Shown in pieces: positions 1 through 64,000 of a stretch of DNA of 64,000 bases. This DNA is from Arthrobacter sp. MSA 4-2. GTDB taxonomy: Bacteria > Actinomycetota > Actinomycetes > Actinomycetales > Micrococcaceae. The stretch spans positions 186,001-250,000 of the forward strand of contig NZ_JAEKGC010000002.1 in NCBI RefSeq assembly GCF_016405885.1. The letters run 5' to 3'. The position numbers were made by a program, and so were the translations under genes. Each line of letters opens with the position of its first letter. Position 1 is the stretch's first letter. The notes under the pieces are model-generated. The model saw only the letters and a program-made list of their open reading frames with translations. It searched no databases and was not told the DNA's origin.

Positions 1-1
1 G

Positions 2-448
2 GGCGGACGCCTGACCTCGCTGGCCTTTAACCTCACGGCCGTCGACACCGAGGAGGACATGGGGCCCTTCGAGGTGGCCCCCACCACCCAGTGGGATCTG
101 CCGGAGGAATTCGACCACGAGATGTTCCCCCCGAAGTCGGCCTACGGCCGCTACGAAGCGCTGGCGCAGCGGAAGTACCCGAAGATGGGTGACATCTCCG
201 CCCGCTCGGCGCTGACCATCCACCGGGGCACCCAGAACTTCTCACAGAAGTCGCGGCCGGTCCTGGTGCTCGGGGTGGACGCCCCCGGCGCGGGTAATGC
301 CGAGCACCACGACATGGCGGTCACCCGGAAGTTCTCCGACGCGCTCCCCGAGCGCGTCCGGAACCACCTGAGCTGCCCGATCGTGGACGAGTTGACGCCG
401 ATCACCCAGAAGCACTCGATCGAGGGCCTCATGATGGGCGATGCCTAG
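2..448 (+). CDS. Phytanoyl-CoA dioxygenase-like protein, 5' truncated by window edge
   Basis: The reading frame is open from base 2 and ends at TAG 446-448, so only the C-terminal ~148 residues are present. A stretch containing TIHRGTQNFSQKSRP resembles the end of the PhyH double-stranded beta helix, where a His completes the Fe(II) site and an Arg binds 2-oxoglutarate; this H...R pair is visible. The upstream iron-binding HxD lies outside the window. PhyH proteins are non-haem oxygenases that hydroxylate diverse small molecules, and the substrate cannot be read here. A strong hairpin follows the stop. Family assignment is from motif pattern only. Confidence 0.6.
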   Translation, partial: GGRLTSLAFNLTAVDTEEDMGPFEVAPTTQWDLPEEFDHEMFPPKSAYGRYEALAQRKYPKMGDISARSALTIHRGTQNFSQKSRPVLVLGVDAPGAGNAEHHDMAVTRKFSDALPERVRNHLSCPIVDELTPITQKHSIEGLMMGDA

Positions 449-504
449 GCGTCGGCGCGCCTGAGCCGCAACCGGCGGCGTGCCGCCCAGTCTGTCGGAC
501 ACAA

Positions 505-541
505 GCCCGGCGGGACCGCGAAGCTGCGGATCCCGCCGGGC
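505..541 (+). terminator. Hairpin terminator after the PhyH-like gene
   Basis: An 11-bp GC-rich arm (505-515) pairs with 531-541, and CCGC at 516-519 pairs with GCGG at 526-529, leaving one bulged A. No U-tract follows. It sits just upstream of the GAAGGAGG ribosome binding site of the next gene, so it probably separates the two transcripts. Confidence 0.6.
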
Positions 542-561
542 AGCAGAAGGAGGGGTTCCTG

Positions 562-1005
562 GTGGAAACGGGACGGGAACGGGTGGAAGCCGACGCGGCC
601 GCACGGGGCATCTCCGTCGAATTCGTGGAGCGCACACACGCCGCCGAGCTCGGGCTCGACCGGGCAGACTTCGTGAAATCGATGCTGGTCAAGCGCCATA
701 ACGGCACCTTCCTCTTCGCGCTGGTCCCCCTGGACCGGCAGATCGCCTGGCCGAAGCTTCGGGCAGTGGTGGGCGTCAACAAGCTCCTGCTCCCCGACGC
801 ATCCGTGGCCCTTGCCGTGACCGGGTACGAACGCGGCACCATCACCCCGCTCGGCAGCGCCATGACCTGGCCGGTGTTCGCCGACGAACGGATCGCCGGC
901 CGGCGGATCGGCATGGGCAGCGGCGAACACGGTGTCGGGGCCGTGGTGGACGCCGATCAGCTCATCGCGGGCCTGCAGGCCACGGTCGCCGACATCTCGG
1001 CCTGA
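562..1005 (+). CDS. YbaK/EbsC-family aminoacyl-tRNA deacylase
   Basis: 147 residues, about the family size. YbaK-domain proteins hydrolyse mischarged aminoacyl-tRNAs in trans (for example Cys-tRNA-Pro or Ala-tRNA-Pro) in the cytoplasm. The family signature AVTGYERGTITPLG and the following PVFADE and GSGEHG stretches are all present in the expected order in the C-terminal half. The GTG start is supported by a good GAAGGAGG ribosome binding site about 7 nt upstream. The gene stands alone, convergent with priA. Which amino acid it clears cannot be told from the sequence. Confidence 0.85.
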   Translation: METGRERVEADAAARGISVEFVERTHAAELGLDRADFVKSMLVKRHNGTFLFALVPLDRQIAWPKLRAVVGVNKLLLPDASVALAVTGYERGTITPLGSAMTWPVFADERIAGRRIGMGSGEHGVGAVVDADQLIAGLQATVADISA

Positions 1006-1010
1006 GGCGC

Positions 1011-1026
1011 GGCGCCTGCGGGCGCC
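1011..1026. terminator. Short hairpin between convergent genes
   Basis: GGCGCC-TGCG-GGCGCC lies in the 33-bp gap between the convergent stops of the YbaK-family gene and priA. It could end transcripts from either side; there is no T-tract, so the call is tentative. Confidence 0.35.
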
Positions 1027-1038
1027 GGACCCGCCCGG

Positions 1039-3147
1039 CTACAGCAGGTCCAGGGCGTCGCAGCGGATGGACACGGGCTCGGTGGTGCGCCGGGCCGAAA
1101 GCACCGCGCGGCGGGTTCGCAGCGCCCCGACCGCCGCAGCGGCTCCGCGGTAGTTGAAGAACAGGAGCAGCCGGCTCGCCCCATCGCCGGCGAGGTGGCC
1201 TGGATCCCTTTCGGCGGCCCGCCACGGCGGCGGCGGCGCCGGAACCGGCCCGACGGTGCGCAGGAACAGGTCCGGCTCGATTCCCTCCATAAAGGCCGCC
1301 AGTGCCTCACGGCTTCCGGTCAGCGCCGCGTACCGGACCGCCGGAGGAAGGCCCAGTTCGTGGCGCAGCGCCGCCTCGCGGGCCGCAGCGCCCATCGGAT
1401 CCCAGCGCACGAGGTGCCCCGCGGTCGTGTCGTCGTCGGCCGAAACGACCACCAGGCCGCCCTCGCCGGCCGGACGGGCCAGCACGGCCGCCGCGAACCA
1501 GCGACGGAGGGTGTCCTCCCCGGCCCGCATCGACTCCCTGCTGAGCATAGCCGTGCCGTCGAGCAGGATGACGGCGGCATAGCCGCCCTCGGCGACGGGC
1601 TCGGCCCCGGGGGTGGCAATGACCACCGCCGGAGTGTCCGGCACGGTGTCGACAATGTGCTCGCCGGCCGAGGAGACGACGGCGGTTCCGGGGAAGGCCC
1701 GACCCAGCTCCTCGGCGGTACGGGTGGCGCCGACCACGGTGGCCCGGATCGCGGTGCCCCCGCACGTGGGGCAGTGCCAGTTCGGGTCGGGGCGCCCACA
1801 CCACCGGCAGCCCAGGATGCCTCCGCGGCTCTGCTGCGCCAGCGGACCGGTGCAGTGCCGGCAGCGGGCCGGCTGACGGCAGGTGGCACAGGCGGTCGCC
1901 GGGGAGAACCCGGTGCGGGCCACCTGGAGCAGCACCGGGCCCCGGGTGAGCCCGTCCTGGGCAGCGCGCCAGGCGGCCGAGGGGATCCGTGCCTGCGCGG
2001 CGAGGGGGTCGCGCTCGAGCTGGAAGGCGTCGGTGGCGTGCTGGACGCGCGGGACCCGGCGGCGGATCTCGGAGCGCTCGGCGTGGATCGACCGCGCCCA
2101 CCCCGTCTCGACGAGCCGGTGCGCCTCGGTGCTGCGGGAGACCGAGGCGATCAGCGCCGCCGTCCCCTCCTGTTCGGCGCGCAGCAGCAGCACCTCGCGG
2201 GCGTGCTGGTAGGGCGCCCGCTGCTCGAAGTGAAGGTCGTCGCCGTCATCCCACAGCACCACCAGGCCCAGATCCCGCACGGGCGCGTAGGCCGCCGACC
2301 GGGTGCCGACGGCCACCCGGGCCTGCCCATGCAGCAGGCGCAGGAAACTGCGGTAGCGCGGTGTCGGCCCGTCCTCCGCCGTCATCCGGGCCACCGCCTC
2401 TTCACCCAGCCGGCGCACCAGCGCCGCCTCCACTCGGGCAAGGTCGCGCTGGTCGGGAACGACGACGACGGCGCCTCGGCCGCTGGTGACCACCGCGGCC
2501 ACCGCGTCGGCGATCTCCTCCGGCCAGGACTGCGGTCCGTACCCGCCGACCGTCGTCAGCACCGCGCGCGGGGACTCCCCGGCCGCAAGGTGCAGCAGGA
2601 ACGCCTCCCCGTGCACGTACCGGCTGTAGCTGCCCGAACCGGCGGAGCGGGCGGGAACTACAGCGGGCAGCTGCACCGGTCCCGCGGCCGCGGCCGGCAT
2701 GCCGTCGAACTCCTTCTCCACGCGCGCCGCCCGCGGAGGCACCGCCGCCCGCAGGACGTCGCTGACCGTCCCGGCGAAGCGCGCGGCCACTGCCCGGGCC
2801 AGCTCCAGGACGGCAGGGGTCAGGACCGGGTGGGAGGAGACCACCTTCGCGAGGGGAAGCAGCGTGGCCTTGGCCTCCGAGGACGGGATGCGGCCGGCGA
2901 TGTACCCGGTGTGCTCCCGCCCGGCGAAGCGGACCTTCACCCGGGCGCCGGGCACCGCCTCGCCGTCGAGTTCCTCCGGCACGTAGTAGTCGAAGACCCG
3001 GTCGAGGTGCGGCAGCGGGGATTCGAGGATCACCTGCGCCACCGGGTTGGTCTTCGCCGCGCCGGGGCTGCCCGAGGGCAGGCGCGGCGCGCCGAAGCCA
3101 TGGAGCAGTGACAGCTGCCCGCCGTCGGCGCCCGTGCTGGTGGTCAT
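1039..3147 (-). CDS. priA: Primosomal protein N' (PriA), actinobacterial type without helicase motifs
   Basis: 702 residues. PriA restarts stalled replication forks by binding fork DNA and loading the replicative helicase. The N-terminal 3' DNA-binding domain is clear (LDRVFDYYVPEEL, then GARVKVRFAGREHTGYI). Four paired Cys motifs near residues 420-470 (CATC, CRHC, CRWC, CPTC) form the two zinc sites. However, no Walker A GxxGxGKT is found, and the DEAH position near residue 300 reads WDDGDD. Loss of ATPase motifs is usual for actinobacterial PriA, so the protein probably acts as a DNA-binding scaffold. It is the last gene of the long minus-strand train, 19 bp after metK. Confidence 0.93.
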   Translation of the reverse strand: MTTSTGADGGQLSLLHGFGAPRLPSGSPGAAKTNPVAQVILESPLPHLDRVFDYYVPEELDGEAVPGARVKVRFAGREHTGYIAGRIPSSEAKATLLPLAKVVSSHPVLTPAVLELARAVAARFAGTVSDVLRAAVPPRAARVEKEFDGMPAAAAGPVQLPAVVPARSAGSGSYSRYVHGEAFLLHLAAGESPRAVLTTVGGYGPQSWPEEIADAVAAVVTSGRGAVVVVPDQRDLARVEAALVRRLGEEAVARMTAEDGPTPRYRSFLRLLHGQARVAVGTRSAAYAPVRDLGLVVLWDDGDDLHFEQRAPYQHAREVLLLRAEQEGTAALIASVSRSTEAHRLVETGWARSIHAERSEIRRRVPRVQHATDAFQLERDPLAAQARIPSAAWRAAQDGLTRGPVLLQVARTGFSPATACATCRQPARCRHCTGPLAQQSRGGILGCRWCGRPDPNWHCPTCGGTAIRATVVGATRTAEELGRAFPGTAVVSSAGEHIVDTVPDTPAVVIATPGAEPVAEGGYAAVILLDGTAMLSRESMRAGEDTLRRWFAAAVLARPAGEGGLVVVSADDDTTAGHLVRWDPMGAAAREAALRHELGLPPAVRYAALTGSREALAAFMEGIEPDLFLRTVGPVPAPPPPWRAAERDPGHLAGDGASRLLLFFNYRGAAAAVGALRTRRAVLSARRTTEPVSIRCDALDLL

Positions 3148-3166
3148 AGGGAAATTATGCCGCCGA

Positions 3167-4381
3167 TCAGGCGTTGAAGTAGCTCCGCAGCTTGTCGACG
3201 CGGTCGGTCAGCTCCCAGTTGAACCCTTCGTCCTCCCGGCCGAAGTGCCCGTGGGCCGCGGTCTTCTGGTAGATGGGCCGCTTGAGGTCGAGGGCGTTGA
3301 TGATGCCGAGCGGGCGCAGGTCGAAAATTTCCCGGATCGCCCTGCCGATCCCCAGGGGGTCGACCGTCTCGGTGCCGAAGGTCTCGACGTAGATCCCGAC
3401 CGGATGCGCCATGCCGATGGCGTAGGCGACCTGGATTTCGGCCCGGCGGGCCAGACCTGCGGCCACGACGTTCTTGGCGACCCAGCGCATGGCGTAGGCG
3501 GCCGAACGGTCGACCTTCGAGGGGTCCTTGCCGCTGAAGGCTCCCCCGCCGTGGCGGGCGCTTCCGCCGTAGGTGTCGACGATGATCTTCCGGCCGGTCA
3601 GGCCGGCGTCCCCGACCGGACCGCCGATCACGAAGGCGCCGCCCGGGTTGAGGATGTGCCGCACGGAGGAGGCATCGAGGTCGGAGGTTTCGAGGACCGG
3701 GTTGATGACATGGGCAACGAGGTCCGCGCGCAGCTCGTCGAGGGAAACCTCGGCGGCGTGCTGGGAGGAGATGACGACGGAGTCGACCGAGACCGGGGTG
3801 TCGCCGTCGTAGCCGATGGTGACCTGGGTCTTGCCGTCGGGCCGCAGGTAGGGAAGCGTGCCGTCCTTGCGCACGGCCGTCAGCTGCTCCGAGAGCCGGT
3901 GCGCCAGCCAGATCGGCGCGGGCATGAGCACGGGGGTCTCGTCGCTGGCGTAGCCGAACATGATGCCCTGGTCGCCGGCACCCTGGGCGTCATAGGGGTC
4001 GAGGCCTTTTCCTTCGCGCACCTCGAGCGAGTGGAAGACTCCGGAGGCGATTTCCGGGGACTGCTGACCGATGGAAACCGAGACGCCGCACCGGGCGCCG
4101 TCGAAGCCGTTGGCCGAGGAGTCGTAGCCGATCCCCAGGATCGTGTTGCGCACGATCTCGGGGATCTCGACATACGCCTCGGTGGTGACCTCGCCCGCGA
4201 CATGGACCAGGCCGGTGGTGACCAGTGTCTCCACGGCCACCCGGGCGTCAGGGTCCGCCTGGAGCATGGCATCGAGGATGGCATCGCTGATCTGGTCGCA
4301 GATCTTATCCGGGTGGCCCTCGGTGACCGACTCGGAGCTGAAAAGCCGCAGCGCGGCAGGATTGGGGCTGGCAGGATTCAC
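3167..4381 (-). CDS. metK: S-adenosylmethionine synthetase
   Basis: 404 residues, full length for MetK, which makes S-adenosylmethionine from methionine and ATP with release of phosphate and pyrophosphate. Visible motifs are the ATP-binding [15 protein letters not shown] near the N-terminus, [12 protein letters not shown] near residue 133, and the glycine-rich phosphate loop [16 protein letters not shown] near residue 277. The GTG start has only a weak ribosome binding site. The gap to coaBC is 62 bp, too short for a typical SAM riboswitch, and none is seen. The neighbours (coaBC, rpoZ, priA) match the standard actinobacterial order. Confidence 0.97.
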
Positions 4382-4443
4382 GTGCTCACTCTACTTGGTT
4401 CGGGTTCGTAAGGTGCGGGCGGCGTAACAGGAACCGCGCGGGT

Positions 4444-5664
4444 TCAGGCGTTCAGCGCCGCCGCGGCGCGGGCGAGGACCGCCTCGGCGACCTCGCGTTT
4501 GCTGCCCTGGACCGGCTCCGGTTCGCTGCCGTCCGCCGCCAGGATGAGCGCGGCGCTGGTGTCGGAACCAAAGACCAGGTCCCGGCCGACGACGTTGAGA
4601 ACGAGCAGGTCGCAGCCCTTGCGTTTGAGTTTCAGCTGGGCGTGCGTCAGCGGGTCCGTGTCCGGGTCACCCGTCTCGGCGGCGAAACCCACGATCACCG
4701 CCGGGCCTCCCGAGTCGGTGCGCCGCAGCACGCTCTCGGCGAGGATGTCGGGGTTGCGCACCAGCTGCAGGACGGGCTCGACCGCGTTGTCGGTCTTCTT
4801 GATCTTCGACTCCGCCACCTCCGCCGGGCGGAAGTCGGCGACGGCGGCCGCCATGATGAGCACGTCGGAGTCCGCGAGCGAGGCAAGCACGGCGCTGCGC
4901 AGCTCAAGGGCCGTCTCGACGCGGGTCAGGTGCACCCCGGCAGGGGCCGGCACCTCGACGGCGGCGGCGATGAGGTTCACCGACGCGCCGGCGGCCAGCG
5001 CCGCCTCGGCCAGGGCCATCCCCTGCTTGCCGGAGGACCGGTTGCCGAGGAAGCGCACGGGGTCGAGCGGCTCTCGGGTGCCGCCCGCGGTGATGGTGAC
5101 GGTGCGTCCGGCCAGCGGGCCGGCGGCGGCACCGGTGCGGCGGCGGTGGAAAGCGAGGGCGGCGGCGAAGATGTCGGCCGGCTCGGGGAGCCGCCCGGGC
5201 CCGGAGTCGGACCCGGTCAGGCGCCCGGTGGCCGGCTCCATCACGTGGACCCCGCGGGAGCGCAGGAGGGCAACGTTCGCGGTGGTTGCGGGATGCCGCC
5301 ACATCTCGGTGTGCATCGCCGGGGCCATGAACACCGGCCCGGAGGCCATCAGCAGCGTGCCCGTGAGCAGGTCGTTGGCCAGCCCGGCGGCGGCGCGCGC
5401 GAGGATGTCCGCGGTGGCCGGGGCAACCACGATCAGGTCGGCCTCGTGCCCGAGCCGGACGTGATTCACCTTTTCCACGTCGTCGAAGACGCTGTTGCTC
5501 ACAGTGCGCCCGGAGAGGGCCTCCCAGGTCGCGGCGCCGACGAACTTCGTGGCATTGTCCGTCGGGATGACTGTGACTTCGTGGCCTGCCTCGGTAAAGA
5601 GGCGGAGGAGGGATGCGGCCTTGTACGCCGCGATCCCTCCTCCAACGCCGAGGACTACCCTCAC
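4444..5664 (-). CDS. coaBC: Bifunctional phosphopantothenoylcysteine decarboxylase/phosphopantothenate-cysteine ligase
   Basis: 406 residues with both domains of coenzyme A synthesis. The N-terminal flavoprotein (CoaC, about 1-190) shows GVGGGIAAYKAA and APAMHTEMW; the last differs from the enterobacterial PxMNxxMW by His for Asn, as I recall from actinobacterial homologues. The C-terminal ligase (CoaB) shows TAGGTREPLDPVRFLGNRSSGK, AAVADFRP with the Lys-rich KIKK, and NVVGRDLVFGSD. It joins cysteine to 4'-phosphopantothenate and then decarboxylates the product. The start is GTG, 25 bp after rpoZ. Confidence 0.96.
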   Translation of the reverse strand: MRVVLGVGGGIAAYKAASLLRLFTEAGHEVTVIPTDNATKFVGAATWEALSGRTVSNSVFDDVEKVNHVRLGHEADLIVVAPATADILARAAAGLANDLLTGTLLMASGPVFMAPAMHTEMWRHPATTANVALLRSRGVHVMEPATGRLTGSDSGPGRLPEPADIFAAALAFHRRRTGAAAGPLAGRTVTITAGGTREPLDPVRFLGNRSSGKQGMALAEAALAAGASVNLIAAAVEVPAPAGVHLTRVETALELRSAVLASLADSDVLIMAAAVADFRPAEVAESKIKKTDNAVEPVLQLVRNPDILAESVLRRTDSGGPAVIVGFAAETGDPDTDPLTHAQLKLKRKGCDLLVLNVVGRDLVFGSDTSAALILAADGSEPEPVQGSKREVAEAVLARAAAALNA

Positions 5665-5689
5665 GTTCGGATCCTGCCCGTCGGGGCCG

Positions 5690-5950
5690 TTACTCGGCCT
5701 GCTCCATGGGGGCGGCGACGAGCATTCCCTCGTCGATCTCGCGCAGGGCGATGGACAGCGGCTTCTCGTTCAGCCGGGTGTCGACCAGGGGGCCGACGTA
5801 CTCGAAGAGGCCCTCGTGGAGCTGCGAGTAGTAGGCGTTGATCTGGCGGGCGCGCTTGGCACCGTAGATGACCAGGGCGTACTTCGAGTCGGATGCCTCA
5901 AGGAGCGAATCGATCGGCGGGTTGATGATGCCTTCGGGCTGTGTTGACAC
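5690..5950 (-). CDS. rpoZ: RNA polymerase omega subunit
   Basis: 86 residues. Omega helps fold the beta' subunit and assemble RNA polymerase. The signature [18 protein letters not shown] and the ending LSIALREI match the actinobacterial subfamily. The start is GTG with a GGAG ribosome binding site. It sits between gmk and coaBC, the usual position. The 57-bp leader holds an 11-bp direct repeat. Confidence 0.95.
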
Positions 5951-5968
5951 GGAATATCTCCAAAAATT

Positions 5969-5991
5969 AGCTGTTACTTGAGCTGTTACTT
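5969..5991. repeat. 11-bp direct repeat between gmk and rpoZ
   Basis: AGCTGTTACTT occurs at 5969-5979 and 5981-5991. This AT-rich patch lies in the only non-coding gap of the gmk-rpoZ junction, upstream of rpoZ on the minus strand. It may be a regulator site or a simple slippage duplication. Confidence 0.6.
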
Positions 5992-6007
5992 ATTCATGGC
6001 CTGCGCT

Positions 6008-6589
6008 TTAGCGCTGCAGGGGGCGCAGTCCCATCAGCGAAACAAGCTCGTCAGCCGCGTGTTCGACACTGTCATTGACCACGGTGTGGTCAAACTCCGG
6101 TTCGGCGGCAAGCTCCAGTTTAGCTGTTTCCAGCCGATGCTGCTGTTCCTCGGTGCTTTCGGTGCCGCGTCCGATCAGCCGGCGGACCAATTCCTCCCAC
6201 GTGGGAGGGGCCAGGAACACGAAATTGGCCTCCGGCATTGTCTCCTTGACCTGCCGGGCGCCCTGCAGGTCGATCTCCAGGAGCACGCACCGGCCCTCGT
6301 CCATGGCCTCCTGAACGGTGCTGCGCAGGGTGCCGTACCGGTTCCGGCCGTGCACTACGGCCCATTCGAGCAGCTGGCCGTCGGCGACGAGGGCGTCGAA
6401 CTCCTCCGGGGAGACAAAGAAGTAGTGGACCCCGTGGACCTCGCCGGGGCGCGGGGGCCGGGTGGTGGCCGACACCGACAGCCACACGTCGGGATAGTTG
6501 TCCCGGATATAGGTGGAGACGGTCCCCTTGCCCACGGCCGTAGGCCCGGCCAGTACTGTCAGCCGCGGCTTCGACACGTAGTTCCTCAC
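6008..6589 (-). CDS. gmk: Guanylate kinase
   Basis: 193 residues, phosphorylating GMP to GDP in the cytoplasm. The P-loop GPTAVGKGT is near residue 15, and the GMP-binding segment [20 protein letters not shown] follows, with the lid region [13 protein letters not shown]. The GTG start overlaps the mihF stop by 4 bases (GTGA), which implies translational coupling. An in-frame GTG at 6577 (protein beginning MSKPRL) is an alternative start. Confidence 0.96.
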
Positions 6590-6924
6590 TTCCTGGCGGA
6601 GCCAGGGTTCGAATCGTTCAAATGGTCAATGAGCGCTTTGCGCTGGTGGATTCCCAGCCCGCGCACGCGGCGGGTGGGGGCTATACCGACGGCGCTCATG
6701 ATGGCCGCCGCCCGTACGTCGCCCACGCCCGGGAGGGCCTTGAGCAGGTCCAGGACCTTCAGCCGCCCCACGGCCTCGTCATCGGTGCTGCTCTCGATGA
6801 CTTCCGCTACTGAGACTTTACCTGCTTTGAGGCTCGACTTAATTTCCGCGCGGGCCGCCCGCGCGGCGGTGGCCTTCTTCCGCGCCTGAGTTCGTTCGAC
6901 GTCCGTCAAAGGCTTCAGGCTCAC
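6586..6924 (-). CDS. mihF: Integration host factor, actinobacterial type
   Basis: 112 residues, close to the mycobacterial mIHF length. It is a nucleoid DNA-bending protein unrelated to proteobacterial IHF and essential in mycobacteria. A basic N-terminal helix ([16 protein letters not shown]) precedes the helix-two-turn-helix with [13 protein letters not shown] and [18 protein letters not shown]. The GTG start follows a 99-bp gap after pyrF. Coupled to gmk as in many Actinobacteria. Confidence 0.93.
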
Positions 6925-7023
6925 AAGTGCTCCCTGCAGTAGACGGCGGCCGGCGAAGTACCGGTCACCGCTGGTCTGGTGGATTGGGCTGGCTTTGAAC
7001 CTATCGCCTCGCTCGGCCCGAAA

Positions 7024-7903
7024 TCAATCCGCTGCAGGAAGCGGATCAAGTTCCCGGCGGGCGGTCCGCGCAGCCTCCCGCAGCCGTGCCGGATCCGGCC
7101 CCGCCGCGAGGACGGCCCGGCTCGAGGTCGGCAGCACCAGGGGACGGGCGGCGCCGAAGCTCGCCTCGAGTTCGCGGGGGCCCGCGCCCTGGGCCCCCAC
7201 GCCGGGGGCCAGGATGGGCCCGTTCAGCGCACCGAGGTCAAGGCCGAGGGACTTCACGGCGGTCCCGACGGTCGCGCCGATGACCAGGCCGACGGACCCG
7301 GGGGCTCCGGCCGCCGACGCCGCCCGGTTTTCCGCAGCGGCGGCCCGCACGATCCTCAACGCCACCGATTCCGCGCCGCCGGCGTGCTGCACCGAGGCCC
7401 CCTCGGGGTTGGAGGTGAGCGCAAGGACGAACACCCCCCGGCCGGTGGCTTCAGCCAGGTCGAGGGCCGGTCGCAGGGATTCGAAGCCGAGGTACGGGTT
7501 GAGGGTGACGGCGTCCGCGGCGAGCGGCGCGCCCTCTGCCAGCCAGGCCTCCGCGTAGGCGGTCATGGTTGAGCCGATGTCGCCCCGTTTGGCATCGGCG
7601 ATCGTCAGCACGTCCGCCTCCGCCGCCCGGGCCAGCAGCGTCTCGAGCACGGCCAGGCCCTTGGAGCCGTGCCGCTCGTACAGGGCCACCTGCGGCTTCA
7701 GGGCCGCAGCCTCGGGCCCGAGGACCTCCAGCGCCGTCAGCGAGAACCGCTCAAGGCCCGCCGGGCTGTCCGGCAGGTCCCAGGCCGCCAGCAGGGCAGG
7801 GTGCGGGTCGATCCCGATGCACAGGCCGCCGCGTCGCCGCCGCGCGGCCGCAAGGCGCACCCCGAACGGTTCGCGGGGCGCGCCCTCGGGGCGGGTGCCG
7901 GTG

Positions 7904-7914
<11 letters not shown>
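7024..7914 (-). CDS. pyrF: Orotidine-5'-phosphate decarboxylase
   Basis: 296 residues, the longer actinobacterial/type 2 form. It catalyses the last step of UMP synthesis (OMP to UMP). The catalytic Lys-Asp network is visible in [19 protein letters not shown] near the N-terminus and APGVGAQG near the C-terminus are the other binding loops. It overlaps the 3' end of carB by 11 bp, so it belongs to the pyr operon. Confidence 0.96.
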
Positions 7915-11214
<3,300 letters not shown>

Positions 11215-11215
<1 letters not shown>

Positions 11216-12429
11216 CAGTTCTCTTCCTGGGGGGTGCTCGGGGCGGTGCTTGCGGGGCTGATCTGCGTGCCTTGAGCGGCAGCCATCAGGTCGATGAAGC
11301 GGTCGAACAGGTAGGCCGAGTCGTGGGGGCCGGCTGCCGCTTCGGGGTGGTACTGGACGGAGAAGGCGGGAAGGTCAAGGCACGCGAGCCCCTCGACGAC
11401 CGAGTCGTTGAGGCTGATGTGGCTGACCTCGACGCGGCCGAAGCCGCCGTGCGGCGCCTCGACGGGGCCCTCGAGCGGGGCGTCGACGGCGAACCCGTGG
11501 TTCTGGGAGGTGATCTCGACCCGGCCGGTGCGCCGGTCCAGGACGGGCTGGTTGATGCCGCGGTGGCCGTAGCGCAGCTTGTAGGTGCCGAAGCCCAGCG
11601 CCCGGCCCAGGATCTGGTTGCCGAAGCAGATGCCGAAGAACGGGATCCGCCGCTCAAGGACCCGCCGCAGCAGCTCGACCTGCACGTCGGCCGTGGCCGG
11701 GTCCCCGGGGCCGTTGGACATGAACACGCCGTCCGGGCCGGCCTCGGTGAGTTCCTCGAAGGAGGTGTCGGCAGGGAAGACGACGGTGCGCACTCCGCGC
11801 TGGGCGAAGTGTCGAGGCGTCATAGTCTTGATCCCGAGGTCCAGGGCGGCGACGGTGAATCGGGGCTCGCCGTCCCACCCGTGGTCGGCCGGTTCGACGG
11901 TGTACACCGCCTCGGCGCTCACCTCCTCCGCGAGGCGCGCTCCGGCCATCGACTGCTGCGCCCGGACCTGCTCCAGCAGCTGTGCGGCGGGCAGGGCGGC
12001 CGCGGCGCCGGAGAAGATCCCGGCCTTCATCGCGCCGCGCTCACGCAGGTGGCGTGTGACGGCGCGGGTGTCAACGCCCTCGATCCCGACGACACCCTGG
12101 TCGCGGAGCTGGGCGTCGAGGCTGAGTTCGGAGCGCCAGTTGGATGGGCGGCGGGCCGCGTCTCGCACGATGTAGCCTGCCACCCAGATGCGCCGTGATT
12201 CGGCGTCGGCGGCGTTCACCCCGGTGTTGCCGATGTGGGGTGCCGTCTGGACCACGAGCTGGCGGGCGTAGGAGGGGTCGGTGATGGTTTCCTGGTAGCC
12301 GGTCATGCCGGTGGCGAACACCGCCTCACCGAGGGCCGTGCCCTCGGCGCCGTAGCTGCGGCCGCGGAAGGACCTGCCGTCCTCGAGGACGAGCACCGCC
12401 GCTGCCGGGGACGTGGGGGGTTGGTTCAC
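11215..12429 (-). CDS. carA: Carbamoyl-phosphate synthase small (glutaminase) subunit
   Basis: 404 residues. The N-terminal CPSase domain is followed by a class I glutamine amidotransferase domain with nucleophile Cys in [16 protein letters not shown] and the His-Glu pair in [14 protein letters not shown]. It hydrolyses glutamine and channels ammonia to CarB. The GTG start overlaps the stop of the preceding membrane-protein gene (GTGA). Confidence 0.97.
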
Positions 12430-12965
12430 TTGAAGTTCCTGCCTTCGAGATCAGTCGGGGAATCGTTCGACGGTGGGGTGGCTGGGGTGAGGGCGGCGAC
12501 CGCCGCGAGGAGCTGGGCCTTGTCGGTGGCGTGGCGGGTGCGGAACCCGGTGTCGACGCCTTCGCCGTTGAGCCGCCAGGAGAGCACGACCAGGCCGTTC
12601 TTTTCGACGAACTTGCCGGTCATGCCCGATTCGAGGCGGACCCCGGTGAGGTCGCTCCGCGGCACGTACACGTCCGGGGCGCCCCGGCGGGCCAGGAGGA
12701 TGCCGTCGGGGTGCACCGTGACGACAGCCTCGGAACGCACTCCCAGGCCGTGGACGGCGATGCGGTCGAGCCAGTCCCCCGCCGTCGTCGTGGCCACGTA
12801 CTGGCCTTCGGTCCGGTACAGCTCCGGGCCGGGGTCGGCCGGGACGGCCGGTGGGGCGGGCACCGCGGCCTGCCGGCGCAGCCGGTTGCGCCAGCCCACG
12901 GCCATCAGGGCGAAGACGGCACCGACGATCAGGAGGGTGAGGCTGAGCGGGCCTAGCCAGTCCAC
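12426..12965 (-). CDS. Single-pass membrane protein with PH-like domain in the pyr operon
   Basis: 179 residues from a GTG start (protein beginning MDWLGPLSL) that overlaps the pyrC end by 13 bp. One N-terminal membrane segment (about 4-22) is followed by the basic NRLRRQ and a cytoplasmic domain rich in beta-type segments. Similar small proteins sit between pyrC and carA in many Actinobacteria and are annotated as PH-like or transporter-like; their role is not known to me. The overlaps on both sides suggest coordinated expression with pyrimidine synthesis. A longer upstream reading of the frame only shadows pyrC. Confidence 0.75.
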
Positions 12966-14308
12966 GCGGTTTCCTTTGCAGCAGGGGTGAGCGGCGCATT
13001 GAGGGCGCCGTCGAGGACGGTGGGGTGGCCGAGGTAGAACGTGGCCTGGACCCGGCCGGGGAGCTGGAGCCCGGCGAAGGGGCTGTTGCGCCCCATGGTC
13101 GCCATCCGATACGGGTCGACCGTCCAGCGCGCCGCGGGGTCCACCAGGATGAGGTTGGCCGGTTCGCCCTCGGCCAGCGGCCTGCCCTGGTGGGCCAGCC
13201 GCCCGATCTCCGCGGGCCGGGTGGAGGTGACGCGGGCGAACCCCTCCCAGTCCAGCAGTCCGGTCTCCACCATGGAGTGCTGCACCACGGACAGGGCGGT
13301 CTCGAGGCCAGTCATGCCCATGGCCGCCTGCGCCCACTCGCATTCCTTGTGCTCGCTGGGGTGAGGGGCGTGGTCGGTTCCGACGGCGTCGATGGTGCCG
13401 TCGGCGAGGGCCTCACGCAGGGCCTGCACGTCGTCGGCGGTGCGCAGCGGCGGGTTCACCTTGTAGACGGGGTCGTAGCTGCGCACGAGGTCGTCGGTGA
13501 GCAGCAGGTGGTGCGGGGTGACCTCGGCGGTGACGCGGATGCCTCGGGCCTTGGCCCAGCGCAGGATCTCGACGGACCCGGCGGTGGAGACATGGCAGAC
13601 GTGCAGCCGGGAGTTCACGTGCTGGGCCAGGAGCACGTCGCGGGCGATGATGCTCTCCTCGGCGACCGCCGGCCAGCCGGTCAGGCCCAGGACGGCGGAG
13701 ACCTCCCCCTCGTTCATCTGCGCCCCCTCGGTGAGCCGGGGCTCCTGGGCGTGCTGGGCGATCACACCGTCGAAGGCCTTCACGTACTCGAGGGCACGGC
13801 GCATCAGGACGGGGTCGGAGACGCAGATGCCGTCGTCGGAGAAGACACGCACCCTGGCGCGGGATTCGGCCATGGCGCCGAGTTCGGCCATCCGCTCCCC
13901 CGCCAGGCCGACGGTGACGGCGCCGACCGGGCGGACCTCGACCCAGCCCGCGCGCTCCCCGAGGCTGTACACCTGTTCAACGACGCCGGCGGTGTCGGCC
14001 ACCGGCGAGCTGTTGGCCATGGCGTGAACCGCGGTGAAACCGCCCAGTGCAGCGGCGCGGGAGCCGGTTTCAACGGTTTCGGCATCCTCGCGGCCGGGCT
14101 CGCGCAGGTGGGTGTGGAGGTCGACCATGCCGGGCAGGGCAATCAGCCCGTCGGCGTCGATCACCTGCGTTCCGGAATCCGGGGCGGCGCCGGGGCCGAC
14201 CCGCGCGATGAGTCCGTCCCGGATCAGCAGGTCCTGGCGGGGTCCGCCCAGCGGGGAGGCGCCCCGGATCAGGTACCCGTGTCCGGGTGTCGGTTCTGCA
14301 CCGGTCAT
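12953..14308 (-). CDS. pyrC: Dihydroorotase
   Basis: 451 residues, class I dihydroorotase of the amidohydrolase fold, closing carbamoyl aspartate to dihydroorotate. Metal ligands are seen in [17 protein letters not shown], in VCHVSTAGS and in GTDHAPH. The start codon overlaps the pyrB stop (ATGA), so translation is probably coupled. Confidence 0.97.
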
Positions 14309-15336
14309 ACTGCGGGCTCCTTCGTGGGGGAAAGTGCGGGGTTCTCGCGGACGGCCGGCGCGGCCGGGTCGTCGTGGGTGCCGCCGGCAAGCAGCAGGTA
14401 CAGCGCGGCCATGCGCACCGAGACGCCGTTGCGCACCTGGGCCAGCACGGTTGAGCGGACCGAGTCGGCGGCGGCGGCCGAAATCTCCAGGCCGCGGTTC
14501 ATGGGTCCGGGGTGCATGATGACCGTGTCGCCGAGGCCCAGGGTGTCCAGCGCCGCGAGGCGGGCGTCATCGAACCCCCAGCGCCGGGAGTACTCCCGGG
14601 TGGAGGGGAAGAACGCTGCGTTCATCCGTTCGGCCTGCAGCCGGAGCATCATGACGGCGTCGGGCCGGTCGGCGAGCGCCTCGTCCAGGTTGTACCGCAC
14701 GGTGCAGGGCCAGGTGTCGACCCCCACGGGGAGCAGGGTGGGCGGGCCCACCAGCGTCACCTCCGCGCCGAGGGTCTTCAGGAGCCACACATTGGAGCGG
14801 GCAACCCGCGAGTGGAGGATGTCCCCCACGATCAGGACCCGCATGCCGGTGAGGTCGCTGCCGGGAGAGCCGGTGCCGGCCACCTTCGCCCAGTGGCGGC
14901 GGAGCGTGAAGGCGTCGAGCAGCGCCTGGGTGGGGTGCTCGTGCGTTCCGTCGCCGGCGTTGAGGACCGCCGCGTCGATCCAGCCCGACGCGGCCAGGCG
15001 GGCTGGGGCGCCGGAGGCGGGGTGGCGGATGACGACGGCGTCGGCGCTCATCGCCTCGAGCGTCTGGGCGGTGTCCTTGAGCGATTCGCCCTTGGAGACC
15101 GAGGAGCCCTTGGCGGCGAAGTTGATGACGTCCGCGGAGAGCCGCTTGGCGGCGGCCTCGAAGGAGATCCGGGTCCTCGTCGAGTCCTCGTAGAACAGGT
15201 TCACCACGGTACGCCCGCGCAGGGCGGGCAGCTTCTTGATTTCGCGCTCGCCCACGGCCGCCATTTCCTCGGCGGTGTCGAGCAGGCGCAGCGCGTCGTG
15301 CAGGGCGAGGTCATGGGTGGAGAGGAGGTGCTTCAT
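14305..15336 (-). CDS. pyrB: Aspartate carbamoyltransferase catalytic subunit
   Basis: 343 residues. It condenses carbamoyl phosphate with aspartate. The carbamoyl-phosphate site [13 protein letters not shown] and the [15 protein letters not shown] and [13 protein letters not shown] motifs are intact. No pyrI regulatory chain is present. The start overlaps the pyrR stop (ATGA). Length and position are as expected for an actinobacterial pyr operon. Confidence 0.97.
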
Positions 15337-15920
15337 GCGCCGCCCTCGATGACCACTTCGTTCACCGGGCGTCCGGCGACGGTGTCGATCTCCTCGAGGT
15401 GCACCCGGACCCGTTCGGCCGAGGAGGTCGGGAGGTTCTTGCCGACATGGTCGGCGCGGATCGGAAGCTCCCGGTGCCCGCGGTCAACCAGGACGGCGAG
15501 CCGCACGATGCGGGGCCGGCCCAGGTCGGCCAGTGCGTCAAGGGCGGCCCGGATGGTCCGCCCGGAGTACAGGACGTCATCGACGAGGACCACGACCTTC
15601 TCGTCGATCCCCGTCGGCGGGAGCTGGGTGGCCCGCGGCGGCCGGGTGGGATTGCGCTGGAGGTCGTCCCGGTACATGGTGACATCGAGCTGGCCGGTGA
15701 TGGCCCGGGGGTCGATGGACGGATCGACGGCGCCGATGCGGCGGGCGAGGCGCTGGGCCAGCGGGAAGCCCCTGCGGGGAATACCGAGGAGCACAAGGTC
15801 AGAGGAGCCCTTGTTGGCTTCGAGGATCTCGTGGGCGATGCGGGTGAGCGCGCGGTCTATATCGGCTTCGGCGAGAACAACGCGCGGTGCGGCTCCGGCA
15901 TGCGGTGCGGGCACGGTCAT
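15333..15920 (-). CDS. pyrR: Bifunctional pyr operon regulator/uracil phosphoribosyltransferase
   Basis: 195 residues from the ATG at 15920. PyrR binds pyr mRNA when UMP/UTP is high and also makes UMP from uracil and PRPP. The PRPP loop [19 protein letters not shown] near residue 107 is complete, and [14 protein letters not shown] precedes it. The start was chosen because AAGGAGG lies just upstream and the protein then begins as other PyrRs do; the frame stays open to 15989. It is the first gene of the pyr operon, with its own RNA target in the leader. Confidence 0.95.
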
Positions 15921-15929
15921 ATCACGCTT

Positions 15930-15956
15930 CCTCCTTCCCCGCCTCACAGGACGGCA
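15930..15956 (-). promoter_or_regulatory. PyrR-binding RNA site overlapping the pyrR ribosome binding site
   Basis: The minus strand reads GCCGTCCTGTGAGGCGGGG from 15955 to 15937, then AAGGAGG. This fits the conserved PyrR binding loop (UCCNGNGAGG with flanking GC stem). The site lies directly on the Shine-Dalgarno region of pyrR, the layout described for PyrR translational repression in Mycobacterium smegmatis. No terminator/antiterminator pair is seen, so translational control is inferred. The 9-mer GTCCTGTGA recurs 42 bp upstream (minus strand 15994-15986). Confidence 0.75.
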
Positions 15957-16004
15957 TTTAAAGGTTGGCTGCGTTCTCAAAAGTATCACAGGACTTCGGG
16001 CGAA

Positions 16005-16010
16005 TAGTCT
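16005..16010 (+). promoter_or_regulatory. -10 hexamer of a probable leaderless prsW-family transcript
   Basis: TAGTCT ends 6 nt before the ATG at 16017, so transcription would start at the start codon. No Shine-Dalgarno sequence is present. Confidence 0.45.
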
Positions 16011-16016
16011 GGGCGT

Positions 16017-17261
16017 ATGTCGCTTTACGATCCGTCCGGCTCGGCCCGCCCCGGCCCCCAGGGGCTTTCCTGGTGGGAGGCCTCAACCCAGCGCTCGGCA
16101 CCGCCGGCGCCCCAGTGGGACCAACCCGCTCCCCCGCCTCCGGTGTGGAACCGGCCCGTGAGGCGCGGATCCGGCGCCCTCAACGTCGTGCTGCTGTTCG
16201 TCACCGCGCTGGTGCTCGCGGCGCTCGCCTGGTTCCTGTCGCAGTCCCTTGGTACGACGGCGCTGGTGCTGTGCGCGGTGCTGGCACTGGTGCCGCTGGC
16301 TATCTGCGCCCTCGGCATCGGCTGGATCGACCGCTGGGATCCGGAGCCCCGCGGGGCGTTGCTGTTCGCCTTCCTGTGGGGTGCGGGAATCTCGGTGGTC
16401 GTGACGCTGCTGCTGGGCAACTACGTCCTCGGCCTGCTCAGCGTGGCACTTGACTCAACCTCGACCGACATCATCGGCCCGGTCCTGCAGGCCCCGGTCG
16501 TCGAGGAATTCGCGAAGGGACTCGGGGTGCTGATCCTCGTCTACTCCCAGCGCAGCCACTTCGATGGGCCGGTGGACGGCATCGTCTATGCCGGCACCAT
16601 CGCCGCGGGGTTCGCCTTCACCGAAAACATCCTGTACTTCAGTTCGGCCATCCTTGAGTCGGGAACCCTGGGTGCGGTCGTCGGCGTGTTCGTGCTGCGC
16701 GGGCTGTTCTCGCCGTTTGCCCACGTGATGTTCACCGCCGCCCTGGGCTTCGTGGTGGGCCGGGCAGTCAGCCGGGGCGGCGGCCCGGCCCGGTTGCTGC
16801 CGGCCTTCCTCCTGGGCCTAGTTCCCGCCATCGCCGGGCACATGCTCTGGAACGGCGGGACGGTGCTGCTGTTCGACGATTTCTTCTCCTTCTACCTGCT
16901 CGTCCAGGTCCCGCTGTTCTGCGTGGCGATCGTCGCGGTGGTGCTGATCCGGCGGGCCGAGCGCCGGCTGACCGAATCCCGGCTTGGTGACTATGTCGAC
17001 GCCGGCTGGTTCACCCCCCAGGAGGTGTCGATGCTCGCCACCGGTCCGGGGCGGACCCAGGCCCTCGCCTGGGCGGGGTCGTTCGGCGCCCGCAGCGAGA
17101 TGAAGGCCTTCATCCGGGCTGCCACCCGGCTCGCCTTCACCCGCCAGCGGATGGTCAACGGCCGGCCACGGGCCGCGCATGCCGCCGAGGAACGCGCTCT
17201 CCTAGATTCGGCGACCCACCACCGGTCTCGGCTCTTCTCGCTGGCCTCGGCACGCCCCTGA
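16017..17261 (+). CDS. PrsW-family intramembrane metalloprotease
   Basis: 414 residues: a Pro-rich cytoplasmic N-terminus (about 1-52), then at least eight membrane segments, then a C-terminal cytoplasmic tail of about 90 residues. PrsW-family motifs are intact: VVEEFAKG near residue 160 (catalytic Glu pair), [21 protein letters not shown], and the His-containing [12 protein letters not shown] and GHMLWNG. PrsW in Bacillus cleaves an anti-sigma factor; the substrate here is unknown and no anti-sigma factor gene is adjacent. It is divergent from pyrR and begins the accessory block. Confidence 0.9.
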
Positions 17262-17326
17262 GCCCTGCCGGGCCCGGCCGGGGACAGGACCGGTCCTTTC
17301 GGCCCTAGTGCGCCGCTGTGCAGGTG

Positions 17327-17341
17327 GTTAGCATGCTGAAC
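17327..17341. promoter_or_regulatory. Palindrome over the TetR gene start
   Basis: GTTAGCATGCTGAAC contains the perfect palindrome AGCATGCT with partial GTT/GAAC flanks. It covers a TAGCAT -10 candidate (17329-17334) and ends one base before the ATG at 17342. This position suits autorepression by the TetR protein it precedes. Confidence 0.45.
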
Positions 17342-18022
17342 ATGCGTTCAGCCGGCGCTTTCGTTCGAGCTGACCGCCCGGAGGACCGGACGGCCAGGGC
17401 GCGCCTCCGCGACGCCGCGGTCCGGCTGTACGGGCGCGACGGCTTCCGGGTGGGACTGCGTGCCATCGCAAGGGAGACCGGGGTGAGCCCGGCCCTGGTC
17501 CTTCACCACTTCGGCTCCAAGGACGGGCTCCGGGAAGCCTGCGACGGCTACGTCCTCGAGCAGATCCGTTCCTACAAGACCCAGGCAACGGGCGGGCCGG
17601 CGGCGGTCGAGGGCCTGATGGGCCTGGCCACCGTCGAGGAGTCCGCCCACCTCCTGGCCTACGCCATCCGCTGCCTCCAGGAGGGCGGATCCGCCGCCGG
17701 GTCCTTCCTCGACCACTTCGCCGAGGAGGTGGAGGGGTGGCTCGCCGAAGGAGTGGCAGCGGGCACCATCCGCCCCTCCCGCGACGAGAAGGCCCGTGCC
17801 CGCTGCCTGGCCCTGCAGGGGTTCGGCTCGGTGCTGCTCGATCTCAGCGTGCACCCGCCGCAGGACCCCCACGACTTTTCCGCGATCCTCCGCGGCTACC
17901 TCGAACGCCACGCATCGCCGACCCTCGAACTCTTCTCCCAGGGACTCACCACCGACCGCTCGATGCTCGACTCCTACCTGATGTACGTTCCGGACCCTCC
18001 GCAGGAAGAATCCCCCCGCTGA
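17342..18022 (+). CDS. TetR/AcrR-family transcriptional regulator
   Basis: About 226 residues from ATG 17342; ATG 17333 or GTG 17318 are alternatives, and none has a ribosome binding site. The N-terminal helix-turn-helix is clear (AAVRLYGRDGFRVGLRAIARETGVSPALVLHHFGSKDGL, given here only as a location near residues 25-65). The C-terminal ligand domain is not specific. It lies 27 bp upstream of the ABC ATPase gene on the same strand, so it probably controls the exporter operon, for example in response to a drug. Confidence 0.9.
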   Translation: MRSAGAFVRADRPEDRTARARLRDAAVRLYGRDGFRVGLRAIARETGVSPALVLHHFGSKDGLREACDGYVLEQIRSYKTQATGGPAAVEGLMGLATVEESAHLLAYAIRCLQEGGSAAGSFLDHFAEEVEGWLAEGVAAGTIRPSRDEKARARCLALQGFGSVLLDLSVHPPQDPHDFSAILRGYLERHASPTLELFSQGLTTDRSMLDSYLMYVPDPPQEESPR

Positions 18023-18049
18023 CCCCGGCCCTTCCACCAGGAGCATCCC

Positions 18050-18952
18050 GTGAGCCCCGTCATTGACGTGCACAAACTGAGCAAGAACTTCGGTGCCGTC
18101 CGGGCACTTGACGAACTGGACCTGCGGCTTGAGGCCGGCGAGGTCCACGGCTTCCTCGGCCCCAACGGAGCCGGCAAGTCGACCACCATCCGGGTCCTCC
18201 TCGGCGCAGTGAAGGCCGACTCCGGGACGGTTCGGCTCTTCGGGGAGGACCCGTGGACCGAGGCTGTGCGGCTCCACCGCAGGCTTTCCTATGTTCCCGG
18301 GGATGTGAACCTGTGGCCGAAGATCACCGGCGGCGAGGCGATCGATCTCCTCGTGAGCCTGCGCGGGGGCGCCGACGGCAGGCGCCGCAGCGAACTCCTC
18401 GAGCGCTTCGATCTCGACCCGAGCAAGAAGGCCCGCACCTACTCCAAGGGAAACCGGCAGAAGGTCGCACTCGTCGCGGCGCTTGCCAGCGACGTCGAAC
18501 TTCTCGTGCTCGACGAACCCACCTCCGGCCTCGATCCCCTGATGGAGCGGGTGTTCCAGGACTGCGTTCGGGAGGCCAAGGCGGCCGGACGCACCGTGCT
18601 GCTCTCAAGCCACCTCCTCGCCGAGGTGGAAACCCTCTGCGACCGGGTGACGATCATCCGTCAGGGGCAGACCGTTCAATCCGGCGCCCTCAGTGAGCTG
18701 CGGCACCTGGCCCGAGCGGCGGTGTCCGTGGTGTGCGGGAAGGACCCGTCGGGTGTCGCCCTGCTGCCCGGGGTCCACGACGTCCGCCGGGACGGCGAGC
18801 GCCTGCTCTTCAGCGTCGAGGACGGCGCCCTGCCCGCGGTGCTTGAGCATCTCCTGCCCCTGGACATAGGCAGCCTCACCTCGACGCCGCCCACCCTCGA
18901 GGAACTGTTCGTCCACCAGTACAGTCCGGACGCGCAGGGCGCACGCTCATGA
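18050..18952 (+). CDS. ABC transporter ATP-binding protein
   Basis: 300 residues, DrrA/CcmA-like. Walker [10 protein letters not shown] near residue 40, the signature [15 protein letters not shown] in place of LSGGQ, Walker [14 protein letters not shown] and the switch His in [11 protein letters not shown] are all present. With the permease just downstream (ATGA overlap) it forms an exporter, and the TetR gene upstream suggests drug or antibiotic efflux. The start is GTG after an AGGAG ribosome binding site. Confidence 0.93.
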
Positions 18953-20607
18953 GCACGGCGGCCCCTCCCCGGGGGCAGCGGGACGGGTTCCGGGATGCCC
19001 GCGCCGCCGGCGACCTCACCGGAACGGGGAGGCTGTTCCGCTTTGCCCTGCTGCGGGACCGCCTCCGGGTCCCGCTCTGGGCCCTGGCGCTCGGCGGACT
19101 CGTCGGCTACTTCGGCGCGGTCCTTCCGCTGGCCTACCCTGACCAGGCAGCCCTGCAGACCCGCGCGGCGATCCTGAAGGACCCCTCCGGCGCCCTGCTT
19201 TCCGGCCCGGGGTACGGGCTGGAGAACTATACGCTGGGCGCCATGCTGGCCAACGAAGTACTGGGCATGCTGGCGGTCGCGGCGGCGCTGATGTCGATTT
19301 TCCTGGTGGTCCGGCACACCAGAGCCGAGGAGGAATCCGGGCGGGCGGAACTGGTGCGGGCGGGCGTCGTGGGGCGGTACGCCCCGCTTACGGCCGCCCT
19401 CGGCGCCCTGCTGGTGGCCAATGGCGCCGTCGCCGTCGTCCTGGCCGCCGCGATGCTCGGCAACGGACTTGCCGGTGCCGACTCCCTCGCCCTTGCCGCC
19501 GGGGTCGCGGCCGTCGGCCTTGTCTTCGGCGCAGGAGCCGCCGTGACGGCCCAGCTCAGCCAGTCGGCCCGCGGCGCCACGGGCCTGGCGGGAGGGGCAC
19601 TCGGGCTTGCCTACCTCCTCCGCGGGATCGGCGACGCGCAGCGCGTCGGTGGGAGCACATTGTCCTGGCTCTCCCCCGTCGGGTGGAGCCAGCAGACCCG
19701 GGCCTTCGTCGACCTGCGCTGGTGGCCGCTGCTGCCCTCGGCGGTCCTCGCCGCGCTGCTCTGCCTGGCCGCGTACCTGCTGGCCTCCCGGCGCGACCTC
19801 GGGGCGGGCCTGCTCGCCGCCCGCCCGGGCCCCAGCCGCGCCACGCGGGCCCTGGCCTCGCCCGCGGGGCTGGCACTTCGGCTCGAGCGCGGCAGCATCC
19901 TCAGCTGGTGCCTCGGCCTCTTCGCCTTTGCCCTGCTCACCGGGTCGATGGGCCGGACCATCGTCGAGAGCTTCGAGGCCCGGCCCGAGCTCGCCGTGGT
20001 AATCGGGGGTTCGACGGGCGGGGATGCCCTGAGGGCAACCCTTTCGGCGTTCCTGAGGTACTTCGCGATGGCGGTCGCCGTCCATGCGGTGGTCACGGTG
20101 AACCGGCTTCGCCGGGAGGAGGACTCGGGTCGCACCGCGCTCCTGCTGGCTGCCGGCGCCGGGCGGGCTCGACTGCTGCTCCACTGCCTCGCCGTCACCC
20201 TCGCAGCGGACGCGCTGCTGCTGCTGGCCGCCGGCTTCGGCCTGGGAGCCGGGGCGGCATCCGCCGTCGGGCCCGGTGCGGGGAACCTGGCGCTGGAATT
20301 CACCGCGGCGTCCCTGGCCTACCTTCCCCTGGTTTCCTGCTTCGCGGCCCTGACGGCGCTGGCCTACGGCCTGAGGACGGGATCGTGGTGGGTGTGGCTG
20401 ATCCTGATCGCCTCACTGCTGATCGGCCTCTACGGACCGATCCTCCGGCTCCCGGAGGCCCTTCTTGATGCCGAACCCTTCGGCCTGGTGCCGGCGGTGC
20501 CGTCGGTGCCGCTGAACGGCAACCCGCTGCTCCTGATGGGCCTCACCGCCCTGGTGCTGCTGGCGGCGGCGGTCCCGGCGTTCCGCCGCCGCGACCTCTC
20601 CGTGTAG
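18949..20607 (+). CDS. ABC exporter permease, two-repeat type
   Basis: 552 residues with about 12 hydrophobic segments in two similar halves. [18 protein letters not shown] in the first half corresponds to [18 protein letters not shown] in the second, which shows an internal duplication of the 6-TM unit. Such fused permeases work with a single ATPase type, here the upstream gene. The last codons (LSV-stop) are the first unit of a 16-bp tandem array that continues past the stop. Confidence 0.88.
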
Positions 20608-20681
20608 GGTCCCCTCCGTGTAGGTTCCTCTCCGTGTAGGTTCCTCTCCGTGTAGGTTCCTCTCCGTGTAGGTTCCTCTCC
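20596..20681. repeat. 16-bp tandem repeat, about 5.4 copies
   Basis: The unit is CTCTCCGTGTAGGTTC. Units 3-5 are identical; the first two differ by one or two bases, and a partial sixth follows. Unit 1 includes the permease stop codon, so the array seems to have grown from the 3' end of that gene. A 16-bp unit changes frame with each copy, but only the first is coding. Confidence 0.95.
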
Positions 20682-20712
20682 ACCCGGACCGCGGCCACCG
20701 GCCCGGGTTCAG

Positions 20713-20760
20713 CGCTCCGGCCGGCGCTCCGGCCGGCCCTCCAGCCGGACCTCCGGTTGG
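20713..20760. repeat. 12-bp tandem repeat, four copies
   Basis: Two identical units CGCTCCGGCCGG are followed by the diverged CCCTCCAGCCGG and ACCTCCGGTTGG. It lies 31 bp after the 16-bp array and 10 bp before the end of the minus-strand hydrolase gene. Confidence 0.85.
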
Positions 20761-20770
20761 CTCAGCGGAA

Positions 20771-21637
20771 TCAGGACGGCGCCAGGAAGTCCCGGACCGC
20801 TGCCGCGGCCTCGCCGCGGCTGGGCCCGAGCCAGAAGAGGTGGCTAGGCGCCGGAAGCTCCACCAGCCGTGCGGTGGGGATGGTGTCCCGGAAGTCCTCG
20901 GCGTGGGCGTAGGCGACGCCGCCGTCATGGCGGGAGGCCGTCACCAGCGTGGGGCAGCCGACGCGGGCCTGGGTCCGGCGGCGGTAGGAGGATCGGGCAC
21001 GGCGGGCCTGGCGCAGGTCGTTGGCGAACCCGGACCCGGACGCCATTGACTGGAACAGTTCCCGGGCCCGCTGCCTGTCCCCGGCCGGGAAGGTGTCCCA
21101 CCATGCGCCGGTCGGAAGGTCCGAGAGCGTTCCGGCCATGCGCCGCAGCCCGGGGTCGGTGGCCACGCTGCGCGCGACCGCCTTCCAGGTGTGGCCTGAA
21201 AGCGCCGGCCCAAAAACCACCGGAGCGATCCGGGCCTGCAGAGGCGAGTCGGGGTACGGGTGGGTCGACGGGGCACAGCTGTGAAGCACCAGCCGGGGTG
21301 GGAGGTGCGGAAGCGACACGGCCGTCGCGATGGCCTGCAGGCCCCCGAAGGAGACCCCGACCGCCGCGGTGGCCTTCTCGATGTCGAGGCGCCGGGCGCT
21401 CTCGGCCACAGCGGGAAGAAACTCCGCGGCGGTCAGCGGACCCACGTCGGTGCGCCCGTACCCGGGGCGGGAGAACGCGAGCACCCCGTAGCCCAGCGAG
21501 GTGTAGAGGCTCCACCCGCAGTCGCTGCCGGCCCGGCAGTGGCCTCCGGGGAAGAACAGGACGGGCGGCTTTACGCCGGGCAGGTACAGGATTTCGACGG
21601 CCCCCAGGGACGTCGTCACCACCTGGACCTCATCCAT
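20771..21637 (-). CDS. Alpha/beta hydrolase
   Basis: 288 residues from ATG 21637; the frame extends further upstream but without family similarity. The catalytic triad can be placed: nucleophile Ser in GVSFGG, acid Asp in TASRHDGG, and His in APSHLFW near the C-terminus. The oxyanion region LFFPGGHC is also typical. Substrate unknown. A TACACT hexamer 6 nt before the start suggests a leaderless transcript. It is convergent with the ABC exporter operon. Confidence 0.85.
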   Translation of the reverse strand: MDEVQVVTTSLGAVEILYLPGVKPPVLFFPGGHCRAGSDCGWSLYTSLGYGVLAFSRPGYGRTDVGPLTAAEFLPAVAESARRLDIEKATAAVGVSFGGLQAIATAVSLPHLPPRLVLHSCAPSTHPYPDSPLQARIAPVVFGPALSGHTWKAVARSVATDPGLRRMAGTLSDLPTGAWWDTFPAGDRQRARELFQSMASGSGFANDLRQARRARSSYRRRTQARVGCPTLVTASRHDGGVAYAHAEDFRDTIPTARLVELPAPSHLFWLGPSRGEAAAAVRDFLAPS

Positions 21638-21643
21638 CGGCCC

Positions 21644-21649
21644 AGTGTA
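21644..21649 (-). promoter_or_regulatory. -10 hexamer of the hydrolase gene, probable leaderless start
   Basis: Minus-strand TACACT ends 6 nt before ATG 21637. The surrounding 11-mer GGAACCTACAC is identical to the minus-strand reading of the 16-bp repeat unit at 20.6 kb. Confidence 0.4.
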
Positions 21650-21728
21650 GGTTCCCGCCCGGGCCGGCGCCGGGGCCGGCCGCGGCGAAGTGCCCCGGCC
21701 GGTCAGGAGGCCATCCCGGAGGGCCCGC

Positions 21729-23096
21729 TTACCGGACGGTTGGTGCTTCGCTCGCTCCCGGAGCCGCCTGGGGTGCGGGCCTGCTGTAGGATTCGGCCTC
21801 CTCGAACGTCCCGCGCGGGGTCTGCAGCCCGCGCAGTCCGGCGGTGTCGCGCCCCAGCCAGAGGTTGTTCCACCACCCCCACAGCACCCGCCACTTCCGC
21901 TCCCAGGTCGGAATGGCCAGCACATGGTATCCGCGGTGCATCACCCAGGCGGGGAATCCCTTGACCACGATCGGGCCCGACTGGAACACCCCGGAGCCAA
22001 GGCCCAGGGTGGCCACCGCCCCAAGGTTGCGGTGGAAGTACCTCGTCGCCTCGCCGCCGCGCAGGGTGTCCCGCAGGTTCCGGGCGAGCAGTTTGCCCTG
22101 ACGGATGGCGTTCTGGGCGTTCGGGACGGTGAAGCCGCCGACGCCGCCTCCGGAGAGGTCGGGGATGGCCGCAATGTCTCCGGCCGTCCAGGCATCGGCA
22201 ACCGGGGTGTCGTCGGTGCCCACCCGCAGGTCGGCCCGCGCCCTCAGGCGTCCGCGCTCGTCGATCGGAAGGTCGGTGTGCCGCGCGAGGGCGGGGTTCG
22301 CAAGGACTCCGGCGGTCCACACCAACAGCCCTGTTTCGAATTCCTCGCCCGTGGAGAGCCGGATAGTCCCCTCCACGGCGGAGTCGAGCTGGGTGTTCAG
22401 GTGGACCTGCGCCCCGCGGGCGGCAAGATGCCTGAGCACCCACCGGCTGGTCTCCTCGGAGACCTCGGGCAGGATCCGGCCGGTCGCCTCGATCAGGTGG
22501 AAGTGCGTCTCGGCAGGACTCAGTTCCGGGTAGCGCTTCAGCGTGGCCGTGGCCAGCGCCCGCAGCTCGCCGAAGGCCTCGATCCCTGCGTATCCGCCGC
22601 CGACGAACACGACGGTCAGCAGTTTCTCCCGGGCCGGGCCCGGGGGAAGTGACGCGGCCATGTCGATATTGCGCAGCAGCGTGTCCCGGATGAACACGGC
22701 CTCCTCGATATTCTTCAGCCCGACGGCCTGCGCGCCGACCCCCGGGATGGGGAAGGTGCGGGTGACCGCGCCGCCGGTGACGACCACGATGTCGTAGGTC
22801 TCCGTGTCCTCGTGCCCGTCAGGGAACTGGAGCGTGGCGGTCTTCGCCGCGTGGTCGAGGTAGCTGACTTTTGCGGTCAGCAGGCGGGTCTTCCGAAGGT
22901 GCCGGCGGTGCAGGATCACGCTGTGCCGGGCCTCGATCGACCCGGCCAGCACCTCCGGGAGGAACGGCTGATACGTCATGTAGGGCAGCGGATCGACCAT
23001 CGTGACCTGCGCCTCGCCGGGGCGGAGGTACTTCTCCAACCGCCAGGCGACGTAGAAACCGGCGTAACCGCCGCCGATAATGAGGATTCTGCGCAT
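21729..23096 (-). CDS. ndh: Type II NADH dehydrogenase
   Basis: 455 residues. NDH-2 is a membrane-associated, non-pumping flavoprotein passing electrons from NADH to quinone. The FAD-binding ILIIGGGYAGFY is at the N-terminus, the NADH-binding VVFVGGGYAGIEAFGEL in the middle, and the second FAD motif AWTAGDIAAIPD follows. The C-terminal third holds the amphipathic membrane-anchoring part with WERKWRVLWGWWNN. It lies 190 bp after the AhpD-like gene on the same strand. Confidence 0.93.
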   Translation of the reverse strand: MRRILIIGGGYAGFYVAWRLEKYLRPGEAQVTMVDPLPYMTYQPFLPEVLAGSIEARHSVILHRRHLRKTRLLTAKVSYLDHAAKTATLQFPDGHEDTETYDIVVVTGGAVTRTFPIPGVGAQAVGLKNIEEAVFIRDTLLRNIDMAASLPPGPAREKLLTVVFVGGGYAGIEAFGELRALATATLKRYPELSPAETHFHLIEATGRILPEVSEETSRWVLRHLAARGAQVHLNTQLDSAVEGTIRLSTGEEFETGLLVWTAGVLANPALARHTDLPIDERGRLRARADLRVGTDDTPVADAWTAGDIAAIPDLSGGGVGGFTVPNAQNAIRQGKLLARNLRDTLRGGEATRYFHRNLGAVATLGLGSGVFQSGPIVVKGFPAWVMHRGYHVLAIPTWERKWRVLWGWWNNLWLGRDTAGLRGLQTPRGTFEEAESYSRPAPQAAPGASEAPTVR

Positions 23097-23286
23097 TGAC
23101 CTGCGCCTCCAATTTCATGCTGGTACTGCTGGAATGGGCACCTGGTGCGCCGGTGCCCGGGCGGAAGACCCGTCCCCGCTGGGCGGTGGGACGGAGCTCC
23201 GGCCTTGCGGGTCGGAGGAGAGAACCGGGGTTGCCCCCGGGCCGTGGCGGCCGGCGTCGGCGCGGTGGCGCTCCCGCCGCGAACTG

Positions 23287-23754
23287 TCAGGGGTTGACCT
23301 CATAGGCACTGCTGATGGCGATGCGGTTGTAGCTGTTGATGACCAGGGCCACCCATGACACCGCGGACATCTGCCCCGGGGAAAGGTGGGCCGCGGCGGA
23401 CTCGTAGAGACCCGTGTGGGAGTGGGAGTCGCGGATGTCCGTGATGTACTCGGCCAGCGCAAGTGCCGAACGTTCCTTTTCGTCGAAGTACCCGCTTTCC
23501 CGCCATGCGGGCAGCAGGCTCAACCGCTCGGCGCTCTCGCCCTTCCCGAGGGCGTCCAGTGTGTGGATGCGGAGGCAGAACGCGCACCCGTTGATCTGGG
23601 AGACCCGGATCTTGACCATTTCGATCAGCAGGGGTGAGAGCCCTTCGGCGAGCGCGGCCTCGTCCGCACGCTTCGCCACCGCCGTGAGTGCCTTGTACGG
23701 CTCCGGGTGCTCCGATCCGATGTTCGTCCGCCCGGGCTGTGCCTTGATCGTCAT
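23287..23754 (-). CDS. Carboxymuconolactone decarboxylase-family (AhpD-like) protein
   Basis: 155 residues from ATG 23754. The redox motif CAFCLRIH (CxxC plus downstream His) is typical of AhpD-like alkylhydroperoxidase-fold proteins, which act as small peroxidases or thiol reductants. The frame extends upstream but MTIKAQPGRTNI is the usual family beginning. It lies between a TetR gene and ndh, all on the minus strand, so a role in oxidative or electrophile stress is plausible but not shown. Confidence 0.9.
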   Translation of the reverse strand: MTIKAQPGRTNIGSEHPEPYKALTAVAKRADEAALAEGLSPLLIEMVKIRVSQINGCAFCLRIHTLDALGKGESAERLSLLPAWRESGYFDEKERSALALAEYITDIRDSHSHTGLYESAAAHLSPGQMSAVSWVALVINSYNRIAISSAYEVNP

Positions 23755-23880
23755 GCTGTTGGTTCCTTCGATGGCTTGGAGTTCCGGCGCCTGGTGGTGC
23801 GCTGGTTCCACTATCGCGCGGCGGGGCCCGGACCGAGGCAGGAATGGGATGAAGAGGCACCGATCGTTCCACCCGGCGGC

Positions 23881-24561
23881 CTAGTTCCGGGACCTGTAGG
23901 ACTCCCGGTACGGTGCGGAGGCGGTCCCCTCGACAGCGAAGCGGGCCAGTGCCCGCAGGAACGGCCCGTCGACGTCCTGCCCGGTGGCGATCAACCTGTG
24001 GTGCAGGGCCCCGTAGACCGCGTCGATCACCATCACCAGGTCCACGTCGTCGCGGACCTGGCCGCGGAGCTGGCCCCGGCGCAGGATCACCAGGAACCCA
24101 TGCCGCCGTTCGCGCAGCAGTGTCTGGCGGAACTGGACGGCGAATTCCTCGCTGCGGATGGCCTCCGCCAGGAGGTTCGCCACGGTGGACGCCGCCCCGC
24201 CGACCTTCAGGCAGTAGGTCAGCGACACCAGGTAGGAGTGGAGGTCCCGGCCCACATCGCCGGTGTCCTCGACCGTGGTGAGCAGGTTCGTCTTGTAGGT
24301 GAAGGCCTCGAGGACGAGCAGCTGACGGGATGGCCAGTGCCGGTACAGGGTCGACTTACTCACCCCCGAGGCCCTGGCAACGGCATCGATGGTGACGGCG
24401 TCGTAGGTCAGCCGGTCCACCAGGGCGCTGGCGGCCTTCAGGACGCGTGCGCGTACCTCGGCCTCGTGTGAGGCGATCAACGGATGCGCGGGATCGGCCA
24501 CGCTGCGCAGGGCCACCCTGGCGGTGGGTGCGCGGCCGACGGCACCGGTATCAGGCCGCAT
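23881..24561 (-). CDS. TetR-family transcriptional regulator
   Basis: 226 residues. The DNA-binding helix-turn-helix TIDAVARASGVSKSTLYRHW lies near residues 57-76; the C-terminal domain resembles the TetR_C_11-type group (LLAEAIRSEEFAVQFR, then RRGQLRGQVRDDVD). Its start lies inside the 3' end of the sigma-factor gene (11-bp overlap), so both are probably made from one message. Target unknown; it may control the sigma/sortase module or the AhpD-like gene after it. Confidence 0.9.
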   Translation of the reverse strand: MRPDTGAVGRAPTARVALRSVADPAHPLIASHEAEVRARVLKAASALVDRLTYDAVTIDAVARASGVSKSTLYRHWPSRQLLVLEAFTYKTNLLTTVEDTGDVGRDLHSYLVSLTYCLKVGGAASTVANLLAEAIRSEEFAVQFRQTLLRERRHGFLVILRRGQLRGQVRDDVDLVMVIDAVYGALHHRLIATGQDVDGPFLRALARFAVEGTASAPYRESYRSRN

Positions 24562-25117
24562 GCCAGGCGCCCAACCGCCCGCGAAGGTGTGTGAGCCCCC
24601 TGCGGATATGGCTCTTGACGGTCCCCAGCGGAAGATTGAGCAGCGCCGCGATCTGCTGGTGCGTCAGGTCCTCGTAGAAGGCGAGCCGCAGGATGGAGCT
24701 GCGGGGCTCCCCCAGCAGCTGAAGCTCCGTGTCGAGGGCCACCCGGTCCGTCACGGCGTCCACTTCCCGTGCGCGGTTCCGAAAATTCCGGAGATCCGTG
24801 TGCATGCCCCACCGGGCCACCAGATGGTTGTGCCGGCTCCGGGCGGAGAGACTGTCGTTGACCACATTCCGGCAGATGCCGAAGATCCACCTCGGCACCG
24901 TGCCGGACCGCGGATCGAAGCTGTCCCGGAAGCGCCAGGCCCGCACGAACACGTCCTGCGTGATGTCGGCGGCCACTGCGCGGTCGTCCACGGACCGCAG
25001 GGCAACGGTGTAGACCAAGGGGGCGAACCGCCGATAGGCAGCGATCAAGGCTTCCTCGTCCCCGGCGAAGAACTGTGCGTCAAGCTGCGGTGTCCACTCG
25101 AAGCCTGGAGAGATCAC
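24551..25117 (-). CDS. ECF-type RNA polymerase sigma factor
   Basis: 188 residues. Sigma region 2 (ALRSVDDRAVAADITQDVFVRAW) and region 4 (ILRLAFYEDLTHQQIAALLN then LPLGTVKSHIRRG) are intact, with a SigK-like spacing. The GTG start has a GAGGAG ribosome binding site. No zinc-binding anti-sigma factor gene is adjacent; the next gene is a TetR regulator overlapping by 11 bp and the one before is a sortase. Confidence 0.92.
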   Translation of the reverse strand: MISPGFEWTPQLDAQFFAGDEEALIAAYRRFAPLVYTVALRSVDDRAVAADITQDVFVRAWRFRDSFDPRSGTVPRWIFGICRNVVNDSLSARSRHNHLVARWGMHTDLRNFRNRAREVDAVTDRVALDTELQLLGEPRSSILRLAFYEDLTHQQIAALLNLPLGTVKSHIRRGLTHLRGRLGAWHAA

Positions 25118-25250
25118 GCTTCACTCCTCTAGCGCAGTGCGGGCCCGGCACCGCGCCAAAAGACGGCCTGCTGTCCTTCACTGCCTCCTCCCGGCGTGTG
25201 GGAGGTGTGGGGTTCAACTGATCAGCGGAGGGACTGCACTGAGACCGCGT

Positions 25251-25985
25251 TCAGAGGGGCAAGGCTGTAAGGACAACATTATCCTCGTAATCGCCCTTCT
25301 CGGGCAGCCATTTTCCACCGCACGTAATGATCTTGAGCTGGGCGGGGCCGTCACGCCGAAACACCTCGGATCCGTTGAGGGTGGCCTTCGGCACGTTCTT
25401 CACTTCTGTCACCTCATACCGCAGTGACCGCCCGTCGGCGAGGCCGACGGTGATGACGGTGCCCGGCTCCACGGCCCTGAGCTGGGCGAAGGGCAGCACC
25501 TCGGTCTGGCTGTCGACGTGGGCGGCGATGACGGCGTTCCCGGCCTTCGAGCCGGGCGCGGGCCCGTAGCGGTACCAGCCCGCTTCCCAGAAGCTGTTCG
25601 GGATCTCCATGGCATCGTTCTTGTCGACCCCCACATCGACCACGTTGACGGAAATGCCGGTGTTGGGGATGTCAAGGGACACGGGGGGCACGGGGGGCGG
25701 CTCGGCGTCGGCCTTGGCCGGCCGGACCGGGATCTCTTCGGGAGGCGGCAGCACGGGCACAGGGGGCGGCGGCGCGCCCGTCGGCTTCCGCGTCGGGTTT
25801 GTTTCGGGCAGCACGGGCGGCGACGCCGGGCCCACGGCCTCCCGCGGGGACGCCACCTCGGCCGCGGCCGTCATGCCCTGCTGCGGCGCCGGGGCGGACC
25901 AGAGGCTCACCGAGCAGCAGATGGTGAGCACGCCGGCCGCGACCGACGCCGCAGTCAGTGCGAAGGATTTTCGTTGTTGGTGCAC
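25251..25985 (-). CDS. Class F sortase-like protein
   Basis: 244 residues from a GTG start: an N-terminal membrane/signal segment (about 9-27), a Pro-rich linker (about 50-102) and a sortase domain. Catalytic His156 (AAHVDS) and Cys222 (IITCGG) are visible. The usual Arg before the last strand is not evident (GDYEDNVVL). Sortases join surface proteins covalently to the cell wall. It is preceded by a DUF4397 surface protein gene (68 bp gap), its likely partner, and followed by the ECF sigma gene. Confidence 0.88.
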   Translation of the reverse strand: MHQQRKSFALTAASVAAGVLTICCSVSLWSAPAPQQGMTAAAEVASPREAVGPASPPVLPETNPTRKPTGAPPPPVPVLPPPEEIPVRPAKADAEPPPVPPVSLDIPNTGISVNVVDVGVDKNDAMEIPNSFWEAGWYRYGPAPGSKAGNAVIAAHVDSQTEVLPFAQLRAVEPGTVITVGLADGRSLRYEVTEVKNVPKATLNGSEVFRRDGPAQLKIITCGGKWLPEKGDYEDNVVLTALPL

Positions 25986-26053
25986 AGGATGGGTTCCTCG
26001 GTCGTGCGCTGGGCGGGGTGTGCGTCCGTCTGCAACGCACACCCCGCAACGTG

Positions 26054-26887
26054 TCAGGCCCGGGCGGTGCGCCTCCGGCCTGCCACCGCGGCGCCCCCCA
26101 GAAGTGCAAGCAGCAGTGCACCGAGGCCGAGGCCGAGCGCCGCGCCGTCATTGTTCTCCGCACTCTGTGCGGCCAGACCGGACTGGCCGCCTGGGACAGC
26201 CCCCGGAGTGGACTGAAGGCCCTCGATGACCTGGGTGGCCAGCGCGAGGTTTCCGCCTTCGAGGCTTCCCCACGCGTAGACGATCGTCGAGGTGCCCTCG
26301 GCGAGGTTGAGGTCGGCTGGGCCGATCACGGGCTCGGTGGTGCCTGCGGCCGCGACCGCTGCCGACACCGTCCCCGGAGCGGTGCTCAATGACGCCTCAC
26401 CCGGGTTGCTCAGGTTCGGGACGATCGGTGCACCGCCGGCGAGGACGTCCACCGCCGGAGCAGCGGCAACATGCCGTACAGTCAGCCGGGCCTTGCCCGC
26501 TTCCACGGGGGAGACATCGTTGGTGTAGAAGTTGGCCGTCGGATTCCCCGCGGCGTCGAGGTTGGCAGTGGCGGTGTAGTTGCCGCCGGCCTCAAGGGTC
26601 ACGTCAACGGGACCGATGACCGGCGCCGATGCATCCGGGGCGTCCGCAGCCGTCACCGCCAGCTGGTAGTTTCCGGCGGGCAGCGGGAGCGGACCTGCAA
26701 GCTGGCCCGGAGTGAAATCATCGAGGGTGAGAGCCCCATTGACGTAGACGTCGACCGTCAGGTCGGGGACCGCGTGCAACACTGACAACGATGCCTGGGA
26801 CTGGGTCTCGGCTGCCGAGGCCGGACCGGCCATGGCCGCGGCGCCCATCACCAGCACGGTTCCAACGGTATACAAGCTTCTTCGCAT
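26054..26887 (-). CDS. Secreted DUF4397-domain protein with C-terminal membrane anchor
   Basis: 277 residues from ATG 26887 with an AAAGGAG ribosome binding site. A signal peptide is seen, with cleavage near residue 25 (ASA-AE). Two DUF4397-like repeats follow, each with a VxHAxPxxxVDV-type strand (SVLHAVPDLTVDV near 35 and TVRHVAAAPAVDV near 137) and an APVIGPVDV/EPVIGPADL echo. The C-terminus has a hydrophobic segment and RRRTARA, as in sortase substrates, but no LPxTG. A PGGQSGLAA stretch precedes the segment. Likely the substrate of the adjacent sortase. Confidence 0.85.
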   Translation of the reverse strand: MRRSLYTVGTVLVMGAAAMAGPASAAETQSQASLSVLHAVPDLTVDVYVNGALTLDDFTPGQLAGPLPLPAGNYQLAVTAADAPDASAPVIGPVDVTLEAGGNYTATANLDAAGNPTANFYTNDVSPVEAGKARLTVRHVAAAPAVDVLAGGAPIVPNLSNPGEASLSTAPGTVSAAVAAAGTTEPVIGPADLNLAEGTSTIVYAWGSLEGGNLALATQVIEGLQSTPGAVPGGQSGLAAQSAENNDGAALGLGLGALLLALLGGAAVAGRRRTARA

Positions 26888-26903
26888 GACAACTCCTTTG
26901 TGT

Positions 26904-26917
26904 CGCCCGACCGGGCG
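26904..26917. promoter_or_regulatory. Palindrome upstream of the DUF4397 gene
   Basis: CGCCCG-AC-CGGGCG lies 8 bp upstream of the AAAGGAG ribosome binding site (minus strand). As RNA it would be a hairpin next to the ribosome binding site; as DNA a possible operator. GC content makes chance occurrence likely. Confidence 0.3.
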
Positions 26918-27034
26918 CGTTTCTGCTGACACCGGTACTACCCGGAGGCGGCCCCGTAGGGATGCACAACGGGCAATTTTTTCGGCAATTAGAGTATCGA
27001 AGCCCGGCCGGGACCCGGCAGGAGGCCGGCCGGC

Positions 27035-27658
27035 CTAACCTGCCGGACGCAGCGCCGGCTGGACCAGGATCAGGTCGGGGCCGAACCGTTCGTCGAGTGA
27101 GCGCTGGATGTCGCCGGCGTCGTAGATCACGCTGACCACCAGGAAGCCCTGGGTGGTCCAGGAGCTCAGGACGGCGGGGTCGCCGGAGGCGTGGAGTTCC
27201 TGCTGGATGCGCTGGAGCTGCGGCTCGTCGCCCGCGCCGGTCCTGCCCCCGGACAACCGCGGGTCCTCGAACGGCATCGCGTCGTACAGGGACAGCGGAA
27301 TGGGCGCCCGCGTCGAGGTGAACTCCGTGCCGTCCCAGGTCCCGAACACCGCATACGTCCCCCAGGTCACCCCCGAGGCGCTCTCCGACTGCTCCACCGC
27401 GGACCAGTCCCAGCCGTTGATGACCGGTCCCGAGCATTGGGGCGGGTAGGACTCCGCCACCGGCCCCAGGCACAGTTCGGCCGGGCTGCCGTCCTTCTGC
27501 AGAACGGTTCCCTGCCCTACCAGCTCGGCGGAGGCGGACACGTTGGAGACGGAATCCGCCGGTGCAGCCTGCCGGCGCGGGGCATCGGCTCCGCAGCCCG
27601 AAAGGACGACCACCACAGCCGCGGCGGCGCCAAGGGACATCAACGTCCTGAAGCTCAT
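27035..27658 (-). CDS. Putative lipoprotein of unknown function
   Basis: 207 residues from ATG 27658. A lipoprotein signal is clear: MSFRTLMSLGAAAAVVVV followed by the lipobox LSGC, lipidated Cys near residue 22. The mature part contains LCLGPVAESYPPQCSGP, with two further Cys that could pair, and ends in a segment reminiscent of a substrate- or metal-binding domain without clear family. It is 147 bp upstream of the DUF4397 gene on the same strand, so it could share its promoter region, but a link is not shown. Confidence 0.8.
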   Translation of the reverse strand: MSFRTLMSLGAAAAVVVVLSGCGADAPRRQAAPADSVSNVSASAELVGQGTVLQKDGSPAELCLGPVAESYPPQCSGPVINGWDWSAVEQSESASGVTWGTYAVFGTWDGTEFTSTRAPIPLSLYDAMPFEDPRLSGGRTGAGDEPQLQRIQQELHASGDPAVLSSWTTQGFLVVSVIYDAGDIQRSLDERFGPDLILVQPALRPAG

Positions 27659-27770
27659 GCGGATATGATCCCCGATTCCTAGGGGCGGCGGAACGTGTTC
27701 GGCGGAATCGGCCCCGGATCGTGACCCGGGCCGCAGCGGGCCGCCCCATCCTCTGGCCCAGCCGCCGGCG

Positions 27771-28541
27771 TCAGGTGAAGAAAACCATCCGCACCAGGGC
27801 CACAGTTCCCACGGTGATGATGATGCTTCGAAGCGCCACCGGGGGAAGCCTGCGCCCGTAGCGCGCACCGATGAAGCCTCCTGCAAGCGAGCCGCAGGCG
27901 ATCAGCAGCACCGCCATCCAGTCGATGAGCTCCCACGCTGCGAGCATGAAGATCCCCGCGGCGACCGCGTTGACCGCGGTGACCAGCACGTTCTTCACCG
28001 CGTTGATCTGCTGCAGCGCGAGCGCCGTCACGGTGCTCATCAGGCCGACGACGAGGACGCCCTGGGCGGCGCCGAAATACCCGCCGTAGACGCCGAGGAC
28101 CAGGACCCCGGCCAGCAGCCCGGCGTGCCCCCTGCCCGGCTGCGGACCCCGGCCCTCCCGGTTCCGCTGAGCCGTCCGCCGCTGGAGAGCCGGCCCGAAG
28201 GCGACCAGCAGCAGGCCCAGGCCGATGAGGACCGGGACGATCGCGGCGAAGGCCTCCGCCGGCAGGACCAGGAGCAACAGCGCGCCGCCAACCCCGCCGG
28301 CCGCGGATGCCGGCAGCAGCCGAAGGAGCAGCCGCCGGTTCGGGGCCAGCTCCCTGCGGTATCCCCACGCCCCCGAAAGTCCCCCTGCCACGAGGCCGAT
28401 GTTGTTGGAGATGTTGGCCACCAGCGAGGGATAGCCGAGGAGCAGCAGCACGGGAAAGGTCACGAGCGTTCCGGTCCCCACCGCCGCGTTGATCATCCCC
28501 GCCGCAAAGCCGGCGAGCAGGATGGCAGCCGATTCAATCAA
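27771..28541 (-). CDS. TauE/SafE (TSUP) family membrane permease
   Basis: 256 residues, about eight membrane segments in two halves. The family half-repeats begin GFAAGMINAAVGTGTLVTFP and VLVLGVYGGYFGAAQGVL. TSUP proteins export or import sulfite, sulfonates or other small organic anions. The TTG start overlaps the end of the upstream oxidoreductase gene by 8 bp, so the two are translated from one message; a shared sulfur-related role is possible. Confidence 0.9.
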   Translation of the reverse strand: MIESAAILLAGFAAGMINAAVGTGTLVTFPVLLLLGYPSLVANISNNIGLVAGGLSGAWGYRRELAPNRRLLLRLLPASAAGGVGGALLLLVLPAEAFAAIVPVLIGLGLLLVAFGPALQRRTAQRNREGRGPQPGRGHAGLLAGVLVLGVYGGYFGAAQGVLVVGLMSTVTALALQQINAVKNVLVTAVNAVAAGIFMLAAWELIDWMAVLLIACGSLAGGFIGARYGRRLPPVALRSIIITVGTVALVRMVFFT

Positions 28542-29964
28542 TCCCGTGTCCGTCCCTTCGGGCGCGCCGGGACCTGCGGCGGTTGAGCCCGACGAGGAGC
28601 TTCAGGGCAGCCCGCGGAAGCGGCCTCTCCAGCCGGGCGTAGGTTTCGGCGATGGCGGCGTTCCACAGGGCGTCGTTATAGGTCGGGTAGGGGTGGGTGA
28701 CGGCTGTCAGCGCCCGGGTCGTCATTTTCTGGTGCACGGCGAGGGTGAGTTCGGCCAGGGACTCCCCGGCCCGGGGGCCGACGATGGTTCCGCCCAGAAT
28801 CCTTCCGCGCCGATCGAGGACGATCCGCGTGAACCCGCTGGTCTCCTGCTGGGTGATCGCCCGGTCCGAGCCGGCGTGCTCGATGGTCCTCGTCGTGGAG
28901 CCCCTGCCGGACGGCGAGGTTTGGCCGACGGCCGCCACCTCGGGTGAGGTGAAGGTGACGCGGGGAATGGTGGTGTCGACGGTCCGGCGGCCGCCGAGGA
29001 CGGCGTTGAGGGTGGCCGTGCTCGCGTGGACTCCGGCCAGGTGGGTGAAGTCGGGGTAGGGCGTGACGTCGCCGGCGGCCCAGACCGCCGGATTGGACGT
29101 ACGCATTGAGGTATCCACCCGCACGTATCCCGCGTCGTCGCATTCCACCCCTGCCGAACCGAGCCCGAGACCGGCGGTCCGGGGGCCCCGGCCGACGGCG
29201 ACGAGGATGACATCGGCGTCAAAGCTCCGTCCGCCCGAGGCATGGACCGTGCTGCCGGTTTCCCCGGCGCCGACCCTCTCGACGGCGGCACCCTCGATCA
29301 CCTCCACCCCGTCCGCCGTCAGGCGGGAGCGGATCAGGGCCGCTGCGTCGCGGTCCTCCCGGGGAAGGATGCCGGACCGCGACAAAAGCGTGACCGTGGA
29401 GCCCAGCCGCGCGAAGGCCTGCCCAAGCTCGCAGGCGACGGGTCCCCCGCCGATGACGACCAGCCGGCCGGGCAGCTCCTCAAGGTCCCACACCGTTTCC
29501 GAAGTGACCGGACGTGCCGCCTCCAACCCCGGGATCGGCGGCAGGATCGGCGCGCCGCCGGTGGCGATGAGGGCCTGCCGGAAGCGGATTTTCGTGCCGT
29601 TGATCTCCGCCTCACGGGGTCCGGTGAACCGGGCGGTGCCGGAGACCACCGTGGCACCCAGGGCCTCGAGCGCCTCCGGGGAGTCCTCCGGTTCGATGGC
29701 CGCGATGGCGTCCGCGACCCGCCGGCGCACGGCGGCGAAGTCGGTGGCCGTGCCGGACCCGGGCCGGCGCGCATCCGGTCCCTCGGCGGCCGACAGGAGC
29801 GCCTTGGAGGGAACGCAGCCGGTCCAGAGGCAGTCTCCCCCGGTCCGGGCCCGTTCGACGAGCACCGTGCGGGCTCCAAGCCGGGCGGCCGTCCGCGCAC
29901 CCACCAGCCCGGCCGTCCCCCCGCCGATCACCAGCAGGTCGACGGGCTCACCGCTTACGTCCAT
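28534..29964 (-). CDS. Pyridine nucleotide-disulfide oxidoreductase, mercuric reductase/lipoamide dehydrogenase-like
   Basis: 476 residues. FAD motif LLVIGGGTAGLVGARTA, redox disulfide GGDCLWTGCVPSKAL near residue 45 (Trp where lipoamide dehydrogenases usually have Asn), NAD(P)-binding VVIGGGPVACELGQ, and AAGDVTPYP. The interface domain includes the catalytic His region AVTHPYPTYNDAL (HPxPT). No N-terminal mercury-binding domain or C-terminal Cys pair is present, so it is not a true MerA. ATG with GGAGGAAG upstream. Substrate unknown. Confidence 0.88.
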   Translation of the reverse strand: MDVSGEPVDLLVIGGGTAGLVGARTAARLGARTVLVERARTGGDCLWTGCVPSKALLSAAEGPDARRPGSGTATDFAAVRRRVADAIAAIEPEDSPEALEALGATVVSGTARFTGPREAEINGTKIRFRQALIATGGAPILPPIPGLEAARPVTSETVWDLEELPGRLVVIGGGPVACELGQAFARLGSTVTLLSRSGILPREDRDAAALIRSRLTADGVEVIEGAAVERVGAGETGSTVHASGGRSFDADVILVAVGRGPRTAGLGLGSAGVECDDAGYVRVDTSMRTSNPAVWAAGDVTPYPDFTHLAGVHASTATLNAVLGGRRTVDTTIPRVTFTSPEVAAVGQTSPSGRGSTTRTIEHAGSDRAITQQETSGFTRIVLDRRGRILGGTIVGPRAGESLAELTLAVHQKMTTRALTAVTHPYPTYNDALWNAAIAETYARLERPLPRAALKLLVGLNRRRSRRARRDGHGID

Positions 29965-30008
29965 TGACTTCCTCCATCGTCGTCGGGCCCGGGATTTCCG
30001 TCCAGCCT

Positions 30009-30725
30009 ATGCTGTACCCACGGCCGTCCCGGCCGCCGGGCCCGAGGAGGAATCCCATCGCCGACAGGTACAGCGTCCTCGCTCCGTTCTACGACCTGCT
30101 CTCGGGCGAATTCCCCGTCTACGGGCCGGGCAGGAGAAAAGCAGTGGATCTGCTCGACCTGCAGCGCGGCGCCCAGGTGCTCGACGTCGGCTGCGGCACC
30201 GGACTCAACTTCGCCCTGCTCCAGGAGCGGATCGGGCCGGCGGGAATGATCCTTGGCATCGACCGCAGCCCGGGGATGCTCCGGCGGGCGCGCCGGCGGG
30301 CGGAGCGTTCCGGGTGGGCCAATGTCCTTCTGGTCCAGGCGGATGCGACGACCCTCCGGCCCGCGGCCGTCGGCGCCTGCGCGGCCGCCCACGGCGGACG
30401 CGCCCTGTCCGACGCCGCCCTGGCCACCTACTCCCTCTCCCTGATGCCCTCCTGGCAGGACGCGTGGGAGCGCATGCTGGCGCTCGTTGCCCCGGGCGCC
30501 TCCGTCGCAGTGGTGGACATGCAGGAGCCCACCGGGCCGTTCGCCGCGGCCGCGCCCCTGGCACGGCTCGCCTGCCGGCTGGGTGGTTCCGACATTGCCG
30601 CCCACCCGTGGACCGCCGTCGAGCGCGGGCTGTCGGACCTCCGGCGCGCCTCGGTGCGCGGCGGCCATATCCAGATCAGGACGGGCCGGTACTCCACCGG
30701 CGGGGGGACGCCGCCGGGGACGTAA
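30009..30725 (+). CDS. Class I SAM-dependent methyltransferase
   Basis: 238 residues from ATG 30009, or 222 if translation begins at ATC 30057. The SAM-binding motif I VLDVGCGTGLNF, the acidic GIDRSPGM and VQADATTL are clear. The homologous part begins at ADRYSVLAPFYDLLSG, right after the ATC, and a GAGGAGG ribosome binding site sits 7 nt before that ATC, while ATG 30009 has none. Substrate unknown. Divergent from the oxidoreductase gene. Confidence 0.8.
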   Translation: MLYPRPSRPPGPRRNPIADRYSVLAPFYDLLSGEFPVYGPGRRKAVDLLDLQRGAQVLDVGCGTGLNFALLQERIGPAGMILGIDRSPGMLRRARRRAERSGWANVLLVQADATTLRPAAVGACAAAHGGRALSDAALATYSLSLMPSWQDAWERMLALVAPGASVAVVDMQEPTGPFAAAAPLARLACRLGGSDIAAHPWTAVERGLSDLRRASVRGGHIQIRTGRYSTGGGTPPGT

Positions 30726-30761
30726 CCGGCTCGTGCGGCCTTTGTCCTGCCGGCGGGCGTC

Positions 30762-31180
30762 ATGCTGCGGCGCCAGGGCGGCTGCCGCCCGTCCCAGGAC
30801 CTCGTGGCGGTGGTGGACGCCCTGGGCCGTCAACGCTTCTTCCTGTGCGGCCATGACCGGGGCGGCCGGGTCGGTCACCGCCTGGCACTCGATTTCCCCG
30901 ACCGGCTGGAGAAGCTGTGCGTCATCGACATCGCGCCGACGCTGGCATCGATCCAAACCACGACCGTCAGGACAGGGAACGCGGCCATCGGATCCGGTGC
31001 GACACCCACGTGCTCTGGGGCGAGCGCGCCGTGGTGAACCGGCTGTTCCGGCCGCTGGAACGCTGGCAGGCCCAGCGCGAAGGACGGGTCACCGGGGAAG
31101 CGCTGCCGTCGGGCCATTTCATCCCCGAGGAGCTGCCGGCGGAGACGGCCGGCGCCCTGAAGGAGTTCTTGGGCCGCTGA
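30762..31180 (+). pseudogene. Remnant of a haloacetate dehalogenase-like alpha/beta hydrolase gene
   Basis: Two pieces in different frames match one family. The first (30762 to about 30960) has VDALGRQRFFLCGHDRGGRVGHRLALDFPDRL, here shown only as location, with the GHDRG nucleophile elbow and VIDIAPTLAS. The second (about 30985-31180) reads THVLWGERAVVNRLF and SGHFIPEELPAETAGAL, the end of the same fold with its catalytic His. The N-terminal third and roughly 60 middle residues are missing and a frameshift lies between. No intact start with ribosome binding site is present. Confidence 0.78.
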
Positions 31181-31197
31181 TCGGGCCCGAAACCACC

Positions 31198-31243
31198 GAG
31201 AGCGCGGCCCCACCGCCCCGAAGGACGGCCGGACCGCGCTCTC
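31198..31243. terminator. Hairpin between nusB and the dehalogenase remnant
   Basis: GAGAGCGCGG (31198-31207) pairs perfectly with CCGCGCTCTC (31234-31243); inner GGCC/GGCC can extend it. It lies 28 bp beyond the nusB stop and just after the pseudogene, so it can end transcription from the minus-strand aro-efp-nusB genes. Confidence 0.65.
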
Positions 31244-31270
31244 AGCCGTGTGCCGGCGCTGGCTTCCGGC

Positions 31271-31681
31271 CTACGCCAGCAGGGTCGGCTTGAGCTGCTG
31301 GAGCCGGCCGAGCAGTCCGTTGATGAACACCGGGGACTCGTCGGTCGAAAGCATCTTCGCCAGTTCCACGGCCTCGCTGACCGCGACTCCGTCGGGCACA
31401 TCCTCGTTGTACAGCAGCTCCCAGCTGCCGATGCGCAGGATCATGCGATCAACGGCGGGCATCCGCTCAAGCGTCCAGCCCTGCGAGTAGGTGCTGAGGT
31501 ACTCGTCGATCTGCTCGCGGTGGGACAGCACACCCTCGACGATGTCGACGGTGTAGTCGGCGATGACCATGTCGGTCTTCTCCCGGCGGGCCTTCATCAC
31601 CTCGAGCGGGGTCACCGAGCGCTGCTCGGCCTCGAAGAGGACGTCCAGTGCCCTGCGGCGGGCCTTGCTGCGTGCACTCAC
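31271..31681 (-). CDS. nusB: Transcription antitermination factor NusB
   Basis: 136 residues. NusB with NusE binds boxA RNA to support rRNA transcription. [18 protein letters not shown] at the N-terminus and the Arg-rich RNA-binding start, then [32 protein letters not shown] (location near 94-125) are typical. The GTG start overlaps the efp stop by 4 bases. Confidence 0.95.
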
Positions 31682-32241
31682 TCGTTGACGCGTCCCAGGT
31701 AATCGCCGGTGCGGGTGTCGACCTTGACCTTGGTTCCGGTGGTCAGGAACAGCGGAACCTGGATCTCGTGGCCGGTCTCAACGGTGGCAGGCTTTGTGCC
31801 GCCAGTGGAGCGGTCGCCCTGCAGGCCGGGCTCCGTGTAGGTGATCTCGAGGACAACCGACGGCGGCAGCTCGATGTACAGGGCGGACCCTTCGTGCATG
31901 GCGATGGTGACCATCTGGCTCTCGAGCATGAAGTTCTCGGCGTCACCGACGGTCTTGCCCGGCACGGTGATCTGGTCGTAGTCCGTGGTGTCCATGAAGA
32001 CGAAGTCTTCGCCGTCCTTGTACAGGTACTGGTAGTCGCGGCGGTCGACGGTCGCCGTTTCGATCTTCAGGCCGGCGTTGAACGTCTTGTCCACCACCTT
32101 GCCCGACAGGATGTTGCGCATCTTGGTGCGCACGAAGGCACCACCCTTGCCCGGCTTGACGTGCTGGAACTCGAGCACGTTCCAGAGGTTGCCTTCAAGC
32201 TTCAGCACGGTGCCGTTCTTGATGTCATTCGTGGTGGCCAC
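31678..32241 (-). CDS. efp: Elongation factor P
   Basis: 187 residues, exactly the usual length, when GTG 32241 is taken as start. EF-P relieves ribosome stalling at polyproline. Three beta domains are recognisable; the tip loop reads KPGKGGAF with Lys at the position modified in some bacteria. [21 protein letters not shown] and [20 protein letters not shown] of the C-terminal OB domain are present. Proline-rich proteins in this window (sortase linker, PrsW N-terminus) would be clients. Confidence 0.97.
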
Positions 32242-32360
32242 AGGTTCACTTTCGTCGATCGGGGAAATGGATGGCTGCGCCCGGGCGCAGGGCACGGCGC
32301 AGCGCGTAAAAGTCCAGAGGCAAGTCTACCCTCTGGGGTCAAAGCGGCGCAGGGGCGTCC

Positions 32361-33995
<1,635 letters not shown>

Positions 33996-33996
<1 letters not shown>

Positions 33997-35195
33997 CAGT
34001 GCGCGGCTGAGCCCAGGGACTCCGGGATGGCGTCGAGGTAGCTGCGGAGGTTCCGCGCTGTTTCGGCCACGGAGTCGCCGCCGAACTTCTCGGTGACCGC
34101 TTCGGCGAGCACCAGCGCCGTCATGGCCTCGGCCACCACGCCGGCCGCCGGGACGGCGACCACGTCGGAGCGCTGGTGGTGGGCCGTGGCGGCCTCGCCG
34201 GTGCTGACGTCGATGGTGCGCAGGGCACGCGGCACGGTGGCGATCGGCTTCATGGCGGCGCGGACGCGCAGGGTGTCTCCGATGCTCATTCCGCCCTCGA
34301 TGCCGCCGGCGCGGTTGGTGTCGCGCACGATGCGTCCCGAGCCGTTCCGGAGGATCTCGTCGTGGGCCGCGGTGCCGCGGCGGGAGGCGGTGAGGAAGCC
34401 GTCGCCGACCTCCACGCCCTTGATGGCCTGGATGCCCATGAGGGCGGCGGCAAGGCGGGAGTCGAGGCGCCGGTCCCAGTGGACGTAGCTGCCCAGTCCC
34501 GGCGGCAGGCCGTAGGCGATGACCTCGACGACGCCGCCGAGGGTCTCGCCGTCCTTGTGGGCGGCATCCACCTCGGCGACCATGGCGTCGGAGGTGGCGC
34601 GGTCGAAGCACCGCAGGGGGTCCTGGTCGAGGGCCAGGACGTCGCCGGGGCCGGGCACCGGGGCCCCGGAGGGAACGGACACAGAGGCGATGGAGACGGT
34701 GTGGCTGACCAGCTGCACGCCCAGGGCCGCGAGGAACCGCGCAGCGACCGTGCCAAGTGCCACCCGGGTGGCCGTTTCGCGGGCGCTGGCGCGTTCGAGC
34801 ACGGGGCGGGCCTCGTCGAAGCCGTACTTCTGCATGCCGGTGAAGTCCGCGTGGCCGGGGCGCGGCCGGGTGAGCGGGGCGTTGCGGGCCAGGCTGGCCA
34901 GCTCCTCGGGGTCCACCGGATCCGGGGACATGACGCGCTCCCACTTGGGCCACTCGGTGTTGCCGACCTCGATGGCGATGGGTCCGCCCTGCGTGAGCCC
35001 GTGGCGGATGCCGCCGAGGATGCGCACCTCGTCCTGTTCGAACTTCATTCTCGCCCCGCGGCCGTAGCCGAGCCGGCGCCGGGCCAGGGCGGCCTGGATA
35101 TCGGAGCTCGTCACCTCGACTCCGGCGGGCATGCCTTCAAGGATTCCGACTCCAGCGGGGCCGTGGGATTCTCCGGCCGTCAACCAACGCAACAT
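33996..35195 (-). CDS. aroC: Chorismate synthase
   Basis: 399 residues. AroC makes chorismate from EPSP using reduced FMN. The three family signatures are present: [18 protein letters not shown] near the N-terminus, [15 protein letters not shown] with [13 protein letters not shown], and the C-terminal [17 protein letters not shown]. Preceded by GAAGG 4 nt from the ATG. Confidence 0.97.
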
Positions 35196-35227
35196 GCCTT
35201 CAATACTGCCACGGCCCGGGGAGTGCT

Positions 35228-36133
35228 TCAGCGCAGGGGAACGCCGATCGCTTCACACATCCGGTTTATGACGGACGGCGGGAGCGGCCCGGCGTCCGGG
35301 GAGAAGAGGCGCACCTGCTCAATCGCCTGGTACAGGAGCATCTCCAGGCCGTGCACGACGACGCCGCCGGCGCGCGCCCAGGCGGCGGACAGTACGCTGG
35401 GCCAGGGATCGTAGGCGACGTCCAGGAGGACCCCGGCCGGGCCTTCCGCGTCCCGGCCGTCCGCCGGAAGCGCAGCCGCCAGGGAATCCGCGGCGCGGGG
35501 CGGCAGGGTTGAGACGACCACGTCGGCGCCGCGCACGCCGGCCGGCGCGCCGTCCCAGGGAAGCACCTCGACCGCCAGGCCGAGCGCCGCACCGGTGGCG
35601 GCGAGACCGGCCGCCCGTTCCGGCTGCCGGACGTATACCCGGACCCGGTCCGCGCCGAGACCGGCCAGTCCGGCGACCGCCGCCGCCGCGGTGCCGCCCC
35701 CGCCGAGGATCACGCAGTTCCGGGGCGTCGACGCACCGGCATGGGCGAGGGCACCGGTGATCCCGGCGACGTCGGTGTTGTGCCCGGTGAGGACGCGCCG
35801 GCCGGGGCCGCCGCTGAAGGTGACCGTATTGAGGACACCGAGCGTCCCAACGAGGGCCGTGTTGGCGTCGGTCAGGGCCGCCATCGCGGCCTTGTGCGGC
35901 ATGGTGACCGACAGGCCCCGCCACCGGTCGTCGGCCCGCAGGGAGCGGACGAAGGCTGCGAGGTCCTCCGGCGCGACGTCCCGTGCGGTGTAGGACCAGT
36001 CGAGGCCGAGCCCGGAGTACGCCGCGGCGTGGAGCAGCGGCGACTTCGAGTGCGCGATCGGGTGTCCGATTACGGCGGCCCGCCCGGCGCCGCGCGCCGG
36101 GCCGGCGCCCGCCCCGGCTGCGGCTACTCGCAC
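35228..36133 (-). CDS. aroE: Shikimate dehydrogenase
   Basis: 301 residues from GTG 36133, which overlaps the mltG stop by 10 bp; ATG 36157 is an alternative. AroE reduces 3-dehydroshikimate with NADPH. Shikimate-binding [11 protein letters not shown], catalytic Lys in [18 protein letters not shown] and the nucleotide loop [15 protein letters not shown] are visible. C-terminal [16 protein letters not shown] is typical. Confidence 0.93.
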
Positions 36134-37362
36134 CGGCCGGGGTTGTCGGCGCACCATGCCTGGTACTCGGCGACGTACCTGGCGTGCTCGGCCAGCGTCT
36201 CGGAGAACTTGGTCTCACCGGAATCGAGGTCCACTGTGACCCAGTAGTAGAACGGGACATCGGCGGGCGAGACGGCCGCATCGATGGCTTCCTCGCTGGG
36301 CGATCCGATCGGGCCGACCGGCAGCCCCGGGTTGGCGTAGGTGTTGTACGGGTTGGAGGTGTCGGCCTTCTCCTCCGGGGTGATGTCGTAGCTCTTCCGA
36401 TCGAGACCGTAGGTGACCGTGGCGTCGGACTGGATCAGCCCCGAGGTCTCGGTGTTGTCCGGCTTGAGCCGGTTCATGATCGAACCGGCGACGGAGGCGT
36501 AGTCGGCCTCCCCGGCCTCGGCCTGGACGATGCTTGCGATGGTCAGTATCCGGTACTGCTCGGCAGGATCCTGAATGCCGTCCTCTTCGAGCTGGGCGAA
36601 GGTGTTGTCGACCATCTCCTGGACGATTTCCGGTGCTGTGGCGTCGACGCTGAAACGGTACTCGCCCGGATGCAGGTAGCCCTCGAGGCTGCGGGCCTGC
36701 TCCGGCAGGCCGAAACGGGCCGGTTCCTTGGCGAGTGCCTGGAATTCGGCGACCGGGATCCCGGTGGACTCGGCGAGGATGGTGAACACCTCGCCCTGGC
36801 GCAGGTCCCGCGCCACCGCGGCGTAGGAAACCTTCGCAGACTCCTCGCCGACCAGGATGGCCGCGGCGTCGTCGGAGGCCATCTGGTAGCGCATTTCGTA
36901 TTCGCCGGGCTGGACCTCCCGTCCGTCGAGGACCCCCTCGAGCGCGGAGATGAACTCGCCGGAGTCCGCGACGATGTCCTCGGACTCAAGGGCGTCGGCG
37001 ATGGCCAGGGGCCCGGCGCCCTCGGCGACGGTGAAGACCACCTCGCCGGTTCCGGGGCCGGGATAGTCCTTGAGGTCATTGAGGCCGAGGAGGTCCCTCA
37101 GCATCATGGCGACGCCGAAGACCACGCCGGCGAAGACCAGCAGGACAACAAGGAGGATGACGGTGCGGCGCTGGCGGCGGCGTTGGCGTGCCTTGGACGG
37201 ACGCCGGACGCGGCTGCGGCGGCTCACGTCCTGGCTCGCAAAGAACTGCTCGACGGGCTCGGGGTGGACAGGTTCGGCTCCGTCTCGGGCGTAGGGGGCG
37301 TCCGGGTCGTGCCAGCCTTCCGGCTCCTGGGACGCGGGTGACTGCGGGTAACGGGAACTCAC
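36124..37362 (-). CDS. mltG: Endolytic peptidoglycan transglycosylase MltG
   Basis: 412 residues: a basic cytoplasmic N-terminus (about 1-66), one membrane helix (about 67-87), a LysM-like region (FTVAEGAGPLAIADAL) and the YceG domain with the catalytic Glu in ASIVQAEAG followed by GSIMNRLK. C-terminal NPYNTYANPGLPVGPIGSP and FYYWV are family motifs. MltG cleaves nascent glycan strands and so sets their length. The GTG start overlaps the ruvX stop (GTGA). Confidence 0.95.
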   Translation of the reverse strand: MSSRYPQSPASQEPEGWHDPDAPYARDGAEPVHPEPVEQFFASQDVSRRSRVRRPSKARQRRRQRRTVILLVVLLVFAGVVFGVAMMLRDLLGLNDLKDYPGPGTGEVVFTVAEGAGPLAIADALESEDIVADSGEFISALEGVLDGREVQPGEYEMRYQMASDDAAAILVGEESAKVSYAAVARDLRQGEVFTILAESTGIPVAEFQALAKEPARFGLPEQARSLEGYLHPGEYRFSVDATAPEIVQEMVDNTFAQLEEDGIQDPAEQYRILTIASIVQAEAGEADYASVAGSIMNRLKPDNTETSGLIQSDATVTYGLDRKSYDITPEEKADTSNPYNTYANPGLPVGPIGSPSEEAIDAAVSPADVPFYYWVTVDLDSGETKFSETLAEHARYVAEYQAWCADNPGRCE

Positions 37363-37949
37363 AGTTCCTGGTCCTTCCCACTCAAAGTGCTCTCCGAAAT
37401 GACCGGCTCCTCGATAGCGGCCACCGATGCGTTCCCGGAACTGCTCCGAAGACGTGCGCTGACCTGTTCCCCCACGTCCCGTCCAAGCGAACGTTGCATG
37501 TCGATGGCATGCTGGAGGATCTCCACGGCTGCCACCTGATCCACTACCTTACGATGATCACGGGTGCTCAATCCAGCCTGCCGCAGCGACCGGTGCGCCG
37601 AAACGGTGCTGAGCCGTTCATCGATCAGCCGCACAGTAAGCTCCAGCCCGGCCGCCGCAAGCGCATCGGCCAGCAGCTGCGCGTACTCGCGCGCCATGTC
37701 CGCCGACTCCGATTCGCGGCCGCTTAGGTTCTTCGGCAGCCCGACGAAGACCTCCACCGCGCCGCGGTCCCGCGCTTCCTGCACGAGGACCCGGACGTCG
37801 GAGTTCTTCTTGGCATCGCGGGACAGCGTGCGGACCGGCGTGGCCAGCAGGCCGTCACGGTCGCTGCCGGCCAGGCCGACGCGGACGCGGCCGACGTCGA
37901 CCCCCAGCTTCGGCCCCGCAGGGTACCCGCCCGTCACCTCAGCAGGCAC
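37359..37949 (-). CDS. ruvX: Putative Holliday junction resolvase RuvX (YqgF family)
   Basis: 196 residues, slightly long owing to a C-terminal tail (about 150-196). The RNase H-like core shows GVDVGRVRVGLAGSD, VGLPKNLSG, DERLSTVSAHRSL and KVVDQVAAVEIL. Proposed to act in pre-16S rRNA processing and recombination. The GTG start is one base after the alaS stop. Order alaS-ruvX-mltG-aroE is conserved in Actinobacteria. Confidence 0.93.
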   Translation of the reverse strand: MPAEVTGGYPAGPKLGVDVGRVRVGLAGSDRDGLLATPVRTLSRDAKKNSDVRVLVQEARDRGAVEVFVGLPKNLSGRESESADMAREYAQLLADALAAAGLELTVRLIDERLSTVSAHRSLRQAGLSTRDHRKVVDQVAAVEILQHAIDMQRSLGRDVGEQVSARLRSSSGNASVAAIEEPVISESTLSGKDQEL

Positions 37950-37950
37950 T

Positions 37951-40629
37951 TCAGCGCGCGGCCACGGCGGCGCGCACCGCTTCGAGGGCCGCAGCTACCT
38001 TCTCCGGGTCCGCACCGCCGCCCTGGGCGACGTCGTCCTTGCCGCCTCCGCCGCCGCCGAGCACGCCCGCGGCGGTGCGCACCAGCGCACCGGCCTTGAC
38101 GCCTTCGGCCCGGGCCGCTTCGTTCGTGGCGATGAGGATGAGCGGTCGCCCGTTGGCGACGCCGGCCACGGCCACGGCCGCCGCTGAGGAGCCCAGGCGT
38201 CCGCGCAGGTCGAGCGCCAGCGTACGCAGCGCGTCGGCGCCGGCCACGGACCCGGCGTCGTGGGCGATGAGCCGCACCCCGTCGACGTCCTGCGCCGTGC
38301 CGACGAGGGAAGCCGCGGCCGCGGCGAGCTGCTCGTTGCGCAGGCGCTCGAGCTCCTTCTCCGCGGTCTTCAGCTTCTGCAGGGTCAGCGACAGCCGCTC
38401 GGGCAGCTGCTGGGAGGGCACCTTGAGCATGTCCGACAGCTCGCTCACCAGGGCCCGTTCGGCGGCGAGGTGGCGGAAGGCGTCCATGCCCACGAGCGCC
38501 TCGACGCGCCGGTTACCCGAACCGACCGACTGCTCCCCCAGCAGGGTCAGGGACCCGATGAGGGACGTCGATTCGACGTGCGTTCCGCCGCACAGTTCAC
38601 GGGACCAGTCGCCGTCGATCTGGACGACGCGCACCCGGTTGCCGTAGGCCTCCCCGAACAGCGCCATGGCACCGAGGGCCTTGGCCTCCGCAAGCGGCAT
38701 GATCTTGGTCTCGACCGCGTGGTTGCTGCGGATGGCGAGGTTCGCCACCTCCTCGATTTCGCTGCGGGCGGCGGAGCTGATGCCCTCACCCCACGCGAAG
38801 TCGAACCGCAGGTAGCCGGCCTTGTTGAAGGACCCGCGCTGGGTCGCCTCGGGGCCGAGGATCTGGTGCAGCGCGGCGTGGACGATGTGCGTTCCGGAGT
38901 GGGCCTGCTCCCCGGCATGGCGGCGCTGGCGGTCGACGGTGGAGGTGACCAGGGCGCCGGAGGTGATCTCGCCTTCGCGGACGACGGCGCGGTGGACGTG
39001 GAGGCCCTTCACCGGGCGCTGCACGTCCAGAACCTCGACCACGAAGCCGTTGCCGGTAATCAGCCCGACGTCGGCGGCCTGTCCACCGGATTCGGCGTAG
39101 AACGGCGTCTGGTCCAAGACCAGTTCGATCTCCGCGCCCGTGGAGGCCACCGGAATCGACTGTCCGTCGCGCAGCAGGCCGGTGACGACGCCCTCGGTGG
39201 TCAGCTCGTCGTAGCCGGTGAAGATCGTCTCGCCGGTGGCGAGGATCTCGTTGAAGACGGAGAGGTCGGCGTGCCCCGCCTTCTTGCCGCGGGCATCGGC
39301 CTGGGCGCGCTGGCGCTGTTCGAGCATCAGCGTCCGGAAGCCCTCGGCGTCGACGGCCAGCCCGGCCTCCTCCGCCATCTCGAGGGTCAGGTCGATGGGG
39401 AAGCCGTAGGTGTCGTGAAGGGCGAAGGCGTCCGATCCGGACAGCGGCCGGTTGGCGGCCTTCGACTCCTTGACGGCCTCTTCGAGCCGGGCGGTGCCGG
39501 AGGCAATGGTGCGCAGGAACGCCTTTTCCTCGGCGTAGGCGATCCGGGCGATCCGCTCGAAGTCCTTCTCGACCTCCGGGTAGGTGCCCTTCATCGCATC
39601 GCGGGAGGCGGGCAGCAGTTCCGGCAGGCAGGGCTTTTCCACCCCGAGCAGGCGCATCGCCCGCACGGCGCGGCGGATGAGGCGGCGGAGCACGTAGCCG
39701 CGTCCCTCGTTCGAGGGGGTGACGCCGTCGGCGATGAGCATCAGGGAGGAGCGGATGTGGTCGGCGACGACGCGCATCCGGACGTCGTCGGTGTGGTGGG
39801 GATCGTCGGGGCTCTCGGCGCTGGTGTACTCGCGACCGCTGAGTTCTGCCGCCTTGTCGAGCACGGGGCGCACCTGGTCCGTCTCGTACATGTTTTCGAC
39901 GTCCTGCAGCACCATGGCGAGGCGCTCGAGGCCCAGACCGGTGTCGATGTTCTTCTTGGGCAGTTCACCGAGGATCTCGAAGTCGTCCTTGCCGGTTCCC
40001 TCGCCGCGCTGGTACTGCATGAAGACGAGGTTCCAGATCTCGACGTAGCGCGAGTCGTCGGCCTCGGGTCCGCCCTCGACGCCGTAGGCCGGGCCGCGGT
40101 CGTAGAAGATCTCCGAGCAGGGGCCCGCAGGGCCCGGCTGTCCGGTGGACCAGTAGTTGTCCTTCTTGCCCATCTTCTGGATGCGCTCGACGGGAATGCC
40201 GACCTCGTCCCGCCAGATAGCCAGGGCCTCGTCGTCCTCGTGGTAGACGGTGATCCACAGCTTCTCCGGGGGCAGGCCGTATCCGCCCTGATCGACGCTG
40301 GAGGTCAGCAGCTCCCATGCCATCCGGATGGCGTCCTGCTTGAAGTAGTCCCCAAAGGAGAAGTTTCCGGCCATCTGGAAGAACGTGCCGTGGCGTGCGG
40401 TCTTGCCGACCTCCTCGATGTCACCGGTGCGGATGCACTTCTGCACGCTCGTCGCCCGGTCGTAGGGGGCCTGCTCGCGGGCGGTGAGGTACGGGATGAA
40501 GGGGACCATGCCCGCCACCGTGAAGAGAAGCGAGGGATCGCTGGAGACCAGCGACGCCGACGGCACGACGGTGTGCCCGTTCTTCTCGAAGTAGCTCAGC
40601 CAGCGGCTTGCGATCTCATGGGACTTCAC
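37951..40629 (-). CDS. alaS: Alanyl-tRNA synthetase
   Basis: 892 residues, full length. It charges tRNA-Ala and edits Ser/Gly. The class II catalytic domain begins SHEIASRWLSYFEKNGHT; editing-domain zinc ligands are in HSGTHIVHAAL and ELCGGTHVES; the C-terminal coiled segment (LTLQKLKTAEKELERLRNEQ) and the Gly-rich C-Ala end GGGGGGKDDVAQGGG follow. GTG start. Confidence 0.98.
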   Translation of the reverse strand: MKSHEIASRWLSYFEKNGHTVVPSASLVSSDPSLLFTVAGMVPFIPYLTAREQAPYDRATSVQKCIRTGDIEEVGKTARHGTFFQMAGNFSFGDYFKQDAIRMAWELLTSSVDQGGYGLPPEKLWITVYHEDDEALAIWRDEVGIPVERIQKMGKKDNYWSTGQPGPAGPCSEIFYDRGPAYGVEGGPEADDSRYVEIWNLVFMQYQRGEGTGKDDFEILGELPKKNIDTGLGLERLAMVLQDVENMYETDQVRPVLDKAAELSGREYTSAESPDDPHHTDDVRMRVVADHIRSSLMLIADGVTPSNEGRGYVLRRLIRRAVRAMRLLGVEKPCLPELLPASRDAMKGTYPEVEKDFERIARIAYAEEKAFLRTIASGTARLEEAVKESKAANRPLSGSDAFALHDTYGFPIDLTLEMAEEAGLAVDAEGFRTLMLEQRQRAQADARGKKAGHADLSVFNEILATGETIFTGYDELTTEGVVTGLLRDGQSIPVASTGAEIELVLDQTPFYAESGGQAADVGLITGNGFVVEVLDVQRPVKGLHVHRAVVREGEITSGALVTSTVDRQRRHAGEQAHSGTHIVHAALHQILGPEATQRGSFNKAGYLRFDFAWGEGISSAARSEIEEVANLAIRSNHAVETKIMPLAEAKALGAMALFGEAYGNRVRVVQIDGDWSRELCGGTHVESTSLIGSLTLLGEQSVGSGNRRVEALVGMDAFRHLAAERALVSELSDMLKVPSQQLPERLSLTLQKLKTAEKELERLRNEQLAAAAASLVGTAQDVDGVRLIAHDAGSVAGADALRTLALDLRGRLGSSAAAVAVAGVANGRPLILIATNEAARAEGVKAGALVRTAAGVLGGGGGGKDDVAQGGGADPEKVAAALEAVRAAVAAR

Positions 40630-40728
40630 GGGGGGATCCTTCGGGTTCGACAGGTGGGTTCGGACCGGCAGGGGCGGTGCTGCCCGCGGCGAGCCGGTGC
40701 GGTTCAGGTTCGGGGCGCACCGGCCGCG

Positions 40729-40977
40729 TCAGCGGTGCGTTGCGGCGGGGGCCGGGGTAACCGGCTGTTCGACGCCGAGCGCCGAGCGGAGGTCCGCCTC
40801 GCGCTCACGCATCCCGGAGCGGAAGGCGTCGGCGAATCCGGCGATATTGTCAGAGGCCGAGCCGACGGCGCGGTTGAGGCCGGCCGGCCCCAGCGCTGCC
40901 TTCGCGGCGGTGACCTTGCGTACTGCGAGAACACCGATGGCCACTCCCGCTGCCATCCATAGGGCTCTTCTGATCAT
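40729..40977 (-). CDS. Small membrane-anchored DUF6167-like protein
   Basis: 82 residues. An N-terminal hydrophobic helix (about 5-20, ALWMAAGVAIGVLAVRKV) is followed by a short soluble part with GFADAFRSGMREREADLR. A protein of this type lies between DUF948 and alaS in many Actinobacteria; function unknown. The ATG follows an AGGAGG-like sequence on the minus strand (ATGGGATCCTCC complement). Confidence 0.85.
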   Translation of the reverse strand: MIRRALWMAAGVAIGVLAVRKVTAAKAALGPAGLNRAVGSASDNIAGFADAFRSGMREREADLRSALGVEQPVTPAPAATHR

Positions 40978-41046
40978 GGGATCCTCCTCGTCGAGTGCTG
41001 ACGGCGGTTTTTGCTGATCCGGGACCGCGGGCCCGGGTGGGGTGGC

Positions 41047-41421
41047 TCAGCGGCTGCGGCGCCGCCCGGCCGACGTCTTCCGGCCGGCGAAGGCGGTGCG
41101 GACGCCGTAGGAGAACGCTGCGACCTTGATCAGCGGGGCTCCGAGCGTCGCGGCGACCAGGGAGGACAGCGCGGAAAGGTTCGCGGAGGCGTCGGACACG
41201 TTGGAGGTGATGCCGTCGACGTTCTTCAGCTGCTGGTGCGTGGTGCTGACGGTGCTGGTCACCTCGGTGATCAGCGGCGTCGTCTCGTCCGTCACGGTGC
41301 GGATCGCGGTGCGCAGCTCGTCGAACACCCTGCCGAGCTTCAGCACGGGCACAGCCAGCAATGCGACCAGGACGGCAAACACGCCGGCTGCAATGAGGCC
41401 GGCAATATCTCCACCGGACAT
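41047..41421 (-). CDS. DUF948-domain membrane protein
   Basis: 124 residues: one N-terminal membrane helix (about 7-27), then a predicted coiled segment with LGRVFDELRTAIRTVTDETTP and THQQLKNVDGITSNVSDASAN, and a basic C-terminus GRKTSAGRRRSR. DUF948 proteins are general-stress-like membrane proteins of unknown function. Part of the rpsD-DUF948-DUF6167-alaS order. Confidence 0.88.
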   Translation of the reverse strand: MSGGDIAGLIAAGVFAVLVALLAVPVLKLGRVFDELRTAIRTVTDETTPLITEVTSTVSTTHQQLKNVDGITSNVSDASANLSALSSLVAATLGAPLIKVAAFSYGVRTAFAGRKTSAGRRRSR

Positions 41422-41481
41422 GGACGGTCTCCTTCATACACAGGTAACCGCCCTCGGGCGGCAAAGATTTGGGGTGCCTGA

Positions 41482-41517
41482 CCCAATAGCCCGCGGCCGG
41501 AGCCGCGGGCTATTGGG
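41482..41517. terminator. Perfect 15-bp hairpin after rpsD
   Basis: CCCAATAGCCCGCGG and its exact complement enclose a 6-nt loop (CCGGAG). It lies 45 bp downstream of the rpsD stop on the minus strand, with no clear T-tract. It separates rpsD from the DUF948-alaS genes. Confidence 0.75.
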
Positions 41518-41561
41518 ATGGCTGCTGTTCGAAACCGGCGGGCTAGCCGCCGGAGCCGGAA

Positions 41562-42188
41562 CTAGCGGGCGTAGTACTCGACCACGAGCTGCTCTTCGCA
41601 GGTCACGGGGACCTCGGAGCGCTTGGGGCGGCGGACCAGGCGGGCCTGGAGCTTCTCGAGCGAGACGTCGAGGTAGCCCGGGACGGCCGGCAGGACATCG
41701 CGGTGGGCGCCGGCTGCTGCAACCTGGAGCGGGACCATGGTCTCGCTGCGGCTGTGAACGTGGATCAGCTGCCCCTCCGCAACGCGGAACGACGGGCGGT
41801 CCACGCGGGCGCCGTCGACCATGATGTGGCGGTGGACGACCAGCTGGCGGGCCTGGGCGATGGTGCGGGCGAAGCCGGCACGGAGCACGAGGGCGTCCAG
41901 ACGCATTTCGAGCAGCTCGATGAGGTTCTCACCGGTCAGGCCCGAGGTGCGGCGTGCTTCTTCGAAGACGCGGGTCATCTGCGCTTCGCGGATACCGTAC
42001 TGGGCGCGCAGACGCTGCTTTTCGCGCAGGCGTACGGCGTAATCGCTGTCCTGCTTGCGGCGGGCGCGTCCGTGCTGGCCGGGAGCGTACGGGCGACGCT
42101 CGAGGTACTTCTCGGCCTTCGGGGTCAAAGCAATGCCGAGGGCACGCGAAATGCGGACCTTCCGGCGGGCACGTGTGTTGTTAGCCAC
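41562..42188 (-). CDS. rpsD: 30S ribosomal protein S4
   Basis: 208 residues. S4 nucleates 30S assembly on the 5' domain of 16S rRNA. The S4 RNA-binding domain is seen in MRLDALVLRAGFARTIAQARQLVVHRHIMVDG (location near 97-128). The N-terminal zinc Cys of some S4 proteins are absent (C-minus form): the only Cys is near the C-terminus. RRPYAPGQHGRARRK is typical. GTG start with GAAAGG upstream. It stands apart from the usual rpsM-K-D-rpoA cluster, as in other Micrococcales. Confidence 0.97.
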   Translation of the reverse strand: MANNTRARRKVRISRALGIALTPKAEKYLERRPYAPGQHGRARRKQDSDYAVRLREKQRLRAQYGIREAQMTRVFEEARRTSGLTGENLIELLEMRLDALVLRAGFARTIAQARQLVVHRHIMVDGARVDRPSFRVAEGQLIHVHSRSETMVPLQVAAAGAHRDVLPAVPGYLDVSLEKLQARLVRRPKRSEVPVTCEEQLVVEYYAR

Positions 42189-42490
42189 GTTTACCTTTCA
42201 TCTGTTTCTGCGGCAAAGAGCCTGGCGCATCGGTTGAATGCACGGCACTTTCTCTGTGTTGCTGGCCTCCTTGTGCGGAGAGCCGGGATTGGCCGCTTCC
42301 CGGTACTACAGTCAGCTCCGCGCACGCTCCTCCGCCTTCGAAATTCGAGGGAAGGGGCACGGGCACGGCGCTACTTGCCAGTCAACCCACAATCCTAGCA
42401 GTCCGCGGGCCCCGGGATGGTCAGCGGCCGCTTCCCCCACCGGCCCGGCGCCCGATGGTTCCCCGGCCCCCGGGCGGCTAGGGTACCGGC
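42189..42490. other. 302-bp gap between divergent rpsD and GNAT genes
   Basis: It must hold the rpsD promoter (minus strand) and the GNAT gene promoter. I see a TAGGGT -10 for the latter and a near-palindrome CTTCGAAATTCGAGG at about 42337-42351, but no convincing S4 leader structure, tRNA or small gene. Confidence 0.5.
42479..42484 (+). promoter_or_regulatory. -10 hexamer of the GNAT gene, probable leaderless start
   Basis: TAGGGT ends 6 nt before ATG 42491 and there is no ribosome binding site between them. Confidence 0.4.
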
Positions 42491-43072
42491 ATGGAGTACG
42501 AGATCCGTCCGGCGACTCGAGACAGGTTCGGGGACGTCGCGGTGCTGCTGGGCCCCCGCAACCCCGATTCTCCGGTGTGCTGGTGCCTGACCTACCGGCT
42601 GCCGTCCCGCGAGAACCGGGAGCTGACCGGGCGCCAGCGCGCCGAGCGCGTCGAGGAGCTCTGCGGCCGGGCCATTCCGCCCGGGATCCTGGCCTACGAC
42701 GGCGACACCGTGGTGGGCTGGTGCGGCGTGGCGCCCCGGGCCGAGCTCAACTCCTTCGCGCGCAGCACGAAAATCCCGCACGTCGATGACCTGCCCGTGT
42801 GGAGCGTCTGGTGCTTTCGGGTCCGGGGCGGGCACCGCGGCAAGGGCGTTGCCGCGGCGCTGCTGCAGGGCGCCGTGGAGCATGCCCGGGACTCCGGGGC
42901 GCCCGCCGTCGAGGGCTACCCGGTGGACAACGGCGGGCAGAAGGTCGACACGACGATGGCCTATGTCGGCACCCGGTCGCTGTTCGAGCAGGCCGGCTTC
43001 GCGAAGGCCGCCGACACCACCTCGGTCTCAAACGGCTTCCCGCGCGTGCTGATGCGGCGCGCCCTCACCTGA
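42491..43072 (+). CDS. GNAT-family N-acetyltransferase
   Basis: 193 residues. The acetyl-CoA pyrophosphate loop VRGGHRGKGVAAALL near residue 112 has the R/Q-x-x-G-x-G/A pattern. CWCLTYRLPSRENREL near residue 31 and the C-terminal YVGTRSLFEQAGF fit a subgroup of small acetyltransferases. Acceptor unknown. Convergent with rarA, 31 bp between stops. Confidence 0.87.
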   Translation: MEYEIRPATRDRFGDVAVLLGPRNPDSPVCWCLTYRLPSRENRELTGRQRAERVEELCGRAIPPGILAYDGDTVVGWCGVAPRAELNSFARSTKIPHVDDLPVWSVWCFRVRGGHRGKGVAAALLQGAVEHARDSGAPAVEGYPVDNGGQKVDTTMAYVGTRSLFEQAGFAKAADTTSVSNGFPRVLMRRALT

Positions 43073-43103
43073 GCGCGCCTCCCGGCGGGCCCTCCGCCGG
43101 GGC

Positions 43104-44507
43104 CTACCGGCCCCGCAGGATCCTGCGCAGCCGGCCGAGGCGGGTTCCGATGTCCCGTTCGGCCCCCCGGTCGGTGGGGAGGTAGTAGTCCCGGCCCACC
43201 AGGTCATCGGGCGCGTACTGCTGGGCGGCGATGCCGTGCGCTTCGTCGTGGGAGTAGACGTATCCCTTGCCGTGGCCGAGCTGGGAGGCCCCAGGGTAGT
43301 GGGCGTCGCGCAGGTGGGCGGGGATGCCCTGGCCCCGCCCGGCCCGCACATCGGCGATGGCGGCATTGATGCCGTTGTACGCCGCATTGGACTTCGGGGC
43401 CGTGGCGATGTGGACGACTGCCTCGGCGAGGATGATCCTCGCCTCGGGCATCCCGACGAGCTGCACCGCCTGCGCCGCCGCCACCGCTGTCTGCAGCGCC
43501 GTCGGATCGGCCATGCCCACGTCCTCGGAGGCCGAGATCATGATCCTGCGGGCGACGAAGCGCGGGTCCTCCCCCGCCTCGAGCATCCGGGCGAGGTAGT
43601 GGAGGGACGCGTCGACATCCGACCCCCGAAGCGACTTGATGAAGGCGCTGGCGACGTCGTAGTGCTGATCGCCCGCCCGGTCGTAGCGCAGCGCCGCGAC
43701 GTCGAGGGCCTTTTCGGCGTGCTGGAGTTCCACCACGACCGGCCCCGCGCCGTCGCCGGCGGACTGGGCGACGCCGGCTGCCGCCTCAAGTGCGGTGAGC
43801 CCGCGGCGGGCGTCGCCGGCGGCGAGGCGCACCAGGTGTTCGAGGGCCTCCTCGCTCAGGCGGACGGTTCCGCCCAGGCCCCGCTCGTCCTCGACCGCCC
43901 GCTGCAGCAGCCCGGCGATGTCGGCCTCGGTCAGCGGGCGGAGGGTCTGGAGCAGCGATCGGGAGAGCAGCGGAGCGACGACGGAGAAGGAGGGGTTTTC
44001 GGTGGTGGCCGCGATCAGGACGACCCACCGGTTCTCGACCCCGGGCAGCAGCGCGTCCTGCTGGGCCTTGTTGAACCGGTGGATCTCATCGAGGAACAGG
44101 ATGGTGGTCCGGCGGTGGAGGTCGCGCGCGGTCAGGGCCTCTTCCATCACCCGGCGGACGTCCTTCACGCCGGCGGTGATCGCCGAAAGCTCGACGAACT
44201 GCCGCCCCTGCCCCCGGGCGACCACGTGCGCGAGGGTTGTCTTTCCGGTTCCGGGCGGACCCCACAGCACAACCGAGGACGGGCCGGCGGGTCCTCCGGA
44301 GGCGGTGTCGCCGGCCAGGGTGCGCAGCGGCGACCCGGGGCCGAGGAGGTGCTGCTGGCCGACCACCTCATCGAGGGAGCGCGGACGCATCCGCACGGCC
44401 AGGGGGCTCCGCGGCCGCTGGGAACCGACACCGGCAAGGGTCGACGGTGCGGCGCCGGGGAAGCCGTCGTCCTCATCTTCGGCGGCGGCGCTGAATAGAT
44501 CATTCAC
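43104..44507 (-). CDS. rarA: Replication-associated recombination protein A (RarA/MgsA) ATPase
   Basis: 467 residues from GTG 44507; the longer open frame beyond it is a shadow. A clamp-loader-like AAA+ ATPase acting at stalled forks. Walker [16 protein letters not shown] near residue 78, Walker [22 protein letters not shown], sensor 1 AATTENPSF and the C-terminal tetramerisation region with [24 protein letters not shown] and [19 protein letters not shown] hexamer 7 nt upstream suggests a leaderless mRNA. Confidence 0.95.
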
Positions 44508-44514
44508 ACTGCCA

Positions 44515-44520
44515 AGGCTA
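44515..44520 (-). promoter_or_regulatory. -10 hexamer of rarA, probable leaderless start
   Basis: Minus-strand TAGCCT ends 7 nt before GTG 44507. The region is shared with the divergent acVLRF1-like gene. Confidence 0.4.
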
Positions 44521-44569
44521 CTGTGTAGCACTGACGCCGGCGGATGGCCGGGGCGGAGCGGAGGACACG

Positions 44570-45226
44570 ATGGCAGAGCCGAGAACCGTCCTCGTTTCGG
44601 GCGAGCGCCTGGCCGGCTGGTTGGAGCGGTTCGCACAGCGCAACGGCGGATACACAATCGACGCCGGCTCCCCCGACGGAGCCCTGACCCTGAACGCCTC
44701 CAACGGGTGCCGTGCCGTCCTGGTTCCACCCCTTCCTCCGGCACCGGAGGCCGCTGGGGCGCCCTCGGTTCAGGCACTGACCGCCGCCGCGGGGGAACCG
44801 CGGGCGGTGGCGCTGATCCTGGTCCGCCGGGGCGGCTATTCGGTGGGGGTGGCCCGCCACGGCAGGCTGCTCGCCTCCAAGACGGGCACGCGGTATGTCC
44901 AGTCCCGCACGGCGGCGGGCGGCTGGTCGCAGCAGCGGTTCGCGCGGCGCCGGGCCAATCAGGCCTCTTCGCTCGTCCAGGCGGCGGCGGAACACGCTTC
45001 GGCGGTCTTCTCGGCCCACCCCATTGACTGCGTCCAGCTGGGCGGCGACCGCACCCTGGCCCTCGAAGTGCTCGCCCACCCGGCGCTTGCGCAGTACGCC
45101 CACCTGCCCCGGCTGCCGTTCACCGCCGTACCCGATCCGCGCCTGGCCGTGCTGCAGCGGGCGGCGGCGGAGGCCATGTCGGTGCGGATCACCATCACTG
45201 ACCCGCCGGAGGCGGCCGCGGGTTAG
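44570..45226 (+). CDS. acVLRF1-family peptidyl-tRNA hydrolase (Vms1-like release factor)
   Basis: 218 residues. Vms1/VLRF1 domains cleave peptidyl-tRNA on ribosomes during rescue, relying on a conserved Gln in a GxxQ-type loop; [17 protein letters not shown] near residue 120 matches it. [26 protein letters not shown] just before is also typical of the actinobacterial group. The N-terminal acceptor region is variable. The family was named from computational work on Vms1 relatives; activity in bacteria is mostly inferred. Divergent from rarA. Confidence 0.85.
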
Positions 45227-45411
45227 GCCCGTCCGCCCGGCAGCCACCCCGGCGCCGCGCGTCTTCCGACGACGGCGGCTCCAGTGTTGAGGGCACGGTC
45301 CTTGGGGGCACCCGCCCGCGGGCGTCGGCGATGGCGGCCGCCCGGTCAGGCCACGGGCAGGGCGATCCGGGCAGGTCGATCCGGGCAGGCGCCCGGGTCG
45401 GACGGCGTCGG

Positions 45412-46083
45412 TTACCGGCCGGCAGCCGCGGCTTCGGCCGCGCGGCGGAGGCGGTCGATCGCCTGGCCGGGATCCTCCGCTCCGTAGACCGAGGAGCCCG
45501 CGACGAAGACCGTGGCCCCTGCCTCCGCTGCGCGCAGGATGGTCTCTTCGGTGATGCCGCCGTCGACCTGGATCGCCAGGGGAAGCGACCCGCCGCGGAC
45601 CGCCTCGGCCGCCCGCCGGATCTTGGGCAGGGTCAGATCGAGGAAGGACTGGCCGCCGAACCCGGGCTCGACGGTCATGATCAGGAGCAGGTCGAGCTCC
45701 CCAAGCATGTCGAGGTAGGGCTCAACCGACGTGGCCGGCCGCAGCGCCATGCCCGCCTGCGCGCCGCCGGCCCTCAGCTCGCGGGCCAGGCGGACCGGGG
45801 CGGCCGCGGCTTCGGCGTGGAAGGTCACCGACGCCGCACCGAGGTCGGCGTACGCGGGCGCCCACCGGTCGGCGTCCTCGATCATGAGGTGGACATCGAG
45901 CGGGAGCCCGCTGACCTCCTGAATCCGCTTCACCACCGGCTGACCCAGCGTGAGGTTGGGCACGAAATGGTTGTCCATCACGTCCACGTGCACGGCGTCG
46001 GCCGCGCCGATCCGCCCGAGTTCACGCTCGAGGTTCACGAAGTCGGCTGAAAGGATGCTCGGATTGATGCGGCAGGCTCCCAC
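45412..46083 (-). CDS. rpe: Ribulose-phosphate 3-epimerase
   Basis: 223 residues, TIM-barrel enzyme interconverting Ru5P and Xu5P in the pentose phosphate pathway. Metal/catalytic motifs: [51 protein letters not shown] and [14 protein letters not shown] start with AAAGGA. Last gene of the def-fmt-rsmB-rpe run. Confidence 0.97.
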
Positions 46084-46137
46084 AGGTGTCCTTTGCGGTT
46101 GGTGGTGGCGGGAGCGCGCTGCGTCCCGGAACGGAAG

Positions 46138-47709
46138 TCAGAGGGGTTTGCGGATCAGGGCCAGGAACATGGCGTCGGTGCCGTGAAGGTGCGGCCACAG
46201 CTGCGCCGTGGAGCCCGTCCCGGACGCGGCCGGCCGGGCGGAGTTCAACGGTCCGCCGATGCTGACCGCGTCGAGGGCCGCACCGGAGTCAAGCAGTTCC
46301 ATCTCCGGCCGACGGCGCAGGGCGTCCTCGACGACAGCGAGGGTTTCGGCATGGTGCGGCGAGCAGGTCACGTAGGCGACGACGCCGCCCGGGCGCACGG
46401 CCTCGAGCGCGGACTCAAGCAGGCCGCGCTGCAGCGGGGCGAGCTCCACGAGGTCCGCCGGCTTGCGCCGCCACCGGGCCTCGGGGCGGCGCCGCAGGGC
46501 ACCGAGCCCGGTGCAGGGCGCATCGACCAGGACCCGGTCGTAGCTTTCCGGCTCCTCCTGCCCGACCTCCCGGCCGTCGCCGACGCGCACCGTCCAGGTC
46601 CCGCCGTCCACCGGACGCAGGGCCTGACGGACGAGCTGCGCGCGGTGCGGCACCGGCTCATTGGCGACAAGGGTCGCGGGCACCGAGCGGCCCAGCGCGG
46701 CGAGGAGCGCAGACTTGCCTCCGGGCCCGGCGCACAGGTCGAGCCAGCGCTCGGATCCGGCGTCGGGCGCCGGAACGGAGCCGGCCCCGGCTCCGGTCTC
46801 CGGTCCGCCGACGGGAAGCAGGTCGACGGCGGCGAGGGCGCGGGCGACCAGCTGCGAACCGGCGTCCTGCACGCGGAGCGTGCCTTCCCGCACCCCGGCC
46901 AGCCGTCCGACGTCACCTCCTGCGAAGTAGGCGGACCCTTCGGCCAGGCGGCCCGGTTCGGCGCCCTCGGCCAGGGCTTCGTCGAGGGAGCCCAGGCCGG
47001 GAAGCGCCACGAGGTTCACCACGGGCGCGGCGTTGTCGGCCTCGAGCAGCTCGTCGATCTCCTCGACGGTGCGTCCGTGGGCAACAAGTGACTGCCGGAA
47101 GGCCCGCACGATCCACTCCGGGTGGCTGTGCGTCAGGGAGGCGATCTTGACGCCGTCGGTCTGGCCGGCGGTCAGATCGCCGATCCAGGAGGCGAGGTCG
47201 CGGGCGGCCACCTTGCGCAGCACCGCGTTGACGAGGGAAGCGGGCCCGGCGCCGATCACGGCACGGACCAGGCCGACCGTCTGATCGAGCGCGGCATGGG
47301 CGGGCACGCGCATCCCGAGGAGCTGGTGGGCACCGATGCGCAGTGCGTCGAGCACGGCCGGATCGAGCTGCGCCAGGGGACGGTCGACGCAGCGGGCGAG
47401 CACCGCATCGTAGGTCCCCTGCCCGCGCAGGGCACCGTAGGCCAGTTCCGTCGCGAACCCTGCGTCTCGGCGGTCGAGTCGGTGCTTGCGGATGCTCACC
47501 GGCAGGACGAGGTTCGCATAGGCGTCCTCCGCAGCCACCGCCCGAAGCACCTCGAACGCGACAAGGCGCGCCGGGTCGGCCTTCCGGGTCCGCTGGGAGG
47601 GCGCGGCCTGGGAGAACCTGCGCTCCCCCGAACGGTTCCGCTCCCTGCCCTTTTCATTACGGCGCGGGCGCTGGCCCGGCCGCTGACCCGCTCCTGGGGT
47701 ATCAGACAT
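46138..47709 (-). CDS. rsmB: 16S rRNA (cytosine-5)-methyltransferase RsmB
   Basis: 523 residues from ATG 47709, which overlaps the fmt stop by 8 bp. A basic low-complexity N-terminus (about 1-45), a NusB-like RNA-binding domain (RLVAFEVLRAVAAEDAYANLVL, location near 48), then the SAM methyltransferase domain with WLDLCAGPGGKSALL and the two catalytic Cys in VDAPCTGLG and YVTCSPH. It methylates C967 (E. coli numbering). Confidence 0.95.
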   Translation of the reverse strand: MSDTPGAGQRPGQRPRRNEKGRERNRSGERRFSQAAPSQRTRKADPARLVAFEVLRAVAAEDAYANLVLPVSIRKHRLDRRDAGFATELAYGALRGQGTYDAVLARCVDRPLAQLDPAVLDALRIGAHQLLGMRVPAHAALDQTVGLVRAVIGAGPASLVNAVLRKVAARDLASWIGDLTAGQTDGVKIASLTHSHPEWIVRAFRQSLVAHGRTVEEIDELLEADNAAPVVNLVALPGLGSLDEALAEGAEPGRLAEGSAYFAGGDVGRLAGVREGTLRVQDAGSQLVARALAAVDLLPVGGPETGAGAGSVPAPDAGSERWLDLCAGPGGKSALLAALGRSVPATLVANEPVPHRAQLVRQALRPVDGGTWTVRVGDGREVGQEEPESYDRVLVDAPCTGLGALRRRPEARWRRKPADLVELAPLQRGLLESALEAVRPGGVVAYVTCSPHHAETLAVVEDALRRRPEMELLDSGAALDAVSIGGPLNSARPAASGTGSTAQLWPHLHGTDAMFLALIRKPL

Positions 47710-48661
47710 CGAAAACCAACTCTCCGCGCGCCAGGGCGCCCCTCGCCCAGTCACGGGCGTCCATCATTGTCTTTCCGGCGGGCTGCAGGCGGCCGAGCAC
47801 CACCGGCTCCGATCCGGTGCCGACCTGCACGCCGCCGTCCCGGAGCTCAACCCGACCGGGGGCAAGGTCCACCGGAACGCCGGACCCGGTGTCCGGCCGC
47901 GCCGGCCGGAGTTCGGACGCCGGGCGCACCGGCGCGATCTTCACGCGCTGGCCCGCAAGGAGCGTCCAGGCCCCCGGCTCGGGGGTCATGGCATTGATCC
48001 GCCGCCGGACGGCGACGGCCGGCTGCATCCAGTCGATCCGGGCGTCATCGATCGAAAGCTTGGGGGCGAGGCTGACCTCCCCCTGCTGCGGAACCGCCTC
48101 GACCGTGCCCTGTCCGAGCGCCGTCAGCGTCTGCGCAAGCAGGACGGCGCCGCTGTCCGCAAGCCGGTCCAGGACCTCCCCGCTGGTGTCCGATGGTGCC
48201 AGCGCTTCGGTCACGGTTCCGAACACGGGGCCGGTGTCGAGTCCGCGCTCGAGGCGGAAGGTGGACGCCCCGGTGATGTCATCACCGGAAAGCACAGCGT
48301 GCTGCACCGGTGCGGCGCCGCGCCAGGCCGGCAGCAGCGAGAAGTGAAGGTTGATCCAGCCATGCCGGGGAAGCTCGAGCGCCCGCGCCGGCACAAGCCC
48401 TCCGTAGGCGACGATTGCCGCGGCGTCGAGGTCGAGCGCGGCCAGCTGCTCGACCACTTCGTCAGTGAACCGGTTGGCTTTGATCAGGGGCAGCCCCAAC
48501 TCCTCGGCCCGGGCGGCCACGGGGCTCGGGGCCAGGGTCCTCTTCCGCCCGACCGGGGCATCGACGCGGGTGAGCACCGCGGCGATCTCGAAGCCTGCGT
48601 CCGACAGCGTGTTAAGGGAGGGGACGGCGACGGCCGGAGTGCCGGCGAACAGGATCCTCAC
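47702..48661 (-). CDS. fmt: Methionyl-tRNA formyltransferase
   Basis: 319 residues. Fmt formylates initiator Met-tRNA using 10-formyl-THF. The catalytic triad region is HGWINLHFSLLPAWRGAAPVQ and GDDITGASTFRLERGLDTGPV (each cut here to its position, near residues 106 and 140). N-terminal RILFAGTPAVAVPSL is intact and the C-terminal OB-like domain is complete. The GTG start overlaps the def stop (GTGA), coupling formylation and deformylation genes. Confidence 0.96.
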   Translation of the reverse strand: MRILFAGTPAVAVPSLNTLSDAGFEIAAVLTRVDAPVGRKRTLAPSPVAARAEELGLPLIKANRFTDEVVEQLAALDLDAAAIVAYGGLVPARALELPRHGWINLHFSLLPAWRGAAPVQHAVLSGDDITGASTFRLERGLDTGPVFGTVTEALAPSDTSGEVLDRLADSGAVLLAQTLTALGQGTVEAVPQQGEVSLAPKLSIDDARIDWMQPAVAVRRRINAMTPEPGAWTLLAGQRVKIAPVRPASELRPARPDTGSGVPVDLAPGRVELRDGGVQVGTGSEPVVLGRLQPAGKTMMDARDWARGALARGELVFDV

Positions 48662-49272
48662 AGCCGGCGTCCCGAATTCTCCGCACGCCCCTGTGCGCCC
48701 GCAGGCCCGGCGGCCGATGCGCTGATGAAGCTCGAGCCGAGGGTCTTGGCCCGCTGTGCCGCCGTCTGGCCTGCCACGCTGTTGTAGTCAGCGCTGCGGA
48801 TGGCGCGCATGGCAACCTTCTTCTCCTCGCCCCGGAGCCGGTCGATGTAGAGCGTTCCGCGCAGGTGGTCCGTCTCGTGCTGCAGGCACCGAGCCAGCAT
48901 GCCGGTGCCTTCGACTTCGACCGGCTCCCCGTGCACATCCTGCCCACGGACCCTCGCCCATTCGGCACGCTCAAGGAAGTTCCCAAGCCCCGGGACTGAG
49001 AGGCAGCCTTCGACGGCGCCATCCTGCTGCAGGGTCTCCCCCACCTCGAGCACCGGGTTGACGACGTGGCCCTCAAAACCGTCGATGCTGTAGGTGAAGA
49101 CCGAAAGGCCCACACCGATCTGGGGCGCAGCAAGGCCGACGCCCTGCACATCGAGCATCGTCTCGGTCATATCCGCGACCAGCTTTTCGAGCTCCGGGCC
49201 GAAGTTCGTCACCGTCGCGGCAGGGGTGCGCAGGATCGGGTCGCCGATGATCCTGATACTCAGTACAGCCAT
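48658..49272 (-). CDS. def: Peptide deformylase
   Basis: 204 residues. Removes the N-formyl group from new proteins. All three motifs are present: GVGLAAPQIGV, EGCLSVPG (metal Cys) and QHETDHLRGTLYID (metal His and catalytic Glu). The C-terminal ~30 residues (SASAAGPAGAQGRAENSGRRL) are low-complexity and beyond the fold, a common actinobacterial extension. Confidence 0.96.
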   Translation of the reverse strand: MAVLSIRIIGDPILRTPAATVTNFGPELEKLVADMTETMLDVQGVGLAAPQIGVGLSVFTYSIDGFEGHVVNPVLEVGETLQQDGAVEGCLSVPGLGNFLERAEWARVRGQDVHGEPVEVEGTGMLARCLQHETDHLRGTLYIDRLRGEEKKVAMRAIRSADYNSVAGQTAAQRAKTLGSSFISASAAGPAGAQGRAENSGRRL

Positions 49273-49465
49273 TCGGTTCGGATTCCTTCACCTGGTTGGG
49301 CGCGGCGGGCGGATGCCCGGGTGGGCGCTGCGGGGGTCTGCGGCGTGCGCGGAGGGCTCGGACCCATAAGCGAAAGCCCTCGAGCCATTCTAGAACGCCG
49401 CGCCGCCCTGCGGTCCCCGGCGCCGCTGCGCTGCGGGAAGTGCCGGGGAAGTGCCGGCCGCGTCC

Positions 49466-49499
49466 GGGCAGGGCAGGTGTCGTGCCCGCTGCCCTGCCC
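49466..49499. terminator. Possible hairpin downstream of the nuclease-like gene
   Basis: GGGCAGGGCA (49466-49475) pairs with TGCCCTGCCC (49490-49499), 53 bp beyond the stop of the minus-strand gene ending at 49552. The area 49273-49551 is otherwise low-complexity GC-rich DNA with no gene seen. Confidence 0.4.
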
Positions 49500-49551
49500 G
49501 CTGCCCTACCCGCGGCCGGGGCGGGAGCCGGCCCGGGCTCTGCGGTAACCG

Positions 49552-50502
49552 TCAGCCGGCCGCGACGGAGGACGGCGCTTCCGGAGCTGGCGCGGCCGGG
49601 CCCGGGGCGTCCGCACCGGCGGCCGGAGCCGGAGCTGCCGCCGGTGCCCCGGCCGCGGCGCGGGGAGGCGGCGGCCCGATGGGAAGCAGCGCCCGTCCGG
49701 CCGTTTCGGCGTTCCGGCCGGTCTCCCAGGCACGGCGCAGCGCGCAGAATCGAAACCAGTGCTCCTTCAGCACCTCGGGATTGGCCCGGAGGGCACGGAC
49801 CTCCGTCTGGCCGACGGCAACACCGAGGAGGAGGGGCTGCTCGCCGTACTTCCACGGTTCCCATTCGCCCTGATGGGGGTTGACGAGGCTTTCCTGCGCC
49901 TTCATGCCCGCGACCAGCTGCATGACCACTTTGTCATCGAGCCCTTTGACGAAGCCGTCGCGGTCGGTGTTCTTGGTCTTGTAGTCGATGAGGCACAGCC
50001 GGCCTCCGATGGTGGCCACAAGGTCGAGGGTTCCGGCATACCCGAGCTCCTGATTCCAGACGGTCAGTTCCGGGGCGATCGGCCGGACATCATAGAGTTC
50101 CCACCACTCGTCGAAACGGGCCGCGAAACCCTCCTCCCCGTTCTCCACGAGGGCGAGCCGCGCGGCGTCGAGCGTGTGGGGCCGGCCGAGGGCACGCAGG
50201 GCCACCTGCTCGCAGTAGTTGTGCACCCGGGTGCCCCGGAGCGCCGCGTCGTCACGGTACCGCTCGGCAGCCTGCGAGGCGTCCCGGACGGCCTGCTTCA
50301 GCTCGGCAGGTTTGCCCAGCGATCCGGGAAGGCGCGGATCGGCAGCCAGGGCGTTCGCCGCCATGTGCCCGAACCAGCCGCCGAGGGACGACGGCGCCTG
50401 GGCGATGACGGTCGTGATCGACGGGACGGTGGGCTTGTCCGACGTCGACCTCGCATACATCCGTCCGTAGGGAGTGGAGTGGGCGAGCAGCGGTTCAGTC
50501 AT
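49552..50502 (-). CDS. PD-(D/E)XK nuclease-like protein
   Basis: 316 residues. The middle contains ELTVWNQELGYAGTLDLVAT followed by RLCLIDYKTKN, which fits the PD-(D/E)XK pattern (Glu, then D-x(n)-DYK) of RecB/Cas4-like nucleases. An upstream RGTRVHNYCEQVAL is the usual RecB-family motif with the His. The last ~50 residues are Pro/Ala-rich and unstructured. No helicase or CRISPR partner is nearby, so its role is open. Confidence 0.72.
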   Translation of the reverse strand: MTEPLLAHSTPYGRMYARSTSDKPTVPSITTVIAQAPSSLGGWFGHMAANALAADPRLPGSLGKPAELKQAVRDASQAAERYRDDAALRGTRVHNYCEQVALRALGRPHTLDAARLALVENGEEGFAARFDEWWELYDVRPIAPELTVWNQELGYAGTLDLVATIGGRLCLIDYKTKNTDRDGFVKGLDDKVVMQLVAGMKAQESLVNPHQGEWEPWKYGEQPLLLGVAVGQTEVRALRANPEVLKEHWFRFCALRRAWETGRNAETAGRALLPIGPPPPRAAAGAPAAAPAPAAGADAPGPAAPAPEAPSSVAAG

Positions 50503-50567
50503 GGCTTAAGTCTGTCACTCTCCGGTGACACTCCCGTGCCGCGCCGTTGACCCGAAGACGCGCCCGA

Positions 50568-50595
50568 TTGGACGAACCCCGAATAGTCCTATAGA
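50568..50595 (+). promoter_or_regulatory. Candidate promoter of the tRNA operon
   Basis: TTGGAC (50568-50573), a 16-bp spacer and TATAGA (50590-50595) precede an AT-rich stretch and the first tRNA at 50665. The AT content is far above the surroundings. Confidence 0.5.
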
Positions 50596-50664
50596 GTTTT
50601 TTCTCGTTGGAAAACAGAAAAACACGAGGAACTCAAGGGTTTCGGTGTTCAAAATTTTCTTTCT

Positions 50665-50738
50665 GCGGACGTAGCTCAGCTGGCTAGAGCACCACCTTGC
50701 CAAGGTGGATGTCGCGGGTTCGAATCCCGTCGTCCGCT
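50665..50738 (+). tRNA. tRNA-Gly (GCC)
   Basis: Cloverleaf with 7-bp acceptor stem GCGGACG/CGTCCGC, anticodon stem CCACC/GGTGG, loop with anticodon GCC, and T-arm CGGGTTCGAATCCCG. Discriminator T; CCA is not encoded. First of three tRNAs in one operon. A base-identical copy lies at 54105-54178. Confidence 0.97.
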
Positions 50739-50788
50739 CGCAAGTCACTGCATGGCCGGTTCAACCGGCTGTCTGTTTGTTGGATAGC

Positions 50789-50859
50789 GGTGGGGTGGCC
50801 GAGTGGCTAGGCAGCGGCCTGCAAAGCCGTGCACGCGGGTTCGAATCCCGTCCCCACCT
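50789..50859 (+). tRNA. tRNA-Cys (GCA)
   Basis: Acceptor GGTGGGG/CCCCACC, anticodon loop CTGCAAA with anticodon GCA between CGGC/GCCG stems, T-arm CGGGTTCGAATCCCG. Discriminator T followed by encoded CCA (50860-50862). Confidence 0.95.
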
Positions 50860-50888
50860 CCAGTAGGTGATTTGCAGAGCAGGAAATT

Positions 50889-50960
50889 GGGCGATTGGCG
50901 CAGCGGTAGCGCGCTTCCCTGACACGGAAGAGGTCACTGGTTCGATCCCAGTATCGCCCA
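50889..50960 (+). tRNA. tRNA-Val (GAC)
   Basis: Acceptor GGGCGAT/ATCGCCC, anticodon stem CTTCC/GGAAG with loop CTGACAC (anticodon GAC), T-arm CTGGTTCGATCCCAG. Discriminator A; no CCA encoded. Confidence 0.96.
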
Positions 50961-50965
50961 CCGAG

Positions 50966-51000
50966 AAAGACCCCCGGGAAACCGGGGGTCTTTTGTTTTA
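50966..51000 (+). terminator. Rho-independent terminator of the tRNA operon
   Basis: A 12-bp stem AAAGACCCCCGG/CCGGGGGTCTTT with a GAAA tetraloop is followed by TGTTTTA, a textbook intrinsic terminator six bases after tRNA-Val. Confidence 0.9.
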
Positions 51001-51215
51001 GAAGGCACGCTCCGCGGGTTGCCGGATGGACGTGATTCGAATCACCCCTAGGCGCGTGCACGGTACGGTCCGCAGCTTCGTTGCCACCGGGAGAAGCCGG
51101 AGGATGCGCTTTCCTGCGGCGCCGGGGCTGCCAGGACGCCCTGCCGTTCAGTATCCCGTCCTTCCGCAGCCCCCGCTCGGTGCCGGAGTCCGGTTCTCGG
51201 TTTCCCCCCGTAGGG
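51001..51215. other. Intergenic stretch between tRNA operon and SDR promoter
   Basis: No gene is supported. It holds a perfect 14-bp palindrome GTGATTCGAATCAC (51032-51045) that resembles a tRNA T-arm but lacks the invariant G53-C61 pair and any cloverleaf, so it may be a tRNA scrap or a regulator site. Confidence 0.45.
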
Positions 51216-51268
51216 TTGCTATTAAACGACTGGTCGGCTATAACTGTACGGGTCGGTAGTTGACCGAC
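51216..51268 (+). promoter_or_regulatory. SDR-gene promoter with two operator-like palindromes
   Basis: TTGCTA (51216-51221), a 17-bp spacer and TATAAC (51239-51244) form a good promoter. CGAC-TG-GTCG (51227-51236) lies in the spacer and GTCGGT-AGTTG-ACCGAC (51252-51268) just after the expected start point. Both share the GTCGG/CCGAC half-site, as in TetR-family operators. No matching regulator gene is adjacent. Confidence 0.65.
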
Positions 51269-51291
51269 TGTCTACCAAAGGAATCGAAACC

Positions 51292-51999
51292 ATGGAAACA
51301 CGTAAAGTTGCCGTCATTACCGGCGCATCACAGGGCATCGGCGCGGGCCTCGTCGACGGCTACCGCAAGCTTGGGTATGCGGTTGTCGCGAACTCCCGTT
51401 CGATCGCCCCGTCCGAAGACTTCGACCTTGTCACCGTTGCCGGAGATATCTCGGACCCCGAGGTTGCCGAGCGCGTCATTGCCACGGCCGTTGAGCGGTT
51501 CGGCCGCGTGGACACGCTCGTGAACAACGCGGGCATCTTCATCGCGAAGCCGTTTGCGGACTACACCCAGGAGGACTACGACAACGCCCTGCGCGTGAAC
51601 CTCGGCGGCTTCTTCCACATCAGCCAGAAGGCCATGGCGAACATGGTCGAGCGGGGCTCGGGGCACGTCGTGAACATCACGACCACCCTGGTCGAAAACG
51701 CGAACTCCAACGTCCCGTCCGCCCTCGCTTCACTGACCAAGGGCGGCCTCGCCTCCGTCGTGAAGTCACTCGCGATCGAGTACGCAGCCCGCGGGGTGCG
51801 CGTGAACGCGGTGTCCCCCGGCATCATCAAGACCCCGCTGCACGCGGAGGAGACGCATGACACCTATGGAGCACTCCACCCGGTCGGCCGGATGGGAACC
51901 ATCGACGACGTCGTACACGGCGTGCTCTACCTTGAGCAGGCCCAGTTCGTCACCGGCGAGTTCCTCCACGTCGACGGCGGGCAAAGCGCAGGAAACTAG
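51292..51999 (+). CDS. Short-chain dehydrogenase/reductase without the catalytic Tyr
   Basis: 235 residues, ATG with AAAGGAATC upstream. NAD(P) motif ITGASQGIG near residue 10, NNAG in TLVNNAGIF, and PGIIKTP are normal. In the active site, where YxxxK is expected, the sequence is ALASLTKGG: the Lys is kept but the Tyr position is Ala, and the Ser of NITTT is Thr. Reductase activity is therefore doubtful or uses another residue. It has its own operator-rich promoter and terminator. Confidence 0.88.
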   Translation: METRKVAVITGASQGIGAGLVDGYRKLGYAVVANSRSIAPSEDFDLVTVAGDISDPEVAERVIATAVERFGRVDTLVNNAGIFIAKPFADYTQEDYDNALRVNLGGFFHISQKAMANMVERGSGHVVNITTTLVENANSNVPSALASLTKGGLASVVKSLAIEYAARGVRVNAVSPGIIKTPLHAEETHDTYGALHPVGRMGTIDDVVHGVLYLEQAQFVTGEFLHVDGGQSAGN

Positions 52000-52007
52000 C
52001 ACCGGCC

Positions 52008-52031
52008 GGGGGCGGCGGATCCGCCGCCCCC
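52008..52031. terminator. 24-bp perfect palindrome after the SDR gene
   Basis: GGGGGCGGCGGA and its exact complement directly abut, 9 bp after the SDR stop at 51999. As RNA it forms a strong hairpin with a tight loop and probably ends the SDR transcript; no T-tract. Confidence 0.6.
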
Positions 52032-52137
52032 ATCCCGGCGAGAACGATCCAAAGCGGTCTTCCCCCTCCCCACCCGCGAAGCCGCAACCGATCCGGAACT
52101 CCTCAATTCCGCGGACCCAAGGAGCCAGCGTCAGCCC

Positions 52138-52965
52138 ATGACGACGAAACAGTTCACCGTCGACCCCGTCTCTCCGTCCTATTGGCGGGTCACCTTCGCC
52201 AATGGTCCCGTCAACCTCTTCGACCCGGATTCGATCGACGAACTCGCCCACCTGCTCACCACCGCCGAGCAGGATCCCGAACTTCGGGTGATCGTCTTCC
52301 GCAGCGACAACCCGGATTTCTTCATGGCGCACTGGGATCTCCTCAGCGACAAGACCAGGGTGGCGAACATGGCGCCGGGACCGACGGGCCTCCACCCGTA
52401 CCTCGACAATTTCGTCCGTCTCAGCAGGCTCCCCGTGGCAACCATCTCCGTCATCCGGGGACGGGCCCGCGGAGCCGGCAGTGAGTTCGCCCTGGCCACC
52501 GACATGCGGTTCGCGTCGGAGCATGCGGTTCTCGGCCATTTCGAAGTGGGTATCGGCGCCGTGCCGGGGGGAGGCCCCATGGCACGGCTAGGACACCTCA
52601 TCGGGCGCGGCCGGGCCCTGGAGATTCTCCTCGGAGCCGATGATGTCAATGCCACGGACGCCGCCGCTTACGGCTATGTCAACCGGGTCATCAGCGACGC
52701 GGCCATTGAGGCCGAGGTCGATGCACTTGCCCGCCGGATCGCCGGGTTCGACAAGACGGCCCTGTCCCGGACAAAGGCGCTCGTCGACAGGGCGACGCTG
52801 CCGGAGGACCAGGAATTCGCGCCGGGTCTTCAGGCATTCTTTGCGACAGCAGGCCGATCTGGGAGCCAGCCGCTGATCCGCAGCCTGTTCGCCCGGGGCC
52901 TGCAGCAGGCCGACGGGGTCGAACTGGATCTGGGCCACCACGTCGGACAGCCGCTGGACGAGTGA
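52138..52965 (+). CDS. Enoyl-CoA hydratase/isomerase-family protein
   Basis: 275 residues. Crotonase fold with the oxyanion-forming RGRARGAGSEFALATDMRFAS and FEVGIGAVPGGGPMARL. Both Glu positions used by true hydratases are occupied (Glu116 in GAGSE and Glu136 in HFEVG). N-terminal NGPVNLFDPDSIDEL is typical. No other fatty-acid gene is nearby, so the substrate is unknown. It is 139 bp after the SDR gene, with the palindromic terminator between them. Confidence 0.85.
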   Translation: MTTKQFTVDPVSPSYWRVTFANGPVNLFDPDSIDELAHLLTTAEQDPELRVIVFRSDNPDFFMAHWDLLSDKTRVANMAPGPTGLHPYLDNFVRLSRLPVATISVIRGRARGAGSEFALATDMRFASEHAVLGHFEVGIGAVPGGGPMARLGHLIGRGRALEILLGADDVNATDAAAYGYVNRVISDAAIEAEVDALARRIAGFDKTALSRTKALVDRATLPEDQEFAPGLQAFFATAGRSGSQPLIRSLFARGLQQADGVELDLGHHVGQPLDE

Positions 52966-53016
52966 CACAGAGGCCAGCGGAGCGCCTTCCGGCCTCCGGT
53001 ACCCCTGAGCCACTGC

Positions 53017-53060
53017 GACGTGCCGACGTGCCGACGTGCCGACGTGCCGACGTGCCGACG
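53017..53060. repeat. 8-bp tandem repeat, about 5.5 copies
   Basis: Five perfect copies of GACGTGCC and a partial sixth (GACG). It is non-coding, 51 bp after the hydratase-like gene and 69 bp before the next start, upstream of an operator-like palindrome. Perfect copies point to recent slippage. Confidence 0.95.
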
Positions 53061-53095
53061 GGGAATTATCCGCCGGTCCCACCAGTTGATTTCGA

Positions 53096-53108
53096 AATAG
53101 TACCTATT
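53096..53108. promoter_or_regulatory. Operator-like palindrome upstream of the 53129 gene
   Basis: AATAG-TAC-CTATT, in an AT-rich patch (TTGATTTCGAAATAGTACC) quite unlike the flanks, lies about 10 bp upstream of AAAGGAG. It probably covers the promoter; no well-spaced -35/-10 pair could be assigned. Confidence 0.5.
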
Positions 53109-53128
53109 AGTCCTAAAGGAGTATTTAC

Positions 53129-53851
53129 ATGGCGGCACTACTTGAGCAGGTCCTTGAAGCGAACGGCGGTCTCGACCGCTGGAAGAGCCTCAGCACCTTC
53201 ACCGCCCGCATCACCTACGGCGGTCCGTTCTGGGAATTCAAGGGACAGCCTGACGTCGTCGGCACCGACCTCGTCGAGGCGAACCTGCAGGAGCAGCGCA
53301 CCCGCCACACGCAGGAGGGCACCGGCCGCGTCGTCGAGTACGACCGGAAGGCCGACCGCGTCACCATCACGGCCGCCGACGGCACGCTCGTCGAGGAATT
53401 GAACAACCCCCGGGCCAGCTTTGAGGGCTACACCCCCGAAACGCAGTGGTCGCTCGCCCAGATGTACTATTTCCGCAGCTACGCCACCTGGCACTACCTC
53501 GTGGAGCCCTACATCTTCACCTGGCCGGGCGTGGAGACCCAGGAAGTGGAGCCCTGGACCGAGAACGGCGAGACCTGGCGCGTACTCAGCGTCACCTTCC
53601 CTTCCTCAATCGACACCCACACCACCACTCAGCTGTACTACTTCGATGCGTCGGGCCACCTGCGCCGGATGGACTACCAGCCGGAGGTGAACGGCAACTC
53701 CCCCGTCGCCCACTACATCCGCGGGGAGGCCGAGGTCGACGGACTCATCATCCCCACCAAGCGGCACATCCACATCCGCAACGATGACCGGACCCCCGAT
53801 CTGTCCTGGGTTCCGATCGAGATCGACCTGAGCGACATCACGATCGCGTGA
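53129..53851 (+). CDS. Protein of unknown function in the SDR/hydratase locus
   Basis: 240 residues, ATG with AAAGGAG about 8 nt upstream. I do not recognise the family. No signal peptide or membrane segment. The sequence is rich in alternating beta-type segments and aromatic residues (QMYYFRSYATWHYLVEPY, QLYYFDASGHLRRMDYQ) and ends with HIHIRNDDRTPD and a short acidic strand. The pattern recalls lipoprotein-sorting (LolA-like) or SRPBCC-like open barrels, but this is only shape resemblance. It has its own promoter and strong terminator. Confidence 0.85.
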   Translation: MAALLEQVLEANGGLDRWKSLSTFTARITYGGPFWEFKGQPDVVGTDLVEANLQEQRTRHTQEGTGRVVEYDRKADRVTITAADGTLVEELNNPRASFEGYTPETQWSLAQMYYFRSYATWHYLVEPYIFTWPGVETQEVEPWTENGETWRVLSVTFPSSIDTHTTTQLYYFDASGHLRRMDYQPEVNGNSPVAHYIRGEAEVDGLIIPTKRHIHIRNDDRTPDLSWVPIEIDLSDITIA

Positions 53852-53858
53852 TGCTCCT

Positions 53859-53890
53859 GCCGGAGGGGAGGACACTTCCTCCCCTCCGGC
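53859..53890 (+). terminator. Hairpin terminator after the 53129 gene
   Basis: A perfect 14-bp stem GCCGGAGGGGAGGA/TCCTCCCCTCCGGC with a CACT loop begins 7 bp after the stop codon. Confidence 0.8.
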
Positions 53891-53995
53891 CCACCGCCGG
53901 CTCCACGGCACCTTTCCACACCCGTTGAAGCGGTCCAGCGGCTCCCGCCAGACCGCCGGATCTGGATTTGGCTCCCCCTTCACTGCGCGATATTG

Positions 53996-54012
53996 TTGAA
54001 CCACTGGTTCAA
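53996..54012. promoter_or_regulatory. 17-bp palindrome upstream of the second tRNA-Gly
   Basis: TTGAACCA-C-TGGTTCAA is perfect and unusual for this GC-rich DNA. It lies 92 bp before the tRNA; it may be an operator or an old recombination site. Confidence 0.5.
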
Positions 54013-54104
54013 CCCGGCTTCGCGAGCGGAAATATCCTCCCGCCAACGAATCCCCTTAGGGCCAGGCACATATCACCCGGGGTCCCGCGCAGGGACGCCC
54101 TCTT

Positions 54105-54178
54105 GCGGACGTAGCTCAGCTGGCTAGAGCACCACCTTGCCAAGGTGGATGTCGCGGGTTCGAATCCCGTCGTCCGCT
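54105..54178 (+). tRNA. tRNA-Gly (GCC), second identical copy
   Basis: All 74 bases equal the copy at 50665-50738. It stands alone, without the Cys and Val tRNAs. The identity stops at the tRNA boundaries (four more bases upstream do not all match), so it is a separate tRNA duplication rather than a long repeat. Confidence 0.96.
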
Positions 54179-54284
54179 CCACCGCTTCCGGCTCACAGCC
54201 GGGACTGCCCCGCCGCAGCGCCTCCGACGTCGGCCACTGCGTGCCGCTCTCATTCACTTCAGGCAGTGCCCCTCGCGGCATCCT

Positions 54285-54333
54285 TCCCGGCGAAACTGCA
54301 GCTCACCCCGTTAAGTCCCACTCAAAGCGTGGT
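54285..54333. repeat. 49-bp direct repeat, copy 1
   Basis: Starts TCCCGGCGAAACTGCAGC and ends CAAAGCGTGGT; identical to 54415-54463. The stem partner seen after copy 2 (GAGCTGC) is replaced here by TACCTGC, so the hairpin is weaker. Confidence 0.93.
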
Positions 54334-54414
54334 TACCTGCACACTCGAGCGTGACCGCAGCGCCTTCGACGTCGGCCACGGTGCGAGGCTCCCCTGCTTT
54401 CCTGGCAGCACCCC

Positions 54415-54463
54415 TCCCGGCGAAACTGCAGCTCACCCCGTTAAGTCCCACTCAAAGCGTGGT
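54415..54463. repeat. 49-bp direct repeat, copy 2, with hairpin
   Basis: Identical to copy 1. Together with the next bases it can form two exclusive stems: TGCAGCTCACC (54427-54437) with GGTGAGCTGC (54461-54470), or CCCCGTTAAGT (54436-54446) with ACTCAACGGGG (54473-54483). Confidence 0.9.
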
Positions 54464-54649
54464 GAGCTGCGCACTCAACGGGGAGGGGACCCTCGGAGGG
54501 GCGGCCATCCGCCCGGACGCTTCCGGCGATCCGCGCCCTCGACCGAAGCTACTTCCGGCCAAGGCACCCGCACCGGACGCTCCGGCACCGTTTGCACTAC
54601 GATTGTGACGAAGGGAACACCAGGTTCCCGGGTAGGAAAGGAGGTGCCT

Positions 54650-54907
54650 GTGTCTGTTTTTGACGGGCTCAAAGGCAAGGCCGGTGGGTTGAAGGACAAG
54701 GCGACCGGACTGATCGGCGCCAACTCGGAGAAGGTCAAGACCGGCATCACCAAGGCCGGCGGCTTTGTCGACGGCAGGACCGGCGGCAAGTACTCCGGGC
54801 GCATCCGCGGGGTGCAGTCGAAGGCCTCGGCGATGGTCGACAAGATCGAACGCGAGCAGCGCGGCGGCACGACCGGACCTACACCTCCTCCGGCCTCATC
54901 GCTTTAA
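54650..54907 (+). CDS. Rv0909-family putative antitoxin
   Basis: 85 residues from GTG 54650, chosen because AAAGGAGG lies 5 nt upstream; the frame is open much further but without similarity. The sequence MSVFDGLKGKAGGLKDKA, then GANSEKVKTGITKAGGFVD and GGKYSGRIRGVQSKA, fits the small basic MT0933/Rv0909-like antitoxin family. The usual partner (an Rv0910-like SRPBCC toxin) is not adjacent. Terminator directly after. Confidence 0.8.
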   Translation: MSVFDGLKGKAGGLKDKATGLIGANSEKVKTGITKAGGFVDGRTGGKYSGRIRGVQSKASAMVDKIEREQRGGTTGPTPPPASSL

Positions 54908-54921
54908 GTACCGCAAAAAGG

Positions 54922-54960
54922 AAGCGCCGGTCCCGCCGTGAGGCGGAACCGGCGCTTTTG
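54922..54960 (+). terminator. Rho-independent terminator after the antitoxin-like gene
   Basis: AAGCGCCGGT-C-CCGCC pairs with GGCGG-A-ACCGGCGCTT around a GTGA loop (54922-54957), followed by a short T-run (TTTTGTTT). It also faces the convergent zapE gene. Confidence 0.85.
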
Positions 54961-54990
54961 TTTAAGCCGGACCAGGCTCCGGCCCGCAGG

Positions 54991-56025
54991 CTACGCCCCG
55001 GAACCGCCCTGGCGGGCCAGCGCCGTGAGCCGGGAGACCGCCCGGTAATACTTCTTCATGTACCCGCCGTGCATCATCTCATCGGTGAACAGGTTGTCGA
55101 AGGGCACACCGCTGGCGAAGATCGGAACGTCCCGGTCGTAGAGGCGGTCGGCCAGCACCACGAAACGCAGGGCCACTGACTGCTCGGTGATCGTCGAAAC
55201 GCGGTGCCATGCCACCGCCTCCACACCGTCGAGCAACTGACGGTACTTGCTGGGGTGCACGCCGGCGAGGTGGTGGATGAGGTCGCCGAAGTCATCCTCG
55301 GCCAGCACCCCGCCGTTGCCCGAGTAGTCCCGGACGTGGTCGCGCAGGCCGGATTCGGTCAGGGGCGCCGGCGGCTGCGGCAGCCCACGGTGGCGGTAGT
55401 CCTCGCCGTCGATCCGCAGCACGTCGAACTGGTCAGCGAGCACCTGGATCTCCCGCTGGAAGTCGACCGCCGCGAACCGGCCCTCCCCGAGGGAGCCTGG
55501 CAGTGTGTTGGAGGTGGCGGCCAGCTTGACGCCGGCGTCGGCGAGTTCGCGCATCAGCCGGGACATCATCACCGTGTCACCGGGATCGTCGAGTTCGAAT
55601 TCGTCGATACAGACCAGGTTGTAGCCGCTGAGCGACTCGACGGTCTTGCGGAACGAAAGCACACCGCACAGGTTCGTGTATTCGACGAACGTGCCGAAGG
55701 CCTTGGGCCCCTGCGTCGCGTGCCAGAGGGAGGCAAGCAGATGGGTCTTTCCGACGCCGAAACCGCCGTCGAGGTAGATCCCCGCACGGGAGGGCGCCTT
55801 CCGTGCCCCGAAGAGCTTCCGCAGTCCGCTGGGCTCCGGCTCGTCGACGGTCGCGGCGAACGCCCGCAGCCCGCGGACGGCGGCCGACTGCGAGGGCTGG
55901 GAGGGGTCGGGCCGGTAGCTGGAGAACGACACGTCCTTGAAGCGCGGCGAGGGGTAGAACCCGTCGAGCAGGTCCTCGACTGAAACTTTCGGGGCGCGGT
56001 CGGTCAGGTGCTCTACGGATGCCAC
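54991..56025 (-). CDS. zapE: Cell division protein ZapE (AFG1-like ATPase)
   Basis: 344 residues. P-loop GGFGVGKTHLLASL near residue 88, Walker B VCIDEFELDDPGD, sensor AATSNTLP and the DHYRHRG-like YRHRGLP motif fit the AFG1/ZapE family. In E. coli ZapE binds FtsZ at the constricting ring; the actinobacterial role is less clear. GTG start. Confidence 0.9.
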   Translation of the reverse strand: MASVEHLTDRAPKVSVEDLLDGFYPSPRFKDVSFSSYRPDPSQPSQSAAVRGLRAFAATVDEPEPSGLRKLFGARKAPSRAGIYLDGGFGVGKTHLLASLWHATQGPKAFGTFVEYTNLCGVLSFRKTVESLSGYNLVCIDEFELDDPGDTVMMSRLMRELADAGVKLAATSNTLPGSLGEGRFAAVDFQREIQVLADQFDVLRIDGEDYRHRGLPQPPAPLTESGLRDHVRDYSGNGGVLAEDDFGDLIHHLAGVHPSKYRQLLDGVEAVAWHRVSTITEQSVALRFVVLADRLYDRDVPIFASGVPFDNLFTDEMMHGGYMKKYYRAVSRLTALARQGGSGA

Positions 56026-56189
56026 GGATCTGGGGTGCTTTCTCTTGCCGGCCGAAGGATGCGATGGGGAGCGCGACGGCGCGCCCGTCAGGCAACATTA
56101 CGGCACCGGACTCCTACGCGCCGGAAGCAATTCGCGCCGGGCGTGGTTAGGCTAAGAGAGAGAAGCCGCCCCCAGCAGAAAGCCATTTA

Positions 56190-57107
56190 ATGCCGCTCGA
56201 AACAGATTCGTCCGAAAAGTTCGCTGCCTACGCCCACCCCGGCCGGCTCGTCTCGACGGACTGGCTCGCCGGCCACCTCGGCACGGACGGGCTGGTGGTC
56301 CTTGAGTCCGACGAGGACATCCTGCTGTACGAGACCGGGCACATCCCCGGGGCCGTGAAGATCGACTGGCACACCGAACTCAACGACGAGGTGCGCCGCG
56401 ACCTCGTCGACGGTGAGGCCTTTGCCCGCGTGATGTCCGCCAAGGGCATCTCCCGCGACACCACGGTGGTCATCTACGGCGACAAGAGCAACTGGTGGGC
56501 CGCCTACGCCCTCTGGGTCTTCGAACTGTTCGGCCACGAGGACGTCCGGCTGCTCGACGGCGGACGCGACAAGTGGATCGCCGAGGGACGGCCGCTGACG
56601 ACGGAGGCCACCGCGGTCCGCCCCGGCGACTACCCGGTGATCGAGCGAAACGATCCCCGCGTGCGCGCCTACCTCGGGGACGTGCTTGAGCACTTCGGCA
56701 ACCCGCTCATCGACGTCCGCTCCCCCGAGGAATACACCGGTGCCCGCACGCACATGCCCGCCTACCCGGAGGAGGGCGCCATGCGCGGCGGCCACATCCC
56801 CACGGCGGCGTCCATCCCGTGGGGCCGCGCTGCGGCCGAGGACGGCACCTTCCGCAGCCGGGAGGAGCTCGACGCGATCTACCGCGGCGAGGCGGGCCTA
56901 AAGGACGGCGACGACGTCGTGGCGTACTGCCGCATCGGTGAGCGCTCGAGCCACACGTGGTTCGTCCTGACCCACCTGCTGGGCTTCGACCGGGTGCGCA
57001 ACTACGACGGGTCCTGGACCGAGTGGGGCAACGCGGTGCGTGTGCCGATCGTCCGCGGCCCCGAACGCGGCGAGGCTCCGGTTCGTCCGGCGGAGGCCCG
57101 GCGATGA
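56190..57107 (+). CDS. sseA: Thiosulfate/3-mercaptopyruvate sulfurtransferase
   Basis: 305 residues, two rhodanese domains. The catalytic Cys247 is in [14 protein letters not shown]; the first domain ([23 protein letters not shown] region) lacks it, as usual. It moves sulfane sulfur to acceptors such as cyanide or thiols. sufE follows with a 4-bp overlap. TAGGCT at 56148-56153 is a likely -10. Confidence 0.94.
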
Positions 57108-57544
57108 GCACGGCCCTGCCGGCCCAGCTGGCCGAGATTATCGATGACTTCCAGGACCTGACGGAACCGGACCGGCTTCAGCTGCTCCTCGACTTCTCCC
57201 GGGAGCTTCCGGAGCTCCCCGAGCGACTCCGGGAGCATCCCGAACTGCTCGAGCAGGTCGTCGAGTGCCAGAGCCCCGTGTTCCTCACCCTTGAGGTGGG
57301 CGACGGGCCCGAGCGCCGGGTGAACCTCTTCTTCTCGGCTCCGCCGGAGGCTCCGACGACCCGTGGTTTCGCCGGAGTCCTGATGGAGGGCCTCGACGGG
57401 CTGCCTGCCGAGGAGATCCTTGCGGTCCCGGACGACGTGCCGGACCGGCTGGGCCTGACCCGGGCCATCACGCCGCTGCGCATGCGCGGCATGAGCGCGA
57501 TGCTGGGCCGGATCAAGCGTCAGATCAGGGCGACTGCGGCCTAG
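57104..57544 (+). CDS. SufE-family sulfur acceptor protein
   Basis: 146 residues from ATG 57104 (ATGA overlap with sseA). SufE accepts persulfide sulfur on a conserved Cys; Cys55 in [10 protein letters not shown] is in the right place. [28 protein letters not shown] is typical of the N-terminus. Here it is paired with a rhodanese rather than with sufS, so it may take sulfur from SseA. The last 20 bp overlap the convergent hydrolase gene. Confidence 0.9.
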
Positions 57545-58796
57545 CCTCCGCCCCGGGGTGCCTGCCGCCCGGCAGGGTGCGCTGGTGCAGCACCCGGTCC
57601 AGCCAGCGTGAGACCGTCTCCTCCCAGCGGGCCGGATCGACGTTCCACTCCTTGGTGTGGCGCGCCCGGTGGAACCGCTCAAAGGTGACGAAGGCCGGGT
57701 TCCGTTCGGCGAGTTCGACCGAGGGCGCGACCGGAACGAACTCGTCGTCCTCGCTGTGCAGGATGAGGGTGGGGATGGTCAGCTGCTCCGCCCTTGAGAT
57801 CCAGTCCATGCTCTTGAGGTCGAGGGGTGCGGCCAGGCCGGTGATGCGCTTGGCGGCGTCGTTGGCCAGCAGCCACTGGCCGAGCCGGCCCACCGGGGCC
57901 GGGATCCGGTTCAGCTGGGCGTGGTAGGCGAGCACCTCGATCCAGTTCACCACCGGGCCGTCGAGCACCAGCGCGCCGATGCGCCGGCGGTGGCGGGAGA
58001 GGTCCGCGGTCTGCAGGGCGATGGCGCCTCCCATCGACCAGCCGAACAACACCACCTCCTGGGCGCCGGAGGCGATGGCGTAGTCGATGGCCGCCTCGAC
58101 ATCGCGCCACTCGGTCGCGCCGAGGCCGTAGCGCCCGTCCGGGGCGAACGGCGCGTCGCCGTCGTTTCGGTAGGAGATGACGAGGCTGGTCAGGCCCACG
58201 CTGCGCGCAGTGCGCACCGCCCGCAGTGCCTCGGTGCGCTGGGCGCCCCTGCCATGGATCATGATCGCCCAGGTCTCGGCCGGCGCCTCGGCGCGGATCA
58301 GCCACGCCGGCGCCGACCCGCCGTCCACCGGCACCTGGACCTCCTCGTCGGCGAACCCCAGGCCCGACGGCGTCGGGTAGACGCTCCCGCTCCACCAGCC
58401 GCGCCGGGCGGTGCGCAGGTCCCCTGCGTACACCTCCTCGACGTCGCGCTCAACGGTTCCCTCGCGGGGGCTGTAGGAGCGGATGGCGCCGATCCGGGCG
58501 TGGCCGGCCCCCCGGTTGAAGTAGAGGCTGTAGGTGCCCTCGACCGTGGTGTCCTCGTTGGCCGGCAGGATCACCCGCTGGTCCTGCCCGGCGCCGGTGA
58601 CGGCGAGGATCTCCAGGTTCTCCTCGCGCGTGCGGGCCGGCGTCACGACCCGGCGCGCGAAGTACGCGGCGAGCGCCGATGCGGCCGTGGCCGCCGACGA
58701 CGTCAGGAGAGCACCCACGCCGATCCCGAACGCCGTCCATTTCACCCAGGGGGCGGGGGCGGAGGCGGTGGCCTGTGATGCTGGTGGGAATGCCAT
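57525..58796 (-). CDS. Membrane-anchored alpha/beta hydrolase
   Basis: 423 residues from ATG 58796: an N-terminal membrane segment (about 21-46), a beta-rich domain of about 130 residues (VILPANEDTTVEGTYSLYF), then a peptidase-like hydrolase domain. The triad is visible: Ser in LFGWSMGGAIAL, Asp in LHSEDDEFVP, His in RARHTKEWN. Oxyanion HGRGAQRTEAL. Possibly a surface-bound esterase or peptidase. The 3' end overlaps sufE by 20 bp. Confidence 0.85.
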   Translation of the reverse strand: MAFPPASQATASAPAPWVKWTAFGIGVGALLTSSAATAASALAAYFARRVVTPARTREENLEILAVTGAGQDQRVILPANEDTTVEGTYSLYFNRGAGHARIGAIRSYSPREGTVERDVEEVYAGDLRTARRGWWSGSVYPTPSGLGFADEEVQVPVDGGSAPAWLIRAEAPAETWAIMIHGRGAQRTEALRAVRTARSVGLTSLVISYRNDGDAPFAPDGRYGLGATEWRDVEAAIDYAIASGAQEVVLFGWSMGGAIALQTADLSRHRRRIGALVLDGPVVNWIEVLAYHAQLNRIPAPVGRLGQWLLANDAAKRITGLAAPLDLKSMDWISRAEQLTIPTLILHSEDDEFVPVAPSVELAERNPAFVTFERFHRARHTKEWNVDPARWEETVSRWLDRVLHQRTLPGGRHPGAEARPQSP

Positions 58797-58934
58797 ACGG
58801 CCATTCTCACCTGTTCCGGCGTCCAGCGGGCAATTTCGTCGAAGCCGGTGCGTCCGGCCGCTCCGCGCGCCGCCGCCGCCGGGGCGCCGGACAGGGTCCG
58901 TCCCGCGGTCCTCCCGCACCCGGCGGGCCGGGTC

Positions 58935-58940
58935 TACTGT
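58935..58940 (+). promoter_or_regulatory. -10 hexamer of the USP-like gene, probable leaderless start
   Basis: TACTGT ends 7 nt before ATG 58948; no ribosome binding site is seen. Confidence 0.4.
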
Positions 58941-58947
58941 TGGCGGT

Positions 58948-59436
58948 ATGACTCAAACCATTCTGGTGCTGACCGAGGAAGCCCTGCAGGACGCGGATGT
59001 GGCGAACCTGAGGACACTGCAGGGCGAGGAGGAGGCCGAATTCATCATTCTCGTTCCGGCGGACCGGAACAAGAGCATGCTCGGCGAGTTCTTCCACCAC
59101 CTGAGCATGCTTGAGTTCGCCCAGGCGTTCCGGGACGTTGCAGGCAGTGATTCCGGCCACCGGCCGGAGCACACCGCCGCCGACGCGCTGGAGGCCTCCC
59201 TGCGGACGGCGGCGGCGTCGGGTTTGAGGGCACGGGGCTACACCGTCGGGGACAACGCCGTCGAGGAATTCGTGCGGGCCGCGGCCGACGAGGGCGCCGC
59301 GCAGGCCGTGGTGATCACCCGCCCGCACGCCGTGGCGGACACCCTCCACACCGACTGGGCCAACCGTGCGCAGAGCCACCTGGGGATCCCTGTGCTGCAC
59401 CTCTATTCCGGCTCGGGATTTATTGGCGACTCATAA
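58948..59436 (+). CDS. Small USP-like protein of unknown function
   Basis: 162 residues. Begins TQTILVLTEEALQDADV and ends with VVITRPHAVADTL and GIPVLHLYSG, an alternating Rossmann-like pattern with an apparently USP-type order, but without the GxxG(9)G(S/T) ATP signature. In related genomes such proteins are sometimes labelled indole-3-glycerol phosphate synthase, which the sequence does not support. Just upstream of msrB (14 bp). Confidence 0.75.
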   Translation: MTQTILVLTEEALQDADVANLRTLQGEEEAEFIILVPADRNKSMLGEFFHHLSMLEFAQAFRDVAGSDSGHRPEHTAADALEASLRTAAASGLRARGYTVGDNAVEEFVRAAADEGAAQAVVITRPHAVADTLHTDWANRAQSHLGIPVLHLYSGSGFIGDS

Positions 59437-59450
59437 TCGTTGCCAAAGGT

Positions 59451-59876
59451 ATGACCACATCAGAAAACGCCGCTCAGCCCGAAATCTTCAAGACCGATGA
59501 CGAGTGGCGCCAGGAACTGACCCCCGAGGAGTTCCAGGTGCTGCGGAAGGCCGGGACCGAACGCCCCTGGACCGGGGAATACACCGATTCCTACACCGCC
59601 GGGGTCTACCAGTGCCGGGCCTGCGGCCAGGAACTCTTCACCAGCAACGAGAAGTTCGACTCCCAGTGCGGCTGGCCCTCCTTCTGGGCCCCGCTTGCCG
59701 AGGACAAGGTCCGCTACATCCACGACCGGACCCTTGGCATGGAACGCATCGAGGTGCGCTGCGCCCGGTGCGATTCTCATCTGGGCCACGTCTTCGAAGG
59801 CGAAGGTTTCTCGACCCCGACCGACCAGCGGTACTGCATCAACTCCATCTCCATGAAGCTCGTTCCGGCCGAGTAG
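59451..59876 (+). CDS. msrB: Peptide methionine-R-sulfoxide reductase
   Basis: 141 residues. MsrB reduces methionine-R-sulfoxide in proteins. Zinc ligands Cys55/Cys58 (CRAC) and Cys104/Cys107 (CARC), GWPSFW and the catalytic Cys129 (RYCINSISM) are all present. A 14-bp gap to the USP-like gene suggests one transcript. Confidence 0.96.
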   Translation: MTTSENAAQPEIFKTDDEWRQELTPEEFQVLRKAGTERPWTGEYTDSYTAGVYQCRACGQELFTSNEKFDSQCGWPSFWAPLAEDKVRYIHDRTLGMERIEVRCARCDSHLGHVFEGEGFSTPTDQRYCINSISMKLVPAE

Positions 59877-59908
59877 GCGGGCGGGCCTGGCCACCGGAGA
59901 CAGCTAAC

Positions 59909-59950
59909 AGGACCTGCGGTTGCCGCCTTGTGCGGGCAGCCGCAGGTCCT
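59909..59950 (+). terminator. Hairpin terminator after msrB
   Basis: AGGACCTGCGG (59909-59919) pairs with CCGCAGGTCCT (59940-59950), with extra inner pairs TGCC/GGCA. It lies 33 bp after the msrB stop. Confidence 0.75.
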
Positions 59951-60006
59951 CTTGGTCTCGGGCCGCGGCGGCGCATCGCCAGCATAAGAGTGTCTAATTG
60001 GACGGC

Positions 60007-60043
60007 TTGCTTGGAGTAAGCAATGCTTTTTTGTTGCTAGGCT
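60007..60043 (+). promoter_or_regulatory. Promoter and inverted repeat upstream of the DUF6421 operon
   Basis: TTGCTT-GGAGT-AAGCAA (60007-60023) covers the -35 region of a TAGGCT -10 (60038-60043). A regulator bound there would control the DUF6421-SDR-aldolase genes. The -35 itself is poor. Confidence 0.5.
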
Positions 60044-60102
60044 CGCATCAGCATCCGATCCACCGCCCCGCCCGCCGGGGCCCGCTCCGAAAGCAGCCAT
60101 CC

Positions 60103-61470
60103 ATGACCACTCTGGCATCCTCACCACTCGGCTCCACCACCCTTGCGGAGCACCCCGCCTGGCTCCGCCTGAAGGCGGCGGCCGGCGCCCTGCAGCAACT
60201 GCAGATCAAGGACGGATCGGTCCCTGAACCCGCCGACCGCCCGAAGGCCGCCGAGTTCAACGCAACGATCATCGAGGCGGTCACCGAACTCGCCCCCGCC
60301 TTCCCGCACGACGCCGCCTACCACACCGCCCTGGTAAAGGACCTGGAGGCCTGGGCGGAGTCCGGCTTCGGCGTCCCCGACTTTCTCGACTCACTGCTGG
60401 CCTTCCAGCCGCAGCAGCACCGCGTGGACGGCCTGGCGCACCTGGTCCTCTTCCCCATGTACACCCAGAACGGCAGCAGCAACCGCCTCGTGGAGGCCGT
60501 GCTGATCGAAGTGATCTGGCCCGAGTTCATCGCCGACCTCGAGGCCGGCGACTACTCCAACGGGCTGTTCGTGCCCATCCGCTTCATCGACTTCACCGAG
60601 GGCTACAACACCAACTCCGCCGTCCTCTTCCCCGAGACCGTCGCCGTCCGCGAAACCCCCACCTTCACCTGGGGTGCGATCTTCGCCGACCGTGAGGCCG
60701 CCCGCTTCCGCCGCGTGGTGGAGGCCGCAGCCGACATCACCCGCCTCGACCTGCCCGCGGAGGCCCGCGAACTCCTGGCCGACCAGAAGCTGGCCGAGGA
60801 AACCTTCGTGATGTGGGACCTGATCCACGACCGCACCCACATGCGCGGTGACCTGCCGTTCGACCCGTTCATGATCAAGCAGCGCATGCCCTTCTTCCTG
60901 TACTCCCTCGAGGAGCTGCGCTGCGACCTGACCGCGTTCCGCGAATCGGTGCGCATCGCGAAGGACGAGGAGGCCTCGCCCGAGACCCGCCGCCACGCCC
61001 GCCTGGTGCAGTACGCGGTGATCTTCGACCGGATCTTCCGCTTCGCCATCACCGGCTCCCGCGTGCGCAACTACGACGGCCTCGGCGGCCAGCTGCTCTT
61101 CGCCTGGATGCACCAGCACCGCGTCCTCCACTGGACCGACACCAAGCTCACCATCGACTGGGACGAAGTCGCCGACGTCGTCGTGGCCCTGGGCGAGGAG
61201 ATCGAGCAGCTGTACTGGCGCTCGATCGACCGCCCCAAGATCGCACACTGGCTCGCCGCCTACGAGCTGGTCTCCAAGACCGTCACGCCCCACCCGGCCT
61301 CGGTCTGGGCCAAGGGACCCGACGCCCTTCCGCTCAGCGGCCCGCCGCGCGGCCTGACCGATGCCGTGCTCGACGACGAGTTCCCGCTGTCGATGTTCTT
61401 CGAAGCCCTCGACCGCAAGATGAAGCCGGTCATCGAGTCGACGGCCGGAATCACCGGAGCATCGGCGTGA
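60103..61470 (+). CDS. DUF6421-family protein
   Basis: 455 residues from ATG 60103. No known function. The sequence is helix-rich with several conserved-looking acidic/aromatic segments such as VMWDLIHDRTHMRGDLPFDPF, with His-x3-Thr-His, which could bind a metal, and NYDGLGGQLLFAWMHQHRVL. No signal or membrane segment. It is followed by an SDR gene (4-bp overlap) and a threonine aldolase gene, an order I know from Arthrobacter-like genomes. Confidence 0.82.
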   Translation: MTTLASSPLGSTTLAEHPAWLRLKAAAGALQQLQIKDGSVPEPADRPKAAEFNATIIEAVTELAPAFPHDAAYHTALVKDLEAWAESGFGVPDFLDSLLAFQPQQHRVDGLAHLVLFPMYTQNGSSNRLVEAVLIEVIWPEFIADLEAGDYSNGLFVPIRFIDFTEGYNTNSAVLFPETVAVRETPTFTWGAIFADREAARFRRVVEAAADITRLDLPAEARELLADQKLAEETFVMWDLIHDRTHMRGDLPFDPFMIKQRMPFFLYSLEELRCDLTAFRESVRIAKDEEASPETRRHARLVQYAVIFDRIFRFAITGSRVRNYDGLGGQLLFAWMHQHRVLHWTDTKLTIDWDEVADVVVALGEEIEQLYWRSIDRPKIAHWLAAYELVSKTVTPHPASVWAKGPDALPLSGPPRGLTDAVLDDEFPLSMFFEALDRKMKPVIESTAGITGASA

Positions 61471-62219
61471 CGGACGCCGTTTCGCCGGCGGGCGCACCCG
61501 CGCCCGCCGGCCTCACGGTCGTCGTCGCCGGGGCAACGAGCGCCTCGGGCGTGGCCGTGACCCGGGAGCTCACCGCCCGCGGCGCGCGCGTGATCGCCGT
61601 CGGCTCCCACCCCGGCCGGCTCCAGGACGCCCTCGGACACCTTGACGGCGTCGATCAGCGGGTGTGCGACCTGACCGACGCCGCCGCCGTGAACGCCCTC
61701 GCGTCCGCGGTCGAGGCGGACACCGGCGGCGCCGACGGGCTGATCCACCTCGTCGGCGGCTGGCGCGGCGCCAAGGGCATCACCACCCAGTCGGACGAGG
61801 ACTACGCCTTCCTGCACGACTCGGTCTTCCGCACCCTGTTCAACACGAGCCGCGCCTTCTACGACCAGCTCGCGCGCTCACCCCGGGGCCGCCTCGCCGC
61901 CGTCTCGGCCACCGCCGTCGACTCCCCCACCGCGGGCAGCGCCTCCTACGCCGCCGTGAAGGCCTCGGTGGAAACCTGGCTGCGCGCCGTCGCCGACGGC
62001 TTCACCCGCGACGGGTCCGCGGCGGCGTCGACCGCGCTGGTCGTCAAGGCGCTGCTCGACGACGCCATGCGGGAAGCGCAGCCCGAGCGGCGCTTCCCGG
62101 GCTACACCCACGTCGACGACCTCGCCCGGGCCGCCGCTGCACTTTTCGACGCGCCCGCCGCCGACATCAACGGGCAGCGCACCACACCGGCAGACCTGCT
62201 GGCCAGGGCCGACGGCTGA
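61467..62219 (+). CDS. Short-chain dehydrogenase/reductase
   Basis: 250 residues, GTG start overlapping the DUF6421 stop (GTGA). The nucleotide motif is AGATSASGVAVT (Gly-rich loop shifted from TGxxxGxG). The active-site Tyr and Lys are present in SYAAVKAS, after SATAVDSP. Catalytically normal, unlike the SDR at 51.3 kb. Substrate unknown. Confidence 0.87.
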   Translation: MTDAVSPAGAPAPAGLTVVVAGATSASGVAVTRELTARGARVIAVGSHPGRLQDALGHLDGVDQRVCDLTDAAAVNALASAVEADTGGADGLIHLVGGWRGAKGITTQSDEDYAFLHDSVFRTLFNTSRAFYDQLARSPRGRLAAVSATAVDSPTAGSASYAAVKASVETWLRAVADGFTRDGSAAASTALVVKALLDDAMREAQPERRFPGYTHVDDLARAAAALFDAPAADINGQRTTPADLLARADG

Positions 62220-62231
62220 GCGCCGCTAGGG

Positions 62232-62237
62232 GATAAT
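62232..62237 (+). promoter_or_regulatory. -10 hexamer of the threonine aldolase gene, probable leaderless start
   Basis: GATAAT ends 6 nt before GTG 62244 in the 24-bp gap after the SDR gene, so the aldolase may have its own leaderless transcript besides read-through. Confidence 0.45.
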
Positions 62238-62243
62238 AGGACA

Positions 62244-63314
62244 GTGACTGAGACTCTTTCGACCTTCCGCCCGCTGCACGACATCAACGAGCGCGGCTTC
62301 GCCTCCGACAACTACTCGGGGATCCACCCCGAGGTGCTCGCCGCCATCGCGGCGGCCAACGGCGGCCACCAGGTGGCCTACGGCGATGACGTCTACACCG
62401 CCCGGCTCAAGGAACTCCTCGAGGAGCACTTCGGCGAGGGCATCGAGGCCTTCCCCGTGTTCAACGGCACCGGCGCGAACGTCCTGTCGCTCCAGTCGAT
62501 CCTGCCCCGCTGGGGCGCCGTCATCTGCGCGGCCACCGCCCACATCAATGTCGACGAGAACGCCGCGCCCGAGCGCGTCGGCGGCATAAAGCTCCTGACG
62601 GTTCCCACCCCGGACGGCAAGCTCACCCCCGAGCTGATCGACCGCGAGGCCTGGGGCTGGGGGGACGCCCACCGGGCCCAGCCGCTGGCCGTCTCGATCA
62701 CCCAGACCACCGAACTCGGCACGCTCTACACGGTCGAAGAGATCCGGGCCATCGCCGACCACTGCCACGACCGCGGGATGCACCTGCACATGGACGGAGC
62801 CCGGCTGGCCAACGCCGCCGCGGCGCTGGGCCTGCCGCTGCGGGCCTTCACCCGCGACGCCGGCGTCGACATCCTCTCCTTCGGCGGCACCAAGAACGGG
62901 CTGATGTTCGGCGAATGCGTCGTCGTGCTCAACCCCGCCGCGTCGACGGGGCTTGAATACCTGCGCAAGATGAACATGCAGCTCGCCTCGAAGATGCGCT
63001 TCGTCTCGGCCCAGCTCATCGCCCTGCTCGAAGACGGCCTGTGGCTGCGCTCGGCGTCCCACGCGAACGCCATGGCCGCACGGCTGACCGAGGCGGTGCG
63101 CGGCATCGACGGCGTCCGGCTCACCCAGGAGACCCGGGCGAACGCCGTTTTCGCCATCCTCGACCCGGCAGCCGCCGACCGCATCCGGAAGCAGTTCCGC
63201 TTTTACGACTGGGACCAGGCGACCGGCGAGGTGCGGTGGATGTGCTCGTTCGACACCACCGAGGAGGACGTCGACGCGTTCGCGGCGGCCATCGCGCGCG
63301 AAGTCGGCGCGTAG
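62244..63314 (+). CDS. Low-specificity threonine aldolase-family PLP enzyme
   Basis: 356 residues. Cleaves L-threonine/allo-threonine to glycine and acetaldehyde. SDNYSGIHPEVLAAI at the N-terminus, the PLP-stacking segment ATAHINVDENAAPE, HMDGARLANAA and the PLP-Lys in SFGGTKNGLMFGE are intact. The C-terminal RWMCSFDTTEEDVDAF is typical. Confidence 0.93.
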   Translation: MTETLSTFRPLHDINERGFASDNYSGIHPEVLAAIAAANGGHQVAYGDDVYTARLKELLEEHFGEGIEAFPVFNGTGANVLSLQSILPRWGAVICAATAHINVDENAAPERVGGIKLLTVPTPDGKLTPELIDREAWGWGDAHRAQPLAVSITQTTELGTLYTVEEIRAIADHCHDRGMHLHMDGARLANAAAALGLPLRAFTRDAGVDILSFGGTKNGLMFGECVVVLNPAASTGLEYLRKMNMQLASKMRFVSAQLIALLEDGLWLRSASHANAMAARLTEAVRGIDGVRLTQETRANAVFAILDPAAADRIRKQFRFYDWDQATGEVRWMCSFDTTEEDVDAFAAAIAREVGA

Positions 63315-63385
63315 GCGCTCATTGCCTATGGTTACGAAAAGGTAACCGCGGCGAGTCCCCCCGCGACACGCCGCACATGATGGCA

Positions 63386-63391
63386 TAGCCT
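63386..63391 (+). promoter_or_regulatory. -10 hexamer of the DUF3000 gene, probable leaderless start
   Basis: TAGCCT ends 6 nt before GTG 63398. Confidence 0.35.
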
Positions 63392-63397
63392 GCGGGG

Positions 63398-64000
63398 GTG
63401 AGCGCACTTGGCGGCCTGTCGCAGGCACCCGACGAATTCCGAACGGCTCTTGCCGGTCTCAAGGAGGCCCGCTGCCGCACCGAGCTGCGCCTCGAGGAGA
63501 TTCCTGCCCCCTCGCGCCTTGCACCGTTCGCGGTCGCCCTCGGCGCGGAGGTGTACCAGCCGGCCCAGCCGGCGCGGCGTCCGGTCCACGGGCCCGCCGG
63601 CGCGGAACTGCTCCCGCAGGAACCGGTGGAGCTCGCCACCGGGCGGTTCATCCTGCTGTACGATCCGCAGGGCTCGGCGGTGTGGGACGGCAAGTTCCGG
63701 GTGGTCACCTACATCCGCGCCCAGCTCGAACCGGACATGGGCAACGACACGCTGCTCGGCTCGGTGGCCTGGACCTGGCTCGCGGAGGCGCTCGAAAACC
63801 ACGGGGCCGCCCACCACAACGCCGGCGGGACGGCGACCCGCATCCTCTCCGAGAGCTACGGAACGCTCGAGGACCGGCCGGACACCATCGACATCGAGCT
63901 GCGGGCCTCCTGGACACCGGACAGCGCGGAGATCCGACGGCACCTCGAGGCGTGGTCCGACATGGTGTGCACCTTCGCGGGGCTGCCGCCCCTCCCCGAG
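63398..64000 (+). CDS. DUF3000-domain protein, 3' truncated by window edge
   Basis: 201 codons without a stop reach the right edge. From GTG 63398 the protein reads SALGGLSQAPDEFRTALAGL and then LATGRFILLYDPQGSAVWDG, DMGNDTLLGSVAWTWLAEAL and TLEDRPDTIDIELRASWTP, the actinobacterial DUF3000 pattern. The family often precedes an rnd-like ribonuclease D gene. Function unknown. Confidence 0.85.
   Translation, partial: MSALGGLSQAPDEFRTALAGLKEARCRTELRLEEIPAPSRLAPFAVALGAEVYQPAQPARRPVHGPAGAELLPQEPVELATGRFILLYDPQGSAVWDGKFRVVTYIRAQLEPDMGNDTLLGSVAWTWLAEALENHGAAHHNAGGTATRILSESYGTLEDRPDTIDIELRASWTPDSAEIRRHLEAWSDMVCTFAGLPPLPE

Follow-up and report, generated by a model that had tools for sequence, protein, structure and literature searches.

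The window analysed here is a stretch of 64,000 nt from Arthrobacter sp. MSA 4-2 (positions 186001-250000 of contig C22 in genome G000, an assembly of 3.59 Mb in 35 contigs). On its minus strand it carries consecutive genes for a DUF4397 surface protein, a class F-like sortase, an ECF sigma factor and a TetR-family repressor, followed by a CMD/AhpD-like gene and an NDH-2-like gene (Table 1). The sigma and tetR genes overlap by 11 nt (24551-24561, minus strand). The initial annotation had described the first four as a same-strand run with this overlap; they lie where it placed them and all four domains were matched in Pfam, while neither the DUF4397 protein nor the TetR protein reaches a curated NCBIfam cut-off. 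Its list stopped short, however, of the CMD and NDH-2-like genes, which belong with tetR. The window's species and two close relatives, A. crusticola (G202) and G220, are hereafter referred to as the fused clade. A conserved ORF 5' of the DUF4397 gene (27038-27811) gave no Pfam or NCBIfam match; its dN/dS among the three fused species is 0.10-0.18.

Table 1. Genes and putative regulatory features of the locus (positions within the window).
Feature	Coordinates	Strand	Evidence
Sigma-type promoter GCATCC-N17-GGTAGTA, 5' of the DUF4397 gene	26936..26965	-	Comparison of upstream stretches, genome-wide pattern search
DUF4397 protein gene	26054..26887	-	Pfam PF14344, 9.4e-32
Class F-like sortase, GTG start at 25985	25251..25985	-	PF04203, 4e-18; NF033748, 127.8 bits (cut-off 166)
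ECF sigma factor (SigK/PRK12519-like) lacking both SigK cysteines	24551..25117	-	Sigma70_r2, r4_2
Start of tetR, probably left over from the rskA start (~11 initial codons)	24529..24561	-	Alignment with rskA starts, offset and null tests
TetR-family repressor gene with an apparent fusion to the rskA start	23881..24561	-	PF00440 (TetR_N), PF16859 (TetR_C_11)
28-bp block conserved in the tetR-CMD gap; candidate operator for TetR, promoter of CMD, or both	23841..23868	-	Alignment, pattern search
CMD/AhpD-like gene, ancestral tetR neighbour	23287..23754	-	PF02627
NDH-2-like pyridine nucleotide-disulphide oxidoreductase, after CMD	21729..23096	-	PF07992

A conserved DUF4397-sortase-sigma operon

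The DUF4397, sortase and ECF sigma genes make up an operon that is conserved together with its promoter, and tetR is not a member of it. This operon is present in many Arthrobacter-like bacteria. Of 197 genomes of the family searched, 45, counting that of the window, gave a sigma hit at 1e-30, and 40 of the other 44 were compared over stretches of up to 16 kb, four being left out. The DUF4397 and sigma genes are found together at all 40 family loci, with the sortase gene in between at 38 of them. An RskA-type anti-sigma gene follows sigma at 40/40 (39 recognized by pattern, L036 by reading), and RskA_C (PF10099) was confirmed by Pfam in each of the three relatives tested. No TetR ortholog adjoins sigma at these 40 loci; two weak TetR matches were detected, both kilobases away. 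Similarly, rskA follows sigma in 78 of the best 80 named loci, drawn from 546 relatives, the remaining two being A. crusticola SLN-3, which is an exception, and one contig end, which is not evaluable. Within the genus, sigma was detected at 1e-30 in 20 of 38 genomes, 17 of which have RskA and three TetR. Similar sortase/DUF4397/sigma neighbourhoods in Actinobacteria, which the initial annotation mentioned, are borne out by the 40 family loci and the best 80 named loci. TetR, which it took for a member of that neighbourhood, occupies this place in just three of the genomes searched (the window's, G202 and G220), and the conserved fourth gene is rskA.

Several loci showed peculiarities of their own. 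In A. agilis, rskA is partly read as N, and the genus genome G197 has a weak RskA score. At L062/L300 (G171) a frameshift or stop interrupts sigma and rskA is open, the reverse of the window, while at L222, L246 and L297 the sortase reading is split across two frames, reflecting a frameshift or a sequencing error. The broken L062 was dropped from the DUF4397 and sigma alignments and the G202 sortase from the sortase profile; alignment A2 leaves out 10 of the 40 family loci.

The arrangement of the relatives, in which an ECF sigma, an RskA_C anti-sigma, a surface-protein gene and a sigma site make up one unit, resembles the mpt83-sigK-rskA cassette (SigK/RskA, ECF18, ECF19). Unlike in that cassette, the surface protein is a DUF4397 protein with its own sortase. 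Our literature search, which covered few subscription journals, found no description of a DUF4397-sortase-sigma operon or of an rskA-tetR junction.

Regions 2 and 4 are both present in the sigma factor. It scores 96.1 bits against PRK09646 (SigK), below the cut-off of 226, and matches the solved SigK structure 4nqw at 7.8e-11, third behind two other ECF sigma factors. SigK cysteines 133 and 183 correspond to E131 and R181 in the window's protein, based on an alignment by eye and a deduced offset in chain numbering. An extract of PMC7509140 reports that RskA is more often abnormal or absent where SigK-type sigma factors lack both cysteines, and that the cysteine-less SigK of Nocardia is active without RskA; absent or truncated RskA proteins as such are already known. 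According to the same extract, RskA of M. tuberculosis also activates SigK, so that loss of RskA could lower sigma activity and would not necessarily result in full activity.

A loose form of the promoter element, GCA[TA]C[CT]-N14-19-[AG]GTA, was found 5' of the DUF4397 gene in 43/43 upstream stretches versus 0/43 reversed stretches; 17 of the 43 have the strict form, GCATCC-N15-18-GGTAGTA. In G202 the promoter deviates (GCATCT, shorter spacer). Across the window's genome the pattern GCATCN{16,20}GGTAGTA has a single match, at the DUF4397 promoter, versus three for the reversed control; by number this match does not exceed chance, and the pattern is too short to define a regulon. Summed over 20 other genomes it gave 45 matches versus 28 for the control; 18 of the 45, in 16 of the 20 genomes, lie just 5' of a DUF4397 gene (positions read by eye).

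The DUF4397 protein and its sortase

The DUF4397 protein has a signal peptide, beta-sandwich domains, a VPGG box, a C-terminal membrane helix and an RRR tail, and contains no LPXTG. Its AlphaFold model comprises 16 strands and a C-terminal helix (mean pLDDT 77.7), and the solved folds nearest to it are PepT transporter domains of the extracellular kind (best E 8.9e-6, TM-score to query 0.46). This predicted likeness gives no function; a DUF4397 profile run against the PDB returned only matches at E 0.16 and worse. The sortase carries the motifs of two of the three catalytic residues, His and Cys (AHVDS, TCGG; the third is an Arg), and exceeds the PF04203 cut-off (65.8 versus 26.6 bits). Class F (NF033748) is its best-scoring class model, although at 127.8 bits the match stays below the curated cut-off of 166. 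No solved relative was found at 0.01.

To relate the tail to the sortase, we scored 176 DUF4397 copies: the family survey and the fused clade supplied 43, the genus of G187 and the 80 named loci the others. For the G187 genus 70 places were taken, 30 of them best-scoring and 40 hand-picked, 39 of the latter being tail-less. Some genomes occur in more than one set; the 172 evaluable copies represent 151 distinct cores, four copies were not evaluable, and sortase presence was scored by frame end. A sortase lies downstream of every evaluable tailed copy (119/119) and is absent from 51 of the 53 evaluable tail-less copies, the other two being followed by a tailed copy. None of 121 tails contains LPXTG, and 114 of them show VP followed by G/A/T/S and then by G, A or S. 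As the tail label changes just twice on a quick tree, the covariation is strong but represents few independent events. We infer from it that the DUF4397 protein serves the neighbouring sortase as its dedicated substrate, recognized through a tail devoid of LPXTG. The sortase would probably anchor the surface protein, and the sigma factor would probably turn both on.

A comparable situation is described, in an extract of PMC13251363, for Actinoplanes missouriensis, where srtF1 and srtF4 adjoin a gene whose secreted product, a possible substrate according to that extract, has a basic tail and a membrane segment and lacks a pentapeptide motif; deletion of all four class F sortases of this organism gave no phenotype. 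The window shares with these genes a sortase next to an LPXTG-less secreted protein with a membrane segment and basic tail, and differs in that the partner is a DUF4397 protein whose tail covaries with the sortase over the evaluable copies.

Related arrangements were noted elsewhere. A second sortase of the window's genome (L002, 1495-3048, contig C11 of G000) follows a secreted-looking protein with a membrane helix, an RRR tail and no LPXTG, the same architecture as the DUF4397 pair with another partner. L039, L040, L167-L204 and L206 form a clade of tail-less DUF4397 paralogues without sortase, some of which have their own sigma and rskA genes while others stand alone; several of their genomes also have the tailed operon. 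In Cryobacterium (L268, L271), tandem DUF4397 genes consist of a tail-less copy and then a tailed one followed by a sortase.

Loss of rskA and the rskA-tetR junction

A profile of RskA matched at 8.5e-91 to 1.6e-103 in seven comparison genomes and no better than 8.8e-6 to 1e-4 in the three genomes of the fused clade. In the window's genome it detected no ortholog. Relocation of rskA elsewhere in that genome was considered and rejected, the only match (1.6e-5) being to the N-terminus of a gene located after a different sigma gene. The initial annotation saw no anti-sigma gene, and indeed none adjoins sigma. Unlike in the mpt83-sigK-rskA cassette, tetR has taken the place of rskA, apparently through a start-codon fusion, and no adjacent RskA_C gene was found in the window, G202 or G220. 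Judged by comparison of these genome sequences, rskA is absent and the junction is new.

The origin of tetR can be traced within the genus. TetR matches at 1e-15 were found in 7 of the 38 genus genomes: the gene follows sigma in the window, G202 and G220 and sits at a separate locus in G031, G079, G116 and G215. CMD adjoins tetR in all seven, the window included, and the NDH-2-like gene adjoins CMD in six, again including the window, G215 being the one without. The four genomes with tetR-CMD elsewhere have RskA at 6.3e-97 to 8.9e-99 or 8.5e-91. Beyond the sigma block itself, the flanks of this block in G031, G079 and G116 have no match to the window; two separate loci have therefore been brought together.

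ECF41 and ECF56 sigma factors have CMD-type neighbours and a C-terminal extension. The window resembles these groups by the CMD gene near an ECF sigma gene, but its sigma factor ends after region 4 and its CMD gene came with tetR.

The rskA gene overlaps sigma by 14 nt in genus relatives and tetR does so by 11 nt in the window; the first ~11 codons of tetR match rskA starts at a 3-nt offset. Past the overlap, the tetR start compared with seven rskA starts shows on average 11.7-12.3 identical nucleotides out of 21 at offset 3, versus 2.7-6.9 at other offsets. Among 40000 sampled start-codon stretches, fractions of 0.0005-0.0014 reached this mean and 0.001-0.015 the maximum. Gapped local alignment past the overlap gave a weaker result, with null fractions of 0.04-0.08 by mean and 0.02-0.31 by maximum, for which reason we grade the remnant test as modest. 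Homology to native TetR proteins picks up again a few codons past the remnant. Taken as sequence evidence, the match strongly suggests that tetR is read from the old rskA start codon.

In the three fused species, each of the eight genes tested keeps an open reading frame, with pairwise dN/dS of 0.02-0.22. As judged by these ratios, which are 0.10-0.135 for sigma and 0.05-0.13 for tetR, both proteins are under purifying selection. Sigma shows only two fused-specific changes at sites with 85% or higher conservation among the other rows. As to faster evolution of sigma after RskA loss, the results are mixed. The mean identity of sigma to seven outgroups is 0.514-0.523 in two fused species versus 0.576-0.587 in three unfused ones. 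Relative-rate tests on sigma fell below 0.05 with 4/8 outgroups against G031, 2/8 against G079 and 1/4 against G116; they did so with 3/8 outgroups for the sortase and 0/8 for DUF4397.

Proposed regulatory wiring of the rearranged locus

We propose that an autoregulated ECF sigma factor transcribes the DUF4397, sortase and sigma genes from one promoter as a surface-protein cassette. In relatives, an RskA anti-sigma factor, whose gene overlaps the sigma end, would hold sigma back. In the three-species clade, the sigma block and a tetR-CMD(-NDH2) locus would have been joined and rskA lost except for its start, tetR now being read from the rskA start codon inside the sigma operon. The sigma factor, devoid of the two cysteines tying SigK to RskA, would work without an anti-sigma factor. 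The new wiring would run mainly from sigma to TetR, with sigma setting the TetR level and TetR acting on the CMD promoter, rather than from TetR to sigma. Taking the scheme as a whole, from the sigma-driven cassette, the lost rskA and the tetR start to this wiring and DUF4397 as sortase substrate, we lean towards it, with somewhat more confidence than doubt.

The 28-bp block between tetR and CMD occurs as one site in each of the 7/7 genomes, whereas the reversed control pattern gave none, and it is kept upstream of CMD in the fused species. It is the only conserved candidate for a TetR operator, and it may also be nothing but the CMD promoter. A matrix of this block found nothing above chance in the stretch upstream of NDH2, nor in the DUF4397 promoter and the two gaps of the sigma operon (p 0.15-0.84). 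This last result argues against a takeover of sigma by TetR, in which TetR would repress the DUF4397 promoter or bind sigma and a small molecule would replace the extracytoplasmic signal. Such a takeover would fit the overlap of tetR with sigma and its retention beside sigma in three species. An extract of PMC8999054, citing Casas-Pastor 2021, also presents TetR as conserved in the ECF203 neighbourhood and proposes TetR repressors as possible regulators of that group. The window is like ECF203 in that an ECF sigma gene adjoins a tetR gene and unlike it in that tetR is a clade-limited replacement, beside sigma in 3/20 sigma-bearing genus genomes. On balance we hold a takeover to be rather unlikely. 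Where the initial annotation suggested that TetR may replace the anti-sigma factor as the control, the replacement stands for the gene's position, while for control the matrix leaves no operator candidate in the sigma operon. A bolder combination, in which the class F-like sortase reads a VP[GATS]G-type tail as a one-enzyme/one-substrate pair and the graft of tetR on the rskA start made the sigma switch of the A. crusticola clade sense a cytoplasmic ligand, appears improbable to us.

Alternatively, sigma may merely have been deregulated after RskA loss, TetR keeping its old job at CMD and borrowing a promoter. The retained 28-bp block at CMD is consistent with this, as are the SigK-activating RskA variants of M. 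bovis and M. orygis and the truncated RskA of Nocardia described in the PMC7509140 extract. Such hitch-hiking alone does not account for an in-frame rskA start kept in three species, for which selection for TetR translation would nonetheless suffice, and we regard it as a possible, if doubtful, explanation. Control of sigma by another anti-sigma factor encoded elsewhere is very unlikely: at least one other sigma gene of the genome precedes a gene whose N-terminus is anti-sigma-like, yet the RskA profile matches only that N-terminus and only at 1.6e-5. We give hardly any weight to the notion that the locus is decaying and its arrangement functionless. The deviating G202 promoter and the broken sigma gene of G171, another species, would agree with decay, while the open reading frames and low dN/dS of the eight genes in three species, and the scarcity of fused-specific changes at conserved sigma positions, speak against it.

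Under the favoured scheme, the fused clade would present a sigma factor that has lost its anti-sigma partner and gained a one-component regulator as new neighbour. The states before and after this change are both alive in one genus, and the rewiring is therefore directly testable. In addition, for class F sortases, enzymes whose physiological roles the PMC13251363 extract describes as unknown, the covariation of tail and sortase would provide a concrete substrate together with a candidate box for its recognition.
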